Source: Micromonospora inositola
GTDB taxonomy: Bacteria > Actinomycetota > Actinomycetes > Mycobacteriales > Micromonosporaceae
Length of the DNA: 64,000 bases
Assembly: GCF_900090285.1 (NCBI RefSeq)
Contig: NZ_LT607754.1
Span: 4,118,001 to 4,182,000, forward strand
Reading direction: 5' to 3'
The notes under the pieces: model-generated
The model's database searches: none
What the model saw: only the letters and a program-made list of their open reading frames with translations
Told to the model about the DNA's origin: nothing
Translations under genes and position numbers: made by a program
Shown: one piece after another, positions 1-64,000 of the stretch
Layout: each line of letters opens with the position of its first letter
Numbering within the stretch: position 1 is the stretch's first letter

Positions 1-1201
1 CTGTGGCGGGCCGGCTCGGCGGGGACATCAGGTCGGCGTCCGGCTGCGGCCGGGACAGCGGGCCGGTGGCCGCCGACGGGCCGGCGGGCGAGGTGGGCGG
101 CGCGGAGGCCGGGACGACGGCGGGCGGTGCGGGGGGCGCGGAGGCCGGTCCCGGAATTACCGGGGCCGGCGGCAGGGGCGCCGGTGGCGCGGAGGTCTGC
201 GTCGGGGCCCAGGTGCCCGCTGGAGCGGCGCCAGCCGGTGGTGTCGACACCGGCGCGGAGTCAGGCGCCGGACGGGACGCCGGGGTCGGCGCGGGCGGGG
301 CCGACGTGGGCGCCGGGATGACCGGGGGTGACGGCAGGGGAGCGACGGGACCGGGCGGCGCGGAAGTGGGAGCCGCGCTGGGCGGCGACGGCGGGGCGAA
401 CAGCGGGGGCGGCGGCAGCGACGCCGCCGGTCCGCGGGCCGGTGGCGGCGCCCACCCCGACGACGCCGGGTGCGCCGGCGCCGAGACGGGCCGGGCCGGT
501 TGCGGCGCCCTGGACTGCGGCGGCTGCGGACCCCAGGGCTGCGGAACCCCGGGCTGCGGCACTGCGGCCCGGGGCGCTGCCGACTGCGGCGGCCCGGGCT
601 GGGGCGCCCACCCCGACGCCGGCACGGCCGGCGCGGGCGGGGCGGACCGCGGTGCGGCGGGAACTGGCGGCGGGGCCTGCGGCGCCGGTGGGGCGGGTAC
701 GGCCGGCAGCGACATCGTCGGCCCGGACAGTGCTGCCGGATCGGGGCGCGGGCCGCCGGCGGCGGGAGCGGCGGCGGAGCCGCCGAGGTAGCTGCGGGCC
801 GCGCGTACCGCGGGGTGGTCGGGGCCGAGCACCGCGGGCCCGGCGGTGGCGACGCGGGTGTAGTTGCGGCGGGCCTCGTGCCGGTTGCCCAGTTCCTCCG
901 CCGCCCCGGCCAGGTCGAAGCTGAGCGCCAGCATCAGCGGGTCGCCGTCCCCGCGGCGGCGCTCGCCGGCCGCGTACGCCTCCTCCAGGACCCGGCGGGC
1001 CGCGGCCGGATCGTCGGCCTCGCGGTGCAGCCGGGCCAGCAGGTGGGCGTTGCCCAGCACCTCGGGGTGGTCCTCCCCGTACGCCGGTCGGGCCGCCACG
1101 ATCGCGTCGGTGAGCAGGCGGCGGGCGTTGGCCAGATCACCGGCCGAGCGCAGGGCGAGGGCCTGGTGCGCGGCGGCGGTCAGGGGGGAGGGGTGGGACA
1201 C
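1..1201 (-). CDS. TPR-type protein with long Pro/Ala-rich tail (3' end outside window)
   Basis: Reading the minus strand from a GTG at 1201 gives an open frame to the window edge. Residues 1-130 have the Ala/Leu/Arg helical pattern of tetratricopeptide repeats, with the recurring 'GxDHP' type of turn (GEDHPEV, GPDHPAV). From about residue 140 to the edge the protein is almost pure Pro/Ala/Ser low complexity. The family is common in actinomycetes and probably mediates protein contacts; its partner is unknown. The glycine-rich reading on the opposite strand is a shadow. The true C-terminus is not in the window. No strong Shine-Dalgarno is visible before the GTG. Confidence 0.7.
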   Translation of the reverse strand, partial: MSHPSPLTAAAHQALALRSAGDLANARRLLTDAIVAARPAYGEDHPEVLGNAHLLARLHREADDPAAARRVLEEAYAAGERRRGDGDPLMLALSFDLAGAAEELGNRHEARRNYTRVATAGPAVLGPDHPAVRAARSYLGGSAAAPAAGGPRPDPAALSGPTMSLPAVPAPPAPQAPPPVPAAPRSAPPAPAVPASGWAPQPGPPQSAAPRAAVPQPGVPQPWGPQPPQSRAPQPARPVSAPAHPASSGWAPPPARGPAASLPPPPLFAPPSPPSAAPTSAPPGPVAPLPSPPVIPAPTSAPPAPTPASRPAPDSAPVSTPPAGAAPAGTWAPTQTSAPPAPLPPAPVIPGPASAPPAPPAVVPASAPPTSPAGPSAATGPLSRPQPDADLMSPPSRPAT

Positions 1202-1444
1202 GTTAGCAATGCTGCCGGTAATCGGCGGTCGGACGCTACCCGCCCCGGCGCATCCTGAGACCAGGCCGCCGGCGAAATCCGCGCTCCGGCGCCGTGAGCT
1301 GCGGAAACGTCCGTGGCCGGAGCGCGGCGGCCGGCGATGTGCATGATCCATCCGAGCCGTGTACAGTAATGCCCCGTGCGGCCCGCCGGGGCGGCTGACG
1401 GGTGACGAGGTCACCGCGGCCGACAGGGTAGGCTGGACGAGCAG

Positions 1445-1528
1445 GTCCGGGTGGCGGAATGGCAGACGCGCTAGCTTGAGGTGCTAGTGCCCGTATAGGG
1501 CGTGGGGGTTCAAGTCCCCCCTCGGACA
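1445..1528 (+). tRNA. tRNA-Leu (anticodon GAG)
   Basis: A full cloverleaf can be drawn. The acceptor GTCCGGG pairs with CTCGGAC (one G-T pair), and the anticodon stem CTAGC/GCTAG encloses loop TTGAGGT with anticodon GAG. There is a long class-II variable arm (GCCCGTATAGGGC), and the T arm is GGGGG-TTCAAGT-CCCCC. The 3' CCA is not encoded. The T arm and 3' acceptor strand overlap the antisense end of a serine-recombinase relic, as expected if the tRNA was an integration site. Confidence 0.95.
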
Positions 1529-2820
1529 CAAACCATTACCCCACGGTGCGCGCTGAGATCCACTGCAGCGCGCACCGTTTGCGTTTCCGTCTGGTAAGTG
1601 AGCCGGAGGCCGAGTTGCCGGTAGACCTCGGCCTTGTCGGCGGGGTCGGCGTCGCGGAGCACGGCGGCGATGTCGCCGAGCGCCGTCACCAGGCTCGTGA
1701 TTTCTGCTCGGCTCATCCGGCGCGGGCTTTTACCCACGTTCGCGTGGAGGTCGGCTTCGGCGCGGGCGCGTTCGGCCTGGGTCTGGGCGATCCAGCCGGT
1801 GACCACCGTCGGGTCCGCTCCGGCGTCGAGGGCCGCCCGGTAGCGCTCCAGCTTGGCGTTGCATGCGGTGATGATCGTCTGGGCTGCCGTAGCAAGTGCG
1901 GGCGGATGATCCAGGGGTTGGGCGTCGGCCATCGCGGTGATCGTCTGTTCGATGCGGTGGGGTGCGAAGGCGGAGGCCAGCCAGGTGTCGAGCGGGTCGG
2001 TGAGGGCGTCCTCGCGCAGGTACACATTGCTGGGATGCGCGACCTGGTTGGCGAGGGCGTTTTCCTGGGGGAAGCGACAGCGGTAGTAGGCGTCGCCGTG
2101 GTTGTACTGGCCCTGCATGCGTCGGTCGCAGGCGGCGCAGTAGATCAGGCCGCGGAAGACGTACGGGTTGCGGGTGCGCTGCTTGACGTGTTGACCGCCG
2201 GTTCCCCGTCCGCGCCGTTGGAGGATTGCTGGGCCTGTTCGAAGGTCGCGTCGTCGATGAGTGGTTCGTGGGTGATCTCCTTGGAGACCACCCACTTGTC
2301 CCGGGCGTTCCAGCGCATGACGCCGGTGTGGCCCATTGCCACGTCGTCGACGTCGAGCAGCACCTCGTCGGTGCGTTGCTTGTTCCATACCTGTCGCCCG
2401 GTGTAGCGGGGGTTGGTGAGGATGACGCGGACGGCGCTCTTGGACCAGGCGATGCCGCTGCGGTGCCGGTTGCGGGCGCGGTCGTGCGCGGATGGGCAGG
2501 GCACGTGATTGGCGGTGAGTCCTTCGGCGATGGCGAAGAGCCCGATACCGGCGAGGAACTCGGCGAAGATCCGCCGGAGGATCGGCGCGGTCTGTTCGTC
2601 TGGAGTGAGGCCCTTGAGGCGTTTGCCGTCGGCGGCCTTGGCGGGGTTGGGATGGGGTCCGAGGTCGCGGAGGGCATAGCCGTAGGGTGGGCGTCCGCCG
2701 AGGTAGCGGCCCTCGAGGAGGGTCTGGGCGGCCATGGCGGTGCGGACGCGAACCTTGATCCGGTTGCGTTCGCCCTTGCTCATGCCGCCGAAGACGGACT
2801 TGCTGCGCGTCCGGGTGGAC
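1510..2820 (-). pseudogene. large serine recombinase, C-terminal two thirds only, frameshifted
   Basis: From about 2812 leftward the minus strand encodes the Recombinase domain of large serine integrases: FGGMSKGERNRIK, then GGRPPYGY, then a zinc-ribbon-like YCAACDRRM and a coiled C-terminal region. The N-terminal resolvase domain with the catalytic serine is absent. A one-base loss near 2225-2230 (after FEQAQQ) breaks the frame; restoring it joins both halves. The last codons (VCVRGGT, stop 1510-1512) lie inside tRNA-Leu. It is an inactive relic of an integrated element. The upstream end is fused to a truncated TetR gene in another frame. Confidence 0.85.
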
Positions 2821-3180
2821 TAGGGCGGCCCGCAGTACCGGGTCGGTGCGCGCGGCCACCCAGAGCTCGAGGACGAAGAGTGGTCCGGTGAAGGCGGCGG
2901 CCAGCATGTTGATCAGCCGGTCCAGCCGTTGCGTCCCGGCCGGCAGTGCGGCGGCCCGGCGCTCGGCCAGGTGTGCCATGGCGGCGGTGACCAGGGCGGC
3001 CCTGGTCGGATAGTGATGCAGTTGGGCGCCCCGCGAGACGCCCGCGCGGCTCGCCACCACCGTGGTAGTGGTGCCGGACCAGCCGTGCTCGATCAGGCGC
3101 TCGATGGTCTCCTCCCGCGGCCGGGCCCGGGCGGCGTGGCTGCGCTGCTGTCGAGGGACGTGGATCGACGCGATCGGCAC
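2805..3180 (-). pseudogene. TetR-family regulator, N-terminal half only
   Basis: The ATG at 3180 begins a protein with a TetR_N helix-turn-helix (ETIERLIEHGWSGTTTTVV, then ASRAGVSRGAQLHHYPTRAAL) and the start of a ligand domain (LDRLINMLAAAF). After roughly 120 residues the reading passes at about 2805-2815 into recombinase DNA in the wrong frame. A normal TetR is 190-220 residues, so the ligand-binding half is lost. The continuous frame to 1510 is not a genuine fusion protein, because recombinase motifs read in a different frame just after the junction. Confidence 0.75.
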
Positions 3181-3444
3181 GGGTCAGCCTGGCGAGTCCG
3201 AAACAAACGGTCAAGGCTGACCTTTAGCTTCGGCTTTCCGTCGCTTCAAGCAAAAGATGGGCGCGGTACGACGAAACTTCTTGATGTATCGATGGAAACA
3301 ATCTAGGTTCGGGCGAGGACTTGTCATGTAACGCCCCCGGGAGGCGCTCAGAACCTCGCGGGGAACGAGAGTCCGATGCAGACGGCGAGCTGACGAGCGA
3401 GAACCGGCAGCGCCGCCTCCATCGGTGAGACAAGGAGGTTCAGC

Positions 3445-4461
3445 GTGGGTAGCAGGAATCGTTTCCTCGCGGGTACGGCGATCCTCGCCGCCGCGGTCCT
3501 GAGCGGGGGTTTCGCGGCGGCGCCGGCCACCGCATCGCAATCGTCGTGCGCCGCGCCGGACAGCCGGCCGACCGTCCGCTTCCTCGACTACAACAGCGGC
3601 GTGGCGAACCGGACCGTCGACGGTGGCTGTTCGATCAACGACCTGATCGACGACGAGAGCGCCTGGGCCAACCACGGCGGGTTCGTGGCGCACGTGACGC
3701 ACGTCGCCCGGGATCTGGTCGGCGCCGACGTGATCACCACCGAGGAGGCCGCCGCGCTGACCGAAACCGCGGCACACTCCGACGTGGGGAAGACGATGAG
3801 CTATGTCAGCCTGTTCGACGGGACGGCCGAGTCGTACGCGAACTGGGGCTACGTCGGCGGCCGCGGGTTCGGCCTGCGCGACGACGGGTCGATGGTGACG
3901 ACCAACTCGCCCACCGGCGGCGGGCTCGGCATGCTCTGGTACCGAGCCGCCCAGTTCGGCGACTTCTCGCTGCGCCTGCAGTTCCGCGATGAGCGGAGTG
4001 GGGACGCGAACGCGCGGTCGAACAGCGGGGTCTTCGTGCGGTTTCCCGGCGTCGACCCGGCCGCCACCCCCCAGTGCAACACGACTGATCCGGCATGGGT
4101 TGCCGTGAACTGCGGCCACGAGATCCAGATCAATGACTCGCCGGAGATCGGCAGCAACGACCCGCGGAAGACCGGATCCGTGTACGGGTTCGCCGACCTG
4201 AACCTCGCCCAGGCCCGCCCGGCGGACAAGGGGGTCTGGAACGACCTCGAGATCCGGGTTGTCGGCCAGCACTACACCGTGATCCGCAACGGTGTGGTGA
4301 TCAACGAGTTCGACAACGTGCCCGGCCTGCCGTTCCCGGGCCGTCCGACCGACCCGGGCACCAGTGGACGGCAGTACGCGCAGGGCTACATCGGCCTGCA
4401 GAACCACGACGGCGGCTCGGTCATCGCCTTCCGCAACGTACGGGTGCGGGACCTCGGCTGA
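3445..4461 (+). CDS. secreted DUF1080 (3-keto-disaccharide hydrolase-like) protein
   Basis: The GTG at 3445 follows a strong AAGGAGG at 3432-3438. The 338-residue product starts with a classic signal peptide (basic MGSRNRF, hydrophobic core, AxA-type site near residue 30). The C-terminal ~190 residues have features of the DUF1080 concanavalin-like fold: FSLRLQFR, SNSGVFVRFPG, GHEIQINDS, TGSVYGF, GVWNDLEIRVVG, GYIGLQNH. Family members bind or cleave carbohydrate outside the cell. A cysteine-containing segment at residues 30-130 is not recognised. It stands alone; the upstream 260 bp have no obvious gene. Confidence 0.85.
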   Translation: MGSRNRFLAGTAILAAAVLSGGFAAAPATASQSSCAAPDSRPTVRFLDYNSGVANRTVDGGCSINDLIDDESAWANHGGFVAHVTHVARDLVGADVITTEEAAALTETAAHSDVGKTMSYVSLFDGTAESYANWGYVGGRGFGLRDDGSMVTTNSPTGGGLGMLWYRAAQFGDFSLRLQFRDERSGDANARSNSGVFVRFPGVDPAATPQCNTTDPAWVAVNCGHEIQINDSPEIGSNDPRKTGSVYGFADLNLAQARPADKGVWNDLEIRVVGQHYTVIRNGVVINEFDNVPGLPFPGRPTDPGTSGRQYAQGYIGLQNHDGGSVIAFRNVRVRDLG

Positions 4462-4861
4462 TCCTGGCCGGGTGCCGGCTTCGTGGCTGCGGTGATCGGC
4501 CGGGCCATCCCGCCCGGCGGATCACCGCGCCGCGCGCCCCGGATGCTGATCCGTCAGCGGCCGTCGCGGGGGACGAAGGCCGCGAGGGCGTCGGCGTTGC
4601 GCGAGCGGACGTACTCGTCGGCCCAGGCGGCGGCGTGCGCTGGGGGACAGGCGGATCGGGGACGCAGCGCACCGACGATGGCAAGCACCCCTAGCCGAGC
4701 GGCCACGTGCACCGCCAGGTCGACCTCCGGGCGCCGACCCACCTGGAGGCGACCGCGAAACCCTGGCCCGGGCCCATCGTCGTGGTCGGCCGTTACACCT
4801 ACCGCCTCTCGCTCACCTGCTCGCCCGCCGCCCGGCCTCCCCGATCTGCCAGAATCGAGCG
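4462..4861. other. no confident gene
   Basis: Only weak readings are present. A minus-strand frame ending at 4554 has a protein-like C-terminus (AAWADEYVRSRNADAL) but no believable beginning, so it may be a worn fragment. Confidence 0.4.
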
Positions 4862-5047
4862 ATGGCAGGCGCCACAGACGTTGCGGCACTCCGCGTCATT
4901 GTCGGCACTATCGCCTACGAGGTCAGCCAGGTGGCCACGCATGCGACGCTCGACGGCGCCTTGACTCAGCTCGGGCTGAGAGGCTGTGACGAGCTGATCG
5001 CTGGGCGTGGCGGGTCGGGTCCGCGGAGGTCAGTTGCTGCCTTGTGA
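4862..5047 (+). CDS. short hypothetical protein, probably a truncated N-terminus
   Basis: The ATG at 4862 opens a 61-residue frame whose first 40 residues look like a genuine amphipathic domain start (ALRVIVGTIAYEVSQVATHA, then LDGALTQLGL). The last 20 residues (AGRGGSGPRRSVAAL) look like read-through. No family is recognised. It ends 34 bp before the nitronate monooxygenase. It is either a truncated gene or a minor ORF. Confidence 0.3.
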   Translation: MAGATDVAALRVIVGTIAYEVSQVATHATLDGALTQLGLRGCDELIAGRGGSGPRRSVAAL

Positions 5048-5081
5048 TCCTGCGCGTCGGACGCGGCGGCATGATGTGGGC

Positions 5082-6041
5082 ATGGCGTTGTCGACGACGT
5101 TCACGGAGATGCTCGGCGTGCGGTACCCGATCGCGCTGGCGCCGATGGGTGGGTCGGCCGGTGGCGCGCTGGCCGCAGCTGTCTCCCGCGGTGGCGGGTT
5201 CGGGATTCTGGGCGGCGCGTACGGGGACCCGGAGTGGCTGGCACGTGAGGTGCCGATCGTCGCGGGCACTGAAGGGCCGTGGGGTGTGGGATTCCTGACC
5301 TGGGGGATCGATCTCGCCGCGGTGGAGCTGGCGCTGAGCTACGGCCCCAGCGCCGTGATGCTGTCCTTCGGCGATCCGAGCCCATACGCGGAGCATGTCC
5401 GCCGGGCAAGGGCTCTGTTGATCCTCCAGGTCACAGATCTGGAGGAGGCCAAGCGGGCCGTGGACTTGGGCGCCGATGTGATCGTGGCTCAGGGAACCGA
5501 GAGCGGTGGGCACGGAGCCGTGCGCGGGCGGTCCACTTTGCCGTTCGTGCCCGCGGTGGTGGATCTCGTAGCTCCGGTGCCGGTGCTGGCAGCGGGCGGG
5601 ATCGCCGATGGACGTGGTGTGGCGGCAGCTCTCGTGCTGGGCGCTGCCGGAGCGCTCATCGGCACCCGCTTCCAGGCCACCACCGAGGCCCTGGTCGATC
5701 CCTCGATCACCAAGGCGATCCTCGATGGGCGGGGGCAGGACACCGAGCGCAGCACCGTGCTGGACATCGCGCGCGGCTCCCGATGGCCGTCGAAGTACCC
5801 CGCCCGCACCCTCGGCCACCCCTACCTCGACCGCTGGCGGGGCCGGGAGGCCGAGCTCGCCGCCGATCCCCAAGCCCGTCAGGCGTACCAGGACGACGTG
5901 GCACGCGGCGCGGTGCCCCCGCTGCCGGTCTGGGCGGGCGAGGTCGTCGACCTCATCACCGACCTGCCCTCGGCGGAGGACCTGGTCACTGCCATGGCCA
6001 CCCAGGCCCAGGACACCCTGACCCGAGCTGGACGCCACTGA
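5082..6041 (+). CDS. nitronate monooxygenase / 2-nitropropane dioxygenase family
   Basis: The 319-residue product is an FMN-binding TIM barrel of the NPD/NMO family, which oxidises nitronates to carbonyl compounds and nitrite. Visible signatures are PIALAPMGGSAGG near the N-terminus, VIVAQGTESGGHG in the middle and PVLAAGGIADGRGVAAAL followed by GAAGALIGTRF for phosphate binding. The start at 5082 (MALSTTFTEMLGVRYPI) fits family length; an upstream in-frame reading exists but is not conserved-looking. The Shine-Dalgarno is weak. Cytosolic. The gene has no obvious operon partner. Confidence 0.88.
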   Translation: MALSTTFTEMLGVRYPIALAPMGGSAGGALAAAVSRGGGFGILGGAYGDPEWLAREVPIVAGTEGPWGVGFLTWGIDLAAVELALSYGPSAVMLSFGDPSPYAEHVRRARALLILQVTDLEEAKRAVDLGADVIVAQGTESGGHGAVRGRSTLPFVPAVVDLVAPVPVLAAGGIADGRGVAAALVLGAAGALIGTRFQATTEALVDPSITKAILDGRGQDTERSTVLDIARGSRWPSKYPARTLGHPYLDRWRGREAELAADPQARQAYQDDVARGAVPPLPVWAGEVVDLITDLPSAEDLVTAMATQAQDTLTRAGRH

Positions 6042-6367
6042 CCCACCAGCCGTCGGCGCCGTTCCGGCTCGCTCGTCACGCGCCGCGGCGAAGCTACCGA
6101 GCCAAGAGTGATCACTCACAGCCACACCGCAACTGGCCGTTCATGGGGAACTTTTGGTGGCCGCTGTCAGGCTCGGCTTGCTGGTGCGCGTCTCCGTGGA
6201 CTAGCGATGCTCCGGAGACCACTCTTTTCACACCGAAGTGGTGCGGCCTCACCTCTTTCCCGTCACCAGTCGACCCGTAGCAAACCCGACCGCTGTCTCT
6301 GACCGGAATCGATCATCGAAAGGGGATCGAGAGCGCGTTCTGCCCGGCGGCGGTTGGGTCCAGAGAG
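6042..6367. other. intergenic, no gene seen
   Basis: About 325 bp between the convergent monooxygenase and TrmB/LuxR regulator genes. I see no coding signal and no strong hairpin. Confidence 0.5.
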
Positions 6368-7348
6368 TCACAGCCAGCCACGCGTTTTGGCGCTCATGCC
6401 CATCTGGAAGCGGGTGGTGGCGCCGAGGTCTTCCATCAGCGCGTGGATCCGGCGCTGCGTGGTTCTGATCGACCAGCCTAGCGACCTGGCGATACCTTCG
6501 TCGGTCAGCCCTGAAGCGAGCAGCATCAATAGATCCCTGGTTTCCTCGTCCGGTCCGCTCGCGTCGTCCACCGGCCCGTCGACGGACAGCGGCACGGCCC
6601 GCTCCCACTCCGCCTCGAAGAGCGTGATCAGTGCGTCGAGCAGAGAGGATGGATGGATCACGTAGGCGACGCCGTTCTGCTCGCTGGAGCTGGTTGGAAT
6701 GACGGCCATCCGGTCATCGACCATGAGCATTTTGAGCGGCAGGTCCGGCCTTACCCGCGCTTGTTCACCCTCGCGCAGCGTGGCGAGTAGGCCGGCTCGT
6801 AGCCGCCCAGGCCAGGCGACCGCGTTTCGGCTGTAGATCACCCGATACCGGATGCCCCGGCGCAGCCGCTTGCCCTGGTTCTCCACATTCGCGCTCTTCA
6901 CATTCGCGCTGGGCGTGCTGACGTAGGGCGGCTTGTCGAAGCCGCGTACCTGCGTCTTGGCGCTGTTCTCGATGTGCGTCACTCTGCGACCGATGTTGTC
7001 CTGGCCGACAAGCACCTCCAGTGACTGCTCCGGATGGATGTAACGAGATGCGGCCCGGTGCGTCTCCATCAGTGCCTGTGCCGCGTCGCGCGCCTGCCAC
7101 AGTTTCGACTCGACCGCGCCGATCAGTTCGCCGATCGCTGCGTCAGGTGGCGCGGCGAGATAGCGCACCGGCCGTCCCGGAAGCCGGCTGACCAGACCGC
7201 GCTCGGTTAGCTGGACCAGTGCACCTCTGGTCTGAGCCGGGGACAGCCGGGCGGTTGTGGCAAGTTCGTCCGCGCTCGCTCGAGGGTTGCCCACCAGCGC
7301 GACGTACACGGCACTCTCCGCTGGCGCGAGGCCCAGTGCTTTGAACAT
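6368..7348 (-). CDS. TrmB-like / LuxR-type hybrid transcriptional regulator
   Basis: The 326-residue product begins with a TrmB-type winged helix (LGLAPAESAVYVALVGNP, then SPAQTRGALVQLTERGLVSR). A middle domain resembling the TrmB/PLD-like sensor follows, with YRVIYSRNAVAWPG and LMVDDRMAVIPTSSSE. It ends in a LuxR/GerE-type helix-turn-helix (LLASGLTDEGIARSLGWSIR, TTQRRIHALMEDLGA). Proteins of this architecture are frequent in streptomycetes and are often divergent from secreted hydrolases. Here the partner is the subtilase starting at 7603, and a 17-bp palindrome lies between the two. The role as its regulator is inferred from position. Confidence 0.85.
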   Translation of the reverse strand: MFKALGLAPAESAVYVALVGNPRASADELATTARLSPAQTRGALVQLTERGLVSRLPGRPVRYLAAPPDAAIGELIGAVESKLWQARDAAQALMETHRAASRYIHPEQSLEVLVGQDNIGRRVTHIENSAKTQVRGFDKPPYVSTPSANVKSANVENQGKRLRRGIRYRVIYSRNAVAWPGRLRAGLLATLREGEQARVRPDLPLKMLMVDDRMAVIPTSSSEQNGVAYVIHPSSLLDALITLFEAEWERAVPLSVDGPVDDASGPDEETRDLLMLLASGLTDEGIARSLGWSIRTTQRRIHALMEDLGATTRFQMGMSAKTRGWL

Positions 7349-7504
7349 GTCGCCCTCCAGGCTTCCGTTGTTGGCGGGGCTTTCCAGTGCGAGGGCGGCC
7401 CGGCTGTTCTGCGTGATGCCGGATGCGTGTCCCGGCAGCCGCTGACCATCGTGCTGGCCGGCATAAAACCGCCACCTGGCAAGTATTGGTCAGCCTGCCA
7501 TCTT

Positions 7505-7521
7505 GCGCCAGCGGCTGGCGC
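7505..7521. promoter_or_regulatory. perfect 17-bp palindrome, candidate operator
   Basis: GCGCCAGC-G-GCTGGCGC, with 8-bp arms, lies in the 254-bp divergent region 82 bp before the subtilase start. A looser TGGCA...TGCCA repeat sits just upstream at about 7477-7500. Binding by the divergent TrmB/LuxR protein is inferred. Confidence 0.45.
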
Positions 7522-7602
7522 GCTGCCAGCCTAGCTGCGGCGGTTCGTGATCAACCCCGTCCGGCCGCCCCCGGCTCAGGGACATCATCAAAGGAGCCCC
7601 CC

Positions 7603-10600
7603 TTGCCAACCCCATTCCCCCGCAGATCGAAGCTGACAGCTTTGGCGTCTGCCCTGGCGATCCTGACGGTCAGCCCGCCGGCGTTCGCCGCCACGGTGGA
7701 TGCCACCCCTGGCGCTACCAGCACATCGCACGCCGGCACCGGATCCGGTCCGAGCGCCCTTCGCACCGTCACCCTGATCACCGGGGACACGGTTACGGTC
7801 ACCACCGCCGCCGACGGCACCGAGAGCAAGGGGGTCACGGGGCCGGACGGTGAAGCCATCGGGTTCAAGATCCACCAGGTCGGGAAGAGCACCTACGTCT
7901 ACCCCGACTCCGCCCTGCCGTACGTCTCCGCCGGGCGCCTGGACAAGGAGCTGTTCAACGTCACCGAGCTGCTCGCCGACGGCTACGATGACGCGCACAC
8001 CGACCATCTCCCGCTGCTCGTCAGCTATACCGACAGCGCCGCCCGCGCCCGCGCCCAAGCGCTTCCCGCTGGAGTCGCGAAGGTCCGCACCCTCAGCAGC
8101 ATTCAGGGCGCCGCGCTGACCGAGAGCCACGGCCACGCCGCCGACTTCTGGTCCGGGCTCACCGGAGGGGCCGGCGCGCAAAGTGCCGCACGCGTCACCG
8201 GCGGCGCCCAGCCCTCCTTCACCGGTGGTATCGCCAAGGTGTGGCTGGACGGGAAGGTCAAGGCCACTCTGGCCGACACCACCGCGCAGATCGGCGCCCC
8301 GGAGGTATGGGCGGCAGGCAACACCGGTCAGGGCGTCGACGTCGCCGTGCTGGACACCGGCGTGGACGCCAGCCACCCGGACCTGGCGGACCGCATCGCC
8401 GGCTCGGCCAGCTTCGTGCCCAACGATCCCGACGTCAACGACTACCAAGGCCATGGCACGCACGTCGCCTCCACCATCGCCGGCACCGGCGCCGCCTCGG
8501 ACGGCAAGGAGAAGGGCGTCGCCCCCGGCGCCCGCCTGCACATCGGCAAGGTGCTCTTCTCGGTGTGCGCGGGCTGCGACACCGTAGGCCAGCAGTCGTG
8601 GATCCTGGCGGGTATGGAGTGGGCCGCCCGCGACCAGCGCGCCAAGATCATCAGCATGAGTCTCGGAGGCCAGCCGACCGACGGCACCGACCCGATGAGC
8701 CAGGCCGTCAACCAGCTCAGCGCGGAGACCGGCGCGCTCTTCGTCATCGCGGCGGGCAACAGTGGCGCCCCGGGTACCGTCGCCTCGCCGGGCGCCGCGG
8801 ACGCCGCTCTCACCGTCGGAGCCGTGGACGCCTCCGACCAGCTCGCCGACTTCTCCAGCCAGGGCCCGCGCGTAGGCGACTCCGGGCTCAAGCCGGAGCT
8901 CACCGCACCGGGAGTCGACGTGCTTGCGGCACGTTCGCACTACACCGCGAATCCGGGCGAGGGCCCCTACACGACGATGAGCGGCACCTCGATGGCCACC
9001 CCGCACGTCGCGGGAGCCGCCGCGCTGCTGGCCGCCGCGCACCCGGACTGGACCGGCCAGCAGCTCAAGGATGCCCTGATCAGCTCCACCAAGGCCACCC
9101 CGCAGTACACCCCCTATGCGGCCGGCTCCGGCCGTCTGGACGTCGCGGCCGCTGTGCGGGACACGATGTTCGCGACCGGCAGCGCCTACGCCGGCCTCGA
9201 CCCGTGGCCGCACCAGCCCGGTGAGAAGCGCGACAAGGAGGTGACCTACACCAACACCGCCGACGCCCCGGTCACCCTCAATCTGGCGATCAACGCGCCT
9301 GACGCGCCTGCGGGTCTGTTCACCCTGTCCGCCACGCAGGTCACCGTGCCCGCGCACGGCACCAGCAAGGTCACCTACACGGCCAACATGGACAAGGCCC
9401 CCCTGGACAGCCACTTCAGCGGCATGATCAACGCCTCCGACGCCGACGGTAAGATCCTCGCCCACACCCTCATCGGAGTGGGCAAGGAAGCGGAGCGCTA
9501 CAACCTCTCGATCACCGCCAAGGACCGCAGCGGCGAGCCGCTCTCCGGGCTGCTCTGGGTGGCGGGAAAGAACTTCTCTCACTTCTACGGGATCGATGAG
9601 TCGGGCACGCTCAACCTCCGGCTGCCGGTCGACACGTACGCTGCCTTCCTCGAGGCCGACGTGCAGGGCACGCACGGCCCGCACTCCCTGGGCGTAGCGC
9701 TGCTGAGCGCTCCCGAGATCGTCCTGGACCGGGATCGCGCGGTCACGCTGGACGCCTCGGCCGCCCGGCAGGTCAGGGCCGTCGTTCCCAAGGAGACCAC
9801 CGACTCCCATGCCCACATGGACGTCTACCGATCATTTGATTCCGCCCATCGCGTGATGAGCACCGCGGGCACCTTCATGCCCGGGTACGACAGCATGTGG
9901 GCGCTGCCCACCGGCAATAAGGTCACCAAGGGTGACTTCTCCTTCGGCGCGCGCTGGCGCAAGGAGGAGCCCGCACTGACGGTGGCCTCCGACAAGCGGA
10001 GCTTCGACGACCTGAGGTTTCAGCGAGGCTCGAAGCCGCTTCCCGATGGACGGATGACCCTCGACACGATCTTCGCCGGGCAGGGCGCCCCGGCCGACTA
10101 CGCCGGGCTAAAGGCCCACGGCAAGATCGTCGTGGTGCGCCGCAACGACACCGTCGTACTGGAGCAGCAGGAGGCCGCGGCCGCACAGGCCGGCGCACGG
10201 CTGCTGCTGGTCGTCAACGATGGGGTGGGCCGGCTGGCGCCCTGGCCCAGGCAGCCCATCATCTCCCTTCCGTTCCTTCCGCCTGTCTCAGTGGCCACCC
10301 TCACCCAGGACGAGGGCGAGGAGCTGATCACCCAGATCCAGCACGGTAAGACCCCGCTGACCCTGGTCTCCAGCCGCGTCACGGACTACCTCTACGACCT
10401 TGTCCGTCACTACGTCGGCGCGATACCCGACGACCTGACCTACCAGCCGACAGAGGAGGACTTGGCCCGCGTCGACGTCTCCTTCCGTAACTACCGGCCG
10501 AACAGGGCGACCGAATACCGCTCAGACATCTGGCAGGGATTCATAACAGGCGCCTCTTTCCTTAACGAGGCTCCAGCCCAGGGTGAGCGCACCGACTGGG

Positions 10601-11382
10601 TCTCTGCCGACAACACGGACATCCAGTGGAAGGAGCGGGCCCAGCTCCCCGGTGAAGTCCAGGAGACGGCCTCGGCGGTGCGCTACAAGGCGGGCACCAC
10701 CAGCGACCTTCACTGGTTCGGCCCGATCCACCGTCCCCGCCTCGACAACCAGACAGGGGGGAATAGGACTGACGACAAGATCGACGCCGCGATCCCGGGC
10801 TGGGGCGACTCCGGTGTGGACCACGTGGGCATCACCGTCAGCAACCCCCTAGTCAGGAACACGGTGACGCTGTACCAGGGAGACACGCTTTTGTCCACGT
10901 GGCCCGCCGACTATATGGCGGTTTCGGGACTCAGCCCCCAGCGCCTGCCCTACCGGCTCGTCTCCGAGAACTCCCGGGGCGACTGGAAGAACCCGTACTC
11001 CACCAGCACGCGGACCGAGTGGGGGTTCACCTCGGCGGCCGGCGACCCCGGTACGTCCGCAGTCCTGCCGTTGATCCAGCTCGACTACAAGGTCGACACC
11101 GACACCGCGGGCAAGGCAAGCCGGAACGCCGACCTCGTGGTCACTCCCTCCCACCTCGCGGGAGGACCGAGCTCCAATGCGATCGGCGACGTCACCCTTG
11201 ACGTCTCCTACGACGACGGCGCCACCTGGCAGCAGGCAGCGCTCAACCACATCGGTGACGGCTGGGAGACCATGCTCCACGCCCCGGCCGGCGCCACGTA
11301 CGTCACCCTGCGCGCCTCCGCGCACGACAACCAGGGCAACAGCGTCACCCAGAGCATCACCCGCGCCTTCGGGCTGATGTAA
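7603..11382 (+). CDS. large secreted subtilisin-like serine protease (S8)
   Basis: The TTG at 7603 is chosen because AAGGAG lies 6 nt upstream (7591-7596) and it opens directly onto a signal peptide (PRRSKL, hydrophobic stretch, AFAATVD). The protein is 1259 residues. The catalytic triad is clear: Asp251 (VAVLDTGVDASHPD), His284 (GHGTHVAS) and Ser463 (SGTSMATPHVAGAAAL), with the oxyanion Asn in VIAAGNSGAPG. A propeptide precedes the catalytic domain. Downstream is a beta-rich region and a PA-like segment near residues 820-890 (KIVVVRR, GARLLLVVND). It probably degrades extracellular protein, and the TrmB/LuxR gene is divergent to it. A terminator follows the stop. Confidence 0.92.
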   Translation: MPTPFPRRSKLTALASALAILTVSPPAFAATVDATPGATSTSHAGTGSGPSALRTVTLITGDTVTVTTAADGTESKGVTGPDGEAIGFKIHQVGKSTYVYPDSALPYVSAGRLDKELFNVTELLADGYDDAHTDHLPLLVSYTDSAARARAQALPAGVAKVRTLSSIQGAALTESHGHAADFWSGLTGGAGAQSAARVTGGAQPSFTGGIAKVWLDGKVKATLADTTAQIGAPEVWAAGNTGQGVDVAVLDTGVDASHPDLADRIAGSASFVPNDPDVNDYQGHGTHVASTIAGTGAASDGKEKGVAPGARLHIGKVLFSVCAGCDTVGQQSWILAGMEWAARDQRAKIISMSLGGQPTDGTDPMSQAVNQLSAETGALFVIAAGNSGAPGTVASPGAADAALTVGAVDASDQLADFSSQGPRVGDSGLKPELTAPGVDVLAARSHYTANPGEGPYTTMSGTSMATPHVAGAAALLAAAHPDWTGQQLKDALISSTKATPQYTPYAAGSGRLDVAAAVRDTMFATGSAYAGLDPWPHQPGEKRDKEVTYTNTADAPVTLNLAINAPDAPAGLFTLSATQVTVPAHGTSKVTYTANMDKAPLDSHFSGMINASDADGKILAHTLIGVGKEAERYNLSITAKDRSGEPLSGLLWVAGKNFSHFYGIDESGTLNLRLPVDTYAAFLEADVQGTHGPHSLGVALLSAPEIVLDRDRAVTLDASAARQVRAVVPKETTDSHAHMDVYRSFDSAHRVMSTAGTFMPGYDSMWALPTGNKVTKGDFSFGARWRKEEPALTVASDKRSFDDLRFQRGSKPLPDGRMTLDTIFAGQGAPADYAGLKAHGKIVVVRRNDTVVLEQQEAAAAQAGARLLLVVNDGVGRLAPWPRQPIISLPFLPPVSVATLTQDEGEELITQIQHGKTPLTLVSSRVTDYLYDLVRHYVGAIPDDLTYQPTEEDLARVDVSFRNYRPNRATEYRSDIWQGFITGASFLNEAPAQGERTDWVSADNTDIQWKERAQLPGEVQETASAVRYKAGTTSDLHWFGPIHRPRLDNQTGGNRTDDKIDAAIPGWGDSGVDHVGITVSNPLVRNTVTLYQGDTLLSTWPADYMAVSGLSPQRLPYRLVSENSRGDWKNPYSTSTRTEWGFTSAAGDPGTSAVLPLIQLDYKVDTDTAGKASRNADLVVTPSHLAGGPSSNAIGDVTLDVSYDDGATWQQAALNHIGDGWETMLHAPAGATYVTLRASAHDNQGNSVTQSITRAFGLM

Positions 11383-11388
11383 CCACCC

Positions 11389-11615
11389 TCAGCCCGTCGC
11401 TCGGGCGGGGCCGCCACCCGCGGTCCCGCCCGAGCGGCAGTCCCGCCCGACACACGCCTGCACGCCCCGGCGTCGCGCCCACTCGATCGCCGGGCAACGG
11501 TCCATGACGACGTCGAGCCCGGCGTCGAGCGCACGCTCGGCGGCGGCCTCGTCGATCACCCCGAGCGGGAGCCACACGGCGCCGGAACCCGCTGAGATCG
11601 CCTCGACCAGCGACG
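11389..11615 (-). pseudogene. CoA-binding domain protein, C-terminal remnant
   Basis: The minus strand reads [20 protein letters not shown] followed by [18 protein letters not shown]. This is the typical end of short CoA_binding (YccU-like) proteins. The N-terminal Rossmann part is missing: upstream sequence to about 11800 is protein-like in other frames but does not give the expected glycine motif. The relic lies between a terminator and an IS3 fragment, so deletion linked to the IS is likely. Confidence 0.55.
11398..11436 (+). terminator. hairpin terminator of the subtilase gene
   Basis: CGCTCGGGCGGG at 11398-11409 pairs perfectly with CCCGCCCGAGCG at 11425-11436, and three further pairs extend it inward. 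There is no T-run, as is usual in actinomycetes. It lies 15 bp after the stop. Confidence 0.7.
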
Positions 11616-11924
11616 CGCTCCGGCACCGCGCTGGCCACCCCCGCGTACTGCAGCGGGTAGCGCTCGTTGGCGGCTACGTCGCCAACGTCCACGCCGATCT
11701 CGGCGGCGGGCCGCCTCGACGCGGCGGCCAGGCTGCCGGCGCGGGCGACCTCCGGGTAGAGCTGCGCCGGGTCGGGGAACTCGGGCTCCGGTGGGCGTGT
11801 CTCCGTCGTCACTGCCGCGGTGTGCCGTCGAGGGCAGCGCCACGCCACTCAGGCCGCTGGCCGGTCGGCCCACCGGCTCGGCCACGCCCCAACCATTCGA
11901 TGCGGTAGTCCCGCGACGTCGAAC

Positions 11925-12170
11925 TACGCGCTCATGGAGAACTTCTGGTCGACGCTGAAGATCGAACTCGTCTTCCGCACCTCCTGGCGGACCCGCGACG
12001 AGGCCGAGAACGCGATCTTCGCCTACATCGACGGCTGGTACAACACCCGCCGCATCCAGAAGGAACTCGGCTACCTCAGCCCCGACGAGTACGAAACCGC
12101 CTGGCACCCCCGCCAGAAGGAACCAGCCCAACCAACTATCGCTACCCCTGCACCAGCCGGCAGCAGGTAA
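11925..12170 (+). pseudogene. IS3-family transposase (OrfB), C-terminal fragment
   Basis: The frame reads NYALMENFWSTLKIELV, then TRDEAENAIFAYIDGWYN, RRIQKELGYLSPDEYE. This is the end of the rve integrase core of IS3-type OrfB, including the last catalytic-site Glu (MENFWSTLK). The N-terminal two thirds, including the first two acidic residues, are absent. Preceding codons in the same frame (11820-11920) do not look like transposase. It is dead. Confidence 0.85.
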
Positions 12171-12381
12171 CCACCGCTCCATCAAAGCGGGGGGACCTCA
12201 AAGGGCGTCATGGCCGGTCAAGGATCGCAGGGCGCTGGCGGCGCAGCTGGAGATGGCGGCGTGACGAGTCTGAGGAAGGCCGACCTGATCGCGGATCGCC
12301 GTGCGGACCGGACCATCGGCTTCCGCCTGAATTCCACCGCCATCCACCACCTGTGAACCACCAGCCCGCAAAAGCCAGACA

Positions 12382-12415
12382 GCGCTGGTGGCTGGCCGAA
12401 GCCAGCCACCAGCGC
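12382..12415. terminator. 15-bp perfect hairpin with CGAA loop
   Basis: GCGCTGGTGGCTGGC (12382-12396) pairs exactly with GCCAGCCACCAGCGC (12401-12415) around the tetraloop CGAA. It sits 3 bp past the stop of the minus-strand membrane protein, so it is that gene's terminator and may also stop plus-strand reading from the IS3 relic. Confidence 0.85.
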
Positions 12416-12418
12416 CGG

Positions 12419-13102
12419 CTAGGCGGCCTTCACCTCCGCAGCGGGGGCCGCGGGTGCGCAGGCCCGCCAACCGTCGAGCCACTCCCGATCCGGAGCACGC
12501 AGCACCCGCACGCCGGTCCACGCGAACGCCGCTGCCAGCAGCGCGCCACCGATTGCCTCGGGCAGCGGCACGAAGAACGACGCCATTCCGAACAGCATCA
12601 GCACCGGGATCGCGCGGGCCACCGCGCCGCTCCGCCAGAGTGAGGCGGCGAGGACTGGAAAGCCGAGCAGGCCGAGGAGGGTGAACAACACCGCGACCAC
12701 GAGCGCGGGGTCGCTGTTGGTCGCCGCCATAACGGCGACGTCCTGGCTGCTGACGCCATCGTCGACCATGCCGGCGACGACGCTGCTGTGCCCCACGTCG
12801 ACCGCGTTGCCAACGAGATTGAGCAGCAGCAACCCCACGCCGAGGTGGGCTAACCTGGCGCCGCGGTGGCGCAACAGATGCAGCAGGCCGAAGAGCGCCG
12901 GCAGCATCAGCGCCACCATGAGGAGCTGGGCCACGGACGAGACGGCGTTGAGCTGCTGATGCGCCGCGACGGAGTCGAGGACGTCTTTCTCGTCGCCGGA
13001 ATTGACCGTTTTGGTGGCCAGGAAGACGAGGATCGCGACACCGCCAGCGACGAGTGCCGCAGCGGTGAAACGCCTGCGAAATCGGTCCACAGGGCTGAGC
13101 AT
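12419..13102 (-). CDS. six-TM membrane protein (DUF4386-like), TCS partner 1
   Basis: The start at 13102 (MLSPVDRFRRR) has GGAGG about 7 nt upstream. The 227-residue protein has about six hydrophobic helices, beginning with FTAAALVAGGVAILVFLA, then a polar loop (residues 31-55) followed by VAQLLMVALMLPALFGLL and others. A short cytoplasmic tail ends APAAEVKAA. DUF4386-type proteins have no known activity. It is divergent, with a 178-bp gap, from the two-component genes at 13281-15100. The same arrangement recurs three more times in this window, which suggests it is their target or an accessory sensor. Confidence 0.8.
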   Translation of the reverse strand: MLSPVDRFRRRFTAAALVAGGVAILVFLATKTVNSGDEKDVLDSVAAHQQLNAVSSVAQLLMVALMLPALFGLLHLLRHRGARLAHLGVGLLLLNLVGNAVDVGHSSVVAGMVDDGVSSQDVAVMAATNSDPALVVAVLFTLLGLLGFPVLAASLWRSGAVARAIPVLMLFGMASFFVPLPEAIGGALLAAAFAWTGVRVLRAPDREWLDGWRACAPAAPAAEVKAA

Positions 13103-13280
13103 GATGGCCTCCACTGGGGTGGTGGTTCGGGACTGCTTCGTCAAGGTAGGCCCGGGAGCCACGGGGGCACATCGCCCGGCATCACTATCTGTACCTCCCT
13201 CGCGCAGGCGACGCCAGCCGCCAGCGCATCGCCCGCCCGGCTGACGCGCGTCCCGTCACTCCCGCGCTAGGTTCCGTTCT

Positions 13281-14438
13281 GTGGACCGGATACAGCGTCT
13301 GAGGTTGGTCGACCGGATGGTCGCCAGCGCGCTGGCCGCCCTCGCGCTAGCCAGCGTCTGGCTCATCGAGCCGGGTCAGGAGCCTCGGCCGACGGTGACC
13401 GTGATCGCGCTGGTGATGACCGGATCGCTGGCGTGGCGACGGCGGGCGCCGACGGCAGTGCTGACGGCGGTGCTGATTGCGTTGCTCGCGCTCGCGACGG
13501 TGGCGCACACGGTCAGTCCGATGTATGCCCTGCTGGCGACGATCATCGCCGTGCACGCCGTCGGGGCGTACGGGCCGTGGCGGATCGGCCTGGTCGGCAT
13601 CGGCGTCACTGCGGTGGTGTTGTGGCTCGGCCTTTGGATGGACCCGACGCGCCATGAGTTCTTCGACTATCCGTTCGCGCTCATGCTGGCCGCCGGCAGT
13701 TGGGGCTTCGGCGCCGCCCTACGTTCCCGGGAACGCCGCGCGATCCGCCTGCAGGAGCAGGGGGAGCAGTTGGCTCGGCAGGCGGTTCTCGAGGAACGGG
13801 CCCGCATCGCCCGGGAACTGCACGACGTCATCGCCCACTCAGTCAGTGTGATGGTGGTCCAGACCGGTCTGGTCAGACGACGGATCAGCCGGGAGCGGCC
13901 CGACGAGGCGCACCTGCTCGGCGAGGTCGAGCAGATTGGCCGGCTGGCGCTGGACGAGATGCGCCGACTTTTGGGGCTGCTGCGCGCCGACGGTGAGGAA
14001 CTGGCGTTGTCCCCGCAGCCCGGCCTGGCCACGCTTGCCGGCCTTGTCGAGCAGATGCGGGCGTCAGGTGTCCCGGTGGAGCTGACCGTGACCGGGGACC
14101 AGGGGCCGCTGCCACCCGGGCTCGACCTCGCCGCATACCGGATCGTGCAGGAGGCGTTGACCAATGTCCTCAAGCACGGTGCCGGTTCGGCGGCGCACGT
14201 GGCGATCGACCACGGTCGAGGCCAGCTGACGATCGGGGTCACGAATACCCCGCCGCATCAGGAGGGACCGTCTCCACACGTCGGCCACGGCATGGTGGGG
14301 ATGCGCGAGCGCGCGGCACTCTACGGTGGCACTTTCGAGGCCGGACGACGGCCGGACGGCACGTTCTCCATACGGGCGACACTGCCCGTCGAACGTGAGC
14401 GGCTGGTTCACGTCACGGGCAACGAGGTCTCGCAGTGA
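13281..14438 (+). CDS. NarL/DesK-type sensor histidine kinase 1
   Basis: The GTG at 13281 gives 385 residues. Four or five membrane helices occupy residues 10-150 with very short outside loops, so it is an intramembrane-sensing type. A HisKA_3 dimerisation domain follows with the phospho-acceptor His181 in ARELHDVIAHSVSVMVVQ, then a HATPase_c domain (AYRIVQEALTNVLKHG; GHGMVGMRERAALYGG). The stop overlaps the response-regulator GTG by 4 nt (GTGA), so the pair is translationally coupled. The signal is unknown; the divergent membrane protein is the best candidate partner. Confidence 0.93.
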   Translation: MDRIQRLRLVDRMVASALAALALASVWLIEPGQEPRPTVTVIALVMTGSLAWRRRAPTAVLTAVLIALLALATVAHTVSPMYALLATIIAVHAVGAYGPWRIGLVGIGVTAVVLWLGLWMDPTRHEFFDYPFALMLAAGSWGFGAALRSRERRAIRLQEQGEQLARQAVLEERARIARELHDVIAHSVSVMVVQTGLVRRRISRERPDEAHLLGEVEQIGRLALDEMRRLLGLLRADGEELALSPQPGLATLAGLVEQMRASGVPVELTVTGDQGPLPPGLDLAAYRIVQEALTNVLKHGAGSAAHVAIDHGRGQLTIGVTNTPPHQEGPSPHVGHGMVGMRERAALYGGTFEAGRRPDGTFSIRATLPVERERLVHVTGNEVSQ

Positions 14439-15100
14439 CCATCCGCGTGGTGATCGCAGACGACCAGGCCATGGTACGCCGCGGCTTTCGTCTGCTCCTA
14501 GACGACGAACCGGACCTCACCGTGGTCGACGAGGCGGGCGACGGGGAGCAGGCAGTGGCCGCGGTGCGCCGCCACCGCCCGGACGTCGCACTCATCGACA
14601 TCCGCATGCCGATCCTGGACGGTCTCGCCGCGACCCGCCGTATCGTCGCCGATGGCGGCTGCACCAGGATCATCATCCTGACCACCTTCAATCTCGACGA
14701 GTACGTATTCGAGGCGCTTCGCGCGGGTGCCAGCGGTTATCTGCTCAAGGACGCTCCGGCGGAGACACTCATCGACGCCGTACGGGTCGTGGCGGCCGGC
14801 GACGCGACGCTCGCGCCGTCCGTCGCCCGCCGGCTCATCGAACAGTTCTCCCAGCTGCCCCAGCCGCGGGCGGCGCTCAGCGCCGCACTCGCCGAGCTGA
14901 CTCCCCGCGAACTCGATGTCCTTCATCTCGTGGCCCGAGGCCGCACCAACGCCGAGATCGCCGCGGACCTGTTCGTCAGCGAGCACACCGCCAAGACACA
15001 CGTCAGCCATCTACTCGCGAAGCTCGACCTGCGGGATCGCGTTCAGGCGGTCATCTTCGCCTACGAGTCGGGTCTGATCAGGGCCGGCGGCCCCGACTAA
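14435..15100 (+). CDS. NarL/FixJ-type response regulator 1
   Basis: The 221-residue product has a receiver domain with acidic pair DD at residues 9-10, phospho-acceptor Asp55 (VALIDIRMP), the conserved Thr (ILTTFN) and Lys (LLKDAPAE), then a LuxR-type helix-turn-helix (LTPRELDVLHLVARGRTNAE, HTAKTHVSHLLAKL). It is the cognate of the kinase it overlaps. It ends at an IS3 remnant. Confidence 0.95.
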   Translation: MTIRVVIADDQAMVRRGFRLLLDDEPDLTVVDEAGDGEQAVAAVRRHRPDVALIDIRMPILDGLAATRRIVADGGCTRIIILTTFNLDEYVFEALRAGASGYLLKDAPAETLIDAVRVVAAGDATLAPSVARRLIEQFSQLPQPRAALSAALAELTPRELDVLHLVARGRTNAEIAADLFVSEHTAKTHVSHLLAKLDLRDRVQAVIFAYESGLIRAGGPD

Positions 15101-15149
15101 TTTCTCGCCGAGCAGGCTCCCTCGGCAGGCTGGCCGGCCACGCGTACCG

Positions 15150-15343
15150 GCGGCAGCCACAGCCGGGAAGCCAGCAAGCACGCTCGCCGCCTTCAAGATC
15201 TCGTTCGCCCAACGCTGCTCCGCCACCACCTTGCGCAGCCGACGGTTCTCCTCGGCCATGTCGCTGGTGGGCCGCTCGGTGCGTTCACCGGCCGGGGTCC
15301 AGTGGCCGAGTCCGGCTTTGTCGACCTTGCGGTGGAAGCGCAT
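15150..15343 (-). pseudogene. IS3-type OrfA fragment
   Basis: Minus-strand codons read DMAEENRRLRKVVAEQRWAN then EILKAASV, the leucine-zipper end of IS3-family OrfA proteins, preceded by KVDKAGLGHWTPAGERTE. Downstream sequence is garbled. It cuts off the 5' end of the metalloprotease relic at about 15370. Confidence 0.7.
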
Positions 15344-15374
15344 GCCGGCGAGGCCGCCGAGGATGCGCCGATTC

Positions 15375-15987
15375 CTACTGCTACAACATCACCGCCGACC
15401 ACGGGTCCGTCGGCGGAAACGAGATCGTCCTGGCGTATGCCGAGGGCCGCACGTTCGAGCCGGTGTTCATGCACCACGAGATGGGCCACGCTCTCGGACT
15501 CGAGCGCTCCTCCTCCCAGGTCGAGGGCGTGTACGGCGACGACTACGACATGATGAGCGCGGTCCGAAGGGTCAAGGCATTCCGCGATGTCCTCAATCGC
15601 GCTGCGGGTCCCGGCTTGGCGGCCCGAACCTTGAACGATTGGGGGTGGCTGCACCGGTCTCGCGTGTGGCAGTCCTTCCCGCTCACGTCGCAAGCAGTGA
15701 CTTTGGCGGCGGTGAACCGGCCGGAGGTCGACGGTTACCTGGCGGTGAAGCTCTCCTGGTGGCCGCTCCTCCTCGGACCGGTTTGGGTGGAGTACCGGCA
15801 GCCTGGTCAACGGGACCGAGGCCTGAACGAACCGATCGTGCTGGTACACCGGCGCAACGCGCAGGGTGGCGCCGAGTTGGCGGGGGGTCGGTCCAATCGC
15901 CCGGGTCGGCTGCGGGCCGGCGAAGAGTACAGCATCGTGGGCGCCTTCACCGTCGTCGTGCGGGTTGAGGGGCGCCGATGCCCCTAT
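15375..15987 (+). pseudogene. zinc metalloprotease-like gene, 5' truncated and split by IS110
   Basis: The frame reads CYNITADHGSVGGNEIVLAY, then FEPVFMHHEMGHALGLE and DDYDMMSA, which is an HExxH-like zinc site written HHEMGHALGLE. The first part is removed by an IS3 fragment. At 15987 it runs into the IS110 element. Joining 15987 to 17195 across the 8-bp repeat GCCCCTAT keeps the frame and adds about 26 codons (RDTLYRSGD...) to a TGA at 17273-17275. The upstream in-frame region belongs to the response regulator in another frame and is not part of this gene. Confidence 0.65.
15980..15987 (+). repeat. 8-bp direct repeat GCCCCTAT, left copy (right copy 17187-17194)
   Basis: Identical octamers border the IS110-type element exactly where the host frame stops and resumes. 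IS110 transposition duplicates a short core shared by target and element, so this may be the core plus matching target. Confidence 0.6.
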
Positions 15988-17194
15988 GTTCTGTCAAGCG
16001 GTTCGTGGGGTCGGATCTACGGGATCGAGCTGGCGGAGCAGGTGGTAGATCTCGCGGGCGATGTACCGCTTGAGACATCGCATGGCTTCGCGGCGGGTGA
16101 GGCCTTGACTGCTGCGTCGGTCGAGGTAGTCCTGGGTGCGTTGGTCACCCCGTGATCGGGTCAGGGCGATGCGGTAGAGGGCGGCGTTGGCACGGCGGTC
16201 GCCGCCGCGGTTGAGTCGGCGCCGGCGGGTCTTGCCCGAGGACGCCTCGATCGGGTTGACGCCGCATAGCGCGGCGAAGGATGCCTGGCTGTGCATCCGG
16301 TCGGGGTTGTCCCCTGCGGTGATCAGCAGCGCGGAGGCGCTGTCGGGGCCGATCCCGTGACGGTGCAACAGCTGTGGCGCGTACGAGTTCAGCACGGCGG
16401 TGATCTGGCGCTGGAGTTCACGTTCCTCGGCGGTGAGTGTCTGGATACGCTGGGCCAGGCGGCGCAGGGTGTAGACGGTGGCGGTGGCCACGTCGGTCGG
16501 GGCGGTGTCGGGCAGGGTGGCGCAGTGGCGGATCAACGCTGTGTCGGACAGGCCGGTCAAGGTGTCGCGTAGCGTTGTGGCGGCGGTGACGATGACGGCC
16601 TTGAGCTGGTTGACCGCCTGGGTGCGGGATTTCACCGCGGAGGCTCTGGCCAGGCGGAACATGCGCAGCATCTCCACCGGCCCGTCGGGCGGTCTTTGCG
16701 GTGGCGGCGGCCCGGCCGGACAGCACCGCCAGGGCGGCGGCCATCGCGTCGACGGTGTCGGTCTTGCCGTGGCGGCGGCGCGCCGCGCGGTCGGGGCGGT
16801 TGACCTCGATCACGGTCAGACGCTGGTCACGCAGGTAGCGGGCCAGGCCCGCGCCGAAAGAGCCGGTTCCCTCGACACCGGCGCGGCGGAGGTCGCCGAA
16901 ACCACGTGCCCAGGCCAGCAGGTCGCGGTAGCCGGCGGCGGTGGTCGGGAAGCTGGCAGAGGCGACCTGGACGCCGAGCGGGGTGGTCACTGCGGCGACG
17001 TGGGCGTCCTTGTGGGTGTCGACGCCGAGGATGACCTCCTCGCCGGTCGGGTCGGGCTGACTGTCCGGGGCGGTGTTCGGCATGCTGGGCATGGACCGTT
17101 TGTCTCCTGGTGGCTTGGGACGGCGGATGGCCATCGCCGGGCCGGCAGGGCGGTCAGAACTGTGATGGTGCCCTTGTTGCAGCAAGGCCCCTAT
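15988..17194 (-). mobile_element. IS110-family insertion element, about 1.2 kb
   Basis: The boundaries are set by the flanking GCCCCTAT repeats and by the interrupted metalloprotease frame. The element holds one minus-strand transposase gene that fills all but about 8 bp at the left and about 102 bp at the right (17093-17194). There are no terminal inverted repeats, as is normal for IS110. The right-hand non-coding part precedes the gene, which is where IS110-group elements encode their bridge RNA. Confidence 0.7.
15994..17092 (-). pseudogene. IS110-family DEDD transposase with one frameshift
   Basis: Start ATG at 17092 has AGGAGA about 12 nt upstream. The N-terminal RuvC-like DEDD domain is evident: VILGVDTHKDAHVAAV, GVEGTGSFGAGLARYL, VIEVNRPDRAARR, GKTDTVDAMAAA. 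The C-terminal Transposase_20 domain reads GIGPDSASALLITAGDNPDR, FAALCGVNPIEASSGKT and RRLNRGGDRRAN with the catalytic serine region. The two halves are in different frames: one extra base in the GGG at 16687-16689 separates AAATAKTA from DGPVEMLRMFRLAR. Removing it gives exactly 366 codons. It is either inactive or a sequencing error. Confidence 0.88.
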
Positions 17195-17500
17195 CGGGAC
17201 ACGCTCTACCGGTCCGGTGACAGCAGGCCCTCCCGCGAGCCACAGTCGACAGATCAGCGCAAAGGCATCGACTGAGCCGGTTGCGTTACGGGTCAGACCG
17301 TGGCCCGCGGGAGCACGGCTCCTACGATCTCAGAACCGCACCCTCACACTCACAGTTGCGTTATCGGATCGGCGCCAGGTCAAGTGAGCCAGCCAACCTC
17401 GACGTGCCGCCTCAGGCCGACCGCGCTGAAGATCCCGCCGCGCCGCAGTAGCACCCTCCAGGCGCTTGGGGCGTCGCCCGGAGCGCGTACCCTCGGCCGG

Positions 17501-18598
17501 GTGATCCGCAGGACCGCGCTTACCTCGCTGGCGGCGCTGGCGGCGGTCGCGGTCGGCGTCGGGCTGGCCGGATGCGCCGCCGGATCGACCGGCCCGGCAC
17601 CGGTCTGGCGCGGGGCCACGCCGGGTCCGACGCCGTCCGCCACCGGCACCGCGACGCCGGGGCCGAGGGCGCCGGTCGAGGTGCGGCTGGCCTTCGCCGG
17701 TGACGTCCACTTCACCGGCCGTACCCTGCGCCTGCTCGACGATCCGGAGACGGCCTTCGGGGCGATCGCGTCGACGCTGCGCGACGCCGACGTCACGCTG
17801 GTCAACCTGGAGACGGCGGTGACCGACCGGGGCACCCCGCAGCCGAAGACGTACCACTTCCGGGCTCCGAAGACCGCCTTCGCGGCGCTGCGCGCGGCCG
17901 GGGTCGACGCGGCGTCGATCGCCAACAACCACATCCTCGACTACGGCCAGCAGGGGCTCTCCGACACCCTCGACGCCGCGACGGAAGCCCAGTACCCGGT
18001 GTTCGGCGCGGGCCGCGACGCCGACGCGGCATATGCGCCCTGGTTTACCACCGTACGAGGGCTGCGGATCGCGGTGCTCGGCATGTCACAGGTGCATGAC
18101 CTGGCCGGGTCGTGGCGGGCGACGGACACCCGACCGGGGGTGGCAATGGCGTTCGATCCCGCCCGGGCCACCGCCGCGGTGCGTTCGGCGCGGGAGCAGG
18201 CCGACCTGGTCATCGTCTTCATGCACTGGGGCGTCGAGGGTGATTCGTGCCCGAGCGGGGAGATGAAGACGTTCGCCGGAAGGCTGTCCGCGGCTGGCGC
18301 CGACATCGTGGTCGGTACGCACGCGCACACGCTGCTGGCCGACGGCTGGCTGGGCCAGACCTACGTGCACTACGGACTGGGCAACTTCCTCTGGTACGGC
18401 AATTCGCACAGCGCGGACTCCGGCGTGCTGAACCTGGTCGTACGCGACCGGACAGTGGTGGACAGCCAGTTCGTCCCGGCGACGGTGTCCGGCAGCGGCC
18501 AGCCGGTGCCGGCCACCGGGGTTGGTAAGCAGCGCATCCTCGACAAGCTCGCCACCGCACAGCGGTGCACCGGCTTGGCGGCGAAGCACCCCGGATAG
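17501..18598 (+). CDS. CapA-family (PGA_cap) lipoprotein, metallophosphatase-like
   Basis: The GTG at 17501 gives a lipoprotein signal (VIRRTALTSLAALAA with lipobox LAGC), then a Thr/Pro-rich linker and a PGA_cap domain of the calcineurin-like fold. Metal-site motifs visible are LAFAGDVHFTGR, VNLETAVTD, SIANNHILDYG, VFMHWGVEGD and GTHAHTL. CapA relatives take part in poly-gamma-glutamate or other envelope polymer export, but no capB/capC genes are nearby. Mature size is about 340 residues. It stands alone between IS110 and an integrase relic. Confidence 0.9.
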   Translation: MIRRTALTSLAALAAVAVGVGLAGCAAGSTGPAPVWRGATPGPTPSATGTATPGPRAPVEVRLAFAGDVHFTGRTLRLLDDPETAFGAIASTLRDADVTLVNLETAVTDRGTPQPKTYHFRAPKTAFAALRAAGVDAASIANNHILDYGQQGLSDTLDAATEAQYPVFGAGRDADAAYAPWFTTVRGLRIAVLGMSQVHDLAGSWRATDTRPGVAMAFDPARATAAVRSAREQADLVIVFMHWGVEGDSCPSGEMKTFAGRLSAAGADIVVGTHAHTLLADGWLGQTYVHYGLGNFLWYGNSHSADSGVLNLVVRDRTVVDSQFVPATVSGSGQPVPATGVGKQRILDKLATAQRCTGLAAKHPG

Positions 18599-18629
18599 CG
18601 CGGCCGACGGCGCCCCGGCCGCCCCCACC

Positions 18630-19550
18630 ACATCGAAGACCTCATCGACAAGATCAAAAAACGCAACGCCGACATCGCTACCGCGAAAGTCAGCCCCGAC
18701 CCCGCCCACCCGCGCCAGCGTGAGAGGAGTGCGACCCACCGGGCCTGCCACCATCGCGCGTATCCGCGCGACCCTGCGCAAGGCGTTCAACGACGCCCTC
18801 GCCCCAAAGTGGTCAGCGGCATCCCGAACCCTGCCACCCTGGTCAAGACCTCCAATGCTCGGGCCAAGCCGATCGTGTGGGAACCGGAACGGGTCGAGAG
18901 GTGGAGGGCCACGGGTGACGTCCCCGGTCCGGTCATGGTCTGGACCGACGACCTCCTCGTCCAGTTCCTCGACTACGCCGCCGACCACGCCCCCGACCTG
19001 CACCCCCTACTGCATTTCATGGCCTACCGCGGACCCCGCCGCGGTGCGGCCTCCTCGACGCCGAAGTCCGCCTCGGCAAGGCCGAGGTCAGCATCGTCAA
19101 CCAGATCGCCACCCGCGGCTACGAAACCCGGCAGGAGCGGCCCAAGAGCGACGCCGGCAACCGCGATGTCGACCCCGACCCCGACCCCGTCGCCGTGCTC
19201 ACCGCCTACAAGGCCCGCCGCGCCGCCTGGCGCCTCGCCGCTGGCACAGACTGGCCAGACACCAGACTGTTCTTCGTCCGCCCCGACGGCGAACCCTGGC
19301 ACCCCAACGCCGTCACCCAACGCTTCCGCCGCCTCGTCAAACGAGCCGGGCTGCCACCCATCCGCCTGCACGACCTGCGCCACGGCGCCGCCACCCTCGC
19401 CCCCGACGCTGGCGTCGACATCAAAGTCGTCTCCGACCAACTCGGCCACTCCACCACGACACTTACCAGAGCGTCGTCAAGCGGCTGCACCATGAAGCCG
19501 CAACCGCCGTCGCCGGAAGGATCAAGAACAAGCGGCGCCGTACCGCTTGA
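18630..19550 (+). pseudogene. phage-type tyrosine integrase, multiply frameshifted
   Basis: Pieces of one integrase are scattered over three frames in order: HIEDLIDKIKKRNADI; GPATIARIRATLRKAFNDA; VKTSNARAKPIVWEPERVE; DAEVRLGKAEVSIVNQIATR; FFVRPDGEPWHPNAVTQRFR; the catalytic HDLRHGAATLA; SDQLGHS; and DTYQSVVKRLHHEAA with the likely Tyr nucleophile. The first catalytic Arg region is degraded to YRGPRRGA. At least three frameshifts are needed to join them, and the N-terminal arm-binding domain is missing. It is a prophage or integrative-element relic. Confidence 0.85.
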
Positions 19551-19713
19551 GCAACCCGACCTGGGTGATTGGTGATGGGTTGAAATATCGGCTCAGGGGG
19601 TCTGCGGTACTTTCTTCACCAACGCCGATCGGTGAACAGGTGGAGTTCCTGCCGCGTTGCCGGACGTCTTACATGAGGCGACGGCCGGTATCCACATTGG
19701 AGGGCATGATTCG

Positions 19714-20439
19714 ATGAGTTCCTACACCATCACCATCGCCGCTGACGATCCCAGTCGAGCGACCACAACCTTGAAGGTCGAGGTGAACGACACCACCCCG
19801 CGCATCACCGAACTGGTGGTTCGCGCCGGGCAGGGGGACGGGCTGACCGCGGGCCAGATCCCCGCGGTCGACCTGGACCTGCTCTTGAGGGCGATCGCGC
19901 CCGCCGCCGGTGGGCAGCAGGCGATAGCCACGCCGCCAATTGCCGTATCCGACGAGGCGCCCGCGGCCGGCGCCGTGCCCATCGGCGACGGTGAGCCCGC
20001 CGCCGAGCCGACGGCGGTCCAGCCCACCGCCCCTACCACGGGTGCGGATGAGCTGGCTACGAGTAACGCTGAAGGCGCTGGTGCGGTTGACGTCGTGGTG
20101 CCCAAGCAGGCGTCACCGGCGACCAAGGCAAGCAAAGCGAAGACGGCCACCCAGGCGTCAGGCGCCGGCGCGACCCACAGCCGAGCGGGCAAGCCGAAGA
20201 CCGCAACGGGCGCCAAGGCCACGACTACGGCGGCGAAGGCCACGAAGCGGATCGGCAAAGGCGGATTATCCGGAGGCGAGGGACGGGTGTACCGGCGCTC
20301 ACCGGCCGATCTCGAAGCGGTCTACCAGCAGGCCGGCAATGTGACGGCTGTCGCCGACCATTATGACGTGCCCCGGCACACCGCCCAGGGGTGGATCCGC
20401 ACGCTGCGCCGCCGGCAAGCCGGGCCAATTTCTGAGTAG
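19714..20439 (+). CDS. Lys/Ala-rich protein with C-terminal helix-turn-helix
   Basis: The ATG at 19714 (MSSYTITIAADD) follows GGAGGG. The 241-residue protein has three parts. Residues 1-75 form a beta-like domain. A long low-complexity Ala/Pro then Lys/Ala/Thr linker (residues 75-195, e.g. KASKAKTATQASGAG) resembles the tails of nucleoid proteins. The C-terminal segment resembles a Psq/transposase-type helix-turn-helix (SPADLEAVYQQAGNVTAVAD, HYDVPRHTAQGWIRTLRRR). DNA binding is inferred. No named family is recognised. It lies just downstream of the integrase relic and may be cargo of that element. Confidence 0.65.
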   Translation: MSSYTITIAADDPSRATTTLKVEVNDTTPRITELVVRAGQGDGLTAGQIPAVDLDLLLRAIAPAAGGQQAIATPPIAVSDEAPAAGAVPIGDGEPAAEPTAVQPTAPTTGADELATSNAEGAGAVDVVVPKQASPATKASKAKTATQASGAGATHSRAGKPKTATGAKATTTAAKATKRIGKGGLSGGEGRVYRRSPADLEAVYQQAGNVTAVADHYDVPRHTAQGWIRTLRRRQAGPISE

Positions 20440-20651
20440 CGAAACGGGTACCGGGTCGGAACGGGCCAACAGGGGTGTCGCTTCAAGGCACGGGATAGGA
20501 CCTGACGGTGGGGGCTATCGACATGCTGCGACAAGCTGTCAGTATGTCGTCTCCGTCGCGGGCGGCCGGTACTGGTAGACCTTGTGCCTCGCTCTCCAGT
20601 CCGCGGCGTGCCCGATTCGGCGGGCCATTGGCCTCTCCTTCACGGGCTTGG

Positions 20652-21075
20652 TCAGTCACCCTCGAAGCCGCGGAACGTGCCGGACTCGTCGGCGGCGTCG
20701 GCGAAGTCGGCGAAGTCCATGTTCGCGATGGACATGTTGGCGGAGACTTCGGCGTACCAGCGGGGTGGCACCCGGAAGGTGCGGCCGGGCTCGTCGTAGA
20801 GGTCGACGGCGAGCAGCGGGTGTTCGTCGTCGGCCATGGTGGTCGAGTCGGCGAGGAACAGGTAGGTCAGCTTGTCGTCATCGTCCGCGTCGGCATCGGC
20901 TTGGACCAGGGCATGGATGCCTACCGCGGGTACTGAGGTCGCTGACGAAGGTCGCGTTGGGGTAAGGGTCTCCGGCGATGGGGACGGCTTTCAGTGCGTC
21001 CCACGCCGCGTTATCGGTGAAATCGGTACGCAGGACCAGCGACGTGAGGTCTTCGGGTTGGGGCAGAGGGGTCAC
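20652..21075 (-). pseudogene. DUF6924-type protein, single frameshift
   Basis: GTG at 21075 begins VTPLPQPEDLTSLVLRTDF, then AWDALKAVPIAGDPYPNATF. Near 20930-20945 the frame shifts, and the protein continues GIHALVQADADADDDDKLTY, LFLADSTTM, LAVDLYDEPGRTFRVPPRW and ends FADAADESGTFRGFEGD. Joined length is about 140 residues, normal for this small hypothetical family of actinomycetes. Its function is unknown. It may be a recent pseudogene or a base-call error. Confidence 0.65.
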
Positions 21076-21373
21076 GAGTGCGTGTGGCCGTGGCCAGCAG
21101 CCGGGCGGCGGCCTCGCCGACCAGCTCAGCTTCGCCGTCAAGACCTTGGCGCACCACGGCCGCCGGTCCCCAGGCTGTGGACAACTCGCGTGCCGTGGAT
21201 AACGCCCTGATCATGCTCAGACGGGGACGGGCCAGGGACTCGACAGCTGCGTTATTAGGAAACGATGGTTATCTGAAGGACACCCTTCTCGCACATACCC
21301 CTGGGGAGTAAATGCGAGAGGGATCGGTGAGTGACAACGACTGATGCGGTCTTCAGGTGCAAGGCCACGGCGG

Positions 21374-24085
21374 TCACAGGTCGAGCGGGAGAGCGGTGAG
21401 CTCGGCGCGGGAGCTGACGCCCAGTTTGGAGTAGCAGTTTCTCAAGTGAAAGTCGACGGTGCGTGGACTGACGAACAGCTGCGCGGCCACGTTCCGGTTC
21501 GACAGGCCCTGCCGGACCAGGGCGGCGACCTGCCGTTCCTGCGGGGTCAGCTCGTTTGCGGTGGTGACATCGCGGCGGCGGGCGGTTTCCCCGGAGGCGC
21601 GGAGCTCCTGCTCGGCCCGCTCTGCCCACGGGGCGGCGCCGAGGTCCTCGAACAGCGCCAGCGCGGTGCGCAGGTGCTCGCGGGCGTCGACCCGGCGGCG
21701 GGCGCGGCGCAGGTGTTCGCCGAAGGCCAGGTGGGTGCGGGCCCGGTCGGGCAGCCGCGGCGAGTCGGCGTGCGCGGCGAGTGCCCGCTGGAAGTGGGTC
21801 TCGGCGCCGTCGCCGGCGAGCAGGGCGCGGCCGTGCTCGACGACAGCGATCGCGGCCGGCAGGCCGGTGCCCGCGGCGAAATGGTCCAGCTCGGCCAGCC
21901 AGGTGCGGGCGAGGTCGGGGCGGTCGCCGCGGACGGCGGCGTCGAACAGGTCGAGGGCGACTAGGCGGCGCCACGCCGGCCCTTCGATCTGCTCGAGGTG
22001 GTGCAGCGCGGTCGCTGGCTGCGCGGCCGCGCGCAGTCCGCGGGCCCAGTGCGTCAGGTCGGCGACGAGGCCGTCGGTGATGCCGATCGGGTGTTTGTCC
22101 CGGATCTCGGTGACCCTATCCAGGTGGCAGTCGGCGGCGTCGTCTCCGCGCAGCGCCGCGACCAGGGCGAGTTGCGCGGTGGGCAGCGCGGTCAGCCCCG
22201 GGTGGCCGGTGTCGGCGGTCAGCGGCAGCGCTTCGGCGGCGGCACTGGCGGCCTTCGACCAGGCGCCGGTCGCGATCTGGAAGTGGACACCGCGGGTGAG
22301 GGCGTGCTCAACCATGTTCAGCGCGCCGGCGCGGCGGGCGGCGGTCAGCTGCTGTTCGTGCAGCCGCAGCCCGCGCTCGTCGTCGTCTATCAGCATCGCG
22401 GCGATGCCCAGGTTGGGCTGCAGCACGTGGTCGTCGACCGGGTCGGCGTCGGTGAAGAGGAACGCGCACCCGAAGGATTCCGCGGCGGCCGCCAGTTCGC
22501 TGCGGGCGACGGCGCCGAACCCTTGCAGCAGGGCCCAGGCGGCCTGCACCCGGGGCGGCGCGTCCGGCGCCAGCTCGGCCACCAGCGCGGTCGGGTTCAC
22601 CGGGCGAGGGGATCGGGCGCCGAACGCCGCCAGCGACGCGGCGAGCATCGCCAGCTGGGCCGTCAGCGCCGCGTCCACGGCCGCGGCGACCTCGGCGGCC
22701 TGCAGGATGAGGTCGTAGCCGTCGTTCAGTGAGCGGGTGTTCCATTCGATCTGTCCCTGCAGCGCGAGCAGCTGCGCCCGCAGCAGCGGATGGGTCACGT
22801 CTGCCGCGGCAGCCTGGGCGAGTGCCGAGGCGCGCGACGGGTGCGCGCCCAGCCAGGCCGAGGATGCGGCCAGGTACAGCCGCCGGCCGCGGGCCTCACC
22901 GCCGGCGGTGAGCTCGGCGGCGCGGGCCCACGCGGCGGCCGCCGCCTCGTGGCCACCGCGGGCCGCGGCGCGCTCGGCGACCCCGTCGAGGGCGGCGACG
23001 ACGTCCTCGTCGGGCCGGTCAGCGGCGGCGGCCATGTGCCAGGCCCGCCGCTCGGGGTCGCCGGTCAGCACGTCGGCGAGCACACGGTGCGTGGCGCGGC
23101 GCTGCGCACTGGTGGCCGCCCGGTAGACCGCCGAGCGCACCAGCGGGTGGTAGAGGGCGACCACATCGCCGTCCACGCGCAGCAACCCGGACCGCTCCAC
23201 CGCATCCAGGGCGGTTTCAGCGGCGTCGAGGCGCTCGGCGGCGTCGCGGACCACGGTCAGGCGGGCGGTGTCGTCGGTCGCGGCGACCAGCAGGAACCGC
23301 TGCGCGGGCTCGTCGAGGCGGCGATAGCGGTCGAGAAAAGCTCGCTCGACGCCGCCGGTCAGCGGCAGCGGGGTGGGCAGCGACGCCCGGCCGGCCAGCT
23401 GGTCGGCGGTGAGCACCCCGGCCAGCTCGGCCAGCGCGAGCGGGTTGCCGCCGGTGCCTGCGACCAGCTGGTCGCATACCGCCGGGTCGATGTCGATCCC
23501 GGCGCGGGCGGACAGCAGCGCGTCGGCGTCGGCGCCGGTCACCCCGCCGAGCACGACGGTGGGCAGGTCCCCGGCGTCGAAGCGGCGGGCGTCGCCGTCG
23601 CGGGCGGCACACAGCAGCGCCACGCGCTCGGCCTGCAGCCGGCGGGCGGCGAACAGCAGCGCCGCAGCCGATGCGTCGTCGAGCCAGTGCGCGTCGTCGA
23701 CGACGACCAGCACCGGCGCCTGTTCGGCGGCGTCGGCGAGCAGGCTCAGCGTGCCGAGGAACGCCAGGAAGCGGTCGCCCTCGCCCTCGGCCTCTCCCAT
23801 CGCCGCGCGCAGCGCCGCGGCCTGCGGCGCCGGCAGGGCGTCGATGCGGGTGCGCAGCGGCCACAGCAGCCGTTGCAGCGCGGCGAAGGCCAGCGGCGAT
23901 TCGGACTCCACGCCCGAGGTGCGTAGCACCCGCAGGTCCGACGCGGCTGCCAGCGCGTCGGCCAGCAGCGTCGACTTGCCGACCCCGGCGACGCCGCGCA
24001 CCACCAGCGCGCCGCCGCTGCCGGTGCGGGCGGCGTCGAGCAGGGCGGCGATCGCCGCGCGTTCGGGTTCCCGTCCGGCCAACAT
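21374..24085 (-). CDS. LAL-type (large ATP-binding LuxR) transcriptional regulator
   Basis: The start at 24085 (MLAGREPERAAIAALLD) is preferred over an ATG ten codons upstream, because family members begin this way. The protein is 903 residues. An AAA/STAND ATPase domain has Walker A GVAGVGKSTLL (about residue 35) and Walker B VLVVVDDAHWLDD. A long TPR-like helical region (residues 350-830) follows, and the C-terminus is a LuxR helix-turn-helix (LTPQERQVAALVRQGLSNRN, RTVDFHLRNCYSKLGV). LAL proteins activate sugar or secondary-metabolite genes. No biosynthetic cluster is adjacent, so its target is unknown. Confidence 0.93.
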   Translation of the reverse strand: MLAGREPERAAIAALLDAARTGSGGALVVRGVAGVGKSTLLADALAAASDLRVLRTSGVESESPLAFAALQRLLWPLRTRIDALPAPQAAALRAAMGEAEGEGDRFLAFLGTLSLLADAAEQAPVLVVVDDAHWLDDASAAALLFAARRLQAERVALLCAARDGDARRFDAGDLPTVVLGGVTGADADALLSARAGIDIDPAVCDQLVAGTGGNPLALAELAGVLTADQLAGRASLPTPLPLTGGVERAFLDRYRRLDEPAQRFLLVAATDDTARLTVVRDAAERLDAAETALDAVERSGLLRVDGDVVALYHPLVRSAVYRAATSAQRRATHRVLADVLTGDPERRAWHMAAAADRPDEDVVAALDGVAERAAARGGHEAAAAAWARAAELTAGGEARGRRLYLAASSAWLGAHPSRASALAQAAAADVTHPLLRAQLLALQGQIEWNTRSLNDGYDLILQAAEVAAAVDAALTAQLAMLAASLAAFGARSPRPVNPTALVAELAPDAPPRVQAAWALLQGFGAVARSELAAAAESFGCAFLFTDADPVDDHVLQPNLGIAAMLIDDDERGLRLHEQQLTAARRAGALNMVEHALTRGVHFQIATGAWSKAASAAAEALPLTADTGHPGLTALPTAQLALVAALRGDDAADCHLDRVTEIRDKHPIGITDGLVADLTHWARGLRAAAQPATALHHLEQIEGPAWRRLVALDLFDAAVRGDRPDLARTWLAELDHFAAGTGLPAAIAVVEHGRALLAGDGAETHFQRALAAHADSPRLPDRARTHLAFGEHLRRARRRVDAREHLRTALALFEDLGAAPWAERAEQELRASGETARRRDVTTANELTPQERQVAALVRQGLSNRNVAAQLFVSPRTVDFHLRNCYSKLGVSSRAELTALPLDL

Positions 24086-24308
24086 GAGTCCGACGGTACC
24101 GAGCGCGCCGGGCAAGTCCCGGATCAGGACCCGGCGAAATCACCGGCGTGAGTGATCATGCCGGCGGCGAACGTGGCAGCCGACCACCACCCCCGCTTCC
24201 GAGCAGGAGCCATCGGCCGACCGCCGCCGAGCCGGCGGCCCCCGCCCACGGGCACCAGTCGCCGCATGCGCCGGCGGCGCACAGCTCGGTTGCTACGGCG
24301 CCCGCACC

Positions 24309-24443
24309 GTGATCCTCGGCGGCCTGGTCGCCATGGCCGTACGCGTCCTTGCCGCCCTGTTCGTCCTCACCGCGCTCGCCGTGCACGGTGGCAAGCCCAG
24401 TGCCGCCGTCACCGGCCACGGGCACGGGGCGCACCGTCACTGA
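24309..24443 (+). CDS. small membrane peptide with His/Gly-rich end
   Basis: The GTG at 24309 gives 44 residues: one hydrophobic helix (AVRVLAALFVLTALAVHGG) and the tail TGHGHGAHRH. His-rich tails often bind metal, and the HMA-domain gene follows 110 bp later. A diverged homologue of its C-terminus is at 25832-25984, in front of the second HMA gene. The start could also be the ATG at 24333. Metal binding is inferred. Confidence 0.5.
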   Translation: MILGGLVAMAVRVLAALFVLTALAVHGGKPSAAVTGHGHGAHRH

Positions 24444-24553
24444 CCGGGCCGATCCCGGCGGAAAACCCGGCGATTTTCCCGGTGAGACGCACCCACCCCC
24501 GCGCCGACTCTTGTACCTGACCGCACCAGCATCAGCACCTCAAGGAGTTTCCC
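24444..24553 (+). repeat. conserved leader block, copy 1 (copy 2 at 25985-26090)
   Basis: These 110 bp and 25985-26090 are strongly alike (shared runs GACGCACCCACCCCCGCGCC and GACTCTT.TACCTGACCGCA) although most of each is non-coding. Both end in a Shine-Dalgarno and an HMA-domain start. Copy 1 contains the inverted repeat GGAAAA-CCCGGCGA-TTTTCC. The block may hold a shared metal-responsive promoter. Confidence 0.6.
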
Positions 24554-24775
24554 TTGCTGTCCAGCGCCTTCATCGGTTCGACCACCTTGGAGGTCGAGGG
24601 CATGACCCGCGCGCACTTCCAGCGCGCGGTCACCGAGCAGATCGCCGCCGTCGACAGCGTCGGCTCCGTCAACGTCGATCTGGCCGCCGGGACCGTCACC
24701 GTCACCGCCTCTCGCCCCGTGGACCGCGCCGACATCGCCGCAGTCGACGAGGCGGGCTACGTCCTCGCCCCGTGA
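24554..24775 (+). CDS. HMA-domain protein lacking both metal cysteines
   Basis: TTG start with AAGGAG upstream; 73 residues. It is a clear heavy-metal-associated domain by alignment to the gene at 26091: TTLEVEGM then VDSVGSVNVDLAAGTVTV. However, the MTCAHC motif reads MTRAHF. Each change is one base away from Cys (TGC to CGC at 24608-24610; TGC to TTC at 24617-24619). It cannot bind Cu(I) in the usual way. It is either decaying or has another role. Confidence 0.75.
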   Translation: MLSSAFIGSTTLEVEGMTRAHFQRAVTEQIAAVDSVGSVNVDLAAGTVTVTASRPVDRADIAAVDEAGYVLAP

Positions 24776-24810
24776 CACCGTTCATCCCTCACGCAACCTG
24801 GAGGCCTGCC

Positions 24811-25563
24811 GTGTCCAGCACATTTCCCGCCCTCAGCGCCACCCCCGCGCACACCGAACCCCTGGCGCGTCGCACGTCGCTGCGCCTGTCCGCCACGCTG
24901 CTGCTCGTGGGACAACTCCTGTACATCGTGGTCACCCAGTTCCACGCCGCTGGGGACGCTAATAACCACTCCGCCGTGTTCGCCGAGTACGCCGGCAGCG
25001 GGATCTGGACAGCCGTGCACCTCGGCCAGTTCGCGGGCATGGCGATCTTCCTCGCAGGGTTGCTCGCCCTGTTCTTCGCCCTGGACGTTCAGGCTAAAAC
25101 GGCGAGATGGGCGGGTCGATTCGGTGCCGCATCGGCGGTGGCGACGTTGGCGCTGTACGGCGTCCTCCAGGCGGTCGACGGGGTCGCCCTCAAGCAGGCT
25201 GTGAACGCGTGGGCGAGCGCCCCGGACGCCGAGAAGGCGGCGCGCTTCGCGAGCGCCGAGGCAATCCGCTGGCTTGAGTGGGGGGTGAGGAGCTACCAAA
25301 ACTTCGCCTTGGGCCTCGCCTTGCTCCTGTTCGCAGCCGCAGTCATGCGGACGGCATGGCTCCCGCGGCCGTTAGCCCACCTGATGGGGCTTTCCGGCCT
25401 CACCTACCTGGTGCAGGGCTGGGTGGTCGGCTCCGCAGGTTTCTCGCAAACGGAGACGATCGCAATCGTGCTGGCCTTCGTCCTGGACGTAGCGTGGATG
25501 ATCTGGCTGGTCGTGGTCGCCTGGCGGATTCAGGATTCGCAGGCCCCGTCGCCTGGCCGATGA
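24811..25563 (+). CDS. DUF4386-like polytopic membrane protein
   Basis: GTG at 24811 has CTGGAGG upstream; 250 residues. About six membrane helices are visible, beginning LSATLLLVGQLLYIVVTQFH, then a polar loop with an aromatic and acidic character, then FAGMAIFLAGLLALFFALDV and others. It ends RIQDSQAPSPGR. It resembles the membrane proteins beside the four kinase pairs in this window, but here no kinase is adjacent. It sits between the two HMA copies, so it may have been inserted into the duplicated locus. Function unknown. Confidence 0.78.
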   Translation: MSSTFPALSATPAHTEPLARRTSLRLSATLLLVGQLLYIVVTQFHAAGDANNHSAVFAEYAGSGIWTAVHLGQFAGMAIFLAGLLALFFALDVQAKTARWAGRFGAASAVATLALYGVLQAVDGVALKQAVNAWASAPDAEKAARFASAEAIRWLEWGVRSYQNFALGLALLLFAAAVMRTAWLPRPLAHLMGLSGLTYLVQGWVVGSAGFSQTETIAIVLAFVLDVAWMIWLVVVAWRIQDSQAPSPGR

Positions 25564-25831
25564 AGCCAGGGCCCGCGCGGCGCTGGTCACCTTCGACATC
25601 GCCGGCGACCGCGCCGACACGAAGGCGACGATCGGCCCATCCAGGACATGGCATCCGTGGGCTGAGCCCCCACCCAGCCTTCGACCAGCCGCGGACCGCG
25701 GTGGCCGCCCCAGCTGGGCGGCCACCGCGACGCCGGACCCCCCGGCTCAGCACCTGCGAACGCTCAGAACGACCATGCCCGAGGCAGCTCGGTTGCCTCG
25801 CCACCCCTTCCAAGAGAAGCGGAGCACGTCC

Positions 25832-25984
25832 ATGCCCATCGCTGCCCGACCCCCGCGCCCGGCCAACCCGACGAAGTCAGCGGACGAAGGCCAGCCGCCA
25901 CCCATCCTCACCCCGCTCGCCGTGCTCGGTGGCAAGCCCGGCACCGGCGCCAGCGGCCACGGTCCCGGCGGGCAGGGCCACTGA
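25832..25984 (+). pseudogene. degenerate copy of the small His/Gly membrane peptide
   Basis: The frame ends ILTPLAVLGGKPGTGASGHG then PGGQGH, matching the end of the peptide at 24309-24443 (LTALAVHGGKPSAAVTGHGH). The hydrophobic helix is replaced by a proline-rich stretch, so membrane insertion is lost. It supports a segmental duplication in this locus. Confidence 0.45.
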
Positions 25985-26090
25985 CCTGGCAGATCCCGGC
26001 GAAAACCCGGCGACTTCCCCGGTAAGACGCACCCACCCCCGCGCCGACTCTTCTACCTGACCGCACCACCAGCACCTCGAGGAGCTCCCC
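25985..26090 (+). repeat. conserved leader block, copy 2
   Basis: Pairs with 24444-24553 (see that entry). It ends GAGGAGCTCCCC immediately before the ATG of the intact HMA gene. The GGAAAA/TTTTCC inverted repeat of copy 1 is partly lost here (GCGAAAACCCGGCGACTTCC). Confidence 0.6.
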
Positions 26091-26324
26091 ATGCTCTCCG
26101 GCACGCCCCGCACCTTCATCGGCTCGACCACGTTCGAAGTCACCGGCATGACCTGCGCGCATTGCGTCCGCTCCGTCACCGAGGAGATCTCGAGTGTCGC
26201 CGGCGTCGAGTCCGTCACCGTCGACCTGGCCACCGGCAACGTCACCGCCACCGCCTCCCAGCCAGTCGACCGCGCCGACATCGCCGCCGCAGTCGACGAG
26301 GCCGGCTACGCCCTCGTCCCGTAA
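26091..26324 (+). CDS. HMA-domain copper chaperone (CopZ-like)
   Basis: 77 residues, one complete HMA domain: TTFEVTGMTCAHCVRSVTEE, then VTVDLATGNVTATASQPVDR and a C-terminal AAVDEAGYALVP. The MTCAHC pair binds Cu(I) in CopZ/Atx1 proteins, which hand copper to a P-type ATPase. The only ATPase trace here is the stump at 27521, so the chaperone may serve a pump elsewhere. A good Shine-Dalgarno (GAGGAG) precedes the ATG. Confidence 0.9.
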   Translation: MLSGTPRTFIGSTTFEVTGMTCAHCVRSVTEEISSVAGVESVTVDLATGNVTATASQPVDRADIAAAVDEAGYALVP

Positions 26325-26350
26325 CCCACGCCCATCCCTGGAGACACGCC

Positions 26351-26806
26351 ATGCACAGCCAACCCGCCACCCCAAGCACAGCCCCCGCGCCCACCGGCGC
26401 CGTGGCGCACAACGGCCACCGCCTGAGCGCCAAGAAGTTCGCCCTGCACTTCGCCGAGATGGTCGTGGCGATGGCCGTCGGCATGGTGGTCCTGCACCCG
26501 GTGTGGATGTTCGTCCTCGACGCCCTCGGCGCCGCCGCACTGATGCACAACCCGTACACCGGCGCGCTGATCATGGCGACGAACATGACGGTGGCCATGT
26601 CCGCGTGGATGAAGTTCCGCGGCCACCGCTGGCGGCCCATCGCCGAGATGGGCGCGGCCATGTACGTGCCCTTCCTGGTGCTGTTCGTGCCACTGGCGCT
26701 CGAGCTCATCGACACCGGCACCCTGATGCTGTGGGGCCACCTGCTCATGCTCCCGGCGATGGCCGTGGCCATGCTGCTGCGCCCGCACGAGTACGCCCAC
26801 TGCTGA
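26351..26806 (+). CDS. four-TM membrane protein of the copper locus
   Basis: ATG at 26351, 26 bp after the HMA gene and probably in its operon. 151 residues. A polar N-terminus (residues 1-30) is followed by four helices (MVVAMAVGMVVLHPVWMFVL; LIMATNMTVAMSAWM; MGAAMYVPFLVLFVPLALEL; GHLLMLPAMAVAMLL). It is rich in Met and His (MHNPYT, WGHLLM, PHEYAHC), which hints at metal handling. No named family is certain. Confidence 0.7.
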   Translation: MHSQPATPSTAPAPTGAVAHNGHRLSAKKFALHFAEMVVAMAVGMVVLHPVWMFVLDALGAAALMHNPYTGALIMATNMTVAMSAWMKFRGHRWRPIAEMGAAMYVPFLVLFVPLALELIDTGTLMLWGHLLMLPAMAVAMLLRPHEYAHC

Positions 26807-26940
26807 CGCCCCGCCCCAGCCCGGCGACGTCGGTGACACCTGCGGCGTCGCGTAAACCCGACCGCGGCGGCAGTAGCCGTCCTGCCCGCTCCCGCCGCCG
26901 TGTCCGCCCCGTCCACCCCACCCCACGAGAGGAGCCCGCG

Positions 26941-27702
26941 ATGACCGAGGTCACGATCCGTCGGGCCACGCCGGATGACGCCGCCGACGTGGCCACGATG
27001 GTCCGCGAGATCGCCGCCCACGAGGGCCAGGCGGCGCAGGTACACGTTACCGACGAGCAGTGGCGCGCCCTGCTCCCACGCCCCGAGGTGATCGTCCTGC
27101 TGGCCGAGCGCGGCGGCCGGGCGGTCGGCTACGTCTCCTCAGTCCGCCAACTGCACCTGTGGACCGGCGGCGAAATGCTCAACCTCGACGACCTCTACGT
27201 CCGCCCCGGGCACCGCGACTCCGGCGCCGGCCGGCAGCTCATGGCCGCCCTCGCCGCATTGGCCGCACCCGCGCAACTACCCATCCGCTGGGGCATGGAG
27301 GTTGACAACGTCGACGCGCAGCGCTTCTACCACCGCCTCGGCGCCACCCTGCGACCCAAGATCCTCGCGGTCTGGCCCCCGAGCGCGTACACCGACCTGG
27401 CCACCGGCCACCGGCCACTGACCCCGGCCCCGAACCTGGCGAAATCGCCGGTTCGGGGCCGATCCCCGCCCCCGAACAATCAGCCACAGCCCCCGTACCC
27501 GGCCCGAACAGGAGACGGCAATGACCATCACCGCGTCGACCGCCGCCGCGGCGACCGAGGCGACCGCCAGCTGCACCCTCGACATCGGCAGCATGACGTG
27601 CGCCTCATGTGTCGGCCGGGTGGAGAAGGCGCTTCGCCGCGTCGACGGGGTGACAGCCGCGGAGGTCAACCTGGCCACCGAGGTCGCCACCGTCCGCTTT
27701 GA
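26941..27702 (+). CDS. GNAT acetyltransferase with unusual unterminated 3' extension
   Basis: ATG at 26941 follows GAGAGGAG. Residues 1-150 form a complete GNAT fold: [33 protein letters not shown], the acetyl-CoA loop [17 protein letters not shown] and [16 protein letters not shown]. The domain should end near 27410, but no stop occurs in frame until 27702. The extra ~100 residues are Pro/Arg-rich and overlap the CopA stump at 27521 in another frame. A lost stop codon or a nearby frameshift is likely. Substrate unknown. Confidence 0.75.
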
Positions 27703-27735
27703 CCTGGCGCAGGCGGCGGCGACAGAACGGGCGTG
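27521..27735 (+). pseudogene. copper P-type ATPase, N-terminal HMA stump
   Basis: ATG at 27521 preceded by AGGAGA. It reads [20 protein letters not shown] then [29 protein letters not shown], the first metal-binding domain of CopA-type pumps with an intact MTCASC. After about residue 70 the sequence becomes unrelated ([13 protein letters not shown]) and the frame stops at 27901. All membrane, phosphorylation and ATP domains are missing. The deletion brought lsr2 next to it. Confidence 0.8.
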
Positions 27736-27837
27736 TGAACAGTTCGGCCGGAGCGGTACACCCCCAAGTGGTTGGCCCCATGCCGTAGACGTCAATGCCT
27801 CGCTGGTTACATCCCAGGCGCGTGAGCGGGCGACGGC

Positions 27838-28185
27838 TCAGCGATTGTTGTATGCGTCGATCACGGAGACGGGGATCCGGCCCCGCTCAGAGACCTCGTA
27901 GCCGTTCTTCGCTGCCCACTCCCGGACTGCCTGGTTGTGGCTGCGGGCGACGCGAGTAGTCGCGGGAGGGGCAGCCCGGCGGTTGGTGCTGCCGGTCGCA
28001 ATGCCTCCTCGTCCGACGCGCCGAGCGGTGCCGATGTAGGCGTCCAACGCCTTGCGGAGTTTCCCCGCGTTCTGGTCGGAAAGGTCGATCGCGTACGACG
28101 TGCCGTCGAGGCTGAACTCCACGGTCCGGTCTGCGGTGCTGCCGTCGAGGTCGTCGGTCAGCATCGTGATTACCTTACGAGCCAT
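27838..28185 (-). CDS. lsr2: Lsr2 nucleoid-associated xenogeneic silencer
   Basis: 115 residues, normal length for the family. The N-terminal oligomerisation domain reads [20 protein letters not shown] then [20 protein letters not shown], with [15 protein letters not shown]. After a short basic linker comes the DNA-binding domain ([20 protein letters not shown]) with the RGR minor-groove hook typical of Lsr2. It bridges AT-rich and foreign DNA. GGAG is present a few bases upstream of the ATG. Several lsr2 paralogues per genome are usual. Confidence 0.95.
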
Positions 28186-28313
28186 GGCGGCAACTCCTTG
28201 CTCGTGTATGTCCGGCTGTCGTCATTGACGTTGAAGAGGATATGCATCGACGCCCGAGGCGTGATGCTGCCGCCCTATGAACGGATGACGGTCGTGCGGG
28301 ACGATGGTCAGCG

Positions 28314-29282
28314 ATGAAGGGTTTGGTGGAGGTGTCGAGCTCGGTTGACGTGCGCCGGCTTGGCGTCGGGCTCCGTGATGACGCGGTGGTGCAGTTCTGC
28401 CGGCCGCTCGCCGAGCCGGACTACGGAGCACTTGCCGCGTTCCTAACCGACCACCCAACGGTCACCCTCCGGGTGTATGGCTCCGACGAGGACCTGGCGG
28501 CGCTGCGGTTCCTGCGCTGGTTCCCCCGCCTGCGTCGCCTCAGCGTCGCCGGCCTCTATCACCTGGCGGACCTGGCCCCGCTGCAGCAGCTGAGCCCTGA
28601 TGTGGAGGCCTTTGACCTTGGAGAGAGCCGGAAGCTTCTCGACCTCACGCCCGTGGCCGCGTTCCGCGGTCTTCGCCGGCTGCGGGTCGTCGCTCACCGG
28701 CGCGGCCTTGCGGACCTGCTCGCCGCCAATCCCGGTCTACAGGGACTCGCGTTGTGGCGGCTTCCCGTCGACCGCGTCGTTCCCGATGTTGTCCTGCCTC
28801 GACTGCAGTCACTGGCGTTGACTCTCGGCTCGCTCACGGCCGCTGAGTGGCTCACCCGGATTTCCACCCTCCGGTGCCTCGCGCTCCGCACGGTGCGCAA
28901 GCTGACCGATCTCGCCGTGGTGGCGCGTCTGCCGGCGCTGCAGTGGCTGTGGTTGGACGCCCTCCCTGTTGATCGGCTTCCCGACCTCAGCTCCTGCGCC
29001 GCGCTCCTGCGCGTCGACTGCACGGCCATGCGGCACCTTCGCCACCCGGCCGCTGTCCGCGGCCTCGCGGCCGCGCCACGGCTGCAGGATTTGACGATCA
29101 CGGAGTCCCTGCTGCCGGTGGAGGCGTTCACACCCTTCGTCGACCACCCCACCCTCGAACACATCGGCGTTGGCTTGGGCAGTGAGCGCCGCAACCGCGA
29201 GGCCGGACGCCTATTGGCGCGAACACCGCCCCGCTCCGACACGGCATTCGCCGCAGCGCACGGCCTTCTCCGCATGCTCTAG
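28314..29282 (+). CDS. leucine-rich-repeat-like protein
   Basis: 322 residues with repeating 20-25-residue units containing LxxLxLxx(L/V) patterns: LRFLRWFPRLRRLSVAGLYH, LAPLQQLSPDVEAFDL, LTPVAAFRGLRRLRVV, LPRLQSLALTLGS, ISTLRCLALRTVRKL, LPALQWLWLDALPVDRLP. This is consistent with an LRR solenoid of about ten repeats, without signal peptide or membrane segment, so cytosolic. Such proteins act in protein recognition. No partner can be named. It is divergent from lsr2. Confidence 0.75.
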   Translation: MKGLVEVSSSVDVRRLGVGLRDDAVVQFCRPLAEPDYGALAAFLTDHPTVTLRVYGSDEDLAALRFLRWFPRLRRLSVAGLYHLADLAPLQQLSPDVEAFDLGESRKLLDLTPVAAFRGLRRLRVVAHRRGLADLLAANPGLQGLALWRLPVDRVVPDVVLPRLQSLALTLGSLTAAEWLTRISTLRCLALRTVRKLTDLAVVARLPALQWLWLDALPVDRLPDLSSCAALLRVDCTAMRHLRHPAAVRGLAAAPRLQDLTITESLLPVEAFTPFVDHPTLEHIGVGLGSERRNREAGRLLARTPPRSDTAFAAAHGLLRML

Positions 29283-29423
29283 CCTCAGCCGCTCAAAGGA
29301 CGGGCGTTCGGGCGGAGACCACGCTGATCATGGGACAGTCGCAGTCGTCGGGCTCATACCCGGTCGGCACGGGGTTGTGCGTCGGCGTGCGTCTGGGCGT
29401 CGCACAGTAGGCGGCCCGACAGG

Positions 29424-29957
29424 TCAGCTTGGCGGTTCGACCTCGGCGATGCGGGTGCGGAGTTGTTGTTCGGCCGCATCCAGGGCGGTCCAAAGGTCGA
29501 ACCACGCCCGGCTGCGGGCACGCGTGCCGGAACCAAGACCGACGACGGCGATGCTGTAGACGCCCCACAGGATGTCGTAGCGACCGGACGGCGAGTCGAC
29601 CCCAATGGCGAAAGACGCGGCCAGGGCGGCACGAGTAACGATCAGGCTGTCCGGGTCATCGGGGGCAGGCCGTCCAGCGGTGAGGTACCGCGGCTCCTCG
29701 GTGATCTTCATCCATCGCAAGGTCGCGCCCGGTACCTGCTGATCGAGGACCTCGGCTATGGATTCTCGGATCGTCGCAGCCGGATCGTGTCCGAGCCAGC
29801 CGAGCCAATGATCGGCGGCATTGAGCTTGGTGAAGTCGTCCCGTGCAGGCCCGTAGCTCGGGTTGGGCTGGACACGCCTGACCCGCTGGACAAGATCAGG
29901 GCTCCTCCGTCCCAGTTTGACGCGCGCCTCGGTAGGGAAATTTCGCGGACACCTCAA
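29424..29957 (-). CDS. hypothetical protein
   Basis: 177 residues with believable composition and amphipathic helices (ADHWLGWLGHDPAATIRESI, TRAALAASFAIGVD, WFDLWTALDAAEQQLRTRI). No signal peptide or membrane helix. No family recognised. The first 40 residues are Arg-rich, so the true start may be downstream. The neighbouring region to 29283 holds nothing else. Confidence 0.6.
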   Translation of the reverse strand: MRCPRNFPTEARVKLGRRSPDLVQRVRRVQPNPSYGPARDDFTKLNAADHWLGWLGHDPAATIRESIAEVLDQQVPGATLRWMKITEEPRYLTAGRPAPDDPDSLIVTRAALAASFAIGVDSPSGRYDILWGVYSIAVVGLGSGTRARSRAWFDLWTALDAAEQQLRTRIAEVEPPS

Positions 29958-30068
29958 TGAAGGAGGCAGTATGGAGACGTCCGCTAGCGTCGGGCGCAGT
30001 TATCGACAGCCGACACGTCCATGGGTGGCGGTGCCTGCTGCAGCGCCAACCGCGAGGGGGCGAGCCTA

Positions 30069-30236
30069 ATGGCTCGCGTCGGTCGCTACGGGATCCCAGG
30101 GTTCGTGTGGTTCCTGATCTGGCTCGTCGTCTGCATCTTGATCGTCATCCTGTTGGCCCTGCTCATTCACCACTTCGGAGGCGCCTCTCTTTCGCTCAAG
30201 CTCGGCCACTTCTACCTGAACATCGGGGTCACCTGA
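30069..30236 (+). CDS. 55-residue single-pass membrane protein
   Basis: ATG at 30069. One long, strongly hydrophobic helix (WFLIWLVVCILIVILLALLI) spans residues 14-34, followed by a short outside tail ending YLNIGVT. GGGGGCGAG precedes the start. A perfect hairpin 46 bp later marks the end of transcription. Function unknown. Confidence 0.6.
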   Translation: MARVGRYGIPGFVWFLIWLVVCILIVILLALLIHHFGGASLSLKLGHFYLNIGVT

Positions 30237-30281
30237 CCTGCCAGATCGTCGACACTCCGGCGCCGGTACCGCACCAGGTTT

Positions 30282-30310
30282 GTTAGCCGTCACCTTCGGT
30301 GACGGCTAAC
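30282..30310. terminator. 12-bp perfect hairpin with CTTCG loop
   Basis: GTTAGCCGTCAC (30282-30293) pairs with GTGACGGCTAAC (30299-30310). No T-run. It separates the small membrane gene from the convergent gene ending at 30471, so it can work in both directions. Confidence 0.85.
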
Positions 30311-30470
30311 ACGGCTTGAAGTGCCATGCTGCATCGGCGTACGGCTCGGGGATCCGCCGTGGCGGAGTCGGTAGGGATTCCGGCAGCTGAGAGTCGAATC
30401 CCACGGGCAACCCTCGGACCAGGGCTTCCTGTCCGGTGACCTCTTCGGCGGGGCTCGAAGAGGTCACTGT

Positions 30471-31202
30471 CTATGGCACGAGGATCGCTCGGTCCCTGAT
30501 TTGGTCCCACAGCTGTACCGGGACCTCTGCGAGGATCAACGCCTCGTCGACGTCTGAGAACGCGACGCCTCGCGCTTCACGAGCCTGCACAAACAGCTCA
30601 GCGGTGGATGCAGGGATGTCGCACGTCGTGGCGATCACGTCCGCCGGTGCGCCATTTAGATCGACCAGGCCGCCGTCGTCGTATGCCCGCCTCCGGTCTG
30701 GACGACCAATCCCTAGTTCACGTGCCATAAGGGGGTCTTTCGTGACGATGGCTCTCGCTTCCGCGCGCCTGGCGCGCGCGGCGAGCACAGCGGCGACTGC
30801 CGGGTCGGCAGCGGCGACCGGCTGGGGCGCTGGTGTGGCGAGTCCGTAGGCCTCACGCCGTAGTGGCGCGAGCTGAAAGCACGCAACGCCGAGAGTGGCG
30901 AGGCTCAGGACGACCGTCAGGAACTGGAGTACCCCGCCGACCTTGCCAACTGGATCACCAGCGGCATCGACTGGTGTCATGCCAGTTAGCGCGAGCATGA
31001 GTACAGCGACCCCGCCGTAAACCGCCGCCAGTCGTCGGAGGTGTGGTCTGTTTAGCCGCTGGGCCGCATGTAGGAACGGCACCCACGCGAACAGTCCCGC
31101 CGTCAAGATGGTTAGCACGAAGTACCAGCGACCGGTTGGGGTGCGGCCGGACGCGGTGTTCAGTGTAGGCGGAGCCGGTACTTGAGGGTGGTGGGAGTCC
31201 AT
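30471..31202 (-). CDS. membrane protein with C-terminal helix-hairpin-helix-like domain
   Basis: The ATG at 31202 (MDSHHPQVPAPP) is chosen since three membrane helices follow soon after (WYFVLTILTAGLFAWVPFLH; VYGGVAVLMLALTGM; LQFLTVVLSLATLGVACF). The cytoplasmic half contains AAVLAARARRAEARAIVTKD, then RELGIGRPDRRRAYDDGGLV and a ComEA-like segment (LNGAPADVIATTCDIPASTA). 243 residues. This architecture is known in actinomycete hypothetical proteins; no activity is established. Confidence 0.75.
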   Translation of the reverse strand: MDSHHPQVPAPPTLNTASGRTPTGRWYFVLTILTAGLFAWVPFLHAAQRLNRPHLRRLAAVYGGVAVLMLALTGMTPVDAAGDPVGKVGGVLQFLTVVLSLATLGVACFQLAPLRREAYGLATPAPQPVAAADPAVAAVLAARARRAEARAIVTKDPLMARELGIGRPDRRRAYDDGGLVDLNGAPADVIATTCDIPASTAELFVQAREARGVAFSDVDEALILAEVPVQLWDQIRDRAILVP

Positions 31203-31314
31203 GTCGGCATACTTGCAACTCGCCGTCACGACCGCTACTCCCCGCGAGTCGTCATCGCCCAGCATCCGGGTCCTTGTGTTTGCAGCCCCATGAGCGCCCC
31301 ACGGACGCCGCAGC

Positions 31315-31690
31315 ATGACGGCCATCGGCCTGCGCCCGGCCACGGCAGCGGACAGCACCATGTGCTACCTGCTGCACCGCGCTGCCATGCGCACCTACAT
31401 CGAGGCAATCTGGGGCTGGGACGAGCAGACCCAGCAGCCCCTTCCACCCACGCAGCTTCATACCGGCCAGAACCAAGATCGTGATCGTTGACGGCCACGA
31501 CCCAGGCGTGCTGATCATCGACTAGCCCCACCGAGGTCTACCTGGCCCGCGTCGAGCTCGAGCCGGCCCACCAGGACCGCGGCATCGGCAGCCACCTCAT
31601 CCGTCAGCTGCTGCGCGAAGCCGCCGACCGGGGCCAAGCCGTCGTGCTCGGCGTGCTGGACCTCGATGCGGTCGACCAGCAAGTCACTGT
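31315..31690 (+). pseudogene. GNAT acetyltransferase, frameshifted
   Basis: ATG at 31315 reads MTAIGLRPATAADSTMCYLL, HRAAMRTYIEAIWGWDEQT, then shifts frame. The fold resumes as ARTKIVIVDGHDPGVLII, hits an in-frame TAG, and resumes again as TEVYLARVELEPAHQDRGIG, SHLIRQLLREAADRGQ. At least two lesions are present and the C-terminal helix is missing. Inactive. Confidence 0.75.
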
Positions 31691-31769
31691 CGACGCGCGT
31701 TAGTGGCGCGGGGAAGTGTTCCATGACCTCGGGTCGGCGTTCAGCGCATGGACGGGCGGGTGGTGCGCC

Positions 31770-32060
31770 TCACCGTCGACTGAGGGCTGCTGCGTGTCGG
31801 CTTCGGGGTGGGCTTCGCCGTCCTGCTCGGCGTCGGCGATGGACTGGCCGGGGCGGGGTTGGGGGGACGGCGGCGATGTGGTCGGCGCTCGCGCTCACCG
31901 AAGGGGTGGTCGTCGACTCGTCGTCGCTGAGGAACTCGTCCAAGGCGTTACCGCAAAAGCAAAGGACCAGCAGCACCGCAAAGGTGATCCCGATAACCCT
32001 CGCCGGGTAGCGATTGGCTTTCGAGAGGACGCCGGCTGGCGGGGGAGCGCGGTGCTTCAC
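31770..32060 (-). CDS. small membrane-anchored protein, 3' end uncertain
   Basis: 96 residues. One membrane helix (RVIGITFAVLLVLCFCGNAL) follows a basic N-terminus, then an acidic/Ser/Thr outside segment (DEFLSDDESTTTPSVSASAD). After HIAAVPPTPP the frame turns Arg-rich (RRRRAGRRSPPRSRH), while a neighbouring frame continues with ordinary composition (DTQQPSVDGEAHHPP) to about 31707. A frameshift near 31830 is likely. Function unknown. Confidence 0.5.
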   Translation of the reverse strand: MKHRAPPPAGVLSKANRYPARVIGITFAVLLVLCFCGNALDEFLSDDESTTTPSVSASADHIAAVPPTPPRPVHRRRRAGRRSPPRSRHAAALSRR

Positions 32061-32615
32061 TGCGCGAGTGTGACTGGCCGCAGGAGTGGACGCCCATTAC
32101 CCGTTTGGTTTTCCGATTGTCAACAGCCGGACACAGGGGACTGCGGGCAACGAGACGCAGCAGTAGCCAGACGAAGAGGTGGAGAGCCCGACGACGGTGC
32201 GAAAAGGGCGCATGTCCTCGGCGCCACGTACCCCGCCCACCAGGTGGTGCCTTGTCACTGTTGCAGTTGATGTTGGCGATGAGACTCGGCTCCGAGCGTC
32301 AGTGGCTTCGCAGCCCAGCGGAACACTGAGGTCGCCCCTGGCAGTGCGGGGTCGAGCGTCCCCGCCCTGGCATCCGCACCTGACATCAACGGAGCCGGCC
32401 GTCGGCGAACGTCACCGGACGGATCAGGCGGAGGTCTCGGACGTCCCGAACGGTGACGGACGCCGTGACCATCGCCGAGTGCGCCTTACAAACGAGGGGT
32501 CAGGGCAGCCTCCGTACGTCGCGCATCCCCTCTGGCGGCGGGTTGCAACCATCGAGCCTGGAGGGGCGTCACAGTGTCGGGGTCAGGTGCGCGGTTCATC
32601 GTTGAGGAGGGCCAG
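32061..32615. other. intergenic, no gene seen
   Basis: About 550 bp upstream of the deacetylase-like gene. No frame has convincing composition and no strong hairpin is visible. Confidence 0.45.
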
Positions 32616-33890
32616 GTGGGGGTCAGCAGAAGGATCGTGTTGAGTGCGGCAGTGGGTGCCTCCGTGACCTCGCTGGTCGGATGCGATGGCAGCAGGGGCG
32701 AGGGTCCGCGGCCCCTCGGTTCGGGCGGCGCGTCCGAGGTCGGGGTTCGCGGGACTTCGGCGCACCCCACGGGTGGGATGGCTGTCTCACCGGCATCGAC
32801 ACCAACGCCACTCCACACGGCTGGGGTGATCGGGGATGGCAGCAGCCGTGACAGCGGGCCTCACCAACACCAGCCGCGCGCGCGGCGGCTCGCCCCCGGG
32901 GAGGAACCGCCGCAGTTTGTGGTTTTGTCCTGGGATGGTGCGGGGGAGACGGGCGCCCAGCTGTTCTCGCGGTTCCGCGGCGTTGCACAGGAACTGCAGG
33001 GTGCCATGACGTTCTTCCTCTCGGGGATCTACACCCTGCCGGAGGCGAAGCGGATGGCCTACGCACCGCCGCAGCACCCGGTCGGCTCCTCGGCGATCGG
33101 TTTCCTGTCCGAGCGGTCGGTTCACGCAACGATCGCGCAGCTAGGTCTCGCCTGGCAGGAGGGCCATGAGATCGGGACCCACTTCAATGGGCACTTCTGC
33201 GGACCAGGCGGGGTGCGGCGGTGGTCGCCGGCCGACTGGGACCGCGAGATCGACCAGGCCGTCGGGTTCGTGTCCAACTGGCGCACGAATACGGGGTTCA
33301 CCGACCTACCCCCACTGCCGTTCGACTACGCCCACGAGCTGATCGGCGGCCGCACCCCCTGCCTCGAGGGACAGGCCAACCTCCTGCGTGCCACGCGCGT
33401 CCGCGGCTGGAGGTACGACAGTTCCGGCACCGGAACCCAGGTATGGCCCTCGAGGTTCGCCACGGGCCTGTGGAACATTCCGATGCAGCAGATCCCGTTC
33501 CCCGGGCACCGCTTCGAGGTCCTCGCGATGGACTACAACATGATGTACAACCAGTCGAGGACCCCCAACGGAGATCCCGGGATGCGTCCGATCTGGCTCC
33601 GCGAGGCGCGCGACGCCTTTCTCGCCGGCTTCCAGCGCGCCTACACCACCAATCGGGCGCCGCTCATCATCGGCAACCATTTCGAGCACTGGAACGGCGG
33701 GATCTACATGGAGGCGATCGCCCAGGCTGCGACACGGATGGCCCAATATCCCTCAGTCCGGCTCGTATCCTTTCGTCAGCTGATCGACTGGCTGGAAGCT
33801 CAGGATCCGAAGGTGCTGCGCCGGCTTCAGTCCCTGCCCGTAGGACGGCCGCTGGCGGGTGGTTGGGCCTCCTTTCTCCGTGCCTCGTGA
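32616..33890 (+). CDS. polysaccharide deacetylase-like lipoprotein
   Basis: The GTG at 32616 is chosen because GAGGAGG ends 5 nt before it and it begins a lipoprotein signal (MGVSRRIVLSAAVGASVTS) with lipobox SLVGC. 424 residues. After a Gly/Ser-rich linker the NodB-like barrel starts at FVVLSWDGAG and continues with AMTFFLSGIY, GHEIGTHFNGHFC (metal His pair), FDYAHELIGGRTPCLEGQAN, WRYDSSGT and LLIIGNHFEHWNG. The usual TFDDG motif is SWDGA, with the metal Asp kept. It probably acts on a cell-wall or exopolysaccharide amino sugar; substrate unknown. Confidence 0.8.
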   Translation: MGVSRRIVLSAAVGASVTSLVGCDGSRGEGPRPLGSGGASEVGVRGTSAHPTGGMAVSPASTPTPLHTAGVIGDGSSRDSGPHQHQPRARRLAPGEEPPQFVVLSWDGAGETGAQLFSRFRGVAQELQGAMTFFLSGIYTLPEAKRMAYAPPQHPVGSSAIGFLSERSVHATIAQLGLAWQEGHEIGTHFNGHFCGPGGVRRWSPADWDREIDQAVGFVSNWRTNTGFTDLPPLPFDYAHELIGGRTPCLEGQANLLRATRVRGWRYDSSGTGTQVWPSRFATGLWNIPMQQIPFPGHRFEVLAMDYNMMYNQSRTPNGDPGMRPIWLREARDAFLAGFQRAYTTNRAPLIIGNHFEHWNGGIYMEAIAQAATRMAQYPSVRLVSFRQLIDWLEAQDPKVLRRLQSLPVGRPLAGGWASFLRAS

Positions 33891-33974
33891 ACGCTGCCGC
33901 GACCAAACCCGCAGCCGGGTGGGTGACGAACTGAGCGGGCTGACATCCACGACTGACATCAACCGTGCCGGCCG

Positions 33975-34293
33975 ATGATCGCGGTATTCGCCTCGCCCCG
34001 TTCACCCTGGCCGGCGACCGAGACCGGGGCGGCCGGCGCGACCACGGCGGCCGGCCAGGCCCTACTCCACGCGGTGTTGGGTGACTCTGCCGCGGTCGGT
34101 GATTCGGCGGCCTTCGGTGACTCGGCGCTGCGCGAACTGGCCGAGCGCAACCGGGTCGACCTGCACCGGCGGGTACGGGAGTTGTTCGATGCCCGCGCGG
34201 CGCGGTTCACCGCGGTCCTGTCCGAGGCGGGGGGTCGTCATGGACGAGCCGGAGCGACTGCGCGTGGCCGGACAGGCGCTGGCCCGGGGTTGA
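33975..34293 (+). pseudogene. dynamin-like GTPase, C-terminal remnant, plus start of the next gene
   Basis: Codons 33990-34235 read GAAGATTAAGQALLHAVLGD and ALRELAERNRVDLHRRVREL, FDARAARFTAVLSEAG, like the C-terminal helices of actinomycete dynamin/GTPase pairs. The segment has an odd triple repeat GDSAAVGDSAAFGDSAL. An ATG at 34240 starts a second frame (MDEPERLRVAGQALARG) that stops after 17 codons, as expected for the truncated partner gene. The family call is tentative. Confidence 0.4.
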
Positions 34294-34412
34294 ACCTTTC
34301 CGCACCACCGACCGTGAAGCATGTCGTGGGGCCCCCGCCGCCACAGCCCCCATTGTGGGTGGCGGGGAGGCGCCACGCCGTTTCATCCGGTCAGCTTGGA
34401 GGAGGCAACCCG

Positions 34413-34622
34413 ATGAAGGGTTGGGTGTCCGTTGTCGTTGGCGCGCTGCTGCTGGTGGCCGGCCTGGTCTGGGCGCTGCAAGGCCTCGACGTGTTCGCCG
34501 GCAGCGCGATGAGCGGCAAGAGCATGTGGGCGGTGATCGGGCCGATCGTGGCGGTGGTCGGCCTGGTGCTGCTGGTGGTCGGCGGCCGTTGGGTGCGCCG
34601 GGGCAGCGGCACGCGGGCCTAG
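34413..34622 (+). CDS. small two-TM membrane protein
   Basis: ATG at 34413 with an excellent GGAGGAGG 5 nt upstream. 69 residues: helix 1 VSVVVGALLLVAGLVWALQG, a loop DVFAGSAMSGKSM, helix 2 IGPIVAVVGLVLLVVGGRWV and a basic tail. Such proteins are frequent in actinomycetes; function unknown. Confidence 0.75.
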   Translation: MKGWVSVVVGALLLVAGLVWALQGLDVFAGSAMSGKSMWAVIGPIVAVVGLVLLVVGGRWVRRGSGTRA

Positions 34623-34724
34623 CCGGTCGCCGTCGGGTGCAGCTCGACGCGGTCCGGGTGCTCCGCGTCGGCGTCGTCCAGCGCCCCGCGCAGCACCGCC
34701 GCGCCGAACTGGTCGACGTCGCCG
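34619..34724 (-). pseudogene. 3' stump of an unidentified gene cut by an IS6-like end
   Basis: The minus strand reads TPGDVDQFGAAVLRGALDDA then DAEHPDRVELHPTATG and stop. Composition is coding, but the reading breaks precisely at the IS6-type terminus beginning at 34725. The gene cannot be identified. Confidence 0.5.
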
Positions 34725-34765
34725 GGGGTCTGTTGCACTGCCCGTGCTCGAGGGACCGAGGCAGG
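34725..34765 (+). repeat. IS6-type element terminus, copy 1
   Basis: GGGGTCTGTTGCACTGCCCG then TGCTCGAGGGACCGAGGCAGG. It matches 38320-38359 in the same orientation with only four differences. GGnnCTGTTGC is typical of IS6-family ends. The rest of the element is gone here. Confidence 0.65.
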
Positions 34766-34832
34766 AACCACGTCACCGTCTTCCGCTGGATTAGATCGCG
34801 GCATGACCCGGTGTCCAGATCCCTGGGGAACC

Positions 34833-35702
34833 TCAGGCGGTCGGCCGGGGGTTGATGCGACCGTACATGGGCAGCTGGAGGTTCGGTCCGTGCTTGTCCA
34901 GCTGGTCCCATGGACGGTTAAGCCCGAACGAGCCGAAGGTGCGCACGCGCGTGACGGCGTCGAGGTCCAACACGTCGATGAGGATCTCTTCGCCACCTCT
35001 GGCCTGCTGGCGGACGATGCCTTCGGGGTCTACGATCACCGACTCGCCGGTCGCGTGCGGATCTGAGCCGTTCACGCTGACCACGTACACCTGGTTAGCG
35101 CCAGCGTTGGCCCTGGCGAACACCAGTTCCATCTCGCGATCGCGGGTGGGGGTGAGCGTCGGTTGCAGCACCACTTCCGCACCTGACCACGCGAGCTGAC
35201 GGAAGACTTCCGGGAAGGCCCCGTCGTAGCAGATCGCGAGCCCGATGCGGGTTTTCCGATCGTCGCCGAGCTTCATGTCGAACACGACGAGGTCATCTCC
35301 CGGTGTGGTGGTCTCGTACGGTTGCCATGGGAAGCACTTGCGGTATCGGGCGGCGAGCCGCCCATCGGGCGCCACCACCACGGCGGTGTTGTGGACCGCG
35401 CCATGCAGACCGCGCTCGTACACGCTGCCTGGCACCAGCCACAGGCCGGTCTGGCGGGCCAGGTCGGCGAGTTTGTCGGTCAACGGACCGGGCAGTTCTA
35501 CGGCCGCCTGGTCCGCGTACGACGGGTCCTCTTGCAGCAGCAGGCCCGGCGCCGACAGGTGCAGCTCGGGGTGTACCACGAGCTGCACCTGCGGGAATGT
35601 CTCCCGGATGGCGTGGATCTGATCGGCGTAGCGCACCCAGGTTGCGTCAGTGTCGCCGGCAATGGGCTTGGTCTGGACGGCGGCTATCGCCAGGGTGCGC
35701 AT
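34833..35702 (-). CDS. nitrilase-superfamily carbon-nitrogen hydrolase (amidase type)
   Basis: Start ATG at 35702 has AAGGAG 5 nt upstream; an ATG six codons earlier is less likely. 289 residues. The catalytic triad is visible: Glu46 (VVHPELHLS), Lys122 (YRKCFPW) and Cys158 (GLAICYDGAFPE). The family cleaves nitriles, amides or carbamoyl groups. It lies 42 bp after the APC permease gene, clearly co-transcribed, so it probably hydrolyses the compound the permease imports (an amide or ureido compound). A TetR gene is divergent. Substrate not predictable from sequence alone. Confidence 0.9.
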   Translation of the reverse strand: MRTLAIAAVQTKPIAGDTDATWVRYADQIHAIRETFPQVQLVVHPELHLSAPGLLLQEDPSYADQAAVELPGPLTDKLADLARQTGLWLVPGSVYERGLHGAVHNTAVVVAPDGRLAARYRKCFPWQPYETTTPGDDLVVFDMKLGDDRKTRIGLAICYDGAFPEVFRQLAWSGAEVVLQPTLTPTRDREMELVFARANAGANQVYVVSVNGSDPHATGESVIVDPEGIVRQQARGGEEILIDVLDLDAVTRVRTFGSFGLNRPWDQLDKHGPNLQLPMYGRINPRPTA

Positions 35703-35744
35703 GCCACTCCTTGGAATCATTGCAATGGGGGGTGGTGCCTTTTT

Positions 35745-37319
35745 TCAAGAGGCGGGATCGGAGACGGCCGGTCCGAGCGGTTGCCTCTCCGTCAGCGCCG
35801 CGATATCGGCCGGCGACTCGCTGCCCGTCGACCCGGGGGACGCGAGCTTCGCCCGGAAGAAGGCGGGCCTGGCCAGCGAGTAGCCGAGCATCACCAGCGC
35901 TCCGAGCACGATGGTGCCGCCACCGATGAGCAGCACGCCTCCCACGCCGCCGATCGAGGTGACGCCGTAGTCCGGGGAGCGCATGTCCCACACGCTCTTG
36001 ACGAAGACAGCGGTGAGGGTCACCGCGCCGAACAGCGGCAGGATGCCCTTGAGCAGTAGGTCCTTGGCGCTGCCGGTGAGCACCCTGCGGAACTGCCACA
36101 CGCACGTGTAGCCGACCAGGGCGTAGTAGAACGCGATGAGCAGGCCGATCGATGCGATGGCATCGGCTGCCGCCTTGCCGCCGCCGAGCAGGCTCAGGCC
36201 CAGAAACAGGACGATGGTCGCTCCGCCGGTGACCGCGGTCGCTACAGACGGTGTCTGGAAGCGGCGGTTCATCCGCGCGAAGGAGGCCGGCACTGCCCTC
36301 GCCGTCGCCATCGAGAGCACGGTACGGGCGGTGGGCAGGATCCCGGTCTGCAGCGCGGCGATCGCCGAACTGAGGACGGCGAGGATCAGCAGCTTGCCCC
36401 AGGCCGAGCCGAGCACCGCGGCGCCGACCACGGCGAGCAGGTCGGCCGCGGTGTCCTCGTTGCCGAGGCCGATGCCGTCCGCGCCGACGCCCGCGTAGGC
36501 CTGGGCCGCCACGGTGGCGAGCACGAAGATGCCGATGAGCAGGGCCATCGAGATGACCGCGGCGCGTCCGGGGTTGCGGTCGGGGGCTTCGGTCTCCTCG
36601 TTGACGCTGACCGCGGAGTCCCATCCCCAGTACACGAAAATCGCGACGAGCAGGCCGGCCGCAAGCGTGCCGAACGAGCCCACACCGAGGGGATTGAACC
36701 AGCCCAGCGACGGCGTCGCGTGTCCGGCGGGGGCATGACCGGTGGCTACCTTCACCAGCGCCACCACCGCGAAGACGGCCAACATGATCAGTTCGACGAC
36801 CAGCAAGACGCGCTGAACCCAGACGGAGATCCCGATGCCTCGCCAGCACACCAGCGTCATCAGCGAGATCAGGCCGACGCCGACCACGGTGACCCAGGTC
36901 TGTGAGGCGGCGAGGCCTTCCGCGCCGAAGAGCAGTAGGAGGTACGAGCCAGCGATGCCAGCGAGGTACGCCATGGCGACGACGGACGCGGCCGTCATCA
37001 CCCAGCCACCGAGCCAGCCCGTGCGTGGGCCGAACGTACGGGCGGCCCAGGTGAACGTGGTGCCGCAGTCTGGGTCGACGCGATTGAGCTGAGCGAACGC
37101 GACCGCCACGCACATCATCGGGACGAACGCGAGCAGGAGCATCGCGGGGGCGGCGACCCCGACGGCGAGCACGATGTAGCCCACGCTGGCCGCAACCGTG
37201 TAGGCAGGCGCGGTCGCGGAGATGCCAATGACGATGCTGGAGGCGAGCCCGAGCGCGCCGCCTTTGAGTCCCTTGTCTGGTGCGCCCAGCGACGATGCCG
37301 GGGCTTGCGTGTCGCTCAC
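35745..37319 (-). CDS. APC-superfamily amino acid/polyamine permease
   Basis: 524 residues with 12 or more membrane helices. The N-terminus after a polar 18-residue stretch reads KGGALGLASSIVIGISATAP, the conserved TM1 motif of APC transporters, followed by AGVGAAAPAMLLLAFVPMMC-like helix 2 and VDPDCGTTFTWAARTFGPRT (the loop typical of the family). It imports amino acids, amines or related nitrogen compounds. First gene of a two-gene operon with the hydrolase. ATTCTTT/AAAGAAT repeats directly upstream suggest TetR control. Confidence 0.92.
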   Translation of the reverse strand: MSDTQAPASSLGAPDKGLKGGALGLASSIVIGISATAPAYTVAASVGYIVLAVGVAAPAMLLLAFVPMMCVAVAFAQLNRVDPDCGTTFTWAARTFGPRTGWLGGWVMTAASVVAMAYLAGIAGSYLLLLFGAEGLAASQTWVTVVGVGLISLMTLVCWRGIGISVWVQRVLLVVELIMLAVFAVVALVKVATGHAPAGHATPSLGWFNPLGVGSFGTLAAGLLVAIFVYWGWDSAVSVNEETEAPDRNPGRAAVISMALLIGIFVLATVAAQAYAGVGADGIGLGNEDTAADLLAVVGAAVLGSAWGKLLILAVLSSAIAALQTGILPTARTVLSMATARAVPASFARMNRRFQTPSVATAVTGGATIVLFLGLSLLGGGKAAADAIASIGLLIAFYYALVGYTCVWQFRRVLTGSAKDLLLKGILPLFGAVTLTAVFVKSVWDMRSPDYGVTSIGGVGGVLLIGGGTIVLGALVMLGYSLARPAFFRAKLASPGSTGSESPADIAALTERQPLGPAVSDPAS

Positions 37320-37341
37320 GGTGCTCTCCCGAGGATCGAAT

Positions 37342-37425
37342 CATTCTTTGAACTTCGGATTAAAGAATCGCCGCTTGCGCCTGTCAAGGGGTTCGTCTAG
37401 ATCTTGCACAACTTATGAAAGAATG
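37342..37425. promoter_or_regulatory. candidate TetR operator half-sites between permease and tetR
   Basis: ATTCTTT (37343-37349) and AAAGAAT (37362-37368) form an inverted repeat with a 12-nt spacer. A further AAAGAATG (37418-37425) repeats the half-site just before the TetR start, and CATTCTTT at 37342 is its exact inverse. AT-rich patches are rare in this DNA. Confidence 0.5.
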
Positions 37426-37430
37426 ACTGC

Positions 37431-38045
37431 GTGGCGAGGACGAAGAATCAGGGAGAGCGCCGTCGGCAGATCGTCGCTGCCGCGCAACGCGCTGTGGTCA
37501 AACACGGGCTGGCCCGGGTACGCCTACGTGACGTCGCTGACGAGGCGGGCCTCACCGCCGGCGCGGTCCTCTACTACTACGACGAGCTGGAGACTCTTCT
37601 GCTGGAAGCCCACCACCGCGCCATCGAACGGTTCTGTCGCGACCGCGAGGCGGCCGTTGACGCCGCCGCGGATCCTCACGAGAAGCTCGTCGCGGCGGTC
37701 CGCGCTGGCCTGCCCACCGGTCCTGACGACGAGCTCGTTCGGATGCTCTATGAGTTCGAAGGCCCCGCGTTCCGCAACCGCACCTTCGGTGCGCTCAACC
37801 ACGCCTACTTCGAACGACAGGTCGGCATCTACCACGCCATCCTCGCTGCGGGCGAGGCCACCGGCGTCTTTCGGCTCACCGCCGCCGCGCGCGTGATCGC
37901 CCGCAACCTGGTGGCGCTCGAAGACGGGTACGGCTTCTACGTGGTGCTCGAGGACAGTGACATCGACACCGCCGGTGCGGAGCAGTTGATCCTCAGCTAC
38001 GCGCAGACCGCGACTGGCGCGGCGTTCCGATCCGACGTCACGTGA
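37431..38045 (+). CDS. TetR-family regulator of the permease-hydrolase operon
   Basis: GTG at 37431; 204 residues, normal length. N-terminal helix-turn-helix: RRQIVAAAQRAVVKHGLARV then RLRDVADEAGLTAGAVLYYY. The ligand domain contains HRAIERFCRDREAAVDAAAD and FEGPAFRNRTFGALNHAYFE. It is divergent from the permease with a 111-bp gap carrying repeated ATTCTTT half-sites. It probably represses the operon and its own gene until the substrate or a product binds. Confidence 0.9.
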   Translation: MARTKNQGERRRQIVAAAQRAVVKHGLARVRLRDVADEAGLTAGAVLYYYDELETLLLEAHHRAIERFCRDREAAVDAAADPHEKLVAAVRAGLPTGPDDELVRMLYEFEGPAFRNRTFGALNHAYFERQVGIYHAILAAGEATGVFRLTAAARVIARNLVALEDGYGFYVVLEDSDIDTAGAEQLILSYAQTATGAAFRSDVT

Positions 38046-38099
38046 ACTCCGAATTTGGTAGCGGATCGATCTCTTTTGGAGGACCGAGCTATGTCACGC

Positions 38100-38319
38100 C
38101 CCCATGTGCTCGCGCCAGCCTCCGCCCGACCGCCTCGTCGCTGATCCTCTCGGCGAAGTCGGCCATGTCCTGGTATGCCACAGTCGTCGAATCGAGCGCC
38201 GTGGCGTGCCGACATCGGGCCGGGGTGGACGAGGCTTCCCGTCGCACACATGAGGTACACCAAGAGCAACGGCACTTGGGCGCTGTACTACGGAGACCGC
38301 AACCTGCGCTTCCACCGGT
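38100..38319. pseudogene. two small gene stumps (UPF0158-like, minus; DUF3024-like, plus)
   Basis: On the minus strand, 38100-38200 reads TTVAYQDMADFAERISDEAV, GRRLARAHGG, resembling the core of UPF0158 proteins. On the plus strand, 38250-38318 reads MRYTKSNGTWALYYGDRNLR then FHRW, the end of DUF3024 proteins. The DUF3024 trace stops where the IS6-type end begins at 38320. Both family calls rest on short stretches. Confidence 0.4.
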
Positions 38320-38694
38320 GGGGTCTGTTGCGTTGCCCGTGTCGAGGGATCGAGGCAGGCTTGACGGGTGCTGCGATCGAGTTCTCGTCGCCCCTGGTCG
38401 CCTCCGAAGTCGGCGTTTACCGGGTTCCGGTTTCCCGCAGAGGCGATCGTCGTCGCGGTCCGCTGGTACCTGCGGCACAATCTCTCCGTTGACGAAGCCC
38501 CCGGTCACCGGCGTGGACGCCCGTACCTGCTGACCCGGGTGAAGTGGGACGATGCCGCGGTCCGCGCTGATGTCCGGCAGTTCGTCGGCCACCACCTCGG
38601 TGATGCCGAGGCTGTACTGGTCATCGACGAGACGGGCGATCTGAAGAAGGGCCGACACACCGTCGGCGTGCAGCGACAGTACGGGTGGGCATGA
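38320..38694 (+). pseudogene. IS6-type 5' end fused to an IS701-type transposase fragment
   Basis: An IS6-like terminus (GGGGTCTGTTGCGTTGCCCG, 38320-38359) is followed by the IS6 transposase start (SAFTGFRFPAEAIVVAVRWY, LRHNLS). After about 38495 the same frame becomes an IS701-type transposase (WDDAAVRADVRQFVGHHLGD, AEAVLVIDETGDLKKGRHTV, GVQRQY) and stops at 38694. Neither half is complete. It is a deletion scar joining two elements. Confidence 0.7.
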
Positions 38695-38791
38695 CGGTCC
38701 GGCGCAGCTCCACGGTCTACAGCAAGGCGCTCACCACCGCGCCTGATCGTTAGCGTTCAGCCACCGAGATTCGGGAATGGTGGTGCCACGC

Positions 38792-39490
38792 TCAGCGACG
38801 TCCACGGTGGTTCTCGGACGCTGCCCACAAGGCGGCGCCCGCTCCGGGGCGTATGAGCCCGGTCTCGTACGCCAGCACGATCAGCTGCACCCGGCTGGTC
38901 ATCGCCAGCTTGGCCAGGATCCGGTTTACGTGTGTCTTGACGGTCGTGTCCGCGACCACCAGGTGCGCTGCGATCTCGTCGTTCGCCAGCCCCCGCGCGA
39001 TCAGCGTGAACACCTCCAGTTCCCGGTCGGTGAGGGTCGCGAGCGGCGTGGGCACCCCTTCGACGGGAGGGGGACGTCGTACATGCTCCTCGATCAGCCG
39101 TCGGGTGAGTGACGGCGCGAGCAGCGACTCTCCCGCCGCAACCGTGTCCACCCCCGCAACGAGTCGGTCTGGTGGCGTCGCCTTCAGCAGGAAGCCTGCG
39201 GCCCCGGCCTTGAGCGCGCCGTAGACGTAGGCGTCGAGGTCGTACGTCGTCAGGACCAGCACCCGCGACGGGAGGCCGGCGTCGGTGATCTGCGCGGTGG
39301 CCGCGATGCCGTCGAGCACGGGCATCCGGATGTCCATGAGTACGACGTCGGGCCGCGTACGTCGTACCGTCTCCACCGCCTCGCGGCCGTCCGCGGCGAG
39401 CCCCACCACGTCGATGCCGCGGGCCCTGAGCACCATCTCGAGGCCGAAGCGGACGAGGTCCTGGTCGTCGGCGACGACGACGCTGGTCAT
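38792..39490 (-). CDS. NarL/FixJ-type response regulator 2
   Basis: 232 residues. Receiver domain with DD at 8-9, phospho-acceptor Asp53 (VVLMDIRMP), Thr in VLTTYD and Lys in LLKATPPD; then the LuxR helix-turn-helix (LTDRELEVFTLIARGLANDE, DTTVKTHVNRILAKLAM). Its start overlaps the kinase stop by 4 nt, so the order is kinase then regulator. It ends with an Arg-rich tail. Confidence 0.95.
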   Translation of the reverse strand: MTSVVVADDQDLVRFGLEMVLRARGIDVVGLAADGREAVETVRRTRPDVVLMDIRMPVLDGIAATAQITDAGLPSRVLVLTTYDLDAYVYGALKAGAAGFLLKATPPDRLVAGVDTVAAGESLLAPSLTRRLIEEHVRRPPPVEGVPTPLATLTDRELEVFTLIARGLANDEIAAHLVVADTTVKTHVNRILAKLAMTSRVQLIVLAYETGLIRPGAGAALWAASENHRGRR

Positions 39491-40602
39491 GGCGTGGCAA
39501 CCGGGAGGGTCGCGTCGAGCTGGAACCTGCCGTCGCTGCCGATGCCGTGCGACAGGCTGCCGCCGAGCAGCGAGACGCGCTCGGCGATGCCGAGAAGCCC
39601 GAGCCCGCTTCCCAGTCCGCTGCTGCCGTTGCTCGGGTTCGAGGCGCGGATCGAGAGAACGGTCGGTGTGCAGGAGAGACGGAGGGCGGCGGTCCGATCA
39701 GCGCCGTAGCGCAGCGCGTTGGTCAGCGCCTCCTGGACGATCCGGTACGCCGAGACGTCGACGCCGGCCGGCAGCACGGGCAGCGGCTCGTCCACGTCGA
39801 CGGCGACGTTCAGGCCGTCGGCGCGGAACCGCTCGACGAGCTCGGGCAGGTCCGCCAGACCCGGGGCTGGCTGCAGGCCCAGCTCGTCGGCGTGGTCGCG
39901 GATCACGTGCAGCAGCGTGCCGGTCTCGGACAGGGCGCGCCGTCCGGTCGCGGCGACCGTCGCGAGGATCTGTTCGGCGCTGTCGGGGTCGCTGCGCACC
40001 AAGTCCTGTGCGGCGGCGGTCTGCACCACCATGGCGCTGACCGAGTGCGCGATCACGTCGTGCAGCTCGCGGGCAATTCGGTCCCGCTCGGCGCGCACCG
40101 CCTCGCGCTTCACCAGCTCCTGGTTGTGCTCGAGCAGCCCCTTCTGCTCGGCGAGCCTGCGGGTCAGCCGGCCCAGGACGTACGGCGGCGCGATCAGCGC
40201 GGCCACGAAGATCACGTCGGACCAGTTGTGGTGGCGCTGGTCGACGAACGCGTAGTCGGCGAATACCACCGCCGCCATCACCGCGACGCCGACCAACCCG
40301 CGCAGGTCGCGTACCCAGCGGGCGAGCGAGAACACCGCCAGGGCCCAGATCGGGATCGGAACGCTGGCCTCGTCGAGCTGCGGGCCCACCCAGGGAATCG
40401 CCAGCAGCACCACGGTGGCGAGCGTCGCCAGAACCAGCGGGTTGCGCCGTCGGAAGACCAGCAGGGCGCAGGCCACGACCTCGAGCACGGCGCCGAACCC
40501 CCACGGATGAGAGCCCATCGCCGCCATCTCGGCGACACCGACCATGGCGAGCGCCACCGGCAGTGCGGCGTCTCGCGCGAGGATTCGCCACGCAATGGTC
40601 AC
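39487..40602 (-). CDS. NarL/DesK-type sensor histidine kinase 2
   Basis: 371 residues, about five membrane helices in residues 10-145 with short loops. HisKA_3 domain with His181 (ARELHDVIAHSVSAMVVQ), a QTAAAQDLVRSDPDSAEQIL helix, and HATPase_c (AYRIVQEALTNALRYG; GSGLGLLGIAERVSLLGG). Start ATG at 40602. Head-to-head with the membrane protein at 40777 across 174 bp. Confidence 0.93.
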   Translation of the reverse strand: MTIAWRILARDAALPVALAMVGVAEMAAMGSHPWGFGAVLEVVACALLVFRRRNPLVLATLATVVLLAIPWVGPQLDEASVPIPIWALAVFSLARWVRDLRGLVGVAVMAAVVFADYAFVDQRHHNWSDVIFVAALIAPPYVLGRLTRRLAEQKGLLEHNQELVKREAVRAERDRIARELHDVIAHSVSAMVVQTAAAQDLVRSDPDSAEQILATVAATGRRALSETGTLLHVIRDHADELGLQPAPGLADLPELVERFRADGLNVAVDVDEPLPVLPAGVDVSAYRIVQEALTNALRYGADRTAALRLSCTPTVLSIRASNPSNGSSGLGSGLGLLGIAERVSLLGGSLSHGIGSDGRFQLDATLPVATP

Positions 40603-40660
40603 GGGTTGAGCGTAGGACCAGCCCAGCCCCTCACGCGCCCACCGTTAGGTGAAGCTGTTC

Positions 40661-40676
40661 TCCACCCTGGGGTGGA
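40661..40676. promoter_or_regulatory. 16-bp palindrome, candidate response-regulator site
   Basis: TCCACCC-TG-GGGTGGA, perfect 7-bp arms, in the divergent region between kinase 2 and the membrane protein. Similar TCCACCC elements occur between kinase 3 and its partner at 46073-46117. Confidence 0.5.
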
Positions 40677-40776
40677 CATGCGTCCGTGCCCAGCACTGAC
40701 GACCTCGGCGTGCCCGCCTTCCTAGCGTTTCGGTAGGACGGTCGGCAGGGGGTCGACCACGTGCTGAGGAGGATTC

Positions 40777-41454
40777 ATGTTGGAGTCGGTGGAGAGGCAA
40801 CGGACGATTGGGCGCTTCGCCTGGGTGATGGCGTGGTTCGGCCTGGTGGCCGGCCAGCTGCATGCGCTGGCGCGACACAATACCGTCGATGGAAAGGGCG
40901 ACCTGGAGCTGCCGCTGACCCGCCTGTGGTCGGACCCGGCCCGGTCTGCGCTGAAGCCGTTGCTCGACTGGGCGAACCCGGACGCCGTGTACCTGACCTA
41001 CGGGAAGATCTGGCTACCCGTGTTCGTGGCGTTCACACTGTGCGCGTTCGTCGTGCGCCGGCGGCGCGGCCCGGTCGGTTTCGAGAAGTGGGCCTGGCGG
41101 GTAGCGCTGACCGGCTACGTGTGGGCCTGCGTCGGGGTGTTCTGCGACTACTGGACCCAGTTCGGCACCTACAACGCGTTTTTCGAGACGGCGTTCCTGA
41201 TCACGTTGCCCGGCCTGCTGCTGACCCTGATCGGGTCGACGATGCTCGGCATTGCCCTGCTCCGCAGAGGCCTCACGCCGAAGCTGCCGGCGTGGCTGCT
41301 CGCCCTGCAGATCCCGCTGGCCGTCGCCATCGGCCAGGTCACGTCGATGGGCAGCATGGCCCTGCCCGTGATCTTCGCCTTCGGGATTCTCGGCCACCAG
41401 ATGGCCCGGGAGCGCACCTACATGGAGGTCGTCGGCGCCACGACCGTTGCCTGA
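40777..41454 (+). CDS. polytopic membrane protein, TCS partner 2
   Basis: ATG at 40777 follows GAGGAGG. 225 residues with about six helices (FAWVMAWFGLVAGQLHALAR; IWLPVFVAFTLCAFVVRRRR; TGYVWACVGVFCDYWTQFGT; FLITLPGLLLTLIGSTMLGI; WLLALQIPLAVAIGQVTSM; LPVIFAFGILGHQMA). Between helices 1 and 2 is a roughly 50-residue outside loop. Less similar to the other three partners but in the same divergent position. No known family. Confidence 0.78.
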   Translation: MLESVERQRTIGRFAWVMAWFGLVAGQLHALARHNTVDGKGDLELPLTRLWSDPARSALKPLLDWANPDAVYLTYGKIWLPVFVAFTLCAFVVRRRRGPVGFEKWAWRVALTGYVWACVGVFCDYWTQFGTYNAFFETAFLITLPGLLLTLIGSTMLGIALLRRGLTPKLPAWLLALQIPLAVAIGQVTSMGSMALPVIFAFGILGHQMARERTYMEVVGATTVA

Positions 41455-41488
41455 CCTTCTCCACTGCACTCCGTCCGCCACGGGTGGT

Positions 41489-41519
41489 CACGAAGGGCTG
41501 TCTGCGGCGGCCCTTCGTG
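41489..41519 (+). terminator. hairpin after membrane protein 2
   Basis: CACGAAGGGC (41489-41498) pairs with GCCCTTCGTG (41510-41519), loop of 11 nt, 35 bp after the stop. Confidence 0.6.
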
Positions 41520-41879
41520 CCGGCGGCTGCCAGAGGAGACTCCTCGACGTGCTCGGGGTAGTCGTCGGGGACCAGTCCGAGCCGCCGCGCCTGGGTGTAC
41601 CTGCCCTGGAGTCGCGCCAGGTGCGCGATGGGAAGGGCCTGACTGTGATCGGTTCAGAGGCTGATCGAGGGGAAGGCCTCGCCGCCGCACTCGCCAAGCT
41701 GGGTTCGACGCTGCCTGTGAGTGTCCCGGCAGCAGCAGTGTCGAGAATCGTGTGATTCATCGTGGGCAGCTGATCCCCGCCCGCGTGCTGGCGACGAGCT
41801 AAAGGTGGGGGTGGGGTGGCTCGCCGTCCACCGTGGAACCGATCCTCCTAGGACGGTCTGGGCGGTGTGGCGTGGGCGG

Positions 41880-42140
41880 GGGCGTCCGCAGCGGCGCGGC
41901 CACCAGTCCCGCATCGGCGTGGTCGCCGAGCCGCCGGCGTAGCCGTGCCCGTTGTGGCACTGCTGCGGCTCGTCGCCCACCAGCTCCCGGGCCTGGCGGT
42001 AGGGGAAGGCGACCACGTGCGGGTCGGCGCGGGCCCGCTCGATCAGGCGGCGCAGGTCGGCGGGGGAGTCGACGACGCGCTCCAGGACGGTCACGCCGGT
42101 GGGCGAGTTGTCGGCCCGGTCCCAGCGGATCGTGATGTGC
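41880..42140 (-). pseudogene. hypothetical gene remnant with CHNGHG motif
   Basis: Minus-strand codons read WHITIRWDRADNSPTGVTVL, ERVVDSPADLRRLIERARAD, PHVVAFPYRQARELVGDEPQ, QCHNGHGYAGG, then lose coding character. An in-frame TAG lies just upstream of WHITIRW, so the 5' end is also damaged unless GTG at 42094 is the start. The CHNGHG motif suggests a metal or zinc site. A LexA box lies 30-80 bp upstream. Confidence 0.45.
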
Positions 42141-42172
42141 CAGCGCGTTCGCTACTCCACGCGGCCAGGTTA

Positions 42173-42188
42173 TCGAACAAATGTTCGA
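42173..42188. promoter_or_regulatory. LexA (SOS) box
   Basis: TCGAACAAATGTTCGA is a perfect inverted repeat and fits the Gram-positive LexA consensus CGAAC-N4-GTTCG exactly. The nearest downstream gene on the minus strand is the remnant at 41880-42140. On the plus side nothing certain starts for 325 bp. Confidence 0.75.
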
Positions 42189-42513
42189 CCAGGCCGGAGG
42201 GCTGGCCTCGTCGGCACGGTCAAGGCTGACGTCATGGTGCCTCCCGGCGTCGCTGCCATGCGGGCCTCTGCCGCGGACTTAATCACCGGCCCATCATGCT
42301 GTCACCTGAACAGTCCCAAGCCCGACGCTCAGGACGCACTCCTCCAAGCTGTCAGCGACGCCGGTCGTTTCCTCGGTGCCGATGGCGCGTTGACCAGCCC
42401 GGGGGACCGTCCACCATGAGGAACTCCTGATGGTTCGTCCGATGACCCCGATGCCGGCCGTCGCGTCACCGCCCCCCGTGTAGCGGCGTGCAGGGTTGGA
42501 GCAGTGAGGCCCC
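42189..42513. other. intergenic, no gene assigned
   Basis: Upstream of the kinase gene. A plus-strand frame from an ATG at 42234 (MVPPGVAAMRASAAD) is short and has no recognisable domain. Confidence 0.4.
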
Positions 42514-44019
42514 GTGCTGAGACGTCTGCTGGATGGCCGCTATCGGTCCGAGGAGCTGCTGGGCAGCGGCGGCATGGGTGAGGTGTGGCGCGGTCGCGAT
42601 CTGCGGCTGGACCGCCCGGTGGCGATCAAGGTGCTCGCCGCGGCAGGCCTGAAGGAGCCGATGGCCGCGGAACGCTTCGACCGGGAGGCCCGTGCGGCGG
42701 CCGGGCTGGCCCATCCGCACATCGTCGCTGTCTACGACTTCGGCACCGAGGAGAACGACTCCTACCTGATCATGGAACTGGTGGAGGGGCGGACCGTGTC
42801 CGCACTGCTCGCCGACGGCCCGCTCCCCGTCCTGCAGGCGTTGTCGATCGCCGTGCAGACCTGCGACGGGCTCGCCGCCGCGCACGCGGCCGGGGTGGTG
42901 CACCGTGACGTGAAGCCGGGCAACCTGATCGTCACCGTCACCGGCACAGTGAAGATCTGCGACTTCGGCATCGCCCGCCTTCCTTGGGCAGAGGGGGAGA
43001 ACACCCTCACCGGGCCGGCGACCAAGCTCGGCACTAGCTCGTACATGTCTCCCGAGCAGGCCCTCGGCCAGCCGGTGGACCACCGCACCGACTTGTACGG
43101 GCTGGGCTGCACCGTCTACGCCATGCTCGCCGGCGGTCCGCCGTTCGTCGGTGAGCAGCTCAGCGTGCTGCATCAGCACGTCAACGAGCCACCCCCGCCG
43201 CTGCGCGAGCGCCGGCCCGACGTGCCCGCCGAGCTGGACGCCCTGGCCGCCGAACTGCTGGCCAAGGATCCCGCCGACCGGCCGCCCGACGCGGCCGAAG
43301 TCCGGGGCCGCCTCGCGGCCCTGCTGCCCCGGGCCGGCACGCCGGTTCCCCTCGTGTCGGTCACGCCGGCCGACCCGGGCCGGCCGGGACGGTCCACCCC
43401 GGTGATCGCTCTTCCGCCCAGGTCGGACGCAGTCGGCCCGGCACGCCCCAGGCCGGGCTACCGCCCGGCACGGTATCGGCGCGAGGTGCTGCTGGCGGCG
43501 GCCCTGCTCGGCGTCGCGCTGCTCGCCCTGACCGGCGTCACGCTGCTCGACCGCGACGACCACACCTCGGTCGCGGGGCCCACTACGCCGCCGGCATCGG
43601 CCACCACCGTCGTGGCGCCCCGCGTGCCGGCCGTGCCGCTCACCGTCGCGCCCGCCACGCCGACCCTGCGGGCCGTCGCCTCTGCCACCAGCAACCCGGC
43701 CAGCCCGACACCGAGCCGGCAAGCCACCTCCCGAAGGCCGAGCCCCACCCCACCCGCTGACCCGATCGCCGGCATGCGCCAGTCGATCCGGGAACAGGTG
43801 GAAGCCGGCCGGTTGAACCCGGATGCCGCCAGGGACCTGCACACCAAGGTGGACGCAATCGCGAAGGAGATCGCCGAGAGCGACACCGACCAGGCCGAGG
43901 AGCAGCTCAAGAAGCTGCGCGAGAAGCTCGACGAGCTGCGACGCGGCGGCAAGCTCACCGCCGACGGCTACGACGCCCTGACCGCCGACGCCGACCGGAT
44001 CGCCGCCGACCTGCGGTAA
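42514..44019 (+). CDS. PknB-type membrane Ser/Thr protein kinase
   Basis: GTG at 42514; 501 residues. A complete Hanks-type kinase domain occupies residues 8-270: glycine loop LGSGGMGEVWRG, ATP Lys in VAIKVLAA, catalytic loop VVHRDVKPGNLIV, DFG in KICDFGIAR, activation segment GTSSYMSPEQALG. One membrane helix (LLAAALLGVALLALTGVTLL) near residue 340 is followed by a Thr/Pro-rich outside linker and a helical, charged C-terminal domain (IREQVEAGRLNPDAARDLHT, AEEQLKKLREKLDELRR). No PASTA repeats. It senses an unknown external signal. A terminator follows. Confidence 0.95.
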   Translation: MLRRLLDGRYRSEELLGSGGMGEVWRGRDLRLDRPVAIKVLAAAGLKEPMAAERFDREARAAAGLAHPHIVAVYDFGTEENDSYLIMELVEGRTVSALLADGPLPVLQALSIAVQTCDGLAAAHAAGVVHRDVKPGNLIVTVTGTVKICDFGIARLPWAEGENTLTGPATKLGTSSYMSPEQALGQPVDHRTDLYGLGCTVYAMLAGGPPFVGEQLSVLHQHVNEPPPPLRERRPDVPAELDALAAELLAKDPADRPPDAAEVRGRLAALLPRAGTPVPLVSVTPADPGRPGRSTPVIALPPRSDAVGPARPRPGYRPARYRREVLLAAALLGVALLALTGVTLLDRDDHTSVAGPTTPPASATTVVAPRVPAVPLTVAPATPTLRAVASATSNPASPTPSRQATSRRPSPTPPADPIAGMRQSIREQVEAGRLNPDAARDLHTKVDAIAKEIAESDTDQAEEQLKKLREKLDELRRGGKLTADGYDALTADADRIAADLR

Positions 44020-44022
44020 GAC

Positions 44023-44055
44023 AGCGACAGCCCGGGCGTTCTCCGGGCTGTCGCT
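44023..44055 (+). terminator. 13-bp hairpin of the GCGACAGCCC family
   Basis: AGCGACAGCCCGG (44023-44035) pairs exactly with CCGGGCTGTCGCT (44043-44055), loop GCGTTCT. Four bp after the kinase stop. Its stem is nearly the same as that of the terminator at 47912-47942. Confidence 0.85.
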
Positions 44056-44065
44056 GGCACCCGGC

Positions 44066-44176
44066 TGGCGGTGGCGATGGACGCCCGCGGCTTCGATGCC
44101 GGCAATCACCGTACGATCGCCCGCCGGCAGCGGTTCACCGCCGCGCTCGGCACCTTCCGCCCGCTGATCGGCTGAC
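44066..44176 (+). pseudogene. possible ECF-transporter T-component, C-terminal stump
   Basis: The plus strand reads LAVAMDARGFDAGNHRTIAR then RQRFTAALGTFRPLIG and stop. EALALAMxxRGFG...RT is the ending of CbiQ/EcfT proteins. Only about 36 codons remain. Confidence 0.35.
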
Positions 44177-44189
44177 GGCGGCACCCGCC

Positions 44190-44840
44190 CTACCGCCGGA
44201 GCTGGGCCACCCCGCTCTGGTACGCCAGCACGACCGCCTGCACCCGGTCCCGCACCCCGAGCTTGGCGAAGATGCGGTTCACGTGCGTCTTCACGGTCGC
44301 CTCCTCGACGAAGAGCTCGCTGGCGATCTCGCGGTTGGACAGGCCTAGCGCCATCATCCGCAACACCTCGGTCTCCCGGGCGGTCAGCTCCGCCAGGCCC
44401 GGGTTGCCGACCACAGTGGCCGTCGCCGTGTAGTGGTCGATCAGCCGACGGGTGATCGACGGGGAGAGCAGGGCGTCGCCCCGGGCCGCCGTCCGCACCG
44501 CCTCGGCCAGCTCCCGGGGCGGGGTCGTCTTGAGCATGAACCCGGAGGCGCCGGCCCGGAGCGCCCGGTAGACGTACTCGTCGAGGTCGAAGGTGGTGAG
44601 CATGATGATCCGGGTCTCATTGCGCACGGCCAGGATCCGCTCGGTGGCGGCGATCCCGTCGGTGGGCGCCATGTGGATGTCCATCAGCACCACGTCGGGC
44701 ACGCACCGGGCCGCGAGCAGCACGGCCTCCTCGCCGTCGGCGGCGTCGGCGACGACCTCGATGTCGGGCTGTGCCGTGAGGATCATGCGGAGGCCGCCGC
44801 GCACCAGCGCCTCGTCGTCGGCGATGAGGACGCGCGTCAC
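44190..44840 (-). CDS. NarL/FixJ-type response regulator 3
   Basis: GTG at 44840; 216 residues. Receiver with DDE at 8-10, Asp54 (VVLMDIHMA), TTFD and LKTTPPRE; LuxR helix-turn-helix LTARETEVLRMMALGLSNRE, EATVKTHVNRIFAKLG. The GTG overlaps the kinase stop (GTGA). The long open frame continuing upstream in this phase is a shadow of the kinase gene. Confidence 0.95.
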   Translation of the reverse strand: MTRVLIADDEALVRGGLRMILTAQPDIEVVADAADGEEAVLLAARCVPDVVLMDIHMAPTDGIAATERILAVRNETRIIMLTTFDLDEYVYRALRAGASGFMLKTTPPRELAEAVRTAARGDALLSPSITRRLIDHYTATATVVGNPGLAELTARETEVLRMMALGLSNREIASELFVEEATVKTHVNRIFAKLGVRDRVQAVVLAYQSGVAQLRR

Positions 44841-46036
44841 CCGCTGACTCCCGTCGGGGAGAGCGGGGCAGCGGACGCCTCGGCGTCGAAGGGGAGCTCG
44901 ACCCGTACCTCGAACCCGCCCTGCGCGAGCGGACCCGCGTTGACCGTGCCGCCGAACAGCTCCGCCCGCTCCCGGATGCCGGTCAGACCGTGGCCGGTGC
45001 CGGCGTTCCGCCGAGCCGGCCGCGCTCCGTCGTCGACCACGTGCAGCCGAAGGGCGTCGCCGGCCACCTCGATCGAGACGCGGACGGTCGAGCCCGGCGC
45101 GTGCCGGGCGGCGTTCGTCAGCGCCTCTTGGAGGATGCGGTAGCCGCTGACATCGGTGGCGGTGGGGATCATGCCGAGGTCGCCCGTGACGGTCCCCTCG
45201 ACCCGGCCGCCGGCGAGGCGCACCGCGGCGGTCAACGCGTCGATCCGCCGCAGCGACGGCAGCCCCTCCGGGGCCGCCTCCGCACCGCGGAGGATGACGA
45301 GCAGCCGCCGCAGCTCGGTGACCACCTCGCGTCCGACGTCCTGGACCGCGTCGAGTGACATGCGGGCCTGACCCGCGTCCGAGTCGAGCACGGCCTGCGC
45401 CGCTGCGGCCTGCAGCACCATCACCGAGACTCCGTGCGAGACGATGTCGTGCAGTTCCCGGGCCACCCGCAGCCGCTCGTCCGTCCGGGCGGCGGCCTCC
45501 CGCTCGGCGGCCAGCGCGACCAGCCGCGCCGCCTGCGCCCGCCGCATCCGCACGGCGTACCCGGGGCCCAGCACGGCCAGCCCGACGAACAGGATGAACA
45601 CCCAGTCGGAGTCGCCGGCCACCGCGTTCTCGATCCCGAGCGCACCGAAGTAACTGACCACGGCGACCGTGGGCGCCGCCCGGCCACCCACGGCGACACA
45701 GCCGAAGCAGGCGGCGAGCAGCGCCAGCAGCGGCACGACCGGCCACTCCGGTAGGACGGGCGTGAAGCTCTGCGCGGTGAAGCAGACGCCGGCGAGGACG
45801 GCGGCCGTTCGGGGGTACGACGTGCAGCCGGCCACCGCGAGGCCGTAGCCCGCCACCAGCACGGTGAGCACGGCGAGCCAGCCGTCGGGAAGCGCGGCAA
45901 GGTCCGGCCCCTGCCCCTCGACATAGCCGGCCAGCGGGACGTAGAGCTCGGCCAGGCCGAACGCGAGCAGCGCGACACCGGCGAGCCCCGTGGCCACCTC
46001 GCGCCACCGGGCCCGGATGTCGAGGGCGGCTGACAT
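44837..46036 (-). CDS. NarL/DesK-type sensor histidine kinase 3
   Basis: ATG at 46036 (MSAALDIRARW) is preferred to one 15 codons upstream. 399 residues; about six helices in residues 15-160. HisKA_3 His196 (VARELHDIVSHGVSVMVLQA), HATPase_c with GYRILQEALTNAARHA and GHGLTGIRERAELFGG. Head-to-head with the membrane protein at 46193 across 156 bp. Confidence 0.93.
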   Translation of the reverse strand: MSAALDIRARWREVATGLAGVALLAFGLAELYVPLAGYVEGQGPDLAALPDGWLAVLTVLVAGYGLAVAGCTSYPRTAAVLAGVCFTAQSFTPVLPEWPVVPLLALLAACFGCVAVGGRAAPTVAVVSYFGALGIENAVAGDSDWVFILFVGLAVLGPGYAVRMRRAQAARLVALAAEREAAARTDERLRVARELHDIVSHGVSVMVLQAAAAQAVLDSDAGQARMSLDAVQDVGREVVTELRRLLVILRGAEAAPEGLPSLRRIDALTAAVRLAGGRVEGTVTGDLGMIPTATDVSGYRILQEALTNAARHAPGSTVRVSIEVAGDALRLHVVDDGARPARRNAGTGHGLTGIRERAELFGGTVNAGPLAQGGFEVRVELPFDAEASAAPLSPTGVSG

Positions 46037-46072
46037 GCGTCGAAGGGTATCCACCGCGAGCGGAGTTCCGCG

Positions 46073-46117
46073 TCCACCCACAGGTGTAGCGGCGGCGGCC
46101 GGGACTCCACCCCTGGA
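46073..46117. promoter_or_regulatory. TCCACCC elements in divergent region 3
   Basis: TCCACCCACAGGTGTA (46073-46088) and TCCACCCCTGGA (46106-46117) are imperfect inverted repeats resembling the 40661-40676 palindrome. They may be response-regulator or core promoter elements. Confidence 0.35.
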
Positions 46118-46192
46118 TCAACTTCACGGCCGACGACCTGGCCGGGCCCGGCTCCTAGCGTCCCTCGCACAGCTTCTTGGAGGGAGATTCAT

Positions 46193-46888
46193 ATGGATGA
46201 CCAGACCGGACGGCAGTGGAGCCGGCGGCTCACGGCGGGTGTCCTGCTCACGGGCGGCCTGCTGTACGGCGTCGCGACTGCCTTCTACTGGGTGATGTTC
46301 CCGGACGACGTGTCCGAGACCGCCAGCAACGTGGCGGTGGCCGCCGAGAACCTGGGCGCGTGGCGGGTGGAGACCGTCCTGTTCGCCCTGGCCCATCTTC
46401 TGCTGCTGCCGGCGACGCTCGGGCTGGCGGCCGTGCTGGCCGGACGGAAACCGGTCGCGGCCACCATCGGCGGCGCGACCGCCCTGCTCGGCCTCTACTT
46501 CTCCACCGTCCACCTCTGGCACTACAACGCCTACTTCGGGGCCCTCGCCGGCGGCGGGGTCGACGCCGACGCCGCGCGGCCGGTGACGAACGCCCTCGAC
46601 GGAGACCCGTTCGTGATGGCCTCGTTCGCGGTGTGGCTGCTCGGCTGGTTGGTCGGCCTCCTGGTACTCGCCTTCGGCGCCTGGCGGGCCCGGCTGGTGG
46701 CGCTCTGGGTGCCGCTGGTCCTCACCGCTGGGCAGGTGCTGGACCTGGTCACCGACGGGGTCCCGCTCAAGGTCGCGGTGAGCGTGCTGATGGTGGCCGG
46801 CTTCGCCGGCCTGGCGCTCGGCGTCGATCGGTCGCGCCCGGTCTCCACGCCGGCAGGGAGGGCAACCCGGGCGACCGCAGACGCCTGA
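46193..46888 (+). CDS. six-TM membrane protein (DUF4386-like), TCS partner 3
   Basis: ATG at 46193 with GGAGGGAG 7 nt upstream. 231 residues. Helix 1 (LLTGGLLYGVATAFYWVMF) is followed by an outside loop with acidic residues, then helices LFALAHLLLLPATLGLAAVL, AATIGGATALLGLYFSTVHL, FAVWLLGWLVGLLVLAFGAW, LVALWVPLVLTAGQVLDLV and VLMVAGFAGLALGV. Same topology as the partners at 12419 and 48292. Function unknown. Confidence 0.8.
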   Translation: MDDQTGRQWSRRLTAGVLLTGGLLYGVATAFYWVMFPDDVSETASNVAVAAENLGAWRVETVLFALAHLLLLPATLGLAAVLAGRKPVAATIGGATALLGLYFSTVHLWHYNAYFGALAGGGVDADAARPVTNALDGDPFVMASFAVWLLGWLVGLLVLAFGAWRARLVALWVPLVLTAGQVLDLVTDGVPLKVAVSVLMVAGFAGLALGVDRSRPVSTPAGRATRATADA

Positions 46889-46904
46889 CTCGGGGTCACG
46901 CCGG

Positions 46905-46952
46905 GAGCGACATGTCCGTCAGACATACATATGTCTCACAGACATGTCGCTC
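46905..46952. repeat. nested 48-bp palindrome
   Basis: Outer arms GAGCGACATGTC (46905-46916) and GACATGTCGCTC (46941-46952) are perfect inverses. Inside them AGACATA-CA-TATGTCT (46921-46936) is a second perfect palindrome. The core GACAT/ATGTC occurs four times. It follows the membrane protein stop by 16 bp, so it may be a terminator, but the nested operator-like symmetry is unusual. Confidence 0.8.
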
Positions 46953-47384
46953 AGCCGAGCGTCCGCAACAAGGCAGCCGGCCAGCCGGACCCCGAGCTTA
47001 GCGCCGTCCCACTGAGGCTCAACCCGGTCACGTCGGTACGACGCGCCGAGGAGCCTCCACAACAGACCTGCGTCTTTCAACCTCTGTAGCGCCGACCCGA
47101 TCCGACCACGGCGTACGGCCCGAAAAGCAGCGGCAGGTCATTCACCGACAGGTTGTCCCGTAGTCGCGCTCGCACAAGGCGGCTGGACGGGTACGGGATG
47201 GCGCCAAGGAGTGGACGGGACTTTTGTCCACGCAGTCGCATCGTTGAGCGGATGGTCACGCGTTCCGATTCGAGCCCGGGTGGAGACCGAGTCGGTCCCG
47301 TGCGGGCGTCGGACCTCGGCAACGTGTACCCGGGACATGGGCTCACGCAAGCTCACTAACGGATCACACCGTCCGGAGGAGCCG
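46953..47384. other. intergenic, no gene seen
   Basis: About 430 bp before the esterase-like stump. No convincing frame on either strand. Confidence 0.45.
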
Positions 47385-47855
47385 ATGATGATCAAGCGAC
47401 TGTCCGCTTTCGTCACCGCCGCGCTCGCGGTGACGGTGACGGTGACGGTGGGGATCCCATTCCTTGGTGCGCACGCCGATGACAATCGAAGGGCGCAACT
47501 GACCCTGCTTGGTCGCGCCGTCCTGCCGGTCGAGACGTACGCTCCCGGCCCGCCCTCCGGGACCCTCTTGCCTCCCGGGACCGTCAATGGGATCACATTC
47601 CCGCTGCCGTCGCAGCCGGTCGAGGGGTTCTCGGCGGTCGTCGCTGGCCGGCACCCAGGGGAGTATCTCGCCATGCCAGACAACGGGTTCGGTGCCAAGG
47701 TGAACTCGAGGGACTTCCTAATCCGCGCCTACTACATCCGGCCGGACTTTAAGACCGCCAAGGGTGGCAGCGGCGAAGTCGACGTCGACATGAACTTGAA
47801 AGAGCAGACGAGCTCGTACGCCGGAAGGTCTACCAGAAGCCACCGCGAGAAATGA
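47385..47855 (+). pseudogene. secreted esterase-like phytase-family protein, N-terminal part only
   Basis: ATG at 47385 follows CGGAGGA. A signal peptide (MMIKRLSAFVTAALAVTVTV ... AHA) leads into a segment like the phytase-like esterase domain: ITFPLPSQPVEGFSAVVAG, EYLAMPDNGFGAKVNSRDFL and YYIRPDFKTAKGG. After about residue 135 the frame turns unrelated (EQTSSYAGRSTRSHREK). The normal domain is some 300-400 residues, so most is deleted. A strong terminator follows. Confidence 0.7.
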
Positions 47856-47911
47856 TTTGCCCTCGCCCCTGCAGGTTCAGCTGCTGCCCGCATGCCGGCC
47901 GGCGATATCGG

Positions 47912-47942
47912 CGACAGCCCCGGAGGTTCTCCGGGGCTGTCG
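47912..47942. terminator. 14-bp perfect hairpin, GCGACAGCCC family
   Basis: CGACAGCCCCGGAG (47912-47925) pairs with CTCCGGGGCTGTCG (47929-47942), loop GTT. It lies between two convergent gene stumps and is probably the original terminator of one of them. Confidence 0.88.
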
Positions 47943-47958
47943 TCTGTTGCTAGGCCGG

Positions 47959-48226
47959 TCACAGGGTGACGACGGCGTCCTCGGCTAGGGTGAACAGGCC
48001 GGCGTCGAAGGTGATCGTCTTCAGCTTTGTGCCCTTCGGCACGTCGAAGTAGACGTTCGCCTTCACCGCGTTGCCCGGGTTGATCTCGTCGAGGAAGCCC
48101 TTGGCGTCGTCGTTGTCGTAGATGGCGGCCTCCCCGTCGACGTCGTACTCCCGGCCGGAGGCGTCCTGCGCGGTGATGGTGCCGTCGGCGTGGAACAGGT
48201 GCTGGCTGCCCTTGCGCCTCCGTACG
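47959..48226 (-). pseudogene. DUF4352-type protein, C-terminal fragment
   Basis: The minus strand reads YDNDDAKGFLDEINPGNAVK, ANVYFDVPKGTKLKTITFDA, GLFTLAEDAVVTL and stop, the end of a DUF4352 immunoglobulin-like secreted domain. Upstream of about 48226 the coding pattern is lost, so the signal peptide and first strands are missing. Confidence 0.7.
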
Positions 48227-48291
48227 TCCAGCCACTCTCACCGAGGTGTTGTTCGCGACCGACCCGGGATCTGGGTCGGCTGCGAACATGT

Positions 48292-48963
48292 TCAGGCTGT
48301 CACTGTCGCGTCTGCGGTTCTGGCGGCGACGGCGATCCGGGCCGGGTCCCGGTGAGCCAAAACGCCGCCGAACGCGAGCAGCATCAGGACGGACGAGACG
48401 GCATCGGCCTGCGGCACGGTGTCGGCGAGCACGAAGCCGACGATGACCGAGGCGATGCCAGCGGCGAGGGACCACCAAGGCGCGACCCGGGCGCGGAACA
48501 GGCCGCCCAGAAGCACCGGCAGACCGAAGAACCAGCCGGGCAGATAGAGCGCGAAGATCGTGAGCAGCGCGGCACTCTCGTTCATGCGCGCGAGGATCGG
48601 CACGGCCGCCGCCGCGTCCTGGTTGACGACGGGTACGAGAGAGAGCTCACTGGCGGCGAGACCAACCAGGCCGAGCAGCCCGGCGCCGAACAGGATGGTG
48701 CCTGCGGTGCTCAGCCCACTCCCGCGCCGGCCGATTCGTGCGCTGAGCGCGGCTAGGCCGGGCAGGATGACGGCGGCGCCGAGCATCGTCAGCGTCCAGC
48801 CGATGAGCCAGGCGTCCGCAGACTGCGCGATGGCGGCGGCCATCCCGTCGGCGCCGTCGCCGGAATCGGGCTGGACGAGCTCGCCGGCGGTGAGCAGAAG
48901 CGGGCCGACAACCAGGCCGGCGAGCGCGGCCCGGCGTCGGATGCTGATGTACGGCGCGGTCAT
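48292..48963 (-). CDS. six-TM membrane protein (DUF4386-like), TCS partner 4
   Basis: ATG at 48963 with GGAGGAACC directly upstream. 223 residues: basic MTAPYISIRRR, helix LAGLVVGPLLLTAGELV, outside loop (QPDSGDGADG), then five further helices (WLIGWTLTMLGAAVILPGLA; TILFGAGLLGLVGLAASELS; LLTIFALYLPGWFFGLPVLL; LAAGIASVIVGFVLADTV; VLMLLAFGGVLAH). Divergent from kinase 4 across 178 bp. Function unknown. Confidence 0.8.
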   Translation of the reverse strand: MTAPYISIRRRAALAGLVVGPLLLTAGELVQPDSGDGADGMAAAIAQSADAWLIGWTLTMLGAAVILPGLAALSARIGRRGSGLSTAGTILFGAGLLGLVGLAASELSLVPVVNQDAAAAVPILARMNESAALLTIFALYLPGWFFGLPVLLGGLFRARVAPWWSLAAGIASVIVGFVLADTVPQADAVSSVLMLLAFGGVLAHRDPARIAVAARTADATVTA

Positions 48964-49141
48964 GGTTCCTCCACTGTCATGGCCCGCCCGGTGGGCGGGT
49001 TCGGCGTGACATTAGGAAGCCGAACCGCGCCAGGTCGTCCGGCGATCGGGGGACGCACGTCATCACCGCGACGGACCTCTGCCGCCCGGGTCCACCGGAT
49101 TGCGGATGTGCCTGGTCCGGCCGGGCACCTATCGTTTTGGC

Positions 49142-50320
49142 GTGCCTCACCGTCTCACCTGGTCGGACACTGTCCTGCCCGCGTGCCTGGCCGTCCTGGC
49201 CGTGGTCGAGATTGTCGCGATCCCGGCGTTGGCCGCGGACCCGGAACCCTCGCTGATCACGACGCTCGCGATGACAATCGGCCTGGTCTGGCGCCGGGCC
49301 GCGCCCCTGCCCTCCACGGGAGTCGTCGCGGCCTGCTTCGCGGCTTATCCCTTGCTGGCCCCGCACCCGACCGAGAGCCTGATCCAGGCGCTGGCGCTGC
49401 TGGTCGCCGCGTACGCGATCGGCGCGTACGCCCCGATCCGCCCGGGCCTGGCTGGGACGGCGGTCGTGGTCGTGGCCGGGGTGGTGCGCAGCCTGCTGAT
49501 GGACTATGACGTTGGGTCCGTCGCCGTGAACAGCCTGTGGGGTCTGCTCGCCTGGGCGGTCGGCAGGGCCATGCACCGACGGGACCGGCGGGCGCGGATG
49601 GCACAACTGGCCGTGGTCGAGGGCGAGCGGATGCGCGAGGCGGGCGAACGCGAGGCGGTCGCCGCCGAGCGCCGACGGATCGCGCGGGAGCTGCACGACG
49701 TCGTCGCTCACGCTGTGACCGTCATCGTCGTCCAGGCGCGCGGCGCCCGCCGATGCATCGACACGGATCCGGAGCAGGTGCGCCGAGCATTGGACGCAAT
49801 CGAGGACATGGGTAGCGACGCGATCGACGAGTTGCGGCGGATGCTCGCCCTCTTGGGCGATCCCGACCAGGACGGGGATGAGTCGGAGGTGCGGTCGGGC
49901 CCGGCCGAGCTCGAGGCGCTCGTCCACCGGGTCGCCGCCGCTGGCCTGCCGGTGACGCTCCAGGTGACCGGAGCGCCGACCCGGCATGCGGCCAGCATCG
50001 ACGTGTCGGCCTACCGCGTCGTCCAGGAGGCTCTGACGAACGCGCTGCGCCACGGTGGGGGGACGCCGGCCCGCGTCACGGTCACCTACCGGGCCGACGG
50101 AATCGACGTGCGGGTCGACTCCGGCAACGGGACGGCTGGCCTGCTGGCCGACGCGGCGGTCGGCGCCGGCATCGGGGGTGGCGTGGCCGGCACCGGCCGG
50201 GGGCTGGTCGGGCTACGCGAGCGGGTGCGGTTAACGGGCGGCACCCTGCACGTCGGTGCCGACGGTCACGGGCGGCACACCGTGCACGCCGTCCTGCCGT
50301 TCGACGGACAGCCGTCATGA
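49142..50320 (+). CDS. NarL/DesK-type sensor histidine kinase 4
   Basis: GTG at 49142 (VPHRLTWSDT) fits family length; an ATG farther upstream lacks support. 392 residues; about five helices in residues 10-145. HisKA_3 His185 (ARELHDVVAHAVTVIVVQAR), HATPase_c AYRVVQEALTNALRHG and GRGLVGLRERVRLTGG. Stop overlaps the regulator ATG (ATGA). Confidence 0.93.
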   Translation: MPHRLTWSDTVLPACLAVLAVVEIVAIPALAADPEPSLITTLAMTIGLVWRRAAPLPSTGVVAACFAAYPLLAPHPTESLIQALALLVAAYAIGAYAPIRPGLAGTAVVVVAGVVRSLLMDYDVGSVAVNSLWGLLAWAVGRAMHRRDRRARMAQLAVVEGERMREAGEREAVAAERRRIARELHDVVAHAVTVIVVQARGARRCIDTDPEQVRRALDAIEDMGSDAIDELRRMLALLGDPDQDGDESEVRSGPAELEALVHRVAAAGLPVTLQVTGAPTRHAASIDVSAYRVVQEALTNALRHGGGTPARVTVTYRADGIDVRVDSGNGTAGLLADAAVGAGIGGGVAGTGRGLVGLRERVRLTGGTLHVGADGHGRHTVHAVLPFDGQPS

Positions 50321-50994
50321 CAATCCGCGTCATCCTCGTCGACGATGAACACCTCATCCGCAGCGGCCTCCGCATGATCCTGACCGCCGAGCCGGACATA
50401 GACGTCGTCGGCGAGGCGGCCGATGGCGTGGAAGCCGTCGAGGTCGCCCGTCGCACCACGCCGGACGTCGTCCTCATGGACCTGCGGATGCCGCGCTGGG
50501 ACGGAGCCGAAGCCACCTATCAGATATTGCGGTCGGTCACGCCGCCGCCGGCGGTGCTCGTACTGACGACCTTCCACGCCGATCGCGAGGTGCGCCGCGC
50601 CATGACGGCCGGCGCCACTGGGTACCTGCTCAAGGACGCTCCAGAGGAACGCATCATCACGGCCATCCGTGGCGCGGCTCAGGGAGCAACGGTCCTCGAC
50701 CTCACCGTCTCGCGAAGGCTCGTCGATGGACTACGCACCGCCGATGCCGGACCCCCACCGGTCCAGCTGGGTCACCTGACCCCGCGAGAGCTGGAAGTCC
50801 TCCAATTCCTCGCGCAGGGCATGACGAACCGGCTGATCGCCGAGCGCCTGTTTCTCGGTGAGGCCACCGTCAAGACGCATGTCGCGCGCGTGCTCTCCAA
50901 ACTCGGCCTCGAGAGCCGCGCCGAGGCCGTGGTCCTCGCCTACGAGTCGGGTCTTGTCCGCCCCCGCACTGGCGACAGACCCCCAGCACCGTGA
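50317..50994 (+). CDS. NarL/FixJ-type response regulator 4
   Basis: 225 residues. Receiver with DDE at 9-11, Asp55 (VVLMDLRMP), LTTFH and LLKDAPEE; LuxR helix-turn-helix LTPRELEVLQFLAQGMTNRL, EATVKTHVARVLSKLG. Downstream 180 bp to the IS630 fragment hold nothing clear. Confidence 0.95.
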   Translation: MTIRVILVDDEHLIRSGLRMILTAEPDIDVVGEAADGVEAVEVARRTTPDVVLMDLRMPRWDGAEATYQILRSVTPPPAVLVLTTFHADREVRRAMTAGATGYLLKDAPEERIITAIRGAAQGATVLDLTVSRRLVDGLRTADAGPPPVQLGHLTPRELEVLQFLAQGMTNRLIAERLFLGEATVKTHVARVLSKLGLESRAEAVVLAYESGLVRPRTGDRPPAP

Positions 50995-51176
50995 GGTGTG
51001 CACCACTTCCCGGCGCGGCTCACTCCTATCAGCCATTCGTAATCGCTGTCGGCCAGGTACGCGGCGAGAATGCCCGGGATAGTTATCTAGTGCTCTGACC
51101 ACAAACGTTGGCGGTGTTGGTGACACGCCGGCCTGAGTGAAGGGCTGGGCCGGCGTGGGGCCGTCAGGCTGTCGGG

Positions 51177-51345
51177 GTGGCAGAGCCGGTTCGGGTACGT
51201 CGATTGAGTGATCAAGAGGGTCAACGGCTGCAACGTCTGGTGCGTCGGGGCACCGGCTCGGTCGTGCGGCTGCGGCGGGCGATGGTCGTGCTCGCCTCAG
51301 CTGGCGGCAACAGTGTGCCGGTGATTGCCCTGGGGATGGCCGCGG
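51177..51345 (+). pseudogene. IS630-type transposase, N-terminal fragment
   Basis: GTG at 51177 reads AEPVRVRRLSDQEGQRLQRL, VRRGTGSVVRLRRAMVVLAS, AGGNSVPVIA, the first helix-turn-helix of actinomycete IS630-type transposases, then changes to unrelated sequence after about 51330. No catalytic DDE part remains. Confidence 0.7.
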
Positions 51346-51846
51346 CGAGGACGGGCTCGGCATGCTCGAGTCCCCCAGCCGACGCGGTCTGCCCTGCGAG
51401 GAAGTGGTTGTTGGGCCGTTGCGGCCTGGTTCATCCCGTCGAGGTGGCGATGGTGTGACCGAGGGCGCGCAGCGTGCGGCGGAACTGCTTTTCGTGTTCG
51501 ACGGGTACGGCGAGGTGACGGTCGCCGACGAGGGTGCACAGGGTGCGCAGTTTCGGGTCGCGGCGATGAGGGCCGCGAGGGGTACGTCGGCACGACATCG
51601 TGCTCGAATCGCCGCAACCGGGATGACACCAATCACGGCCGAGGCTTTGAGGACCGCTCTCGACATCGCCGGTGTGGGATGCGGGACCACCGTGGAGAGT
51701 CACCCCGCAGTGGTGACAAACAATGCCGCACCAAATAAGCCGGCATAACATGTTAAACACATGCAGTTGAGAATCAATCTCAAGATTTATTCGAATATGC
51801 ACCAAATCGGCTGGCGTGCTGACAGCCGGAGGGTCATGGTTGGCCT
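51346..51846. other. scarred region with one unidentified gene end
   Basis: A minus-strand frame ending at 51431 has a coding-like terminus (DPKLRTLCTLVGDRHLAVPV then EHEKQFRRTLRALGHTI) but no start or known family. The segment 51730-51800 is clearly AT-rich for this DNA (TAACATGTTAAACACATG) and may hold the promoter of the BON gene. Confidence 0.4.
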
Positions 51847-52518
51847 ATGACACAGACTGTCCGGAGGAGCGACAAGGACCTGCAGACCAACGTAACCGAC
51901 GAACTGTTGTTTGATTCCAGCATCGACGCCGCGCATCTCGTGGTGCTGGCGAACGGCGGCGTGGTGACACTCTCCGGCGACGTGGGCAGCCTGCCCGAGC
52001 GGCATACGGCGAAACGGGCGGCCATGCGAGTAGCCGGCGTTCAGGCCGTCACCGACGACATCGTGGTCCGCGACCCGGGCGTGTCCGGCGCCAAGGACAG
52101 CGACATCGCCGAGGCGGCGAACCAGATGCTCAGCTGGGCGGTCGACGTACCCTCCGACACAGTCAAGGCAGGGGTCCGCGATCACGTGGTCACCCTGTCC
52201 GGCACCGTCAACTGGCAGTACCAGCGGGAGGCCGCGGCACGCGCGGTCATGTACCTCAAGGGCGTCACCGCGGTCGCCAACACCATCAGACTGATCGCGA
52301 CCACTCCAGCGTCCGACGATCTGAAAGCCGCGATCGACGGGGCGATCCTGCGCAACGCCCAGCTCGACTCCCACCAGATCAAGGCTGATGTCAACGGCGC
52401 GGAGGTGACGCTGCGCGGGTCCGTGCGATCGTGGGCCGAACGCCGTCAGGCCGAGAAGGTGTCGTGGTCATGTTCCGGCGTGACCAGCGTCAAGAACCAG
52501 CTCACCGTCACCGCCTGA
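51847..52518 (+). CDS. protein with three BON domains
   Basis: ATG at 51847 with CCGGAGG only a few codons in, so the exact start is slightly uncertain. 223 residues forming three BON repeats of about 65 residues. Each has the pattern VxLxGxV: NGGVVTLSGDVGSLPERHTA, RDHVVTLSGTVNWQYQREAA, NGAEVTLRGSVRSWAERRQA. BON domains bind phospholipid or polysaccharide and are often stress-induced (OsmY, Kbp). No signal peptide, so cytosolic or membrane-associated. Convergent with groEL. Confidence 0.9.
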   Translation: MTQTVRRSDKDLQTNVTDELLFDSSIDAAHLVVLANGGVVTLSGDVGSLPERHTAKRAAMRVAGVQAVTDDIVVRDPGVSGAKDSDIAEAANQMLSWAVDVPSDTVKAGVRDHVVTLSGTVNWQYQREAAARAVMYLKGVTAVANTIRLIATTPASDDLKAAIDGAILRNAQLDSHQIKADVNGAEVTLRGSVRSWAERRQAEKVSWSCSGVTSVKNQLTVTA

Positions 52519-52569
52519 TTCCGGGTCCACCCCGCCGTCCCTGACGGCACGACAGCTCAATCCCTTGAC

Positions 52570-52610
52570 GGGGCCGGCCAGTGCGGCACGCAGCCGCACT
52601 GGCCGGCCCC
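52570..52610. terminator. 17-bp perfect hairpin between BON gene and groEL
   Basis: GGGGCCGGCCAGTGCGG (52570-52586) pairs with CCGCACTGGCCGGCCCC (52594-52610), loop CACGCAG. It lies between convergent genes and so serves both. Confidence 0.9.
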
Positions 52611-52663
52611 GGTCTGTGACAGCCCCGAAGGTCGTCGCTGCCCGGCAAGCCGACGCCGGGCGT

Positions 52664-54247
<1,584 letters not shown>

Positions 54248-54334
54248 CTACTCGTCGTGCTGACATGCAGCACTGATCGGACCGACCTGCGATGACGTAC
54301 GCGCACGCCCCACCAGAGGGCTCATCCCATTCGG

Positions 54335-54361
54335 CTAGCACTCGCACAGGGCGAGTGCTAA
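54335..54361. promoter_or_regulatory. CIRCE element 1 (HrcA operator) of groEL
   Basis: CTAGCACTC-N9-GAGTGCTAA, one mismatch to the TTAGCACTC-N9-GAGTGCTAA consensus. It lies about 100 bp before the groEL ATG. Confidence 0.92.
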
Positions 54362-54368
54362 CTACGGT

Positions 54369-54395
54369 CTAGCACTCGCCGCCTGAGAGTGCAAG
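54369..54395. promoter_or_regulatory. CIRCE element 2, diverged
   Basis: CTAGCACTC-N9-GAGTGCAAG, 7 bp from the first box. The two are in tandem on the groEL promoter side; this one overlaps the last codons of the recombinase relic, showing where the relic was joined. Confidence 0.75.
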
Positions 54396-55153
54396 GAACG
54401 CGAAGATCATCCTCCCGTGGTCGGATCCCAACACCCGCCGCTCGAAGATCCATCGGACGTACGGGGCGGTGACCGGGTCGGCTTCCAGGCGATGCAGGCG
54501 CCGCCCCAGGCGGCGTGGGCGTGGTTCGGATGAGGTCCGGCGGCCACGAGTCGGTAGCCGTAGGGTGGCCGGCCGCCGAGGCGTCGACCCTGCAGTTCGG
54601 CTTGGGCGCGCATGGCCGCGGAGGTGCGGTGCCGGGCTCGGGACACCTCCCGCTGGGAGACCACGCCCAGCAGGTCCAGCAGCGCCAACTGTCGGGGGTT
54701 GTCGAAGTCCACCGGCCCGTAGGTCTCCGGCAGCCACAGCTGCACCCCGTGCCGGACGATGGTGGGGGTCAGCTGTTCGAGCTGTTGGCCGTGGAAGGCG
54801 CTTTCGTACTCGCCCACGACGATCGCGTCGAACCCGCGCGCCGGGTCCGCCACGGCGGCGAGCAGCCGTGCCGCCTGCGGCCGGTCCGGCCAGGCCAACC
54901 GGCGGGAGACACCCTCGTCGAAGAACTCGGCCACGATCCGACCATGACCGGCGACCAGGTCCTGGGCGTAGTCGCGCTGCCACCGGCACGACGACGCCCG
55001 ATCCTGGCAGTCCGTTGTGGACATCCGGCCGTAGAACGCGAACCGCAGCCCATCCGCCGACGAGGTGAACCGCCGCGGCCGGACCTTTCGCTGCTGGGCC
55101 GCCCACGACGCAAGAGTGGCCTGTCCGGGGATCACATCCATGCGCATCGCCAT
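54370..55153 (-). pseudogene. large serine recombinase, N-terminal part, frameshifted
   Basis: ATG at 55153. The resolvase domain reads LRFAFYGRMSTTDCQDRASS (catalytic Ser in GRMST), GRIVAEFFDEGVSRRLAWPD, RPQAARLLAAVADPARGFDA and VVGEYESAFHGQQLEQL. The Recombinase domain begins at GRRLGGRPPYGYRLVAAGPH. A one-base loss near 54500 shifts GRRLHRLEADPVTAPYVRWI into another frame, and all after ERRVLG is missing. The cut abuts the groEL CIRCE region. It represents the opposite half of the family seen at 1510-2820. Confidence 0.85.
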
Positions 55154-55220
55154 AGGACCTCCATGATCGGCGTGCCTGCCACCGGTTATGGCCTCACCGT
55201 CCCAGCTAGGCGTTGTGCAC

Positions 55221-55614
55221 CTACTTGTGGAGGTTCGTCACCTGGTGCCGCTGGTTTCGTGGCTTGCCGGTGGGCGTGAACCGCGATGAAACCGCGGTGA
55301 TCCCCGCCGTCGGCATGCTCGCCGGCATGACGACGACAACCGTGACCGCGATCCAGAAGGCCGGGTAGAGCCGCACGATCCGGGAGACGACGAACGCCCG
55401 GGGCCTGCGGTCCCACGCGGACAACAGCACGACGAAACCGCTGATCACAATGAACAGGTCCACGCCGAGATAACCGTACCGGGACACCTCGCCGAGCCCC
55501 CGGGAACGAGACCGGTGAAAGCCCCTGCATCCAGCCGGAGAAGGTGTAATGGAAGATCACCACCGCCAGGGCTGCGATGATCCGCAACAGATCAATCTCG
55601 TACAGCCGCCTCAC
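55221..55614 (-). pseudogene. acyltransferase-3 (OafA/VanT-membrane-domain type), truncated
   Basis: GTG at 55614 overlaps the VanX stop (GTGA). Residues 1-45 read RRLYEIDLLRIIAALAVVIF, HYTFSGWMQ, then a one-base slip in the C5/G run near 55496-55500. The next frame continues SRYGYLGVDLFIVISGFVVL, FVVSRIVRLYPAFWIA, the first three helices of Acyl_transf_3 with R/H catalytic-region hints. Beyond about 55300 the sequence is unrelated. About 110 of the usual 350-400 residues survive. It was the last gene of the van-like operon. Confidence 0.75.
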
Positions 55615-56255
55615 GGCAGATCTACTGGCCCGTACCGGGTCCGGGCGGCCCCGGTGCTCAGCGCCCAGTAGCGGTCGCCGAACGACCAGTGCCACCATTC
55701 GGTCGGGTAGTTGACCATGCCGGCGGACGACAGCGCGTGGCCCAGGATGGCGCGATTGGTGCGGGCCTGCGGCGAGATGTCGGGTGATCCGGTGAAGCAG
55801 GCGTTGGCGCTGTCCACCGGGCTGGCGTTGACGATCGTGCCCAGGTCCAGTTCGAGCCCATCGGCCGTACAGAGCGTGAGGTCGACCGTCCCGCCGGTAC
55901 TGTGCGGAGCCACCTCGGGCGGCGAGATGTACTTGCTGGCCTCCACGTGCCGGCGCGCCGAGTCCCAGTCCGGGTACCTGCGGCGCAGTTCGTCCTTGTA
56001 GCCCTCGAAGTAGGTCGTCTGCAGGCTGAGTGGCCGGTACCCCTCGATGATCCGCAGCCGCAGCCCCCGAGGCAGGGTCCGCTGGGCGGCGAGCAGGCGC
56101 TGGACCGTTGCCTCACGCAGGTGTGCGTAGGCCCCGGCCTCGTCGGCCAGGCGATCGTCAACCCGAAGTTCCGCAACCTGGCGTACGTCGACCAGGGCCT
56201 CCCCGTTGTCGCCGAGCGGGATGGCCGAGATTCGCCGATCAGACAGCAGGATCAT
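55611..56255 (-). CDS. vanX: VanX-type D-alanyl-D-alanine dipeptidase
   Basis: 214 residues, close to enterococcal VanX (202). Zinc and catalytic residues are all in place: Arg74 (EGYRP), His118 and Asp125 in APHSTGGTVDLTL, Glu186 and His189 in PTEWWHWSFGD. VanX destroys D-Ala-D-Ala so that altered precursors dominate the wall. Its ATG overlaps the murG stop by 4 nt. No signal peptide, so cytoplasmic as expected. Part of the overlapping operon from 59821 to 55221. Confidence 0.93.
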   Translation of the reverse strand: MILLSDRRISAIPLGDNGEALVDVRQVAELRVDDRLADEAGAYAHLREATVQRLLAAQRTLPRGLRLRIIEGYRPLSLQTTYFEGYKDELRRRYPDWDSARRHVEASKYISPPEVAPHSTGGTVDLTLCTADGLELDLGTIVNASPVDSANACFTGSPDISPQARTNRAILGHALSSAGMVNYPTEWWHWSFGDRYWALSTGAARTRYGPVDLP

Positions 56256-57427
56256 GACCGGTACCGCCCAGCGGCGTCGATGATCGCGCTGGCCACGGCC
56301 GTGGCCGCATGGGGCCGGCCGTGTTGACGGGCGGCGTTGGCCAACTCCCGGCGTCGCTCCTGGTGGTCGAGCAGCACCATGATCTCCTCACAAAGGCGGT
56401 TGGCGGAGGCGTCGGAGCCGGCGAGCATGCGGGCCGCACCTGCGTCGGCGAGGTGCCGTGCGGTCCGCCGCTGCTCGTCGCCTCCGGTGGGGATGAGCGG
56501 GATGAAGACGCATGCCTTGCCCAGGGCGGTGAGTTCGGCGACCGTGCCGGCGCCGCTGCGCGCGACGACGATGTCCGCAGCGCTCAGGACGTCGGGCAGC
56601 TCGCCGTGGACGTAATCGACCACCCGGTACCTGCTGCGCAGGTGTTCCGGGAGGGCGGCCGCGACCTGCCGCATCCGGTCGAGTGAGAAGTCACCGCACT
56701 GGTGCAGCACCTGACATTTCGGCAGGAGTCCGGGGAGGATGTCGGCGATCAGGTTGTTGACCTGGACGGCGCCCTGGGCGCCGCCGGTGACGTACACCAG
56801 CGGCAGGCGCGGATCCAGGTGGTATGCGGCGAGCGCCCGGTTGCGGTTGCCACTGAGAATCTCGGGCCGGATCGGGTTGCCGGTGATCACCGCGCGGGCT
56901 TTCGCTCGGGCGGGCAGATGGTCGATGGAGGATTCGTGGCTCAGCAGGACTCGATCGGCCAGGCGGGCGAGGATCCGGTTCGCCAGCCCGAGCGTGAGGA
57001 TCTGCTCGTGCATGACCAGCGGGCGGCGGGTCATCCAGGCGGCGATCCCGATCGGGACGGAGACGTACCCGCCGGTGGAGAAGACCACGTCGGGCCGGGT
57101 GCGCACCACGATCATGATGGACTGGAAGATGCCGAGCGGCACGCGGAAGGCGTCGGCGACGTTGCGGCCCCACTCGTGCAGGTTCGGCGAGCGGCGCAGT
57201 TTGCCGGTGGTGATCGCCGTGAAGGGAATGCCCTCCTGCCGGGCGATTCTGGCCTCCAGTCCGTGGGCGACGCCCACCCAGCGGACGTCCGGTGCGGTGC
57301 CGGCTGCCGCTAGCCGGTCGCGGAGCGTACGGATCGTGGTCAGCGCCGGGTAGGTGTGCCCGCCCGTTCCCCCGCCCGTGACGATCATGCGGAGACCACG
57401 GAGATGTTCCGCGGTGTAGACGGCCAT
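56252..57427 (-). CDS. murG: MurG-type undecaprenyl-PP-MurNAc-pentapeptide GlcNAc transferase paralogue
   Basis: 391 residues. GT28 features: VTGGGTGGHTYPALTTI, VGVAHGLEARIARQEGIPF, STGGYVSVPIGIAAW, MHEQILTLGLANRIL, the C-lobe loop VTGGAQGAVQVN and VARSGAGTVAELTALGKACV. MurG converts lipid I to lipid II. Finding it outside a division-wall cluster, between ddl and vanX, suggests a paralogue used for altered precursors. Its ATG overlaps the ddl stop by one nucleotide (TGATG). A 12-residue N-terminal extension precedes the first strand. Confidence 0.92.
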   Translation of the reverse strand: MAVYTAEHLRGLRMIVTGGGTGGHTYPALTTIRTLRDRLAAAGTAPDVRWVGVAHGLEARIARQEGIPFTAITTGKLRRSPNLHEWGRNVADAFRVPLGIFQSIMIVVRTRPDVVFSTGGYVSVPIGIAAWMTRRPLVMHEQILTLGLANRILARLADRVLLSHESSIDHLPARAKARAVITGNPIRPEILSGNRNRALAAYHLDPRLPLVYVTGGAQGAVQVNNLIADILPGLLPKCQVLHQCGDFSLDRMRQVAAALPEHLRSRYRVVDYVHGELPDVLSAADIVVARSGAGTVAELTALGKACVFIPLIPTGGDEQRRTARHLADAGAARMLAGSDASANRLCEEIMVLLDHQERRRELANAARQHGRPHAATAVASAIIDAAGRYRS

Positions 57428-58455
57428 CAGCAGGGACTCGGGCAGGGGGAGGCGGTGTCGCGTCGGTGCAGTGCGCCCTGGATGAGGATGTCGAGCAGTG
57501 CGGAGTAGCCGACGCCGGCCCGCTGCCAGATCTGCGGGTACTGGGAGGCGGCGGTGAATCCGGGGAAGGTGTTGACCTCGTTGATCACCGGCTCCCGGTA
57601 GTCTCCGGTCCACCCTGTGCCGTGGTCGGCGTCCCGATCCGGGAGGAAGAAGTCGACGCGGAGCAGCCCACGGCAGCCGAGCGCGTGGAACGCCTGCACA
57701 GCCCGGTCCTGCAGCAGTCGGGTGGTGCCGGGGTCGAGCTGGGCCGGAATGTGGAAGACGGCACCGCCGTCGTACTTGGCGTCGTAGTCGAAGAAGGCGG
57801 CGTTCGCCACCCGTATCTCCAGCGGCGGCCCGGCCTCGACGCGACCGTCGGGGTGCTGAAGGACGCCGACGTCGATCTCGCGCCCGCGCACGGCGCGTTC
57901 GACGAGAACCTTCGCGTCGCTCTCGCGCGCGAGCCGCAGGGCGGCAGGCAGTTGCGCCCATTGTTCGACCTTGGAGACTCCCAGACTGGAGCCGGCCCGG
58001 GCCGGTTTGACGAAGACGGGCAGCCCCAGCCGCTCCTGATCCCGCGACGACAGCTCCTCGTCGGGGCGCAGCGTCACCCCGGCGGCCACGCGCAGGCCGT
58101 CGGCGGCGAGGAGTTTCTTCGTGACCGGCTTGTCCATCCCCGCGGCGCTGGCGAAGACACCGTTTCCGACAAACGCGACGCCGAGCCACTCCAGCATCGA
58201 CTGGACGGTGCCGTCCTCACCGTACGGGCCGTGCAGCGCCGGAAACACCACGTCCTGACCGCCCAGGCTCCGCAGCGCCTGCGCGAACGTGGCCCGGTCG
58301 CCATCCACCCGCCACTGGCCGTCCCGCTCGATCAGCACCTCGGTCACGTCGTACGTGTCGCGGTCGAGATGGGCCAGGATGCTTTCCGCCGAGCGCCGGG
58401 AGACCTCGTGCTCCCCGCTGCGCCCACCGAACAGCACCGCCAAACGAACAGTCAT
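57427..58455 (-). CDS. ddl: D-alanine--D-alanine (D-X) ligase
   Basis: 342 residues, ATP-grasp. FGGRSGEHEVS carries Glu15 for the first D-Ala; FPALHGPYGEDGTVQ, VKPARAGSSLGVSKV, VERAVRGREIDVGV and NEVNTFPGFT follow. The omega loop reads FFDYDAKYDGG with Tyr228, like D-Ala-D-Ala ligases and unlike VanA-type D-Lac enzymes; D-Ser ligases usually have EKY here. No vanH is nearby, so D-lactate is unlikely. Overlaps alr by 4 nt. The second substrate is the open question. Confidence 0.93.
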   Translation of the reverse strand: MTVRLAVLFGGRSGEHEVSRRSAESILAHLDRDTYDVTEVLIERDGQWRVDGDRATFAQALRSLGGQDVVFPALHGPYGEDGTVQSMLEWLGVAFVGNGVFASAAGMDKPVTKKLLAADGLRVAAGVTLRPDEELSSRDQERLGLPVFVKPARAGSSLGVSKVEQWAQLPAALRLARESDAKVLVERAVRGREIDVGVLQHPDGRVEAGPPLEIRVANAAFFDYDAKYDGGAVFHIPAQLDPGTTRLLQDRAVQAFHALGCRGLLRVDFFLPDRDADHGTGWTGDYREPVINEVNTFPGFTAASQYPQIWQRAGVGYSALLDILIQGALHRRDTASPCPSPC

Positions 58456-59657
58456 GATGTCGCCGCTCCCCCGCGTAGGTGTACGCGCGCCACTCGCGCT
58501 CCAATTCCGGTCAAGACTTCATGCGGGTTGGTGCCGGCCCACTGCGCCCACTCCGCGGCCGTCGGCTCGGCCGTGTCAGGCGAGCCCGGCTCGGCGCCGG
58601 CACCGAAGACGACCACGGGATCGCCGAGCACCACCGGTAGATCGCCGACATCGGCGACGCACTGATCCATGGCGATGCGGCCGACGATCGGACATCGTCG
58701 ACCAGCGAGCCAGACCCACGCGCGGCCCTCGGCGGTGCGCGACAGACCATCGGCGTACCCGAGCGGCAGCAGAGCGAGCGTGGTCGGCCGATTGGTCACG
58801 TGGTCGGGCCCGTACGAGACGCCGGTCCCGCCGGGCACGCGCTTCAGGTTGATCACCCTTGACCTCAGGGTCATGGCGGGTCGCAGGCCGAAACGGCGGG
58901 GACCAGTCGCGCCAAAGGGGTCGACGCCATACATGGCCAGGCCGATCCGACAGAGATCGAACCGGGTCTCCGGGGCGGCCAGTGTCGCCGCCGAATTGGC
59001 CAGATGCGCCACTTCGGGGTCAAGCCCGGCATCCCGAGCGATCCGCAGCGCCTCCCGGAACGTTGACAGCTCCCGCCCGATGCTCGGGCATCCAGGCACG
59101 TCGGCGTTCGTCAAGTGGGACCACACCCCGTGTACCCGGACGCTGCCCTCCGCCTCGTGCTTGCGAGCCCAGGCGACCAGTTCGGGCCATTCGTCGCCGC
59201 TGGCACCGTTGCGTGACAGACCGACGTCCGCCTTGAGCTGGACTGCGGCGGGCACACCGAGATCCGTGGCCGCGTTGGCGACCGCGCGCAGATGGGTCGT
59301 GGTCGACACCGCGATGTCGACGTCCGCGGCGATCAGGCGGGTGAAGTCCTCGTCCGGCCGGTGCAGCCAGCTCAGGATGGGCGCATCGATGCCCGCCGAT
59401 CGCAGTGCCACCGCCTCCGTCGCCGAGGTCACGCCCAGCCAGTCGGCGCCGGCCCCCAACGCAGTCCGCGCCACCGGCACCGCGCCGTGCCCGAACCCGT
59501 CGGCCTTCACTACCGCCATCAACCCGGTACGTGCGATGGCCGCGATCGTCCGGATGTTCTCCGCGATCGCCGCAAGATCGATCACGGCCTCGGCGAGCTG
59601 GGCACTCCCGTTGATCACATCGGTCGGCGCGCGCCGACCGCGCGTACCAGGCGTCAC
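58452..59657 (-). CDS. alr: alanine racemase-family PLP enzyme (Alr, possibly serine-active)
   Basis: GTG at 59657, overlapping the stop of the small upstream ORF (GTGA). 401 residues. PLP Lys51 in MAVVKADGFGHGAV, then GADWLGVTSATEAVALR, VQLKADVGLSRNG, VHGVWSHLTNAD, the catalytic Tyr region GVSYGPDHV and IAMDQCVADVG. It makes D-Ala (or D-Ser) from the L-form. The position matching Tyr354 of Geobacillus Alr appears to be Ala (GIGARVARV), but actinomycete Alr proteins vary there. No membrane domain, unlike VanT. Confidence 0.92.
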   Translation of the reverse strand: MTPGTRGRRAPTDVINGSAQLAEAVIDLAAIAENIRTIAAIARTGLMAVVKADGFGHGAVPVARTALGAGADWLGVTSATEAVALRSAGIDAPILSWLHRPDEDFTRLIAADVDIAVSTTTHLRAVANAATDLGVPAAVQLKADVGLSRNGASGDEWPELVAWARKHEAEGSVRVHGVWSHLTNADVPGCPSIGRELSTFREALRIARDAGLDPEVAHLANSAATLAAPETRFDLCRIGLAMYGVDPFGATGPRRFGLRPAMTLRSRVINLKRVPGGTGVSYGPDHVTNRPTTLALLPLGYADGLSRTAEGRAWVWLAGRRCPIVGRIAMDQCVADVGDLPVVLGDPVVVFGAGAEPGSPDTAEPTAAEWAQWAGTNPHEVLTGIGARVARVHLRGGAATS

Positions 59658-59821
59658 CCGGCAGCCCTGGGTTCGACGGGCGGTTCATCCGGCGGTTCGG
59701 CGGCCCCGTGCCCGCCGACAGCGGCGGCCCGGCGCACCGCGAGCGTCTCCCGGATCCGCCGCCGGACCGCCCGCCGCCGTTGCTCGTCGCGGCGGCCTGG
59801 GTGTGCTGGTTCGAAGATCAT
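59654..59821 (-). CDS. 55-residue basic leader protein of the van-like operon
   Basis: ATG at 59821, stop 59654-59656 overlapping the alr GTG by 4 nt. It reads MIFEPAHPGRRDEQRRRAVR, RRIRETLAVRRAAAVGGHGA, then a Glu/Pro tail ending PRAAG. Strong codon regularity and exact coupling to alr support translation. Very Arg-rich helix in the middle; no signal peptide or membrane segment. It may only couple translation, or bind RNA or an acidic partner. Not assigned to any family. Confidence 0.65.
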   Translation of the reverse strand: MIFEPAHPGRRDEQRRRAVRRRIRETLAVRRAAAVGGHGAAEPPDEPPVEPRAAG

Positions 59822-59865
59822 GTCCGGCTCCTGACTGACATGACGGGCACGGTAGGCAGCCTGTT

Positions 59866-59950
59866 GTGAAGAACCCTTGAAGAAGCCGTGGGCCAGCTGT
59901 GCGGATATCCCGCTCGCCGCTTTCGGAGCCCGCCCACATCAGTTCTTCAC
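59866..59950. promoter_or_regulatory. candidate VanR-type operator repeats
   Basis: GTGAAGAA (59866-59873) and TTGAAGAA (59877-59884) are direct repeats with an 11-bp period, the spacing OmpR-family dimers prefer. The inverse TTCTTCAC (59943-59950) lies nearer the regulator gene. They sit between the divergent operon and the response-regulator gene. Confidence 0.5.
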
Positions 59951-60000
59951 GGGTTTCGGGTTTACTTGACCCCCGCCACCACCAGGCAGAATGGGGAAAC

Positions 60001-60741
60001 ATGAGCGCGCGGATCCTGGTCGCCGAGGACGACCCCAAGCAGGCCAACCTGGTGCGGGTCTATCTCGAACGCGAGGGGCACAGCGTGCTGCTGGTCGGCG
60101 ACGGGCGGGGCGCGCTGGACCAGTGCCGGGCTCGCCGGCCGGACCTGGTGGTCCTCGATGTGATGATGCCGGTCGTCGACGGCCTCGACGTGTGCCGGAT
60201 CCTGCGCGCCGAATCGGACATCCCGGTCCTGCTGCTGACCGCCCGTACCACCGAGGAAGACATGCTGCTGGGCCTGGACATCGGCGCCGACGACTACCTC
60301 ACCAAGCCGTACAGCCCGCGGGAGCTGGCCGCCCGGGTACGGGCGCTGCTGCGCCGGGCCCGGGTGGTGAGCGCCGACAAACGGGCGGTGCTGCGCGTCG
60401 GCGAGCTCGAGGTGGACGCCGGCCGGTTCGAGGTACGCGTCGGCGGCCGGCCGGTCGCCCTGACGGCCAAGGAGTTCGGCATCCTCGAGGTGCTCGCCGG
60501 CGAGCCGGGGCGGGCGTTCACCCGGGCGCAGATCATCGACCGGGCCTTCGGATTCGATCATTTCGTGCTCGAACGCACCGTCGACGCGCACGTGATGAAC
60601 CTGCGCCGCAAGATCGAGGATGATGTTGCCGAGCCGCGGTACGTGCAGACCGTCTACGGCCGCGGCTACCGGCTTGCCGAACCGGAGCCGGAACCGGCGG
60701 CGACGCCGACGCCCGAGGGCACGCCCGGAGCCAGCCGGTGA
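60001..60741 (+). CDS. OmpR/VanR-type response regulator
   Basis: ATG at 60001; 246 residues. Receiver: EDD at 9-11, phospho-acceptor Asp53 (LVVLDVMMPVVDG), LLTARTTEEDMLLGLDIGAD and YLTKPYSPREL with the conserved Lys. C-terminal winged helix: GGRPVALTAKEFGILEVLAG, RAQIIDRAFGFDHFVLERTV, DAHVMNLRRKIEDD and VYGRGYRL. Divergent from the alr-ddl-murG-vanX operon, whose probable activator it is. Overlaps the kinase start by 4 nt (GTGA). Confidence 0.95.
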   Translation: MSARILVAEDDPKQANLVRVYLEREGHSVLLVGDGRGALDQCRARRPDLVVLDVMMPVVDGLDVCRILRAESDIPVLLLTARTTEEDMLLGLDIGADDYLTKPYSPRELAARVRALLRRARVVSADKRAVLRVGELEVDAGRFEVRVGGRPVALTAKEFGILEVLAGEPGRAFTRAQIIDRAFGFDHFVLERTVDAHVMNLRRKIEDDVAEPRYVQTVYGRGYRLAEPEPEPAATPTPEGTPGASR

Positions 60742-62429
60742 GTTTTCGGCTACGGGTGCTCTGGCTGGTCATCCTCGTCGCGGTGAGCGCGACCGCGGCG
60801 ACCGCGTGGCTGACCCTGCGGCAGGCCTCGCAACAGATCAACGACTCGGCCACCACCGACCGGGCGCAACTCGACCAGGTCGTCGGCCGACTCAGGACGT
60901 ACGGCAGCCAGCACGGCACCTGGGAGGGCGTGCCCGACCTGGTGCAGGCCCTGCGCGCCCAGACCGGTCAGCGGATCCACCTGGTCGCCGACACGGGTGA
61001 CGTGATCGTGGACACGGACACCCAGGAGAACCGCACCGCCCGGCCGCTGGGCACGATGGTCGGGTTCGTCGACCCGCGGCCGGTATTGAATCTGGCCGCA
61101 TTGCCAGCGGAGCCGGCCCGGGAGAAAGGCGTGGTCCTCGCGATCGCCGCCTACCGCACCGGCGTGCTGTTCGCGGCCTGCCTGACCCGGGAATCCGTCC
61201 CTGTTGTTGCTTCACCCACCAGCACGGGAGTTCCGCAGTTCGACGCCGACCTGGGCGCGGCCGACGTGCGCGATCGCCAGGGCGTCGACGAGATCGTCGA
61301 CGGCTGTCGCGACGCCGCGGCCGAGCCGGACCGGGACCGGGCGGCCGGCGCCGACCGGGTGCAGGACTGTGGCGCCCTGACGGCGGTGGAACCACTGGAT
61401 TCCTGCTTGGCCCAGGCCTTTACCAACCAGATCAGTGACGTCGCGCCGATACCCGCCCGGGTCTACCTCGGCGCTCGCGGCGATCCGGCGTCCGCGCTGG
61501 CGGCCGGTCCGCTGCTCGCCGCGGCGGCGGGCGTTGCGACGGTCGCGGTCATCGGCACCGTGCTGCTGAGCCGGCGAGTGCTGCGCCCCATCGACACGCT
61601 CACCACGGCCGCTCAGCGGCTCGGCCGGGGCGACCTCGCCGGACGGGTGCCGGTGCGGGGCAACGACGAGCTGGCGGAGTTGGCCCGGTCGTTCAACCGG
61701 ATGGCCGACTCCCTGCAGCGCGGGGAGGAGCGGCAACGCCGGCTGGTCGCCGACGTCGCACATGAACTGCGCACCCCGCTGGCCAACCTGCGCGGCTATC
61801 TCGAGGCGCTCTCCGATGGCGTGATCACGCCGGACCAGGAGCTCTACGCCTCGCTGCTCGAAGAGGCGGTGCTGCAACAGCGCATCGTCGATGACCTGCA
61901 GGACCTGGCCCTGGCTGAGGCCGGCAACCTGGCGTACCACCGGGTCACCGTGGATCTGGCCGAACTCCTGGAGACCTGCCGCACCGCCCACCACGCCCGG
62001 GCGGAGTCAGCCGGGGTGTCGTTGCGCGTGGCGGCCGAGCCGGTTGCGGTACACGCCGATCCCGACCGGCTCCGCCAGGTGGTGGGCAATCTCGTCACCA
62101 ACGCACTACGGGCGACCGCTGCGGGCGGCAGCGTCCGGCTGGTCGCGAGCCGCACCGACACGCAGGCGATCGTCCAGGTCGTCGACACCGGCTCGGGAAT
62201 CGCAGCGGACGCGCTGCCGCATGTGTTCGACCGGTTCTGGCGGGCCGACGCCGCACGGGGCCGCCGTACCGGGGGCAGTGGCCTCGGCCTCGCCATCGCC
62301 CGGCAGATCGTCACCGATCACCAGGGCACCATCACGGTCGCGAGTGAGGCCGGCGTCGGGACGACATTCACCATCACGCTTCCCCTTCCGACTAAGGGAC
62401 GTCTCGTAACCCCGGCGTCTGTCTGTTGA
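60738..62429 (+). CDS. VanS-like sensor histidine kinase with large Cys-containing outside domain
   Basis: GTG at 60738; 563 residues. TM1 (LRVLWLVILVAVSATAATAW) and TM2 near residues 255-277 (LLAAAAGVATVAVIGTVLLS) enclose an outside domain of about 220 residues with four Cys (FAACL, VDGCRD, VQDCGAL, LDSCLA), able to form two disulfides. HAMP (RRVLRPIDTLTTAAQRLGRG), HisKA with His342 (VADVAHELRTPLANLRGYLE), HATPase with NLVTNALRA, DTGSGIAADALPHVFDRFWR and GGSGLGLAIA follow. Typical VanS sensors of actinomycetes have short outside loops, so the ligand may differ from vancomycin. Confidence 0.94.
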   Translation: MSFRLRVLWLVILVAVSATAATAWLTLRQASQQINDSATTDRAQLDQVVGRLRTYGSQHGTWEGVPDLVQALRAQTGQRIHLVADTGDVIVDTDTQENRTARPLGTMVGFVDPRPVLNLAALPAEPAREKGVVLAIAAYRTGVLFAACLTRESVPVVASPTSTGVPQFDADLGAADVRDRQGVDEIVDGCRDAAAEPDRDRAAGADRVQDCGALTAVEPLDSCLAQAFTNQISDVAPIPARVYLGARGDPASALAAGPLLAAAAGVATVAVIGTVLLSRRVLRPIDTLTTAAQRLGRGDLAGRVPVRGNDELAELARSFNRMADSLQRGEERQRRLVADVAHELRTPLANLRGYLEALSDGVITPDQELYASLLEEAVLQQRIVDDLQDLALAEAGNLAYHRVTVDLAELLETCRTAHHARAESAGVSLRVAAEPVAVHADPDRLRQVVGNLVTNALRATAAGGSVRLVASRTDTQAIVQVVDTGSGIAADALPHVFDRFWRADAARGRRTGGSGLGLAIARQIVTDHQGTITVASEAGVGTTFTITLPLPTKGRLVTPASVC

Positions 62430-62576
62430 GGACGATCGTCGAGGATGCCTGGGTGCAGGTGATCTCCCGGAGCCATCCTGCACCAGCAGGCTGACAGAAC
62501 CCATTAGATGAGCGCGTTGATCTTGCACGTCGGTGCTTTGTTCCGCCGCCGGATCGTGGTGTGGCATGGTGTCCGG

Positions 62577-63760
62577 GTGATCGACAGTCGTGGGGCGTTG
62601 GAGGCCCTGGTCCGACATGCCGTGGAGCTTGAGGACGACTACGAGGACATCGTGGCGACCGTCACGGCATTGTCGACGTGCGGGGACACCACGTTGGTAC
62701 CCGCGCTGCAGGAGACACTGGACCGGTTCCTCGACGAGGGGAACTTCTACGGTCGCGACTTGATTGCCGGTGTCCTGGCCGGCATCGAGGGTGTGGCGGG
62801 GCTGCCGGTGCTGCTGCGCGCCTCTGCGCGTGATCTCGGGGACGACCAGGACAGCTTGCAGGCCGAGATCATCGAGCTACTGCACGCGGACCGGGCGGCC
62901 AGCCGGTGCTTGCTGCTTGAGTTCGCCACGGGTGATACGCCCGAGCTGCGCCGCGAGGGGCTGTGGGCGCTTGGGTTCGTCGTCGAAGCGCAGGATGTCG
63001 AGCTGCTGGCCGCGGCCGCGACCGACTCCGACCCGAAGGTCAGGTCCATGGCGATCGGCTCGATCCCTGACCCCGCCGGCGACGAGCGGGCATTCGGTGC
63101 GGTCGTTCTGGCGTTGCGTGACCCGGACGAGCAGGTGCGGGTGGCGGCGGCGAGCCGGCTTGGCTACACCGGCCGGGCTGACGCGGTTGCGCCGCTCGTT
63201 GCCCTCGCCGCCGACCGGGCACCGCAGGTACGCTCCATGGTCGCGTACGCACTTGGGCGGCTCGGTGGGGACGAGGCGACCCCGGCCCTGCTGGAGCTGC
63301 TCGACGACTCCGACGGCACGTCCGCGAGTGCGCCGCGGAAGCCCTCGGCTCGGTTGGCGGGCACGCCGCGGTAGATGCGCTACTGGCGCTGGCTGCCGCC
63401 GACGACCCGCAGCTGCGAGTCCAGGCCGCCAAAGCACTCGCGAAGGCGGTCGACTCCGATCCCCGCGTGACACCACGGCTCACGATGCTGGCGCAAGACG
63501 ATGAGGCGGCGGTACGGGCGGCCACCATTAGCGGACTCGCCAGCGCCGGCGGCGAGCCATCGCACTGGGGGCAGCTTCTTGTCGAGTTGGCGGACGACCC
63601 GGACCCTACGGTCCGGCAGCGGGTCGCGGTTGTGGCGCGACATCTCGCGCCCGACGCTGCCCCGGACATCCTCCACCGCTATGCCAGCGACCCCGACCAG
63701 ACCCTGCGCCGGCTCGCCGACACCGAGCTGAACCGACTGACCAACCCCACCACCCGCTAA
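62577..63760 (+). pseudogene. HEAT-repeat protein, single frameshift
   Basis: GTG at 62577 (VIDSRGALEALVRHAVELED) or ATG at 62508. The protein is a chain of HEAT units: AVVLALRDPDEQVRVAAASR, LGYTGRADAVAPLVALAADR, APQVRSMVAYALGRLGGDEA. Near 63318 one base is missing (GGCAC|GTCCGC); beyond it the series continues in another frame as VRECAAEALGSVGGHAAVDA, LLALAAADDPQLRVQAAKAL and ends RLADTELNRLTNPTTR. Restored length is about 394 residues. HEAT solenoids mediate protein binding; partner unknown. It may be a sequencing slip. Confidence 0.75.
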
Positions 63761-64000
63761 GCCGACAACCACCGGTGATCCACAGGCGAATCGCGGCGCC
63801 CGAAAGACGAGCCGAAAAGCGTCCGCTCATCGGCTGACCGTGCGCAACCGCCGAGCAGCCAACGCGCGCTCGGCGGCAGATCAGTCCACGTGATCTCGGC
63901 CGTGGAGGACGTGGATCGGGCGTGCTCATGTTGGCCAGCTATCGGACCGAGTCGGGTTGTCGTCTCCAAAGCGCAACTGATGGTTGCACGAGCCCGACCT
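63761..64000. other. window end, no gene seen
   Basis: 240 bp with a short minus-strand reading (ITWTDLPPSARWLLGG) that I cannot assign. Confidence 0.4.

Follow-up and report, generated by a model that had tools for sequence, protein, structure and literature searches.

An Alr-Ddl-MurG-VanX unit of Micromonospora as a candidate inducible and mobile module for exchanging the peptidoglycan terminus

What might a genome gain from a run of overlapping genes for an Alr-like racemase, a Ddl-like ligase, a MurG-like enzyme and a VanX-like dipeptidase, read away from a two-component system? This question was addressed for a locus in a 64-kb window, a term used here for the whole stretch of DNA that was analyzed. 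The locus has the following features.

54407 to 55153, minus strand: serine recombinase, resolvase N-terminal domain (PF00239), adjoining the truncated AT3
55278 to 55614, minus strand: acyltransferase-3 (AT3) pseudogene, truncated and frame broken (PF01757, Acyl_transf_3, in two frames)
55611 to 56255, minus strand: predicted VanX-like M15 dipeptidase (PF01427, Peptidase_M15)
56252 to 57427, minus strand: MurG-like glycosyltransferase (PF03033/PF04101, Glyco_transf_28 N/C)
57427 to 58455, minus strand: putative ddl-like D-Ala-D-X ligase (PF01820/PF07478, Dala_Dala_lig_N/C)
58452 to 59657, minus strand: alr-like racemase (PF01168/PF00842, Ala_racemase_N/C), GTG start, alternative start at 59618
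59654 to 59821, minus strand: ORF55, an open frame, possible leader peptide or small protein
59867 to 59884, minus strand: tandem box TTCTTCA-N4-TTCTTCA, candidate regulator site
59943 to 59949, plus strand: single inverted TTCTTCA on the regulator side, in 8 of 9 unit copies
60001 to 60741, plus strand: OmpR-type response regulator (PF00072 and PF00486, Response_reg and Trans_reg_C), start set at MSARIL
60738 to 62429, plus strand: sensor histidine kinase, 563 aa, with HAMP, HisKA and HATPase_c from residue 276 onward

An earlier interpretation made from the letters alone (hereafter the sequence-only reading) had named these genes, and all were found where it placed them, with matches to the expected Pfam families. 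The six-gene run (ORF55, alr, ddl, murG-like, vanX-like and AT3) is divergent from the OmpR-type response regulator (RR) and sensor histidine kinase (HK), and the coordinates bear out the predicted overlaps of 1–4 nt between neighbors: 1 nt for ddl/murG and 4 nt for ORF55/alr, alr/ddl, murG/vanX, vanX/AT3 and RR/HK. The last gene had been read as an acyltransferase stump; it is an acyltransferase, but a pseudogene with two recognizable parts in different frames (two partial PF01757 matches, both under the Pfam cut-off) that ends short of the serine recombinase. ORF55 had no match in Pfam or NCBIfam. Its frame is open in all nine copies of the unit described below, one of which has an in-frame 24-bp duplication, yet differences among the eight copies of equal length lack third-position bias (93, 134 and 135 at codon positions 1, 2 and 3). 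ORF55 was thus rejected as a conserved protein; it could be a leader or no gene at all.

The sequence-only reading had left room for these being the sole housekeeping genes of the organism. This is ruled out by further genes above the family cut-offs elsewhere in the complete genome, namely alr at 2724107, ddl at 427035 and murG at 3776323: the alr, ddl and murG-like genes of the cluster are not the housekeeping copies. A search of genomes for the gene order, which that reading had proposed, recovered the unit from eight further genomes of the same genus (6.2–6.8 kb aligned, 93–95% DNA identity), and because it is conserved in nine genomes, the window's included, the arrangement is not due to chance. 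Across the nine copies, matches to alr, ddl, murG, RR and HK cover 0.9–1.0 of the query, with one possible N-terminal frame problem in murG (G084). The unit lies in differing surroundings, none of the called flanking genes of the window being common to the eight other genomes, and it is therefore mobile within the genus. Two of the genomes (G080 and G147) have two flanking genes in common, and short flank stretches common to pairs of genomes suggest that an older border has decayed. The unit was not accepted as a transposon with terminal repeats, as no border repeat was evident by eye and, of 124 inverted repeats, none among the longest 25 joins both ends.

The promoter region shared by the two arms contains the tandem box, which is exact in eight of the nine copies and has one mismatch in the ninth. 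With one mismatch allowed, the window has no second match and 100 shuffles gave none; the box matches once in the genome, as does the backwards control. The sequence-only reading had compared the cluster with VanRS-controlled ones and proposed an inducible branch. The divergent two-component system with its conserved box agrees with such a branch; the curated VanS and VanR models do not point to the VanRS type: the kinase scored 134 bits with the VanS model (cut-off 400), and the regulator 136–181 bits with the vanR models shown (cut-offs 350–500). Models of the BaeS/BaeR and MtrA/B types outscored those for VanS and VanR, and they too remained below their own cut-offs. The kinase has a long N-terminal part with no Pfam match.

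Alignment with solved structures and within the family showed that the inner-gate Tyr of the racemase is replaced by His in the window (motif GTNPHEV). None of the 40 racemases of the main cluster set has Tyr at this site (36 His, 4 Asn), and His or Asn is also found in two racemases from other families and in an alr-ddl fusion of S. coelicoflavus. Among 29 background racemases (26 from a first set and 3 recovered), the residue is Tyr in 28 and Trp in one. In PMC3485190, specificity for alanine is ascribed to the gate Tyr, and the serine racemase VanT is described as carrying Asn at that site. An excerpt of PMC4517790 describes a racemase with Gln at the gate site that lost L-Ser activity on change to Tyr, and also names one with His.

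The ligase is altered as well. Where the organism's own housekeeping Ddl has Met, the window ligase has Gln, within SQYP, and so do all 43 paired ligases considered below; in the 29 background ligases the position is taken by Met in 26 cases, Leu in two and Ala in one, and never by Gln. Three vanHAX ligases have Arg there, as, presumably, does the VanC ligase. Whole-protein likeness to VanT or VanG was discarded as support, since no Van cut-off was reached and the housekeeping copies scored higher in the control: the VanT model (cut-off 460) gave 202 bits for the cluster racemase and 227 for the housekeeping one, and NCBIfam D_ala_D_ser_VanG (cut-off 495) gave 247 for the cluster ligase and 300 for the housekeeping Ddl. 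With NCBIfam D_ala_D_ser the cluster ligase also fell short (200 bits, cut-off 520). One comparator, L248, was not accepted as a proven D-Ser ligase, as its RGI label of VanG comes at 42% identity and it has Met and a KY loop.

The two changes occur together. Of 44 adjacent alr-ddl pairs seen, 43, one of them the natural fusion, combine His or Asn at the racemase gate with Gln in the ligase; the exception (G169) is distant, at 32% and 26% identity, with Trp at the gate and no Gln. Since the changes are inherited, these pairs do not count as so many independent cases. In trees, the paired racemases form one clade (local support 0.963) and the paired ligases another (0.933), each with 23 of 23 sampled members and no outsiders. 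By these sequence comparisons, the racemase and ligase belong to a wider actinobacterial pair that travels together. Genes for AT3, VanX and MurG-like proteins recur beside the pair, and VanX is absent from most alr-ddl loci; the pair itself is the broader core, with vanX and murG as extras that only some loci carry.

Aligned to VanX 1r44, the window VanX retains the GYRP, HxxxxxxD and ExxH motifs, which we take to hold the zinc-binding and catalytic residues. It matches PF01427 and scores 37.7 bits with NCBIfam dipept_VanX (cut-off 320). In three of the nine unit copies (G147, G029 and G078) vanX is truncated, split or absent. That VanX is encoded next to the ligase suggests a ligase product other than D-Ala-D-Ala. 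The MurG-like enzyme scored 229 bits against the 250.25-bit cut-off of the equivalog TIGR01133 and is therefore not classed as a canonical MurG. Its HEQN motif, found in three solved MurG structures and as HEVN in the organism's own canonical MurG, reads HEQI in the window and HEQI or HEQT in all 37 aligned family members.

AT3 is broken or was not found in all nine unit copies. An intact relative of 375 aa lies at the same place in another genome (G099), AT3 adjoins the alr-ddl pair in three families (f1, f15 and f16), and one locus (G186) has vanX-alr-ddl-AT3 in a single run. Because VanT is an AT3 fused to a racemase, as described in the portion of PMC12423673 used, the AT3 gene is, by analogy, a probable clue to function. 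The sequence-only reading thus held for the gene content of the cluster and in part for its interpretation, while overlooking its mobility within the genus, AT3 as such a clue, and alr-ddl as the wider core. The ideas that the housekeeping MurG copes poorly with an altered precursor, and that glycopeptides induce the cluster or are what it protects from, drew no support from the analysis.

From these observations we infer substrate, product, induction, the role of MurG and phenotype. The explanation that we favor, and consider about evenly poised between right and wrong, is an inducible, horizontally moved peptidoglycan-terminus module that makes an end other than D-Ala-D-Ala, with VanX clearing D-Ala-D-Ala and a spare MurG. 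A wall-stress signal would cause the two-component system to turn on the operon through the tandem box. The His-gated racemase would supply a D-amino acid in place of D-Ala or in addition to it, most likely D-Ser, and the paired ligase would couple it to D-Ala, giving D-Ala-D-X. VanX would destroy the D-Ala-D-Ala of the housekeeping ligase, leaving MurF to load mainly the altered dipeptide, and the MurG-like enzyme would provide additional capacity for turning lipid I into lipid II for as long as the altered precursor is being used. An intact AT3 membrane protein might fill the role of the membrane half of VanT; with AT3 broken in the window, the module would work here without it. The sequence-only reading had proposed an inducible branch to an altered dipeptide, and the non-housekeeping status, the change of both specificity residues, the aligned VanX residues and the conserved box all speak for it, the altered end itself being what they would imply.

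Other explanations were weighed against this module. The cluster could be a back-up under stress, in which extra Alr, Ddl and MurG raise the output of D-Ala-D-Ala lipid II and VanX recycles surplus dipeptide. This is unlikely, if still a serious competitor: in Kitasatospora the MurG-like enzyme MglA, encoded away from the dcw cluster, stands in for MurG and the peptidoglycan is normal (PMC8092295, in the excerpt consulted), and MurG-like relatives are often alone, as 12 of 24 same-genus genomes with such a hit had no alr-ddl pair in the stretch examined. A back-up has no need, however, of the racemase gate and ligase Met changes shared by 43 of the 44 pairs, and VanX would counteract an operon that makes D-Ala-D-Ala.

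A rather unlikely possibility, though likewise a serious competitor, is a cassette for D-cycloserine insensitivity, that is, a spare insensitive racemase and ligase that still make ordinary D-Ala-D-Ala. Alr and Ddl are the two targets of D-cycloserine. The best-matching solved racemase is 1vfh, which we take to be the enzyme of the D-cycloserine producer Streptomyces lavendulae, although 1vfh itself has the gate Tyr. By motif, the cluster ligase has residues that we take to correspond to Ser150 and Tyr216 of DdlB. Equivalents of those two residues are linked to D-Ala-D-Ala-only ligases in the part of PMC7691350 seen, a point that also counts against the terminus module, and the gate Tyr aligns with Y364 of M. 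tuberculosis Alr, in which Y364D raised the IC50 50-fold (PMC5700341, likewise in part). Against such a cassette, VanX would destroy its D-Ala-D-Ala, and neither MurG nor AT3 would be needed.

It seems quite improbable that the unit is what remains of a mobile element in decay and has no function here: the broken AT3, the damaged or missing VanX copies and the adjoining recombinase would fit, but the near-complete matches to the other five genes and the retained promoter box would not. Self-protection of an antibiotic producer is very improbable, for although alr and ddl genes occur in antibiotic clusters, no biosynthetic cluster was evident by eye among the called genes of the window, whose flanking genes are common to none of the eight other genomes.

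Returning to the terminus module, the packing of VanX, MurG and sensor into a mobile cassette in some lineages could amount to another way of exchanging the terminus, distinct from that of enterococci and with a lipid II step of its own, perhaps with an X that is new at position 5; we advance this tentatively, as possible rather than probable. If right, exchange of the last stem residue would be a native option widespread among soil actinomycetes, rather than a resistance trick confined to enterococci, and would indicate an ancestral pool from which D-Ala-D-X systems could have come. A racemase with His or Asn and a ligase with Gln would then provide a two-enzyme genome signature for such systems. 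With AT3, racemase and ligase as separate genes that come and go, the family offers a comparative handle on the poorly understood AT3 half of VanT. Were the D-cycloserine interpretation true, insensitivity to that drug would have a mobile reservoir in nature.

A literature search did not find the cluster's gene combination, though related alr-ddl-vanY and vanHAX-murG clusters are already published. Operons of the D-Ala-D-Ser type (vanC, vanG and vanE/L/N) consist of a racemase, AT3, a D-Ala-D-X ligase, a D,D-dipeptidase and a two-component system, and have no vanH. By family, the cluster has putative counterparts of these parts, the AT3 gene being broken in the window, and likewise no vanH; a match to this parts list would explain the missing vanH. 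In both, the racemase gate Tyr is replaced, by Asn in VanT (PMC3485190, as excerpted). The cluster differs in the ligase, which has Gln and forms its own clade among compared ligases that held no proven D-Ser ligase, and in its separate racemase and AT3 genes, added MurG and actinobacterial hosts.

Membership of the vanHAX (D-Ala-D-Lac) type was rejected: the operon has no vanH, and the ligase does not fall into the clade formed by the three vanHAX ligases in the comparison, has Gln rather than Arg and keeps the Tyr of the KY motif. No MurG hit was obtained in the three vanHAX stretches examined. The pdx operon, with a PALP enzyme whose fold presumably differs from that of an Alr-type racemase, was also rejected as the same system. 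Described in the excerpt of PMC8698665 as PALP-ddl-vanX with vanRS in Micromonospora, it shares with the cluster the genus, a PLP enzyme, a ligase and a VanX (61–68% identical to that of the window), and AT3 precedes PALP in 12 of 28 PALP-ddl-vanX loci found. It has PALP in place of an Alr-type racemase, its ligase has Met in 27 of 27 cases and branches apart in the tree, and no MurG-like hit was found beside the pdx loci. The pdx ligase pairs with VanX yet has Met, so VanX alone does not require Gln, an observation that runs counter to the terminus module.

MglA, like the cluster enzyme, is a MurG-like protein alongside a canonical MurG, but no van-type neighbors are described for it in the excerpt of PMC8092295. 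The vanO-type vanHAX operons, for which an adjoining murG is reported in the portion of PMC8698665 consulted, resemble the cluster in combining a murG-like gene with genes for a ligase and VanX, and differ in following the D-lactate route with vanH and a vanA-type ligase. The same portion describes alr/ddl/vanY clusters with vanRS in Allonocardiopsis, Murinocardiopsis and Geodermatophilales. Compared by that description only, these have VanY rather than VanX, with no MurG mentioned, and share with the cluster a racemase, a ligase and an M15 peptidase beside a two-component system; a D-Ala-D-Ser-like mechanism has been suggested for them (PMC8698665).

The genome around the window is complete, a single contig of 6.7 Mb. 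On the minus strand of the window, a 55-aa ORF that could encode a leader is followed by alr, ddl, a murG-like gene, a vanX-like gene, and the remnant of a gene for an acyltransferase-3 membrane protein (AT3), and genes for an OmpR-type response regulator (RR) and sensor kinase (HK) diverge from this operon on the plus strand. The gene coordinates bear out the sequence-only reading in that the neighbors of the six-gene run overlap by 1–4 nt and face the regulator and kinase. The "acyltransferase stump" it described is indeed an AT3 remnant, although more exactly a pseudogene with a broken frame that ends short of the adjoining serine recombinase gene. A GroEL-like chaperonin gene (window 52664–54235, named by eye from its translation) adjoins this recombinase. 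Profile searches of the M. inositola genome identified one other alr above the family cut-off, a higher-scoring ddl along with a third ddl-like gene under the cut-off, and another, better-scoring murG; the window MurG shares only ~27% identity with this canonical enzyme. The window alr, ddl, and murG-like genes are thus not the sole copies, as the sequence-only reading had allowed they might be, and they are not housekeeping genes.

A search for the MurG-like gene (E-value threshold up to 1e-60) resulted in matches in 24 of 160 genomes of the same genus, 18 of 397 at the level of the order, and 8 of 396 across the phylum, the last consisting of the window itself, two matches at 51–55% identity, and five at 36–39%. 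The HEQ motif is absent from all four of these five that were aligned; the fifth (genome G816) had no called gene. Among the 24 same-genus matches, the full RR/HK-alr-ddl-murG set, hereafter the unit, is present in nine genomes (that of the window plus eight more), one (G099) has the arrangement alr-ddl-murG-vanX-AT3, and two (G109 and G102) have alr-ddl close to murG, while no alr-ddl pair was found within the stretch fetched from the remaining 12. In eight same-genus genomes of 5.1–5.9 Mb (loci L131–L138), the MurG-like gene lies in similar surroundings without nearby alr-ddl. The VanX family is spread wider still. Among the best 80 of 538 VanX loci, the order alr-ddl-murG-vanX, to which the sequence-only reading had drawn attention, recurs (three loci), and 28 of the other 77 contain PALP-ddl-vanX, the pdx operon, with AT3 directly before PALP in 12 of the 28 (L050:4611-8636 and relatives). 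Within the unit, VanX is full length in six of nine copies; of the other three, G147 has a truncated version and G029 a split one, and none was found in G078. VanX likewise adjoins the ligase in G099, G102, and G186, and a divergent copy does so in G068. The active-site motifs of the window VanX align with those of VanX 1r44.

The wider core is the racemase-ligase (alr-ddl) pair. A second Ddl of the cluster type is present in 27 of the 62 same-genus genomes listed, and 19 of these are encoded in AT3-alr-ddl loci that face an HK-RR pair and have mostly the same neighborhood; no vanX or murG match was seen near these 19. Between AT3-alr-ddl and the kinase, these 19 Micromonospora loci encode a small protein (~110–185 aa, L216:8496-9005 and equivalents) with a lipoprotein-like start, the single one searched giving no Pfam match. 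Further families of the order have such pairs as well. Genome G186 has vanX-alr-ddl-AT3 as one run followed by kinase and regulator, and the Streptomyces coelicoflavus plasmid NZ_CP108219.1 (L246:7864-10065) encodes a 733-aa natural Alr-Ddl fusion annotated as alr. In trees built without VanT and without proven VanC/VanG sequences, all 23 sampled pair racemases separate from housekeeping ones (support 0.963), and all 23 pair ligases separate from housekeeping, pdx, and vanHAX ligases and one VanG-labelled ligase (support 0.933).

In 43 paired loci, the inner-gate Tyr of the racemase is replaced by His or Asn and the Met of housekeeping ligases by Gln. These comprise 40 pairs in the main family alignment (36 His, 4 Asn), two from other families, and the S. 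coelicoflavus fusion, which has the cluster-type His and Gln. A 44th adjacent pair, the distant one of genome G169 (L255; 32% and 26% identity), is an exception, its racemase having Trp at the gate and its ligase lacking Gln. As background, the 29 best-scoring other loci per search over 61 genomes have Tyr in 28 racemases and Trp in one, the same G169 copy, and Met (26), Leu (2), or Ala (1) in the ligases. Besides the 43 pairs, Gln is lacking in two ligases, that of L239, which has Met and no paired alr, and the fragmented one of L245; L231 and L232 have Gln with no paired alr called. The paired changes reflect shared descent rather than separate events. At the ligase position, the vanHAX ligases fetched have Arg, as presumably does VanC.

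The gate Tyr is reported to determine alanine specificity, with Asn there in the serine racemase VanT (PMC3485190), and in a racemase with Gln at the gate, a change to Tyr abolishes L-Ser activity (PMC4517790). VanT is described as a fusion of an AT3 membrane domain with a serine racemase, and mutations giving high-level resistance are said to map to its AT3 part (PMC12423673). Since VanT is such a fusion, a gate-changed racemase and a ligase with AT3 next to them match, in split form, the parts list for D-Ala-D-Ser. In pdx loci, AT3 lies beside a different PLP enzyme (PALP), a ligase, and VanX; the portion of PMC8698665 available to us does not mention AT3 for this operon. In three Asanoa loci, AT3 is close to vanX alone.

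Against an altered terminus, the cluster racemase and ligase score lower than the genome's own housekeeping enzymes with the NCBIfam VanT and VanG models, and the ligase keeps the equivalents (assigned by motif) of DdlB Ser150 and Tyr216, which have been linked to D-Ala-D-Ala-only ligases (PMC7691350). Furthermore, pdx ligases adjoin VanX yet have the ordinary Met, so VanX is no proof of an altered ligase. Insensitivity to D-cycloserine is a real alternative role for the alr-ddl cassette, as changing the same racemase residue to Asp in Mycobacterium tuberculosis raised the D-cycloserine IC50 50-fold (PMC5700341). However, VanX would undo a cassette that makes D-Ala-D-Ala, in which AT3 and MurG would also have nothing to do, and for these reasons we weigh this explanation below an inducible, mobile route to a terminus other than D-Ala-D-Ala.

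As for regulation, the promoter region contains TTCTTCA-N4-TTCTTCA, exact in eight of nine copies of the unit, and an inverted TTCTTCA lies near the regulator in eight of nine. With one mismatch allowed, neither the window nor the whole genome contains another match to this tandem box; a reversed control pattern likewise has a single match in the genome.

Homology to the window unit in the eight other genomes spans 6.2–6.8 kb at 93–95% DNA identity; in G020, an inserted element divides it in two. The kinase-end border falls at the same point within ~25 bases in all eight, and the opposite border lies no more than ~20 bases from the vanX stop in five, inside vanX in two, and inside AT3 in one. 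No flanking gene of the window is shared with any of the other eight genomes (88 called flanking genes compared); G080 and G147 have two flanking genes in common (92% and 96% identity), on opposite sides of the unit. With a single gene, housekeeping murG, as the yardstick of host relatedness, identities of unit and host are 93.6% versus 89% in G147 and 94.1% versus 91% in G078, alike in G137, G080, G157, and G029, and, for the alr-to-AT3 stretch of G099, 77.6% versus 94%. Unit similarity does not simply track host similarity, and we read this as horizontal transfer. Terminal repeats were looked for at the unit and not found. Among elements named by eye, a TnpB-type element lies between alr and ddl in G020 (L121/L018), and two genes resembling a TnpA/TnpB pair occupy the same gap in G473 (L244). 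In G099 (L129), AT3 is followed downstream by another, partial copy of vanX, a trace of duplication.

Several relatives of this cluster are documented. As reported in PMC8698665, vanO-type operons have murG behind vanHAX, racemase-ddl-vanY clusters occur with vanRS and were suggested to make D-Ala-D-Ser, and Micromonospora has the pdx operon; a MurG-like enzyme can replace MurG (PMC8092295). Neither the alr-ddl-murG-vanX order nor the paired racemase and ligase changes were announced in titles or abstract starts of the open-licence literature among the matches listed.
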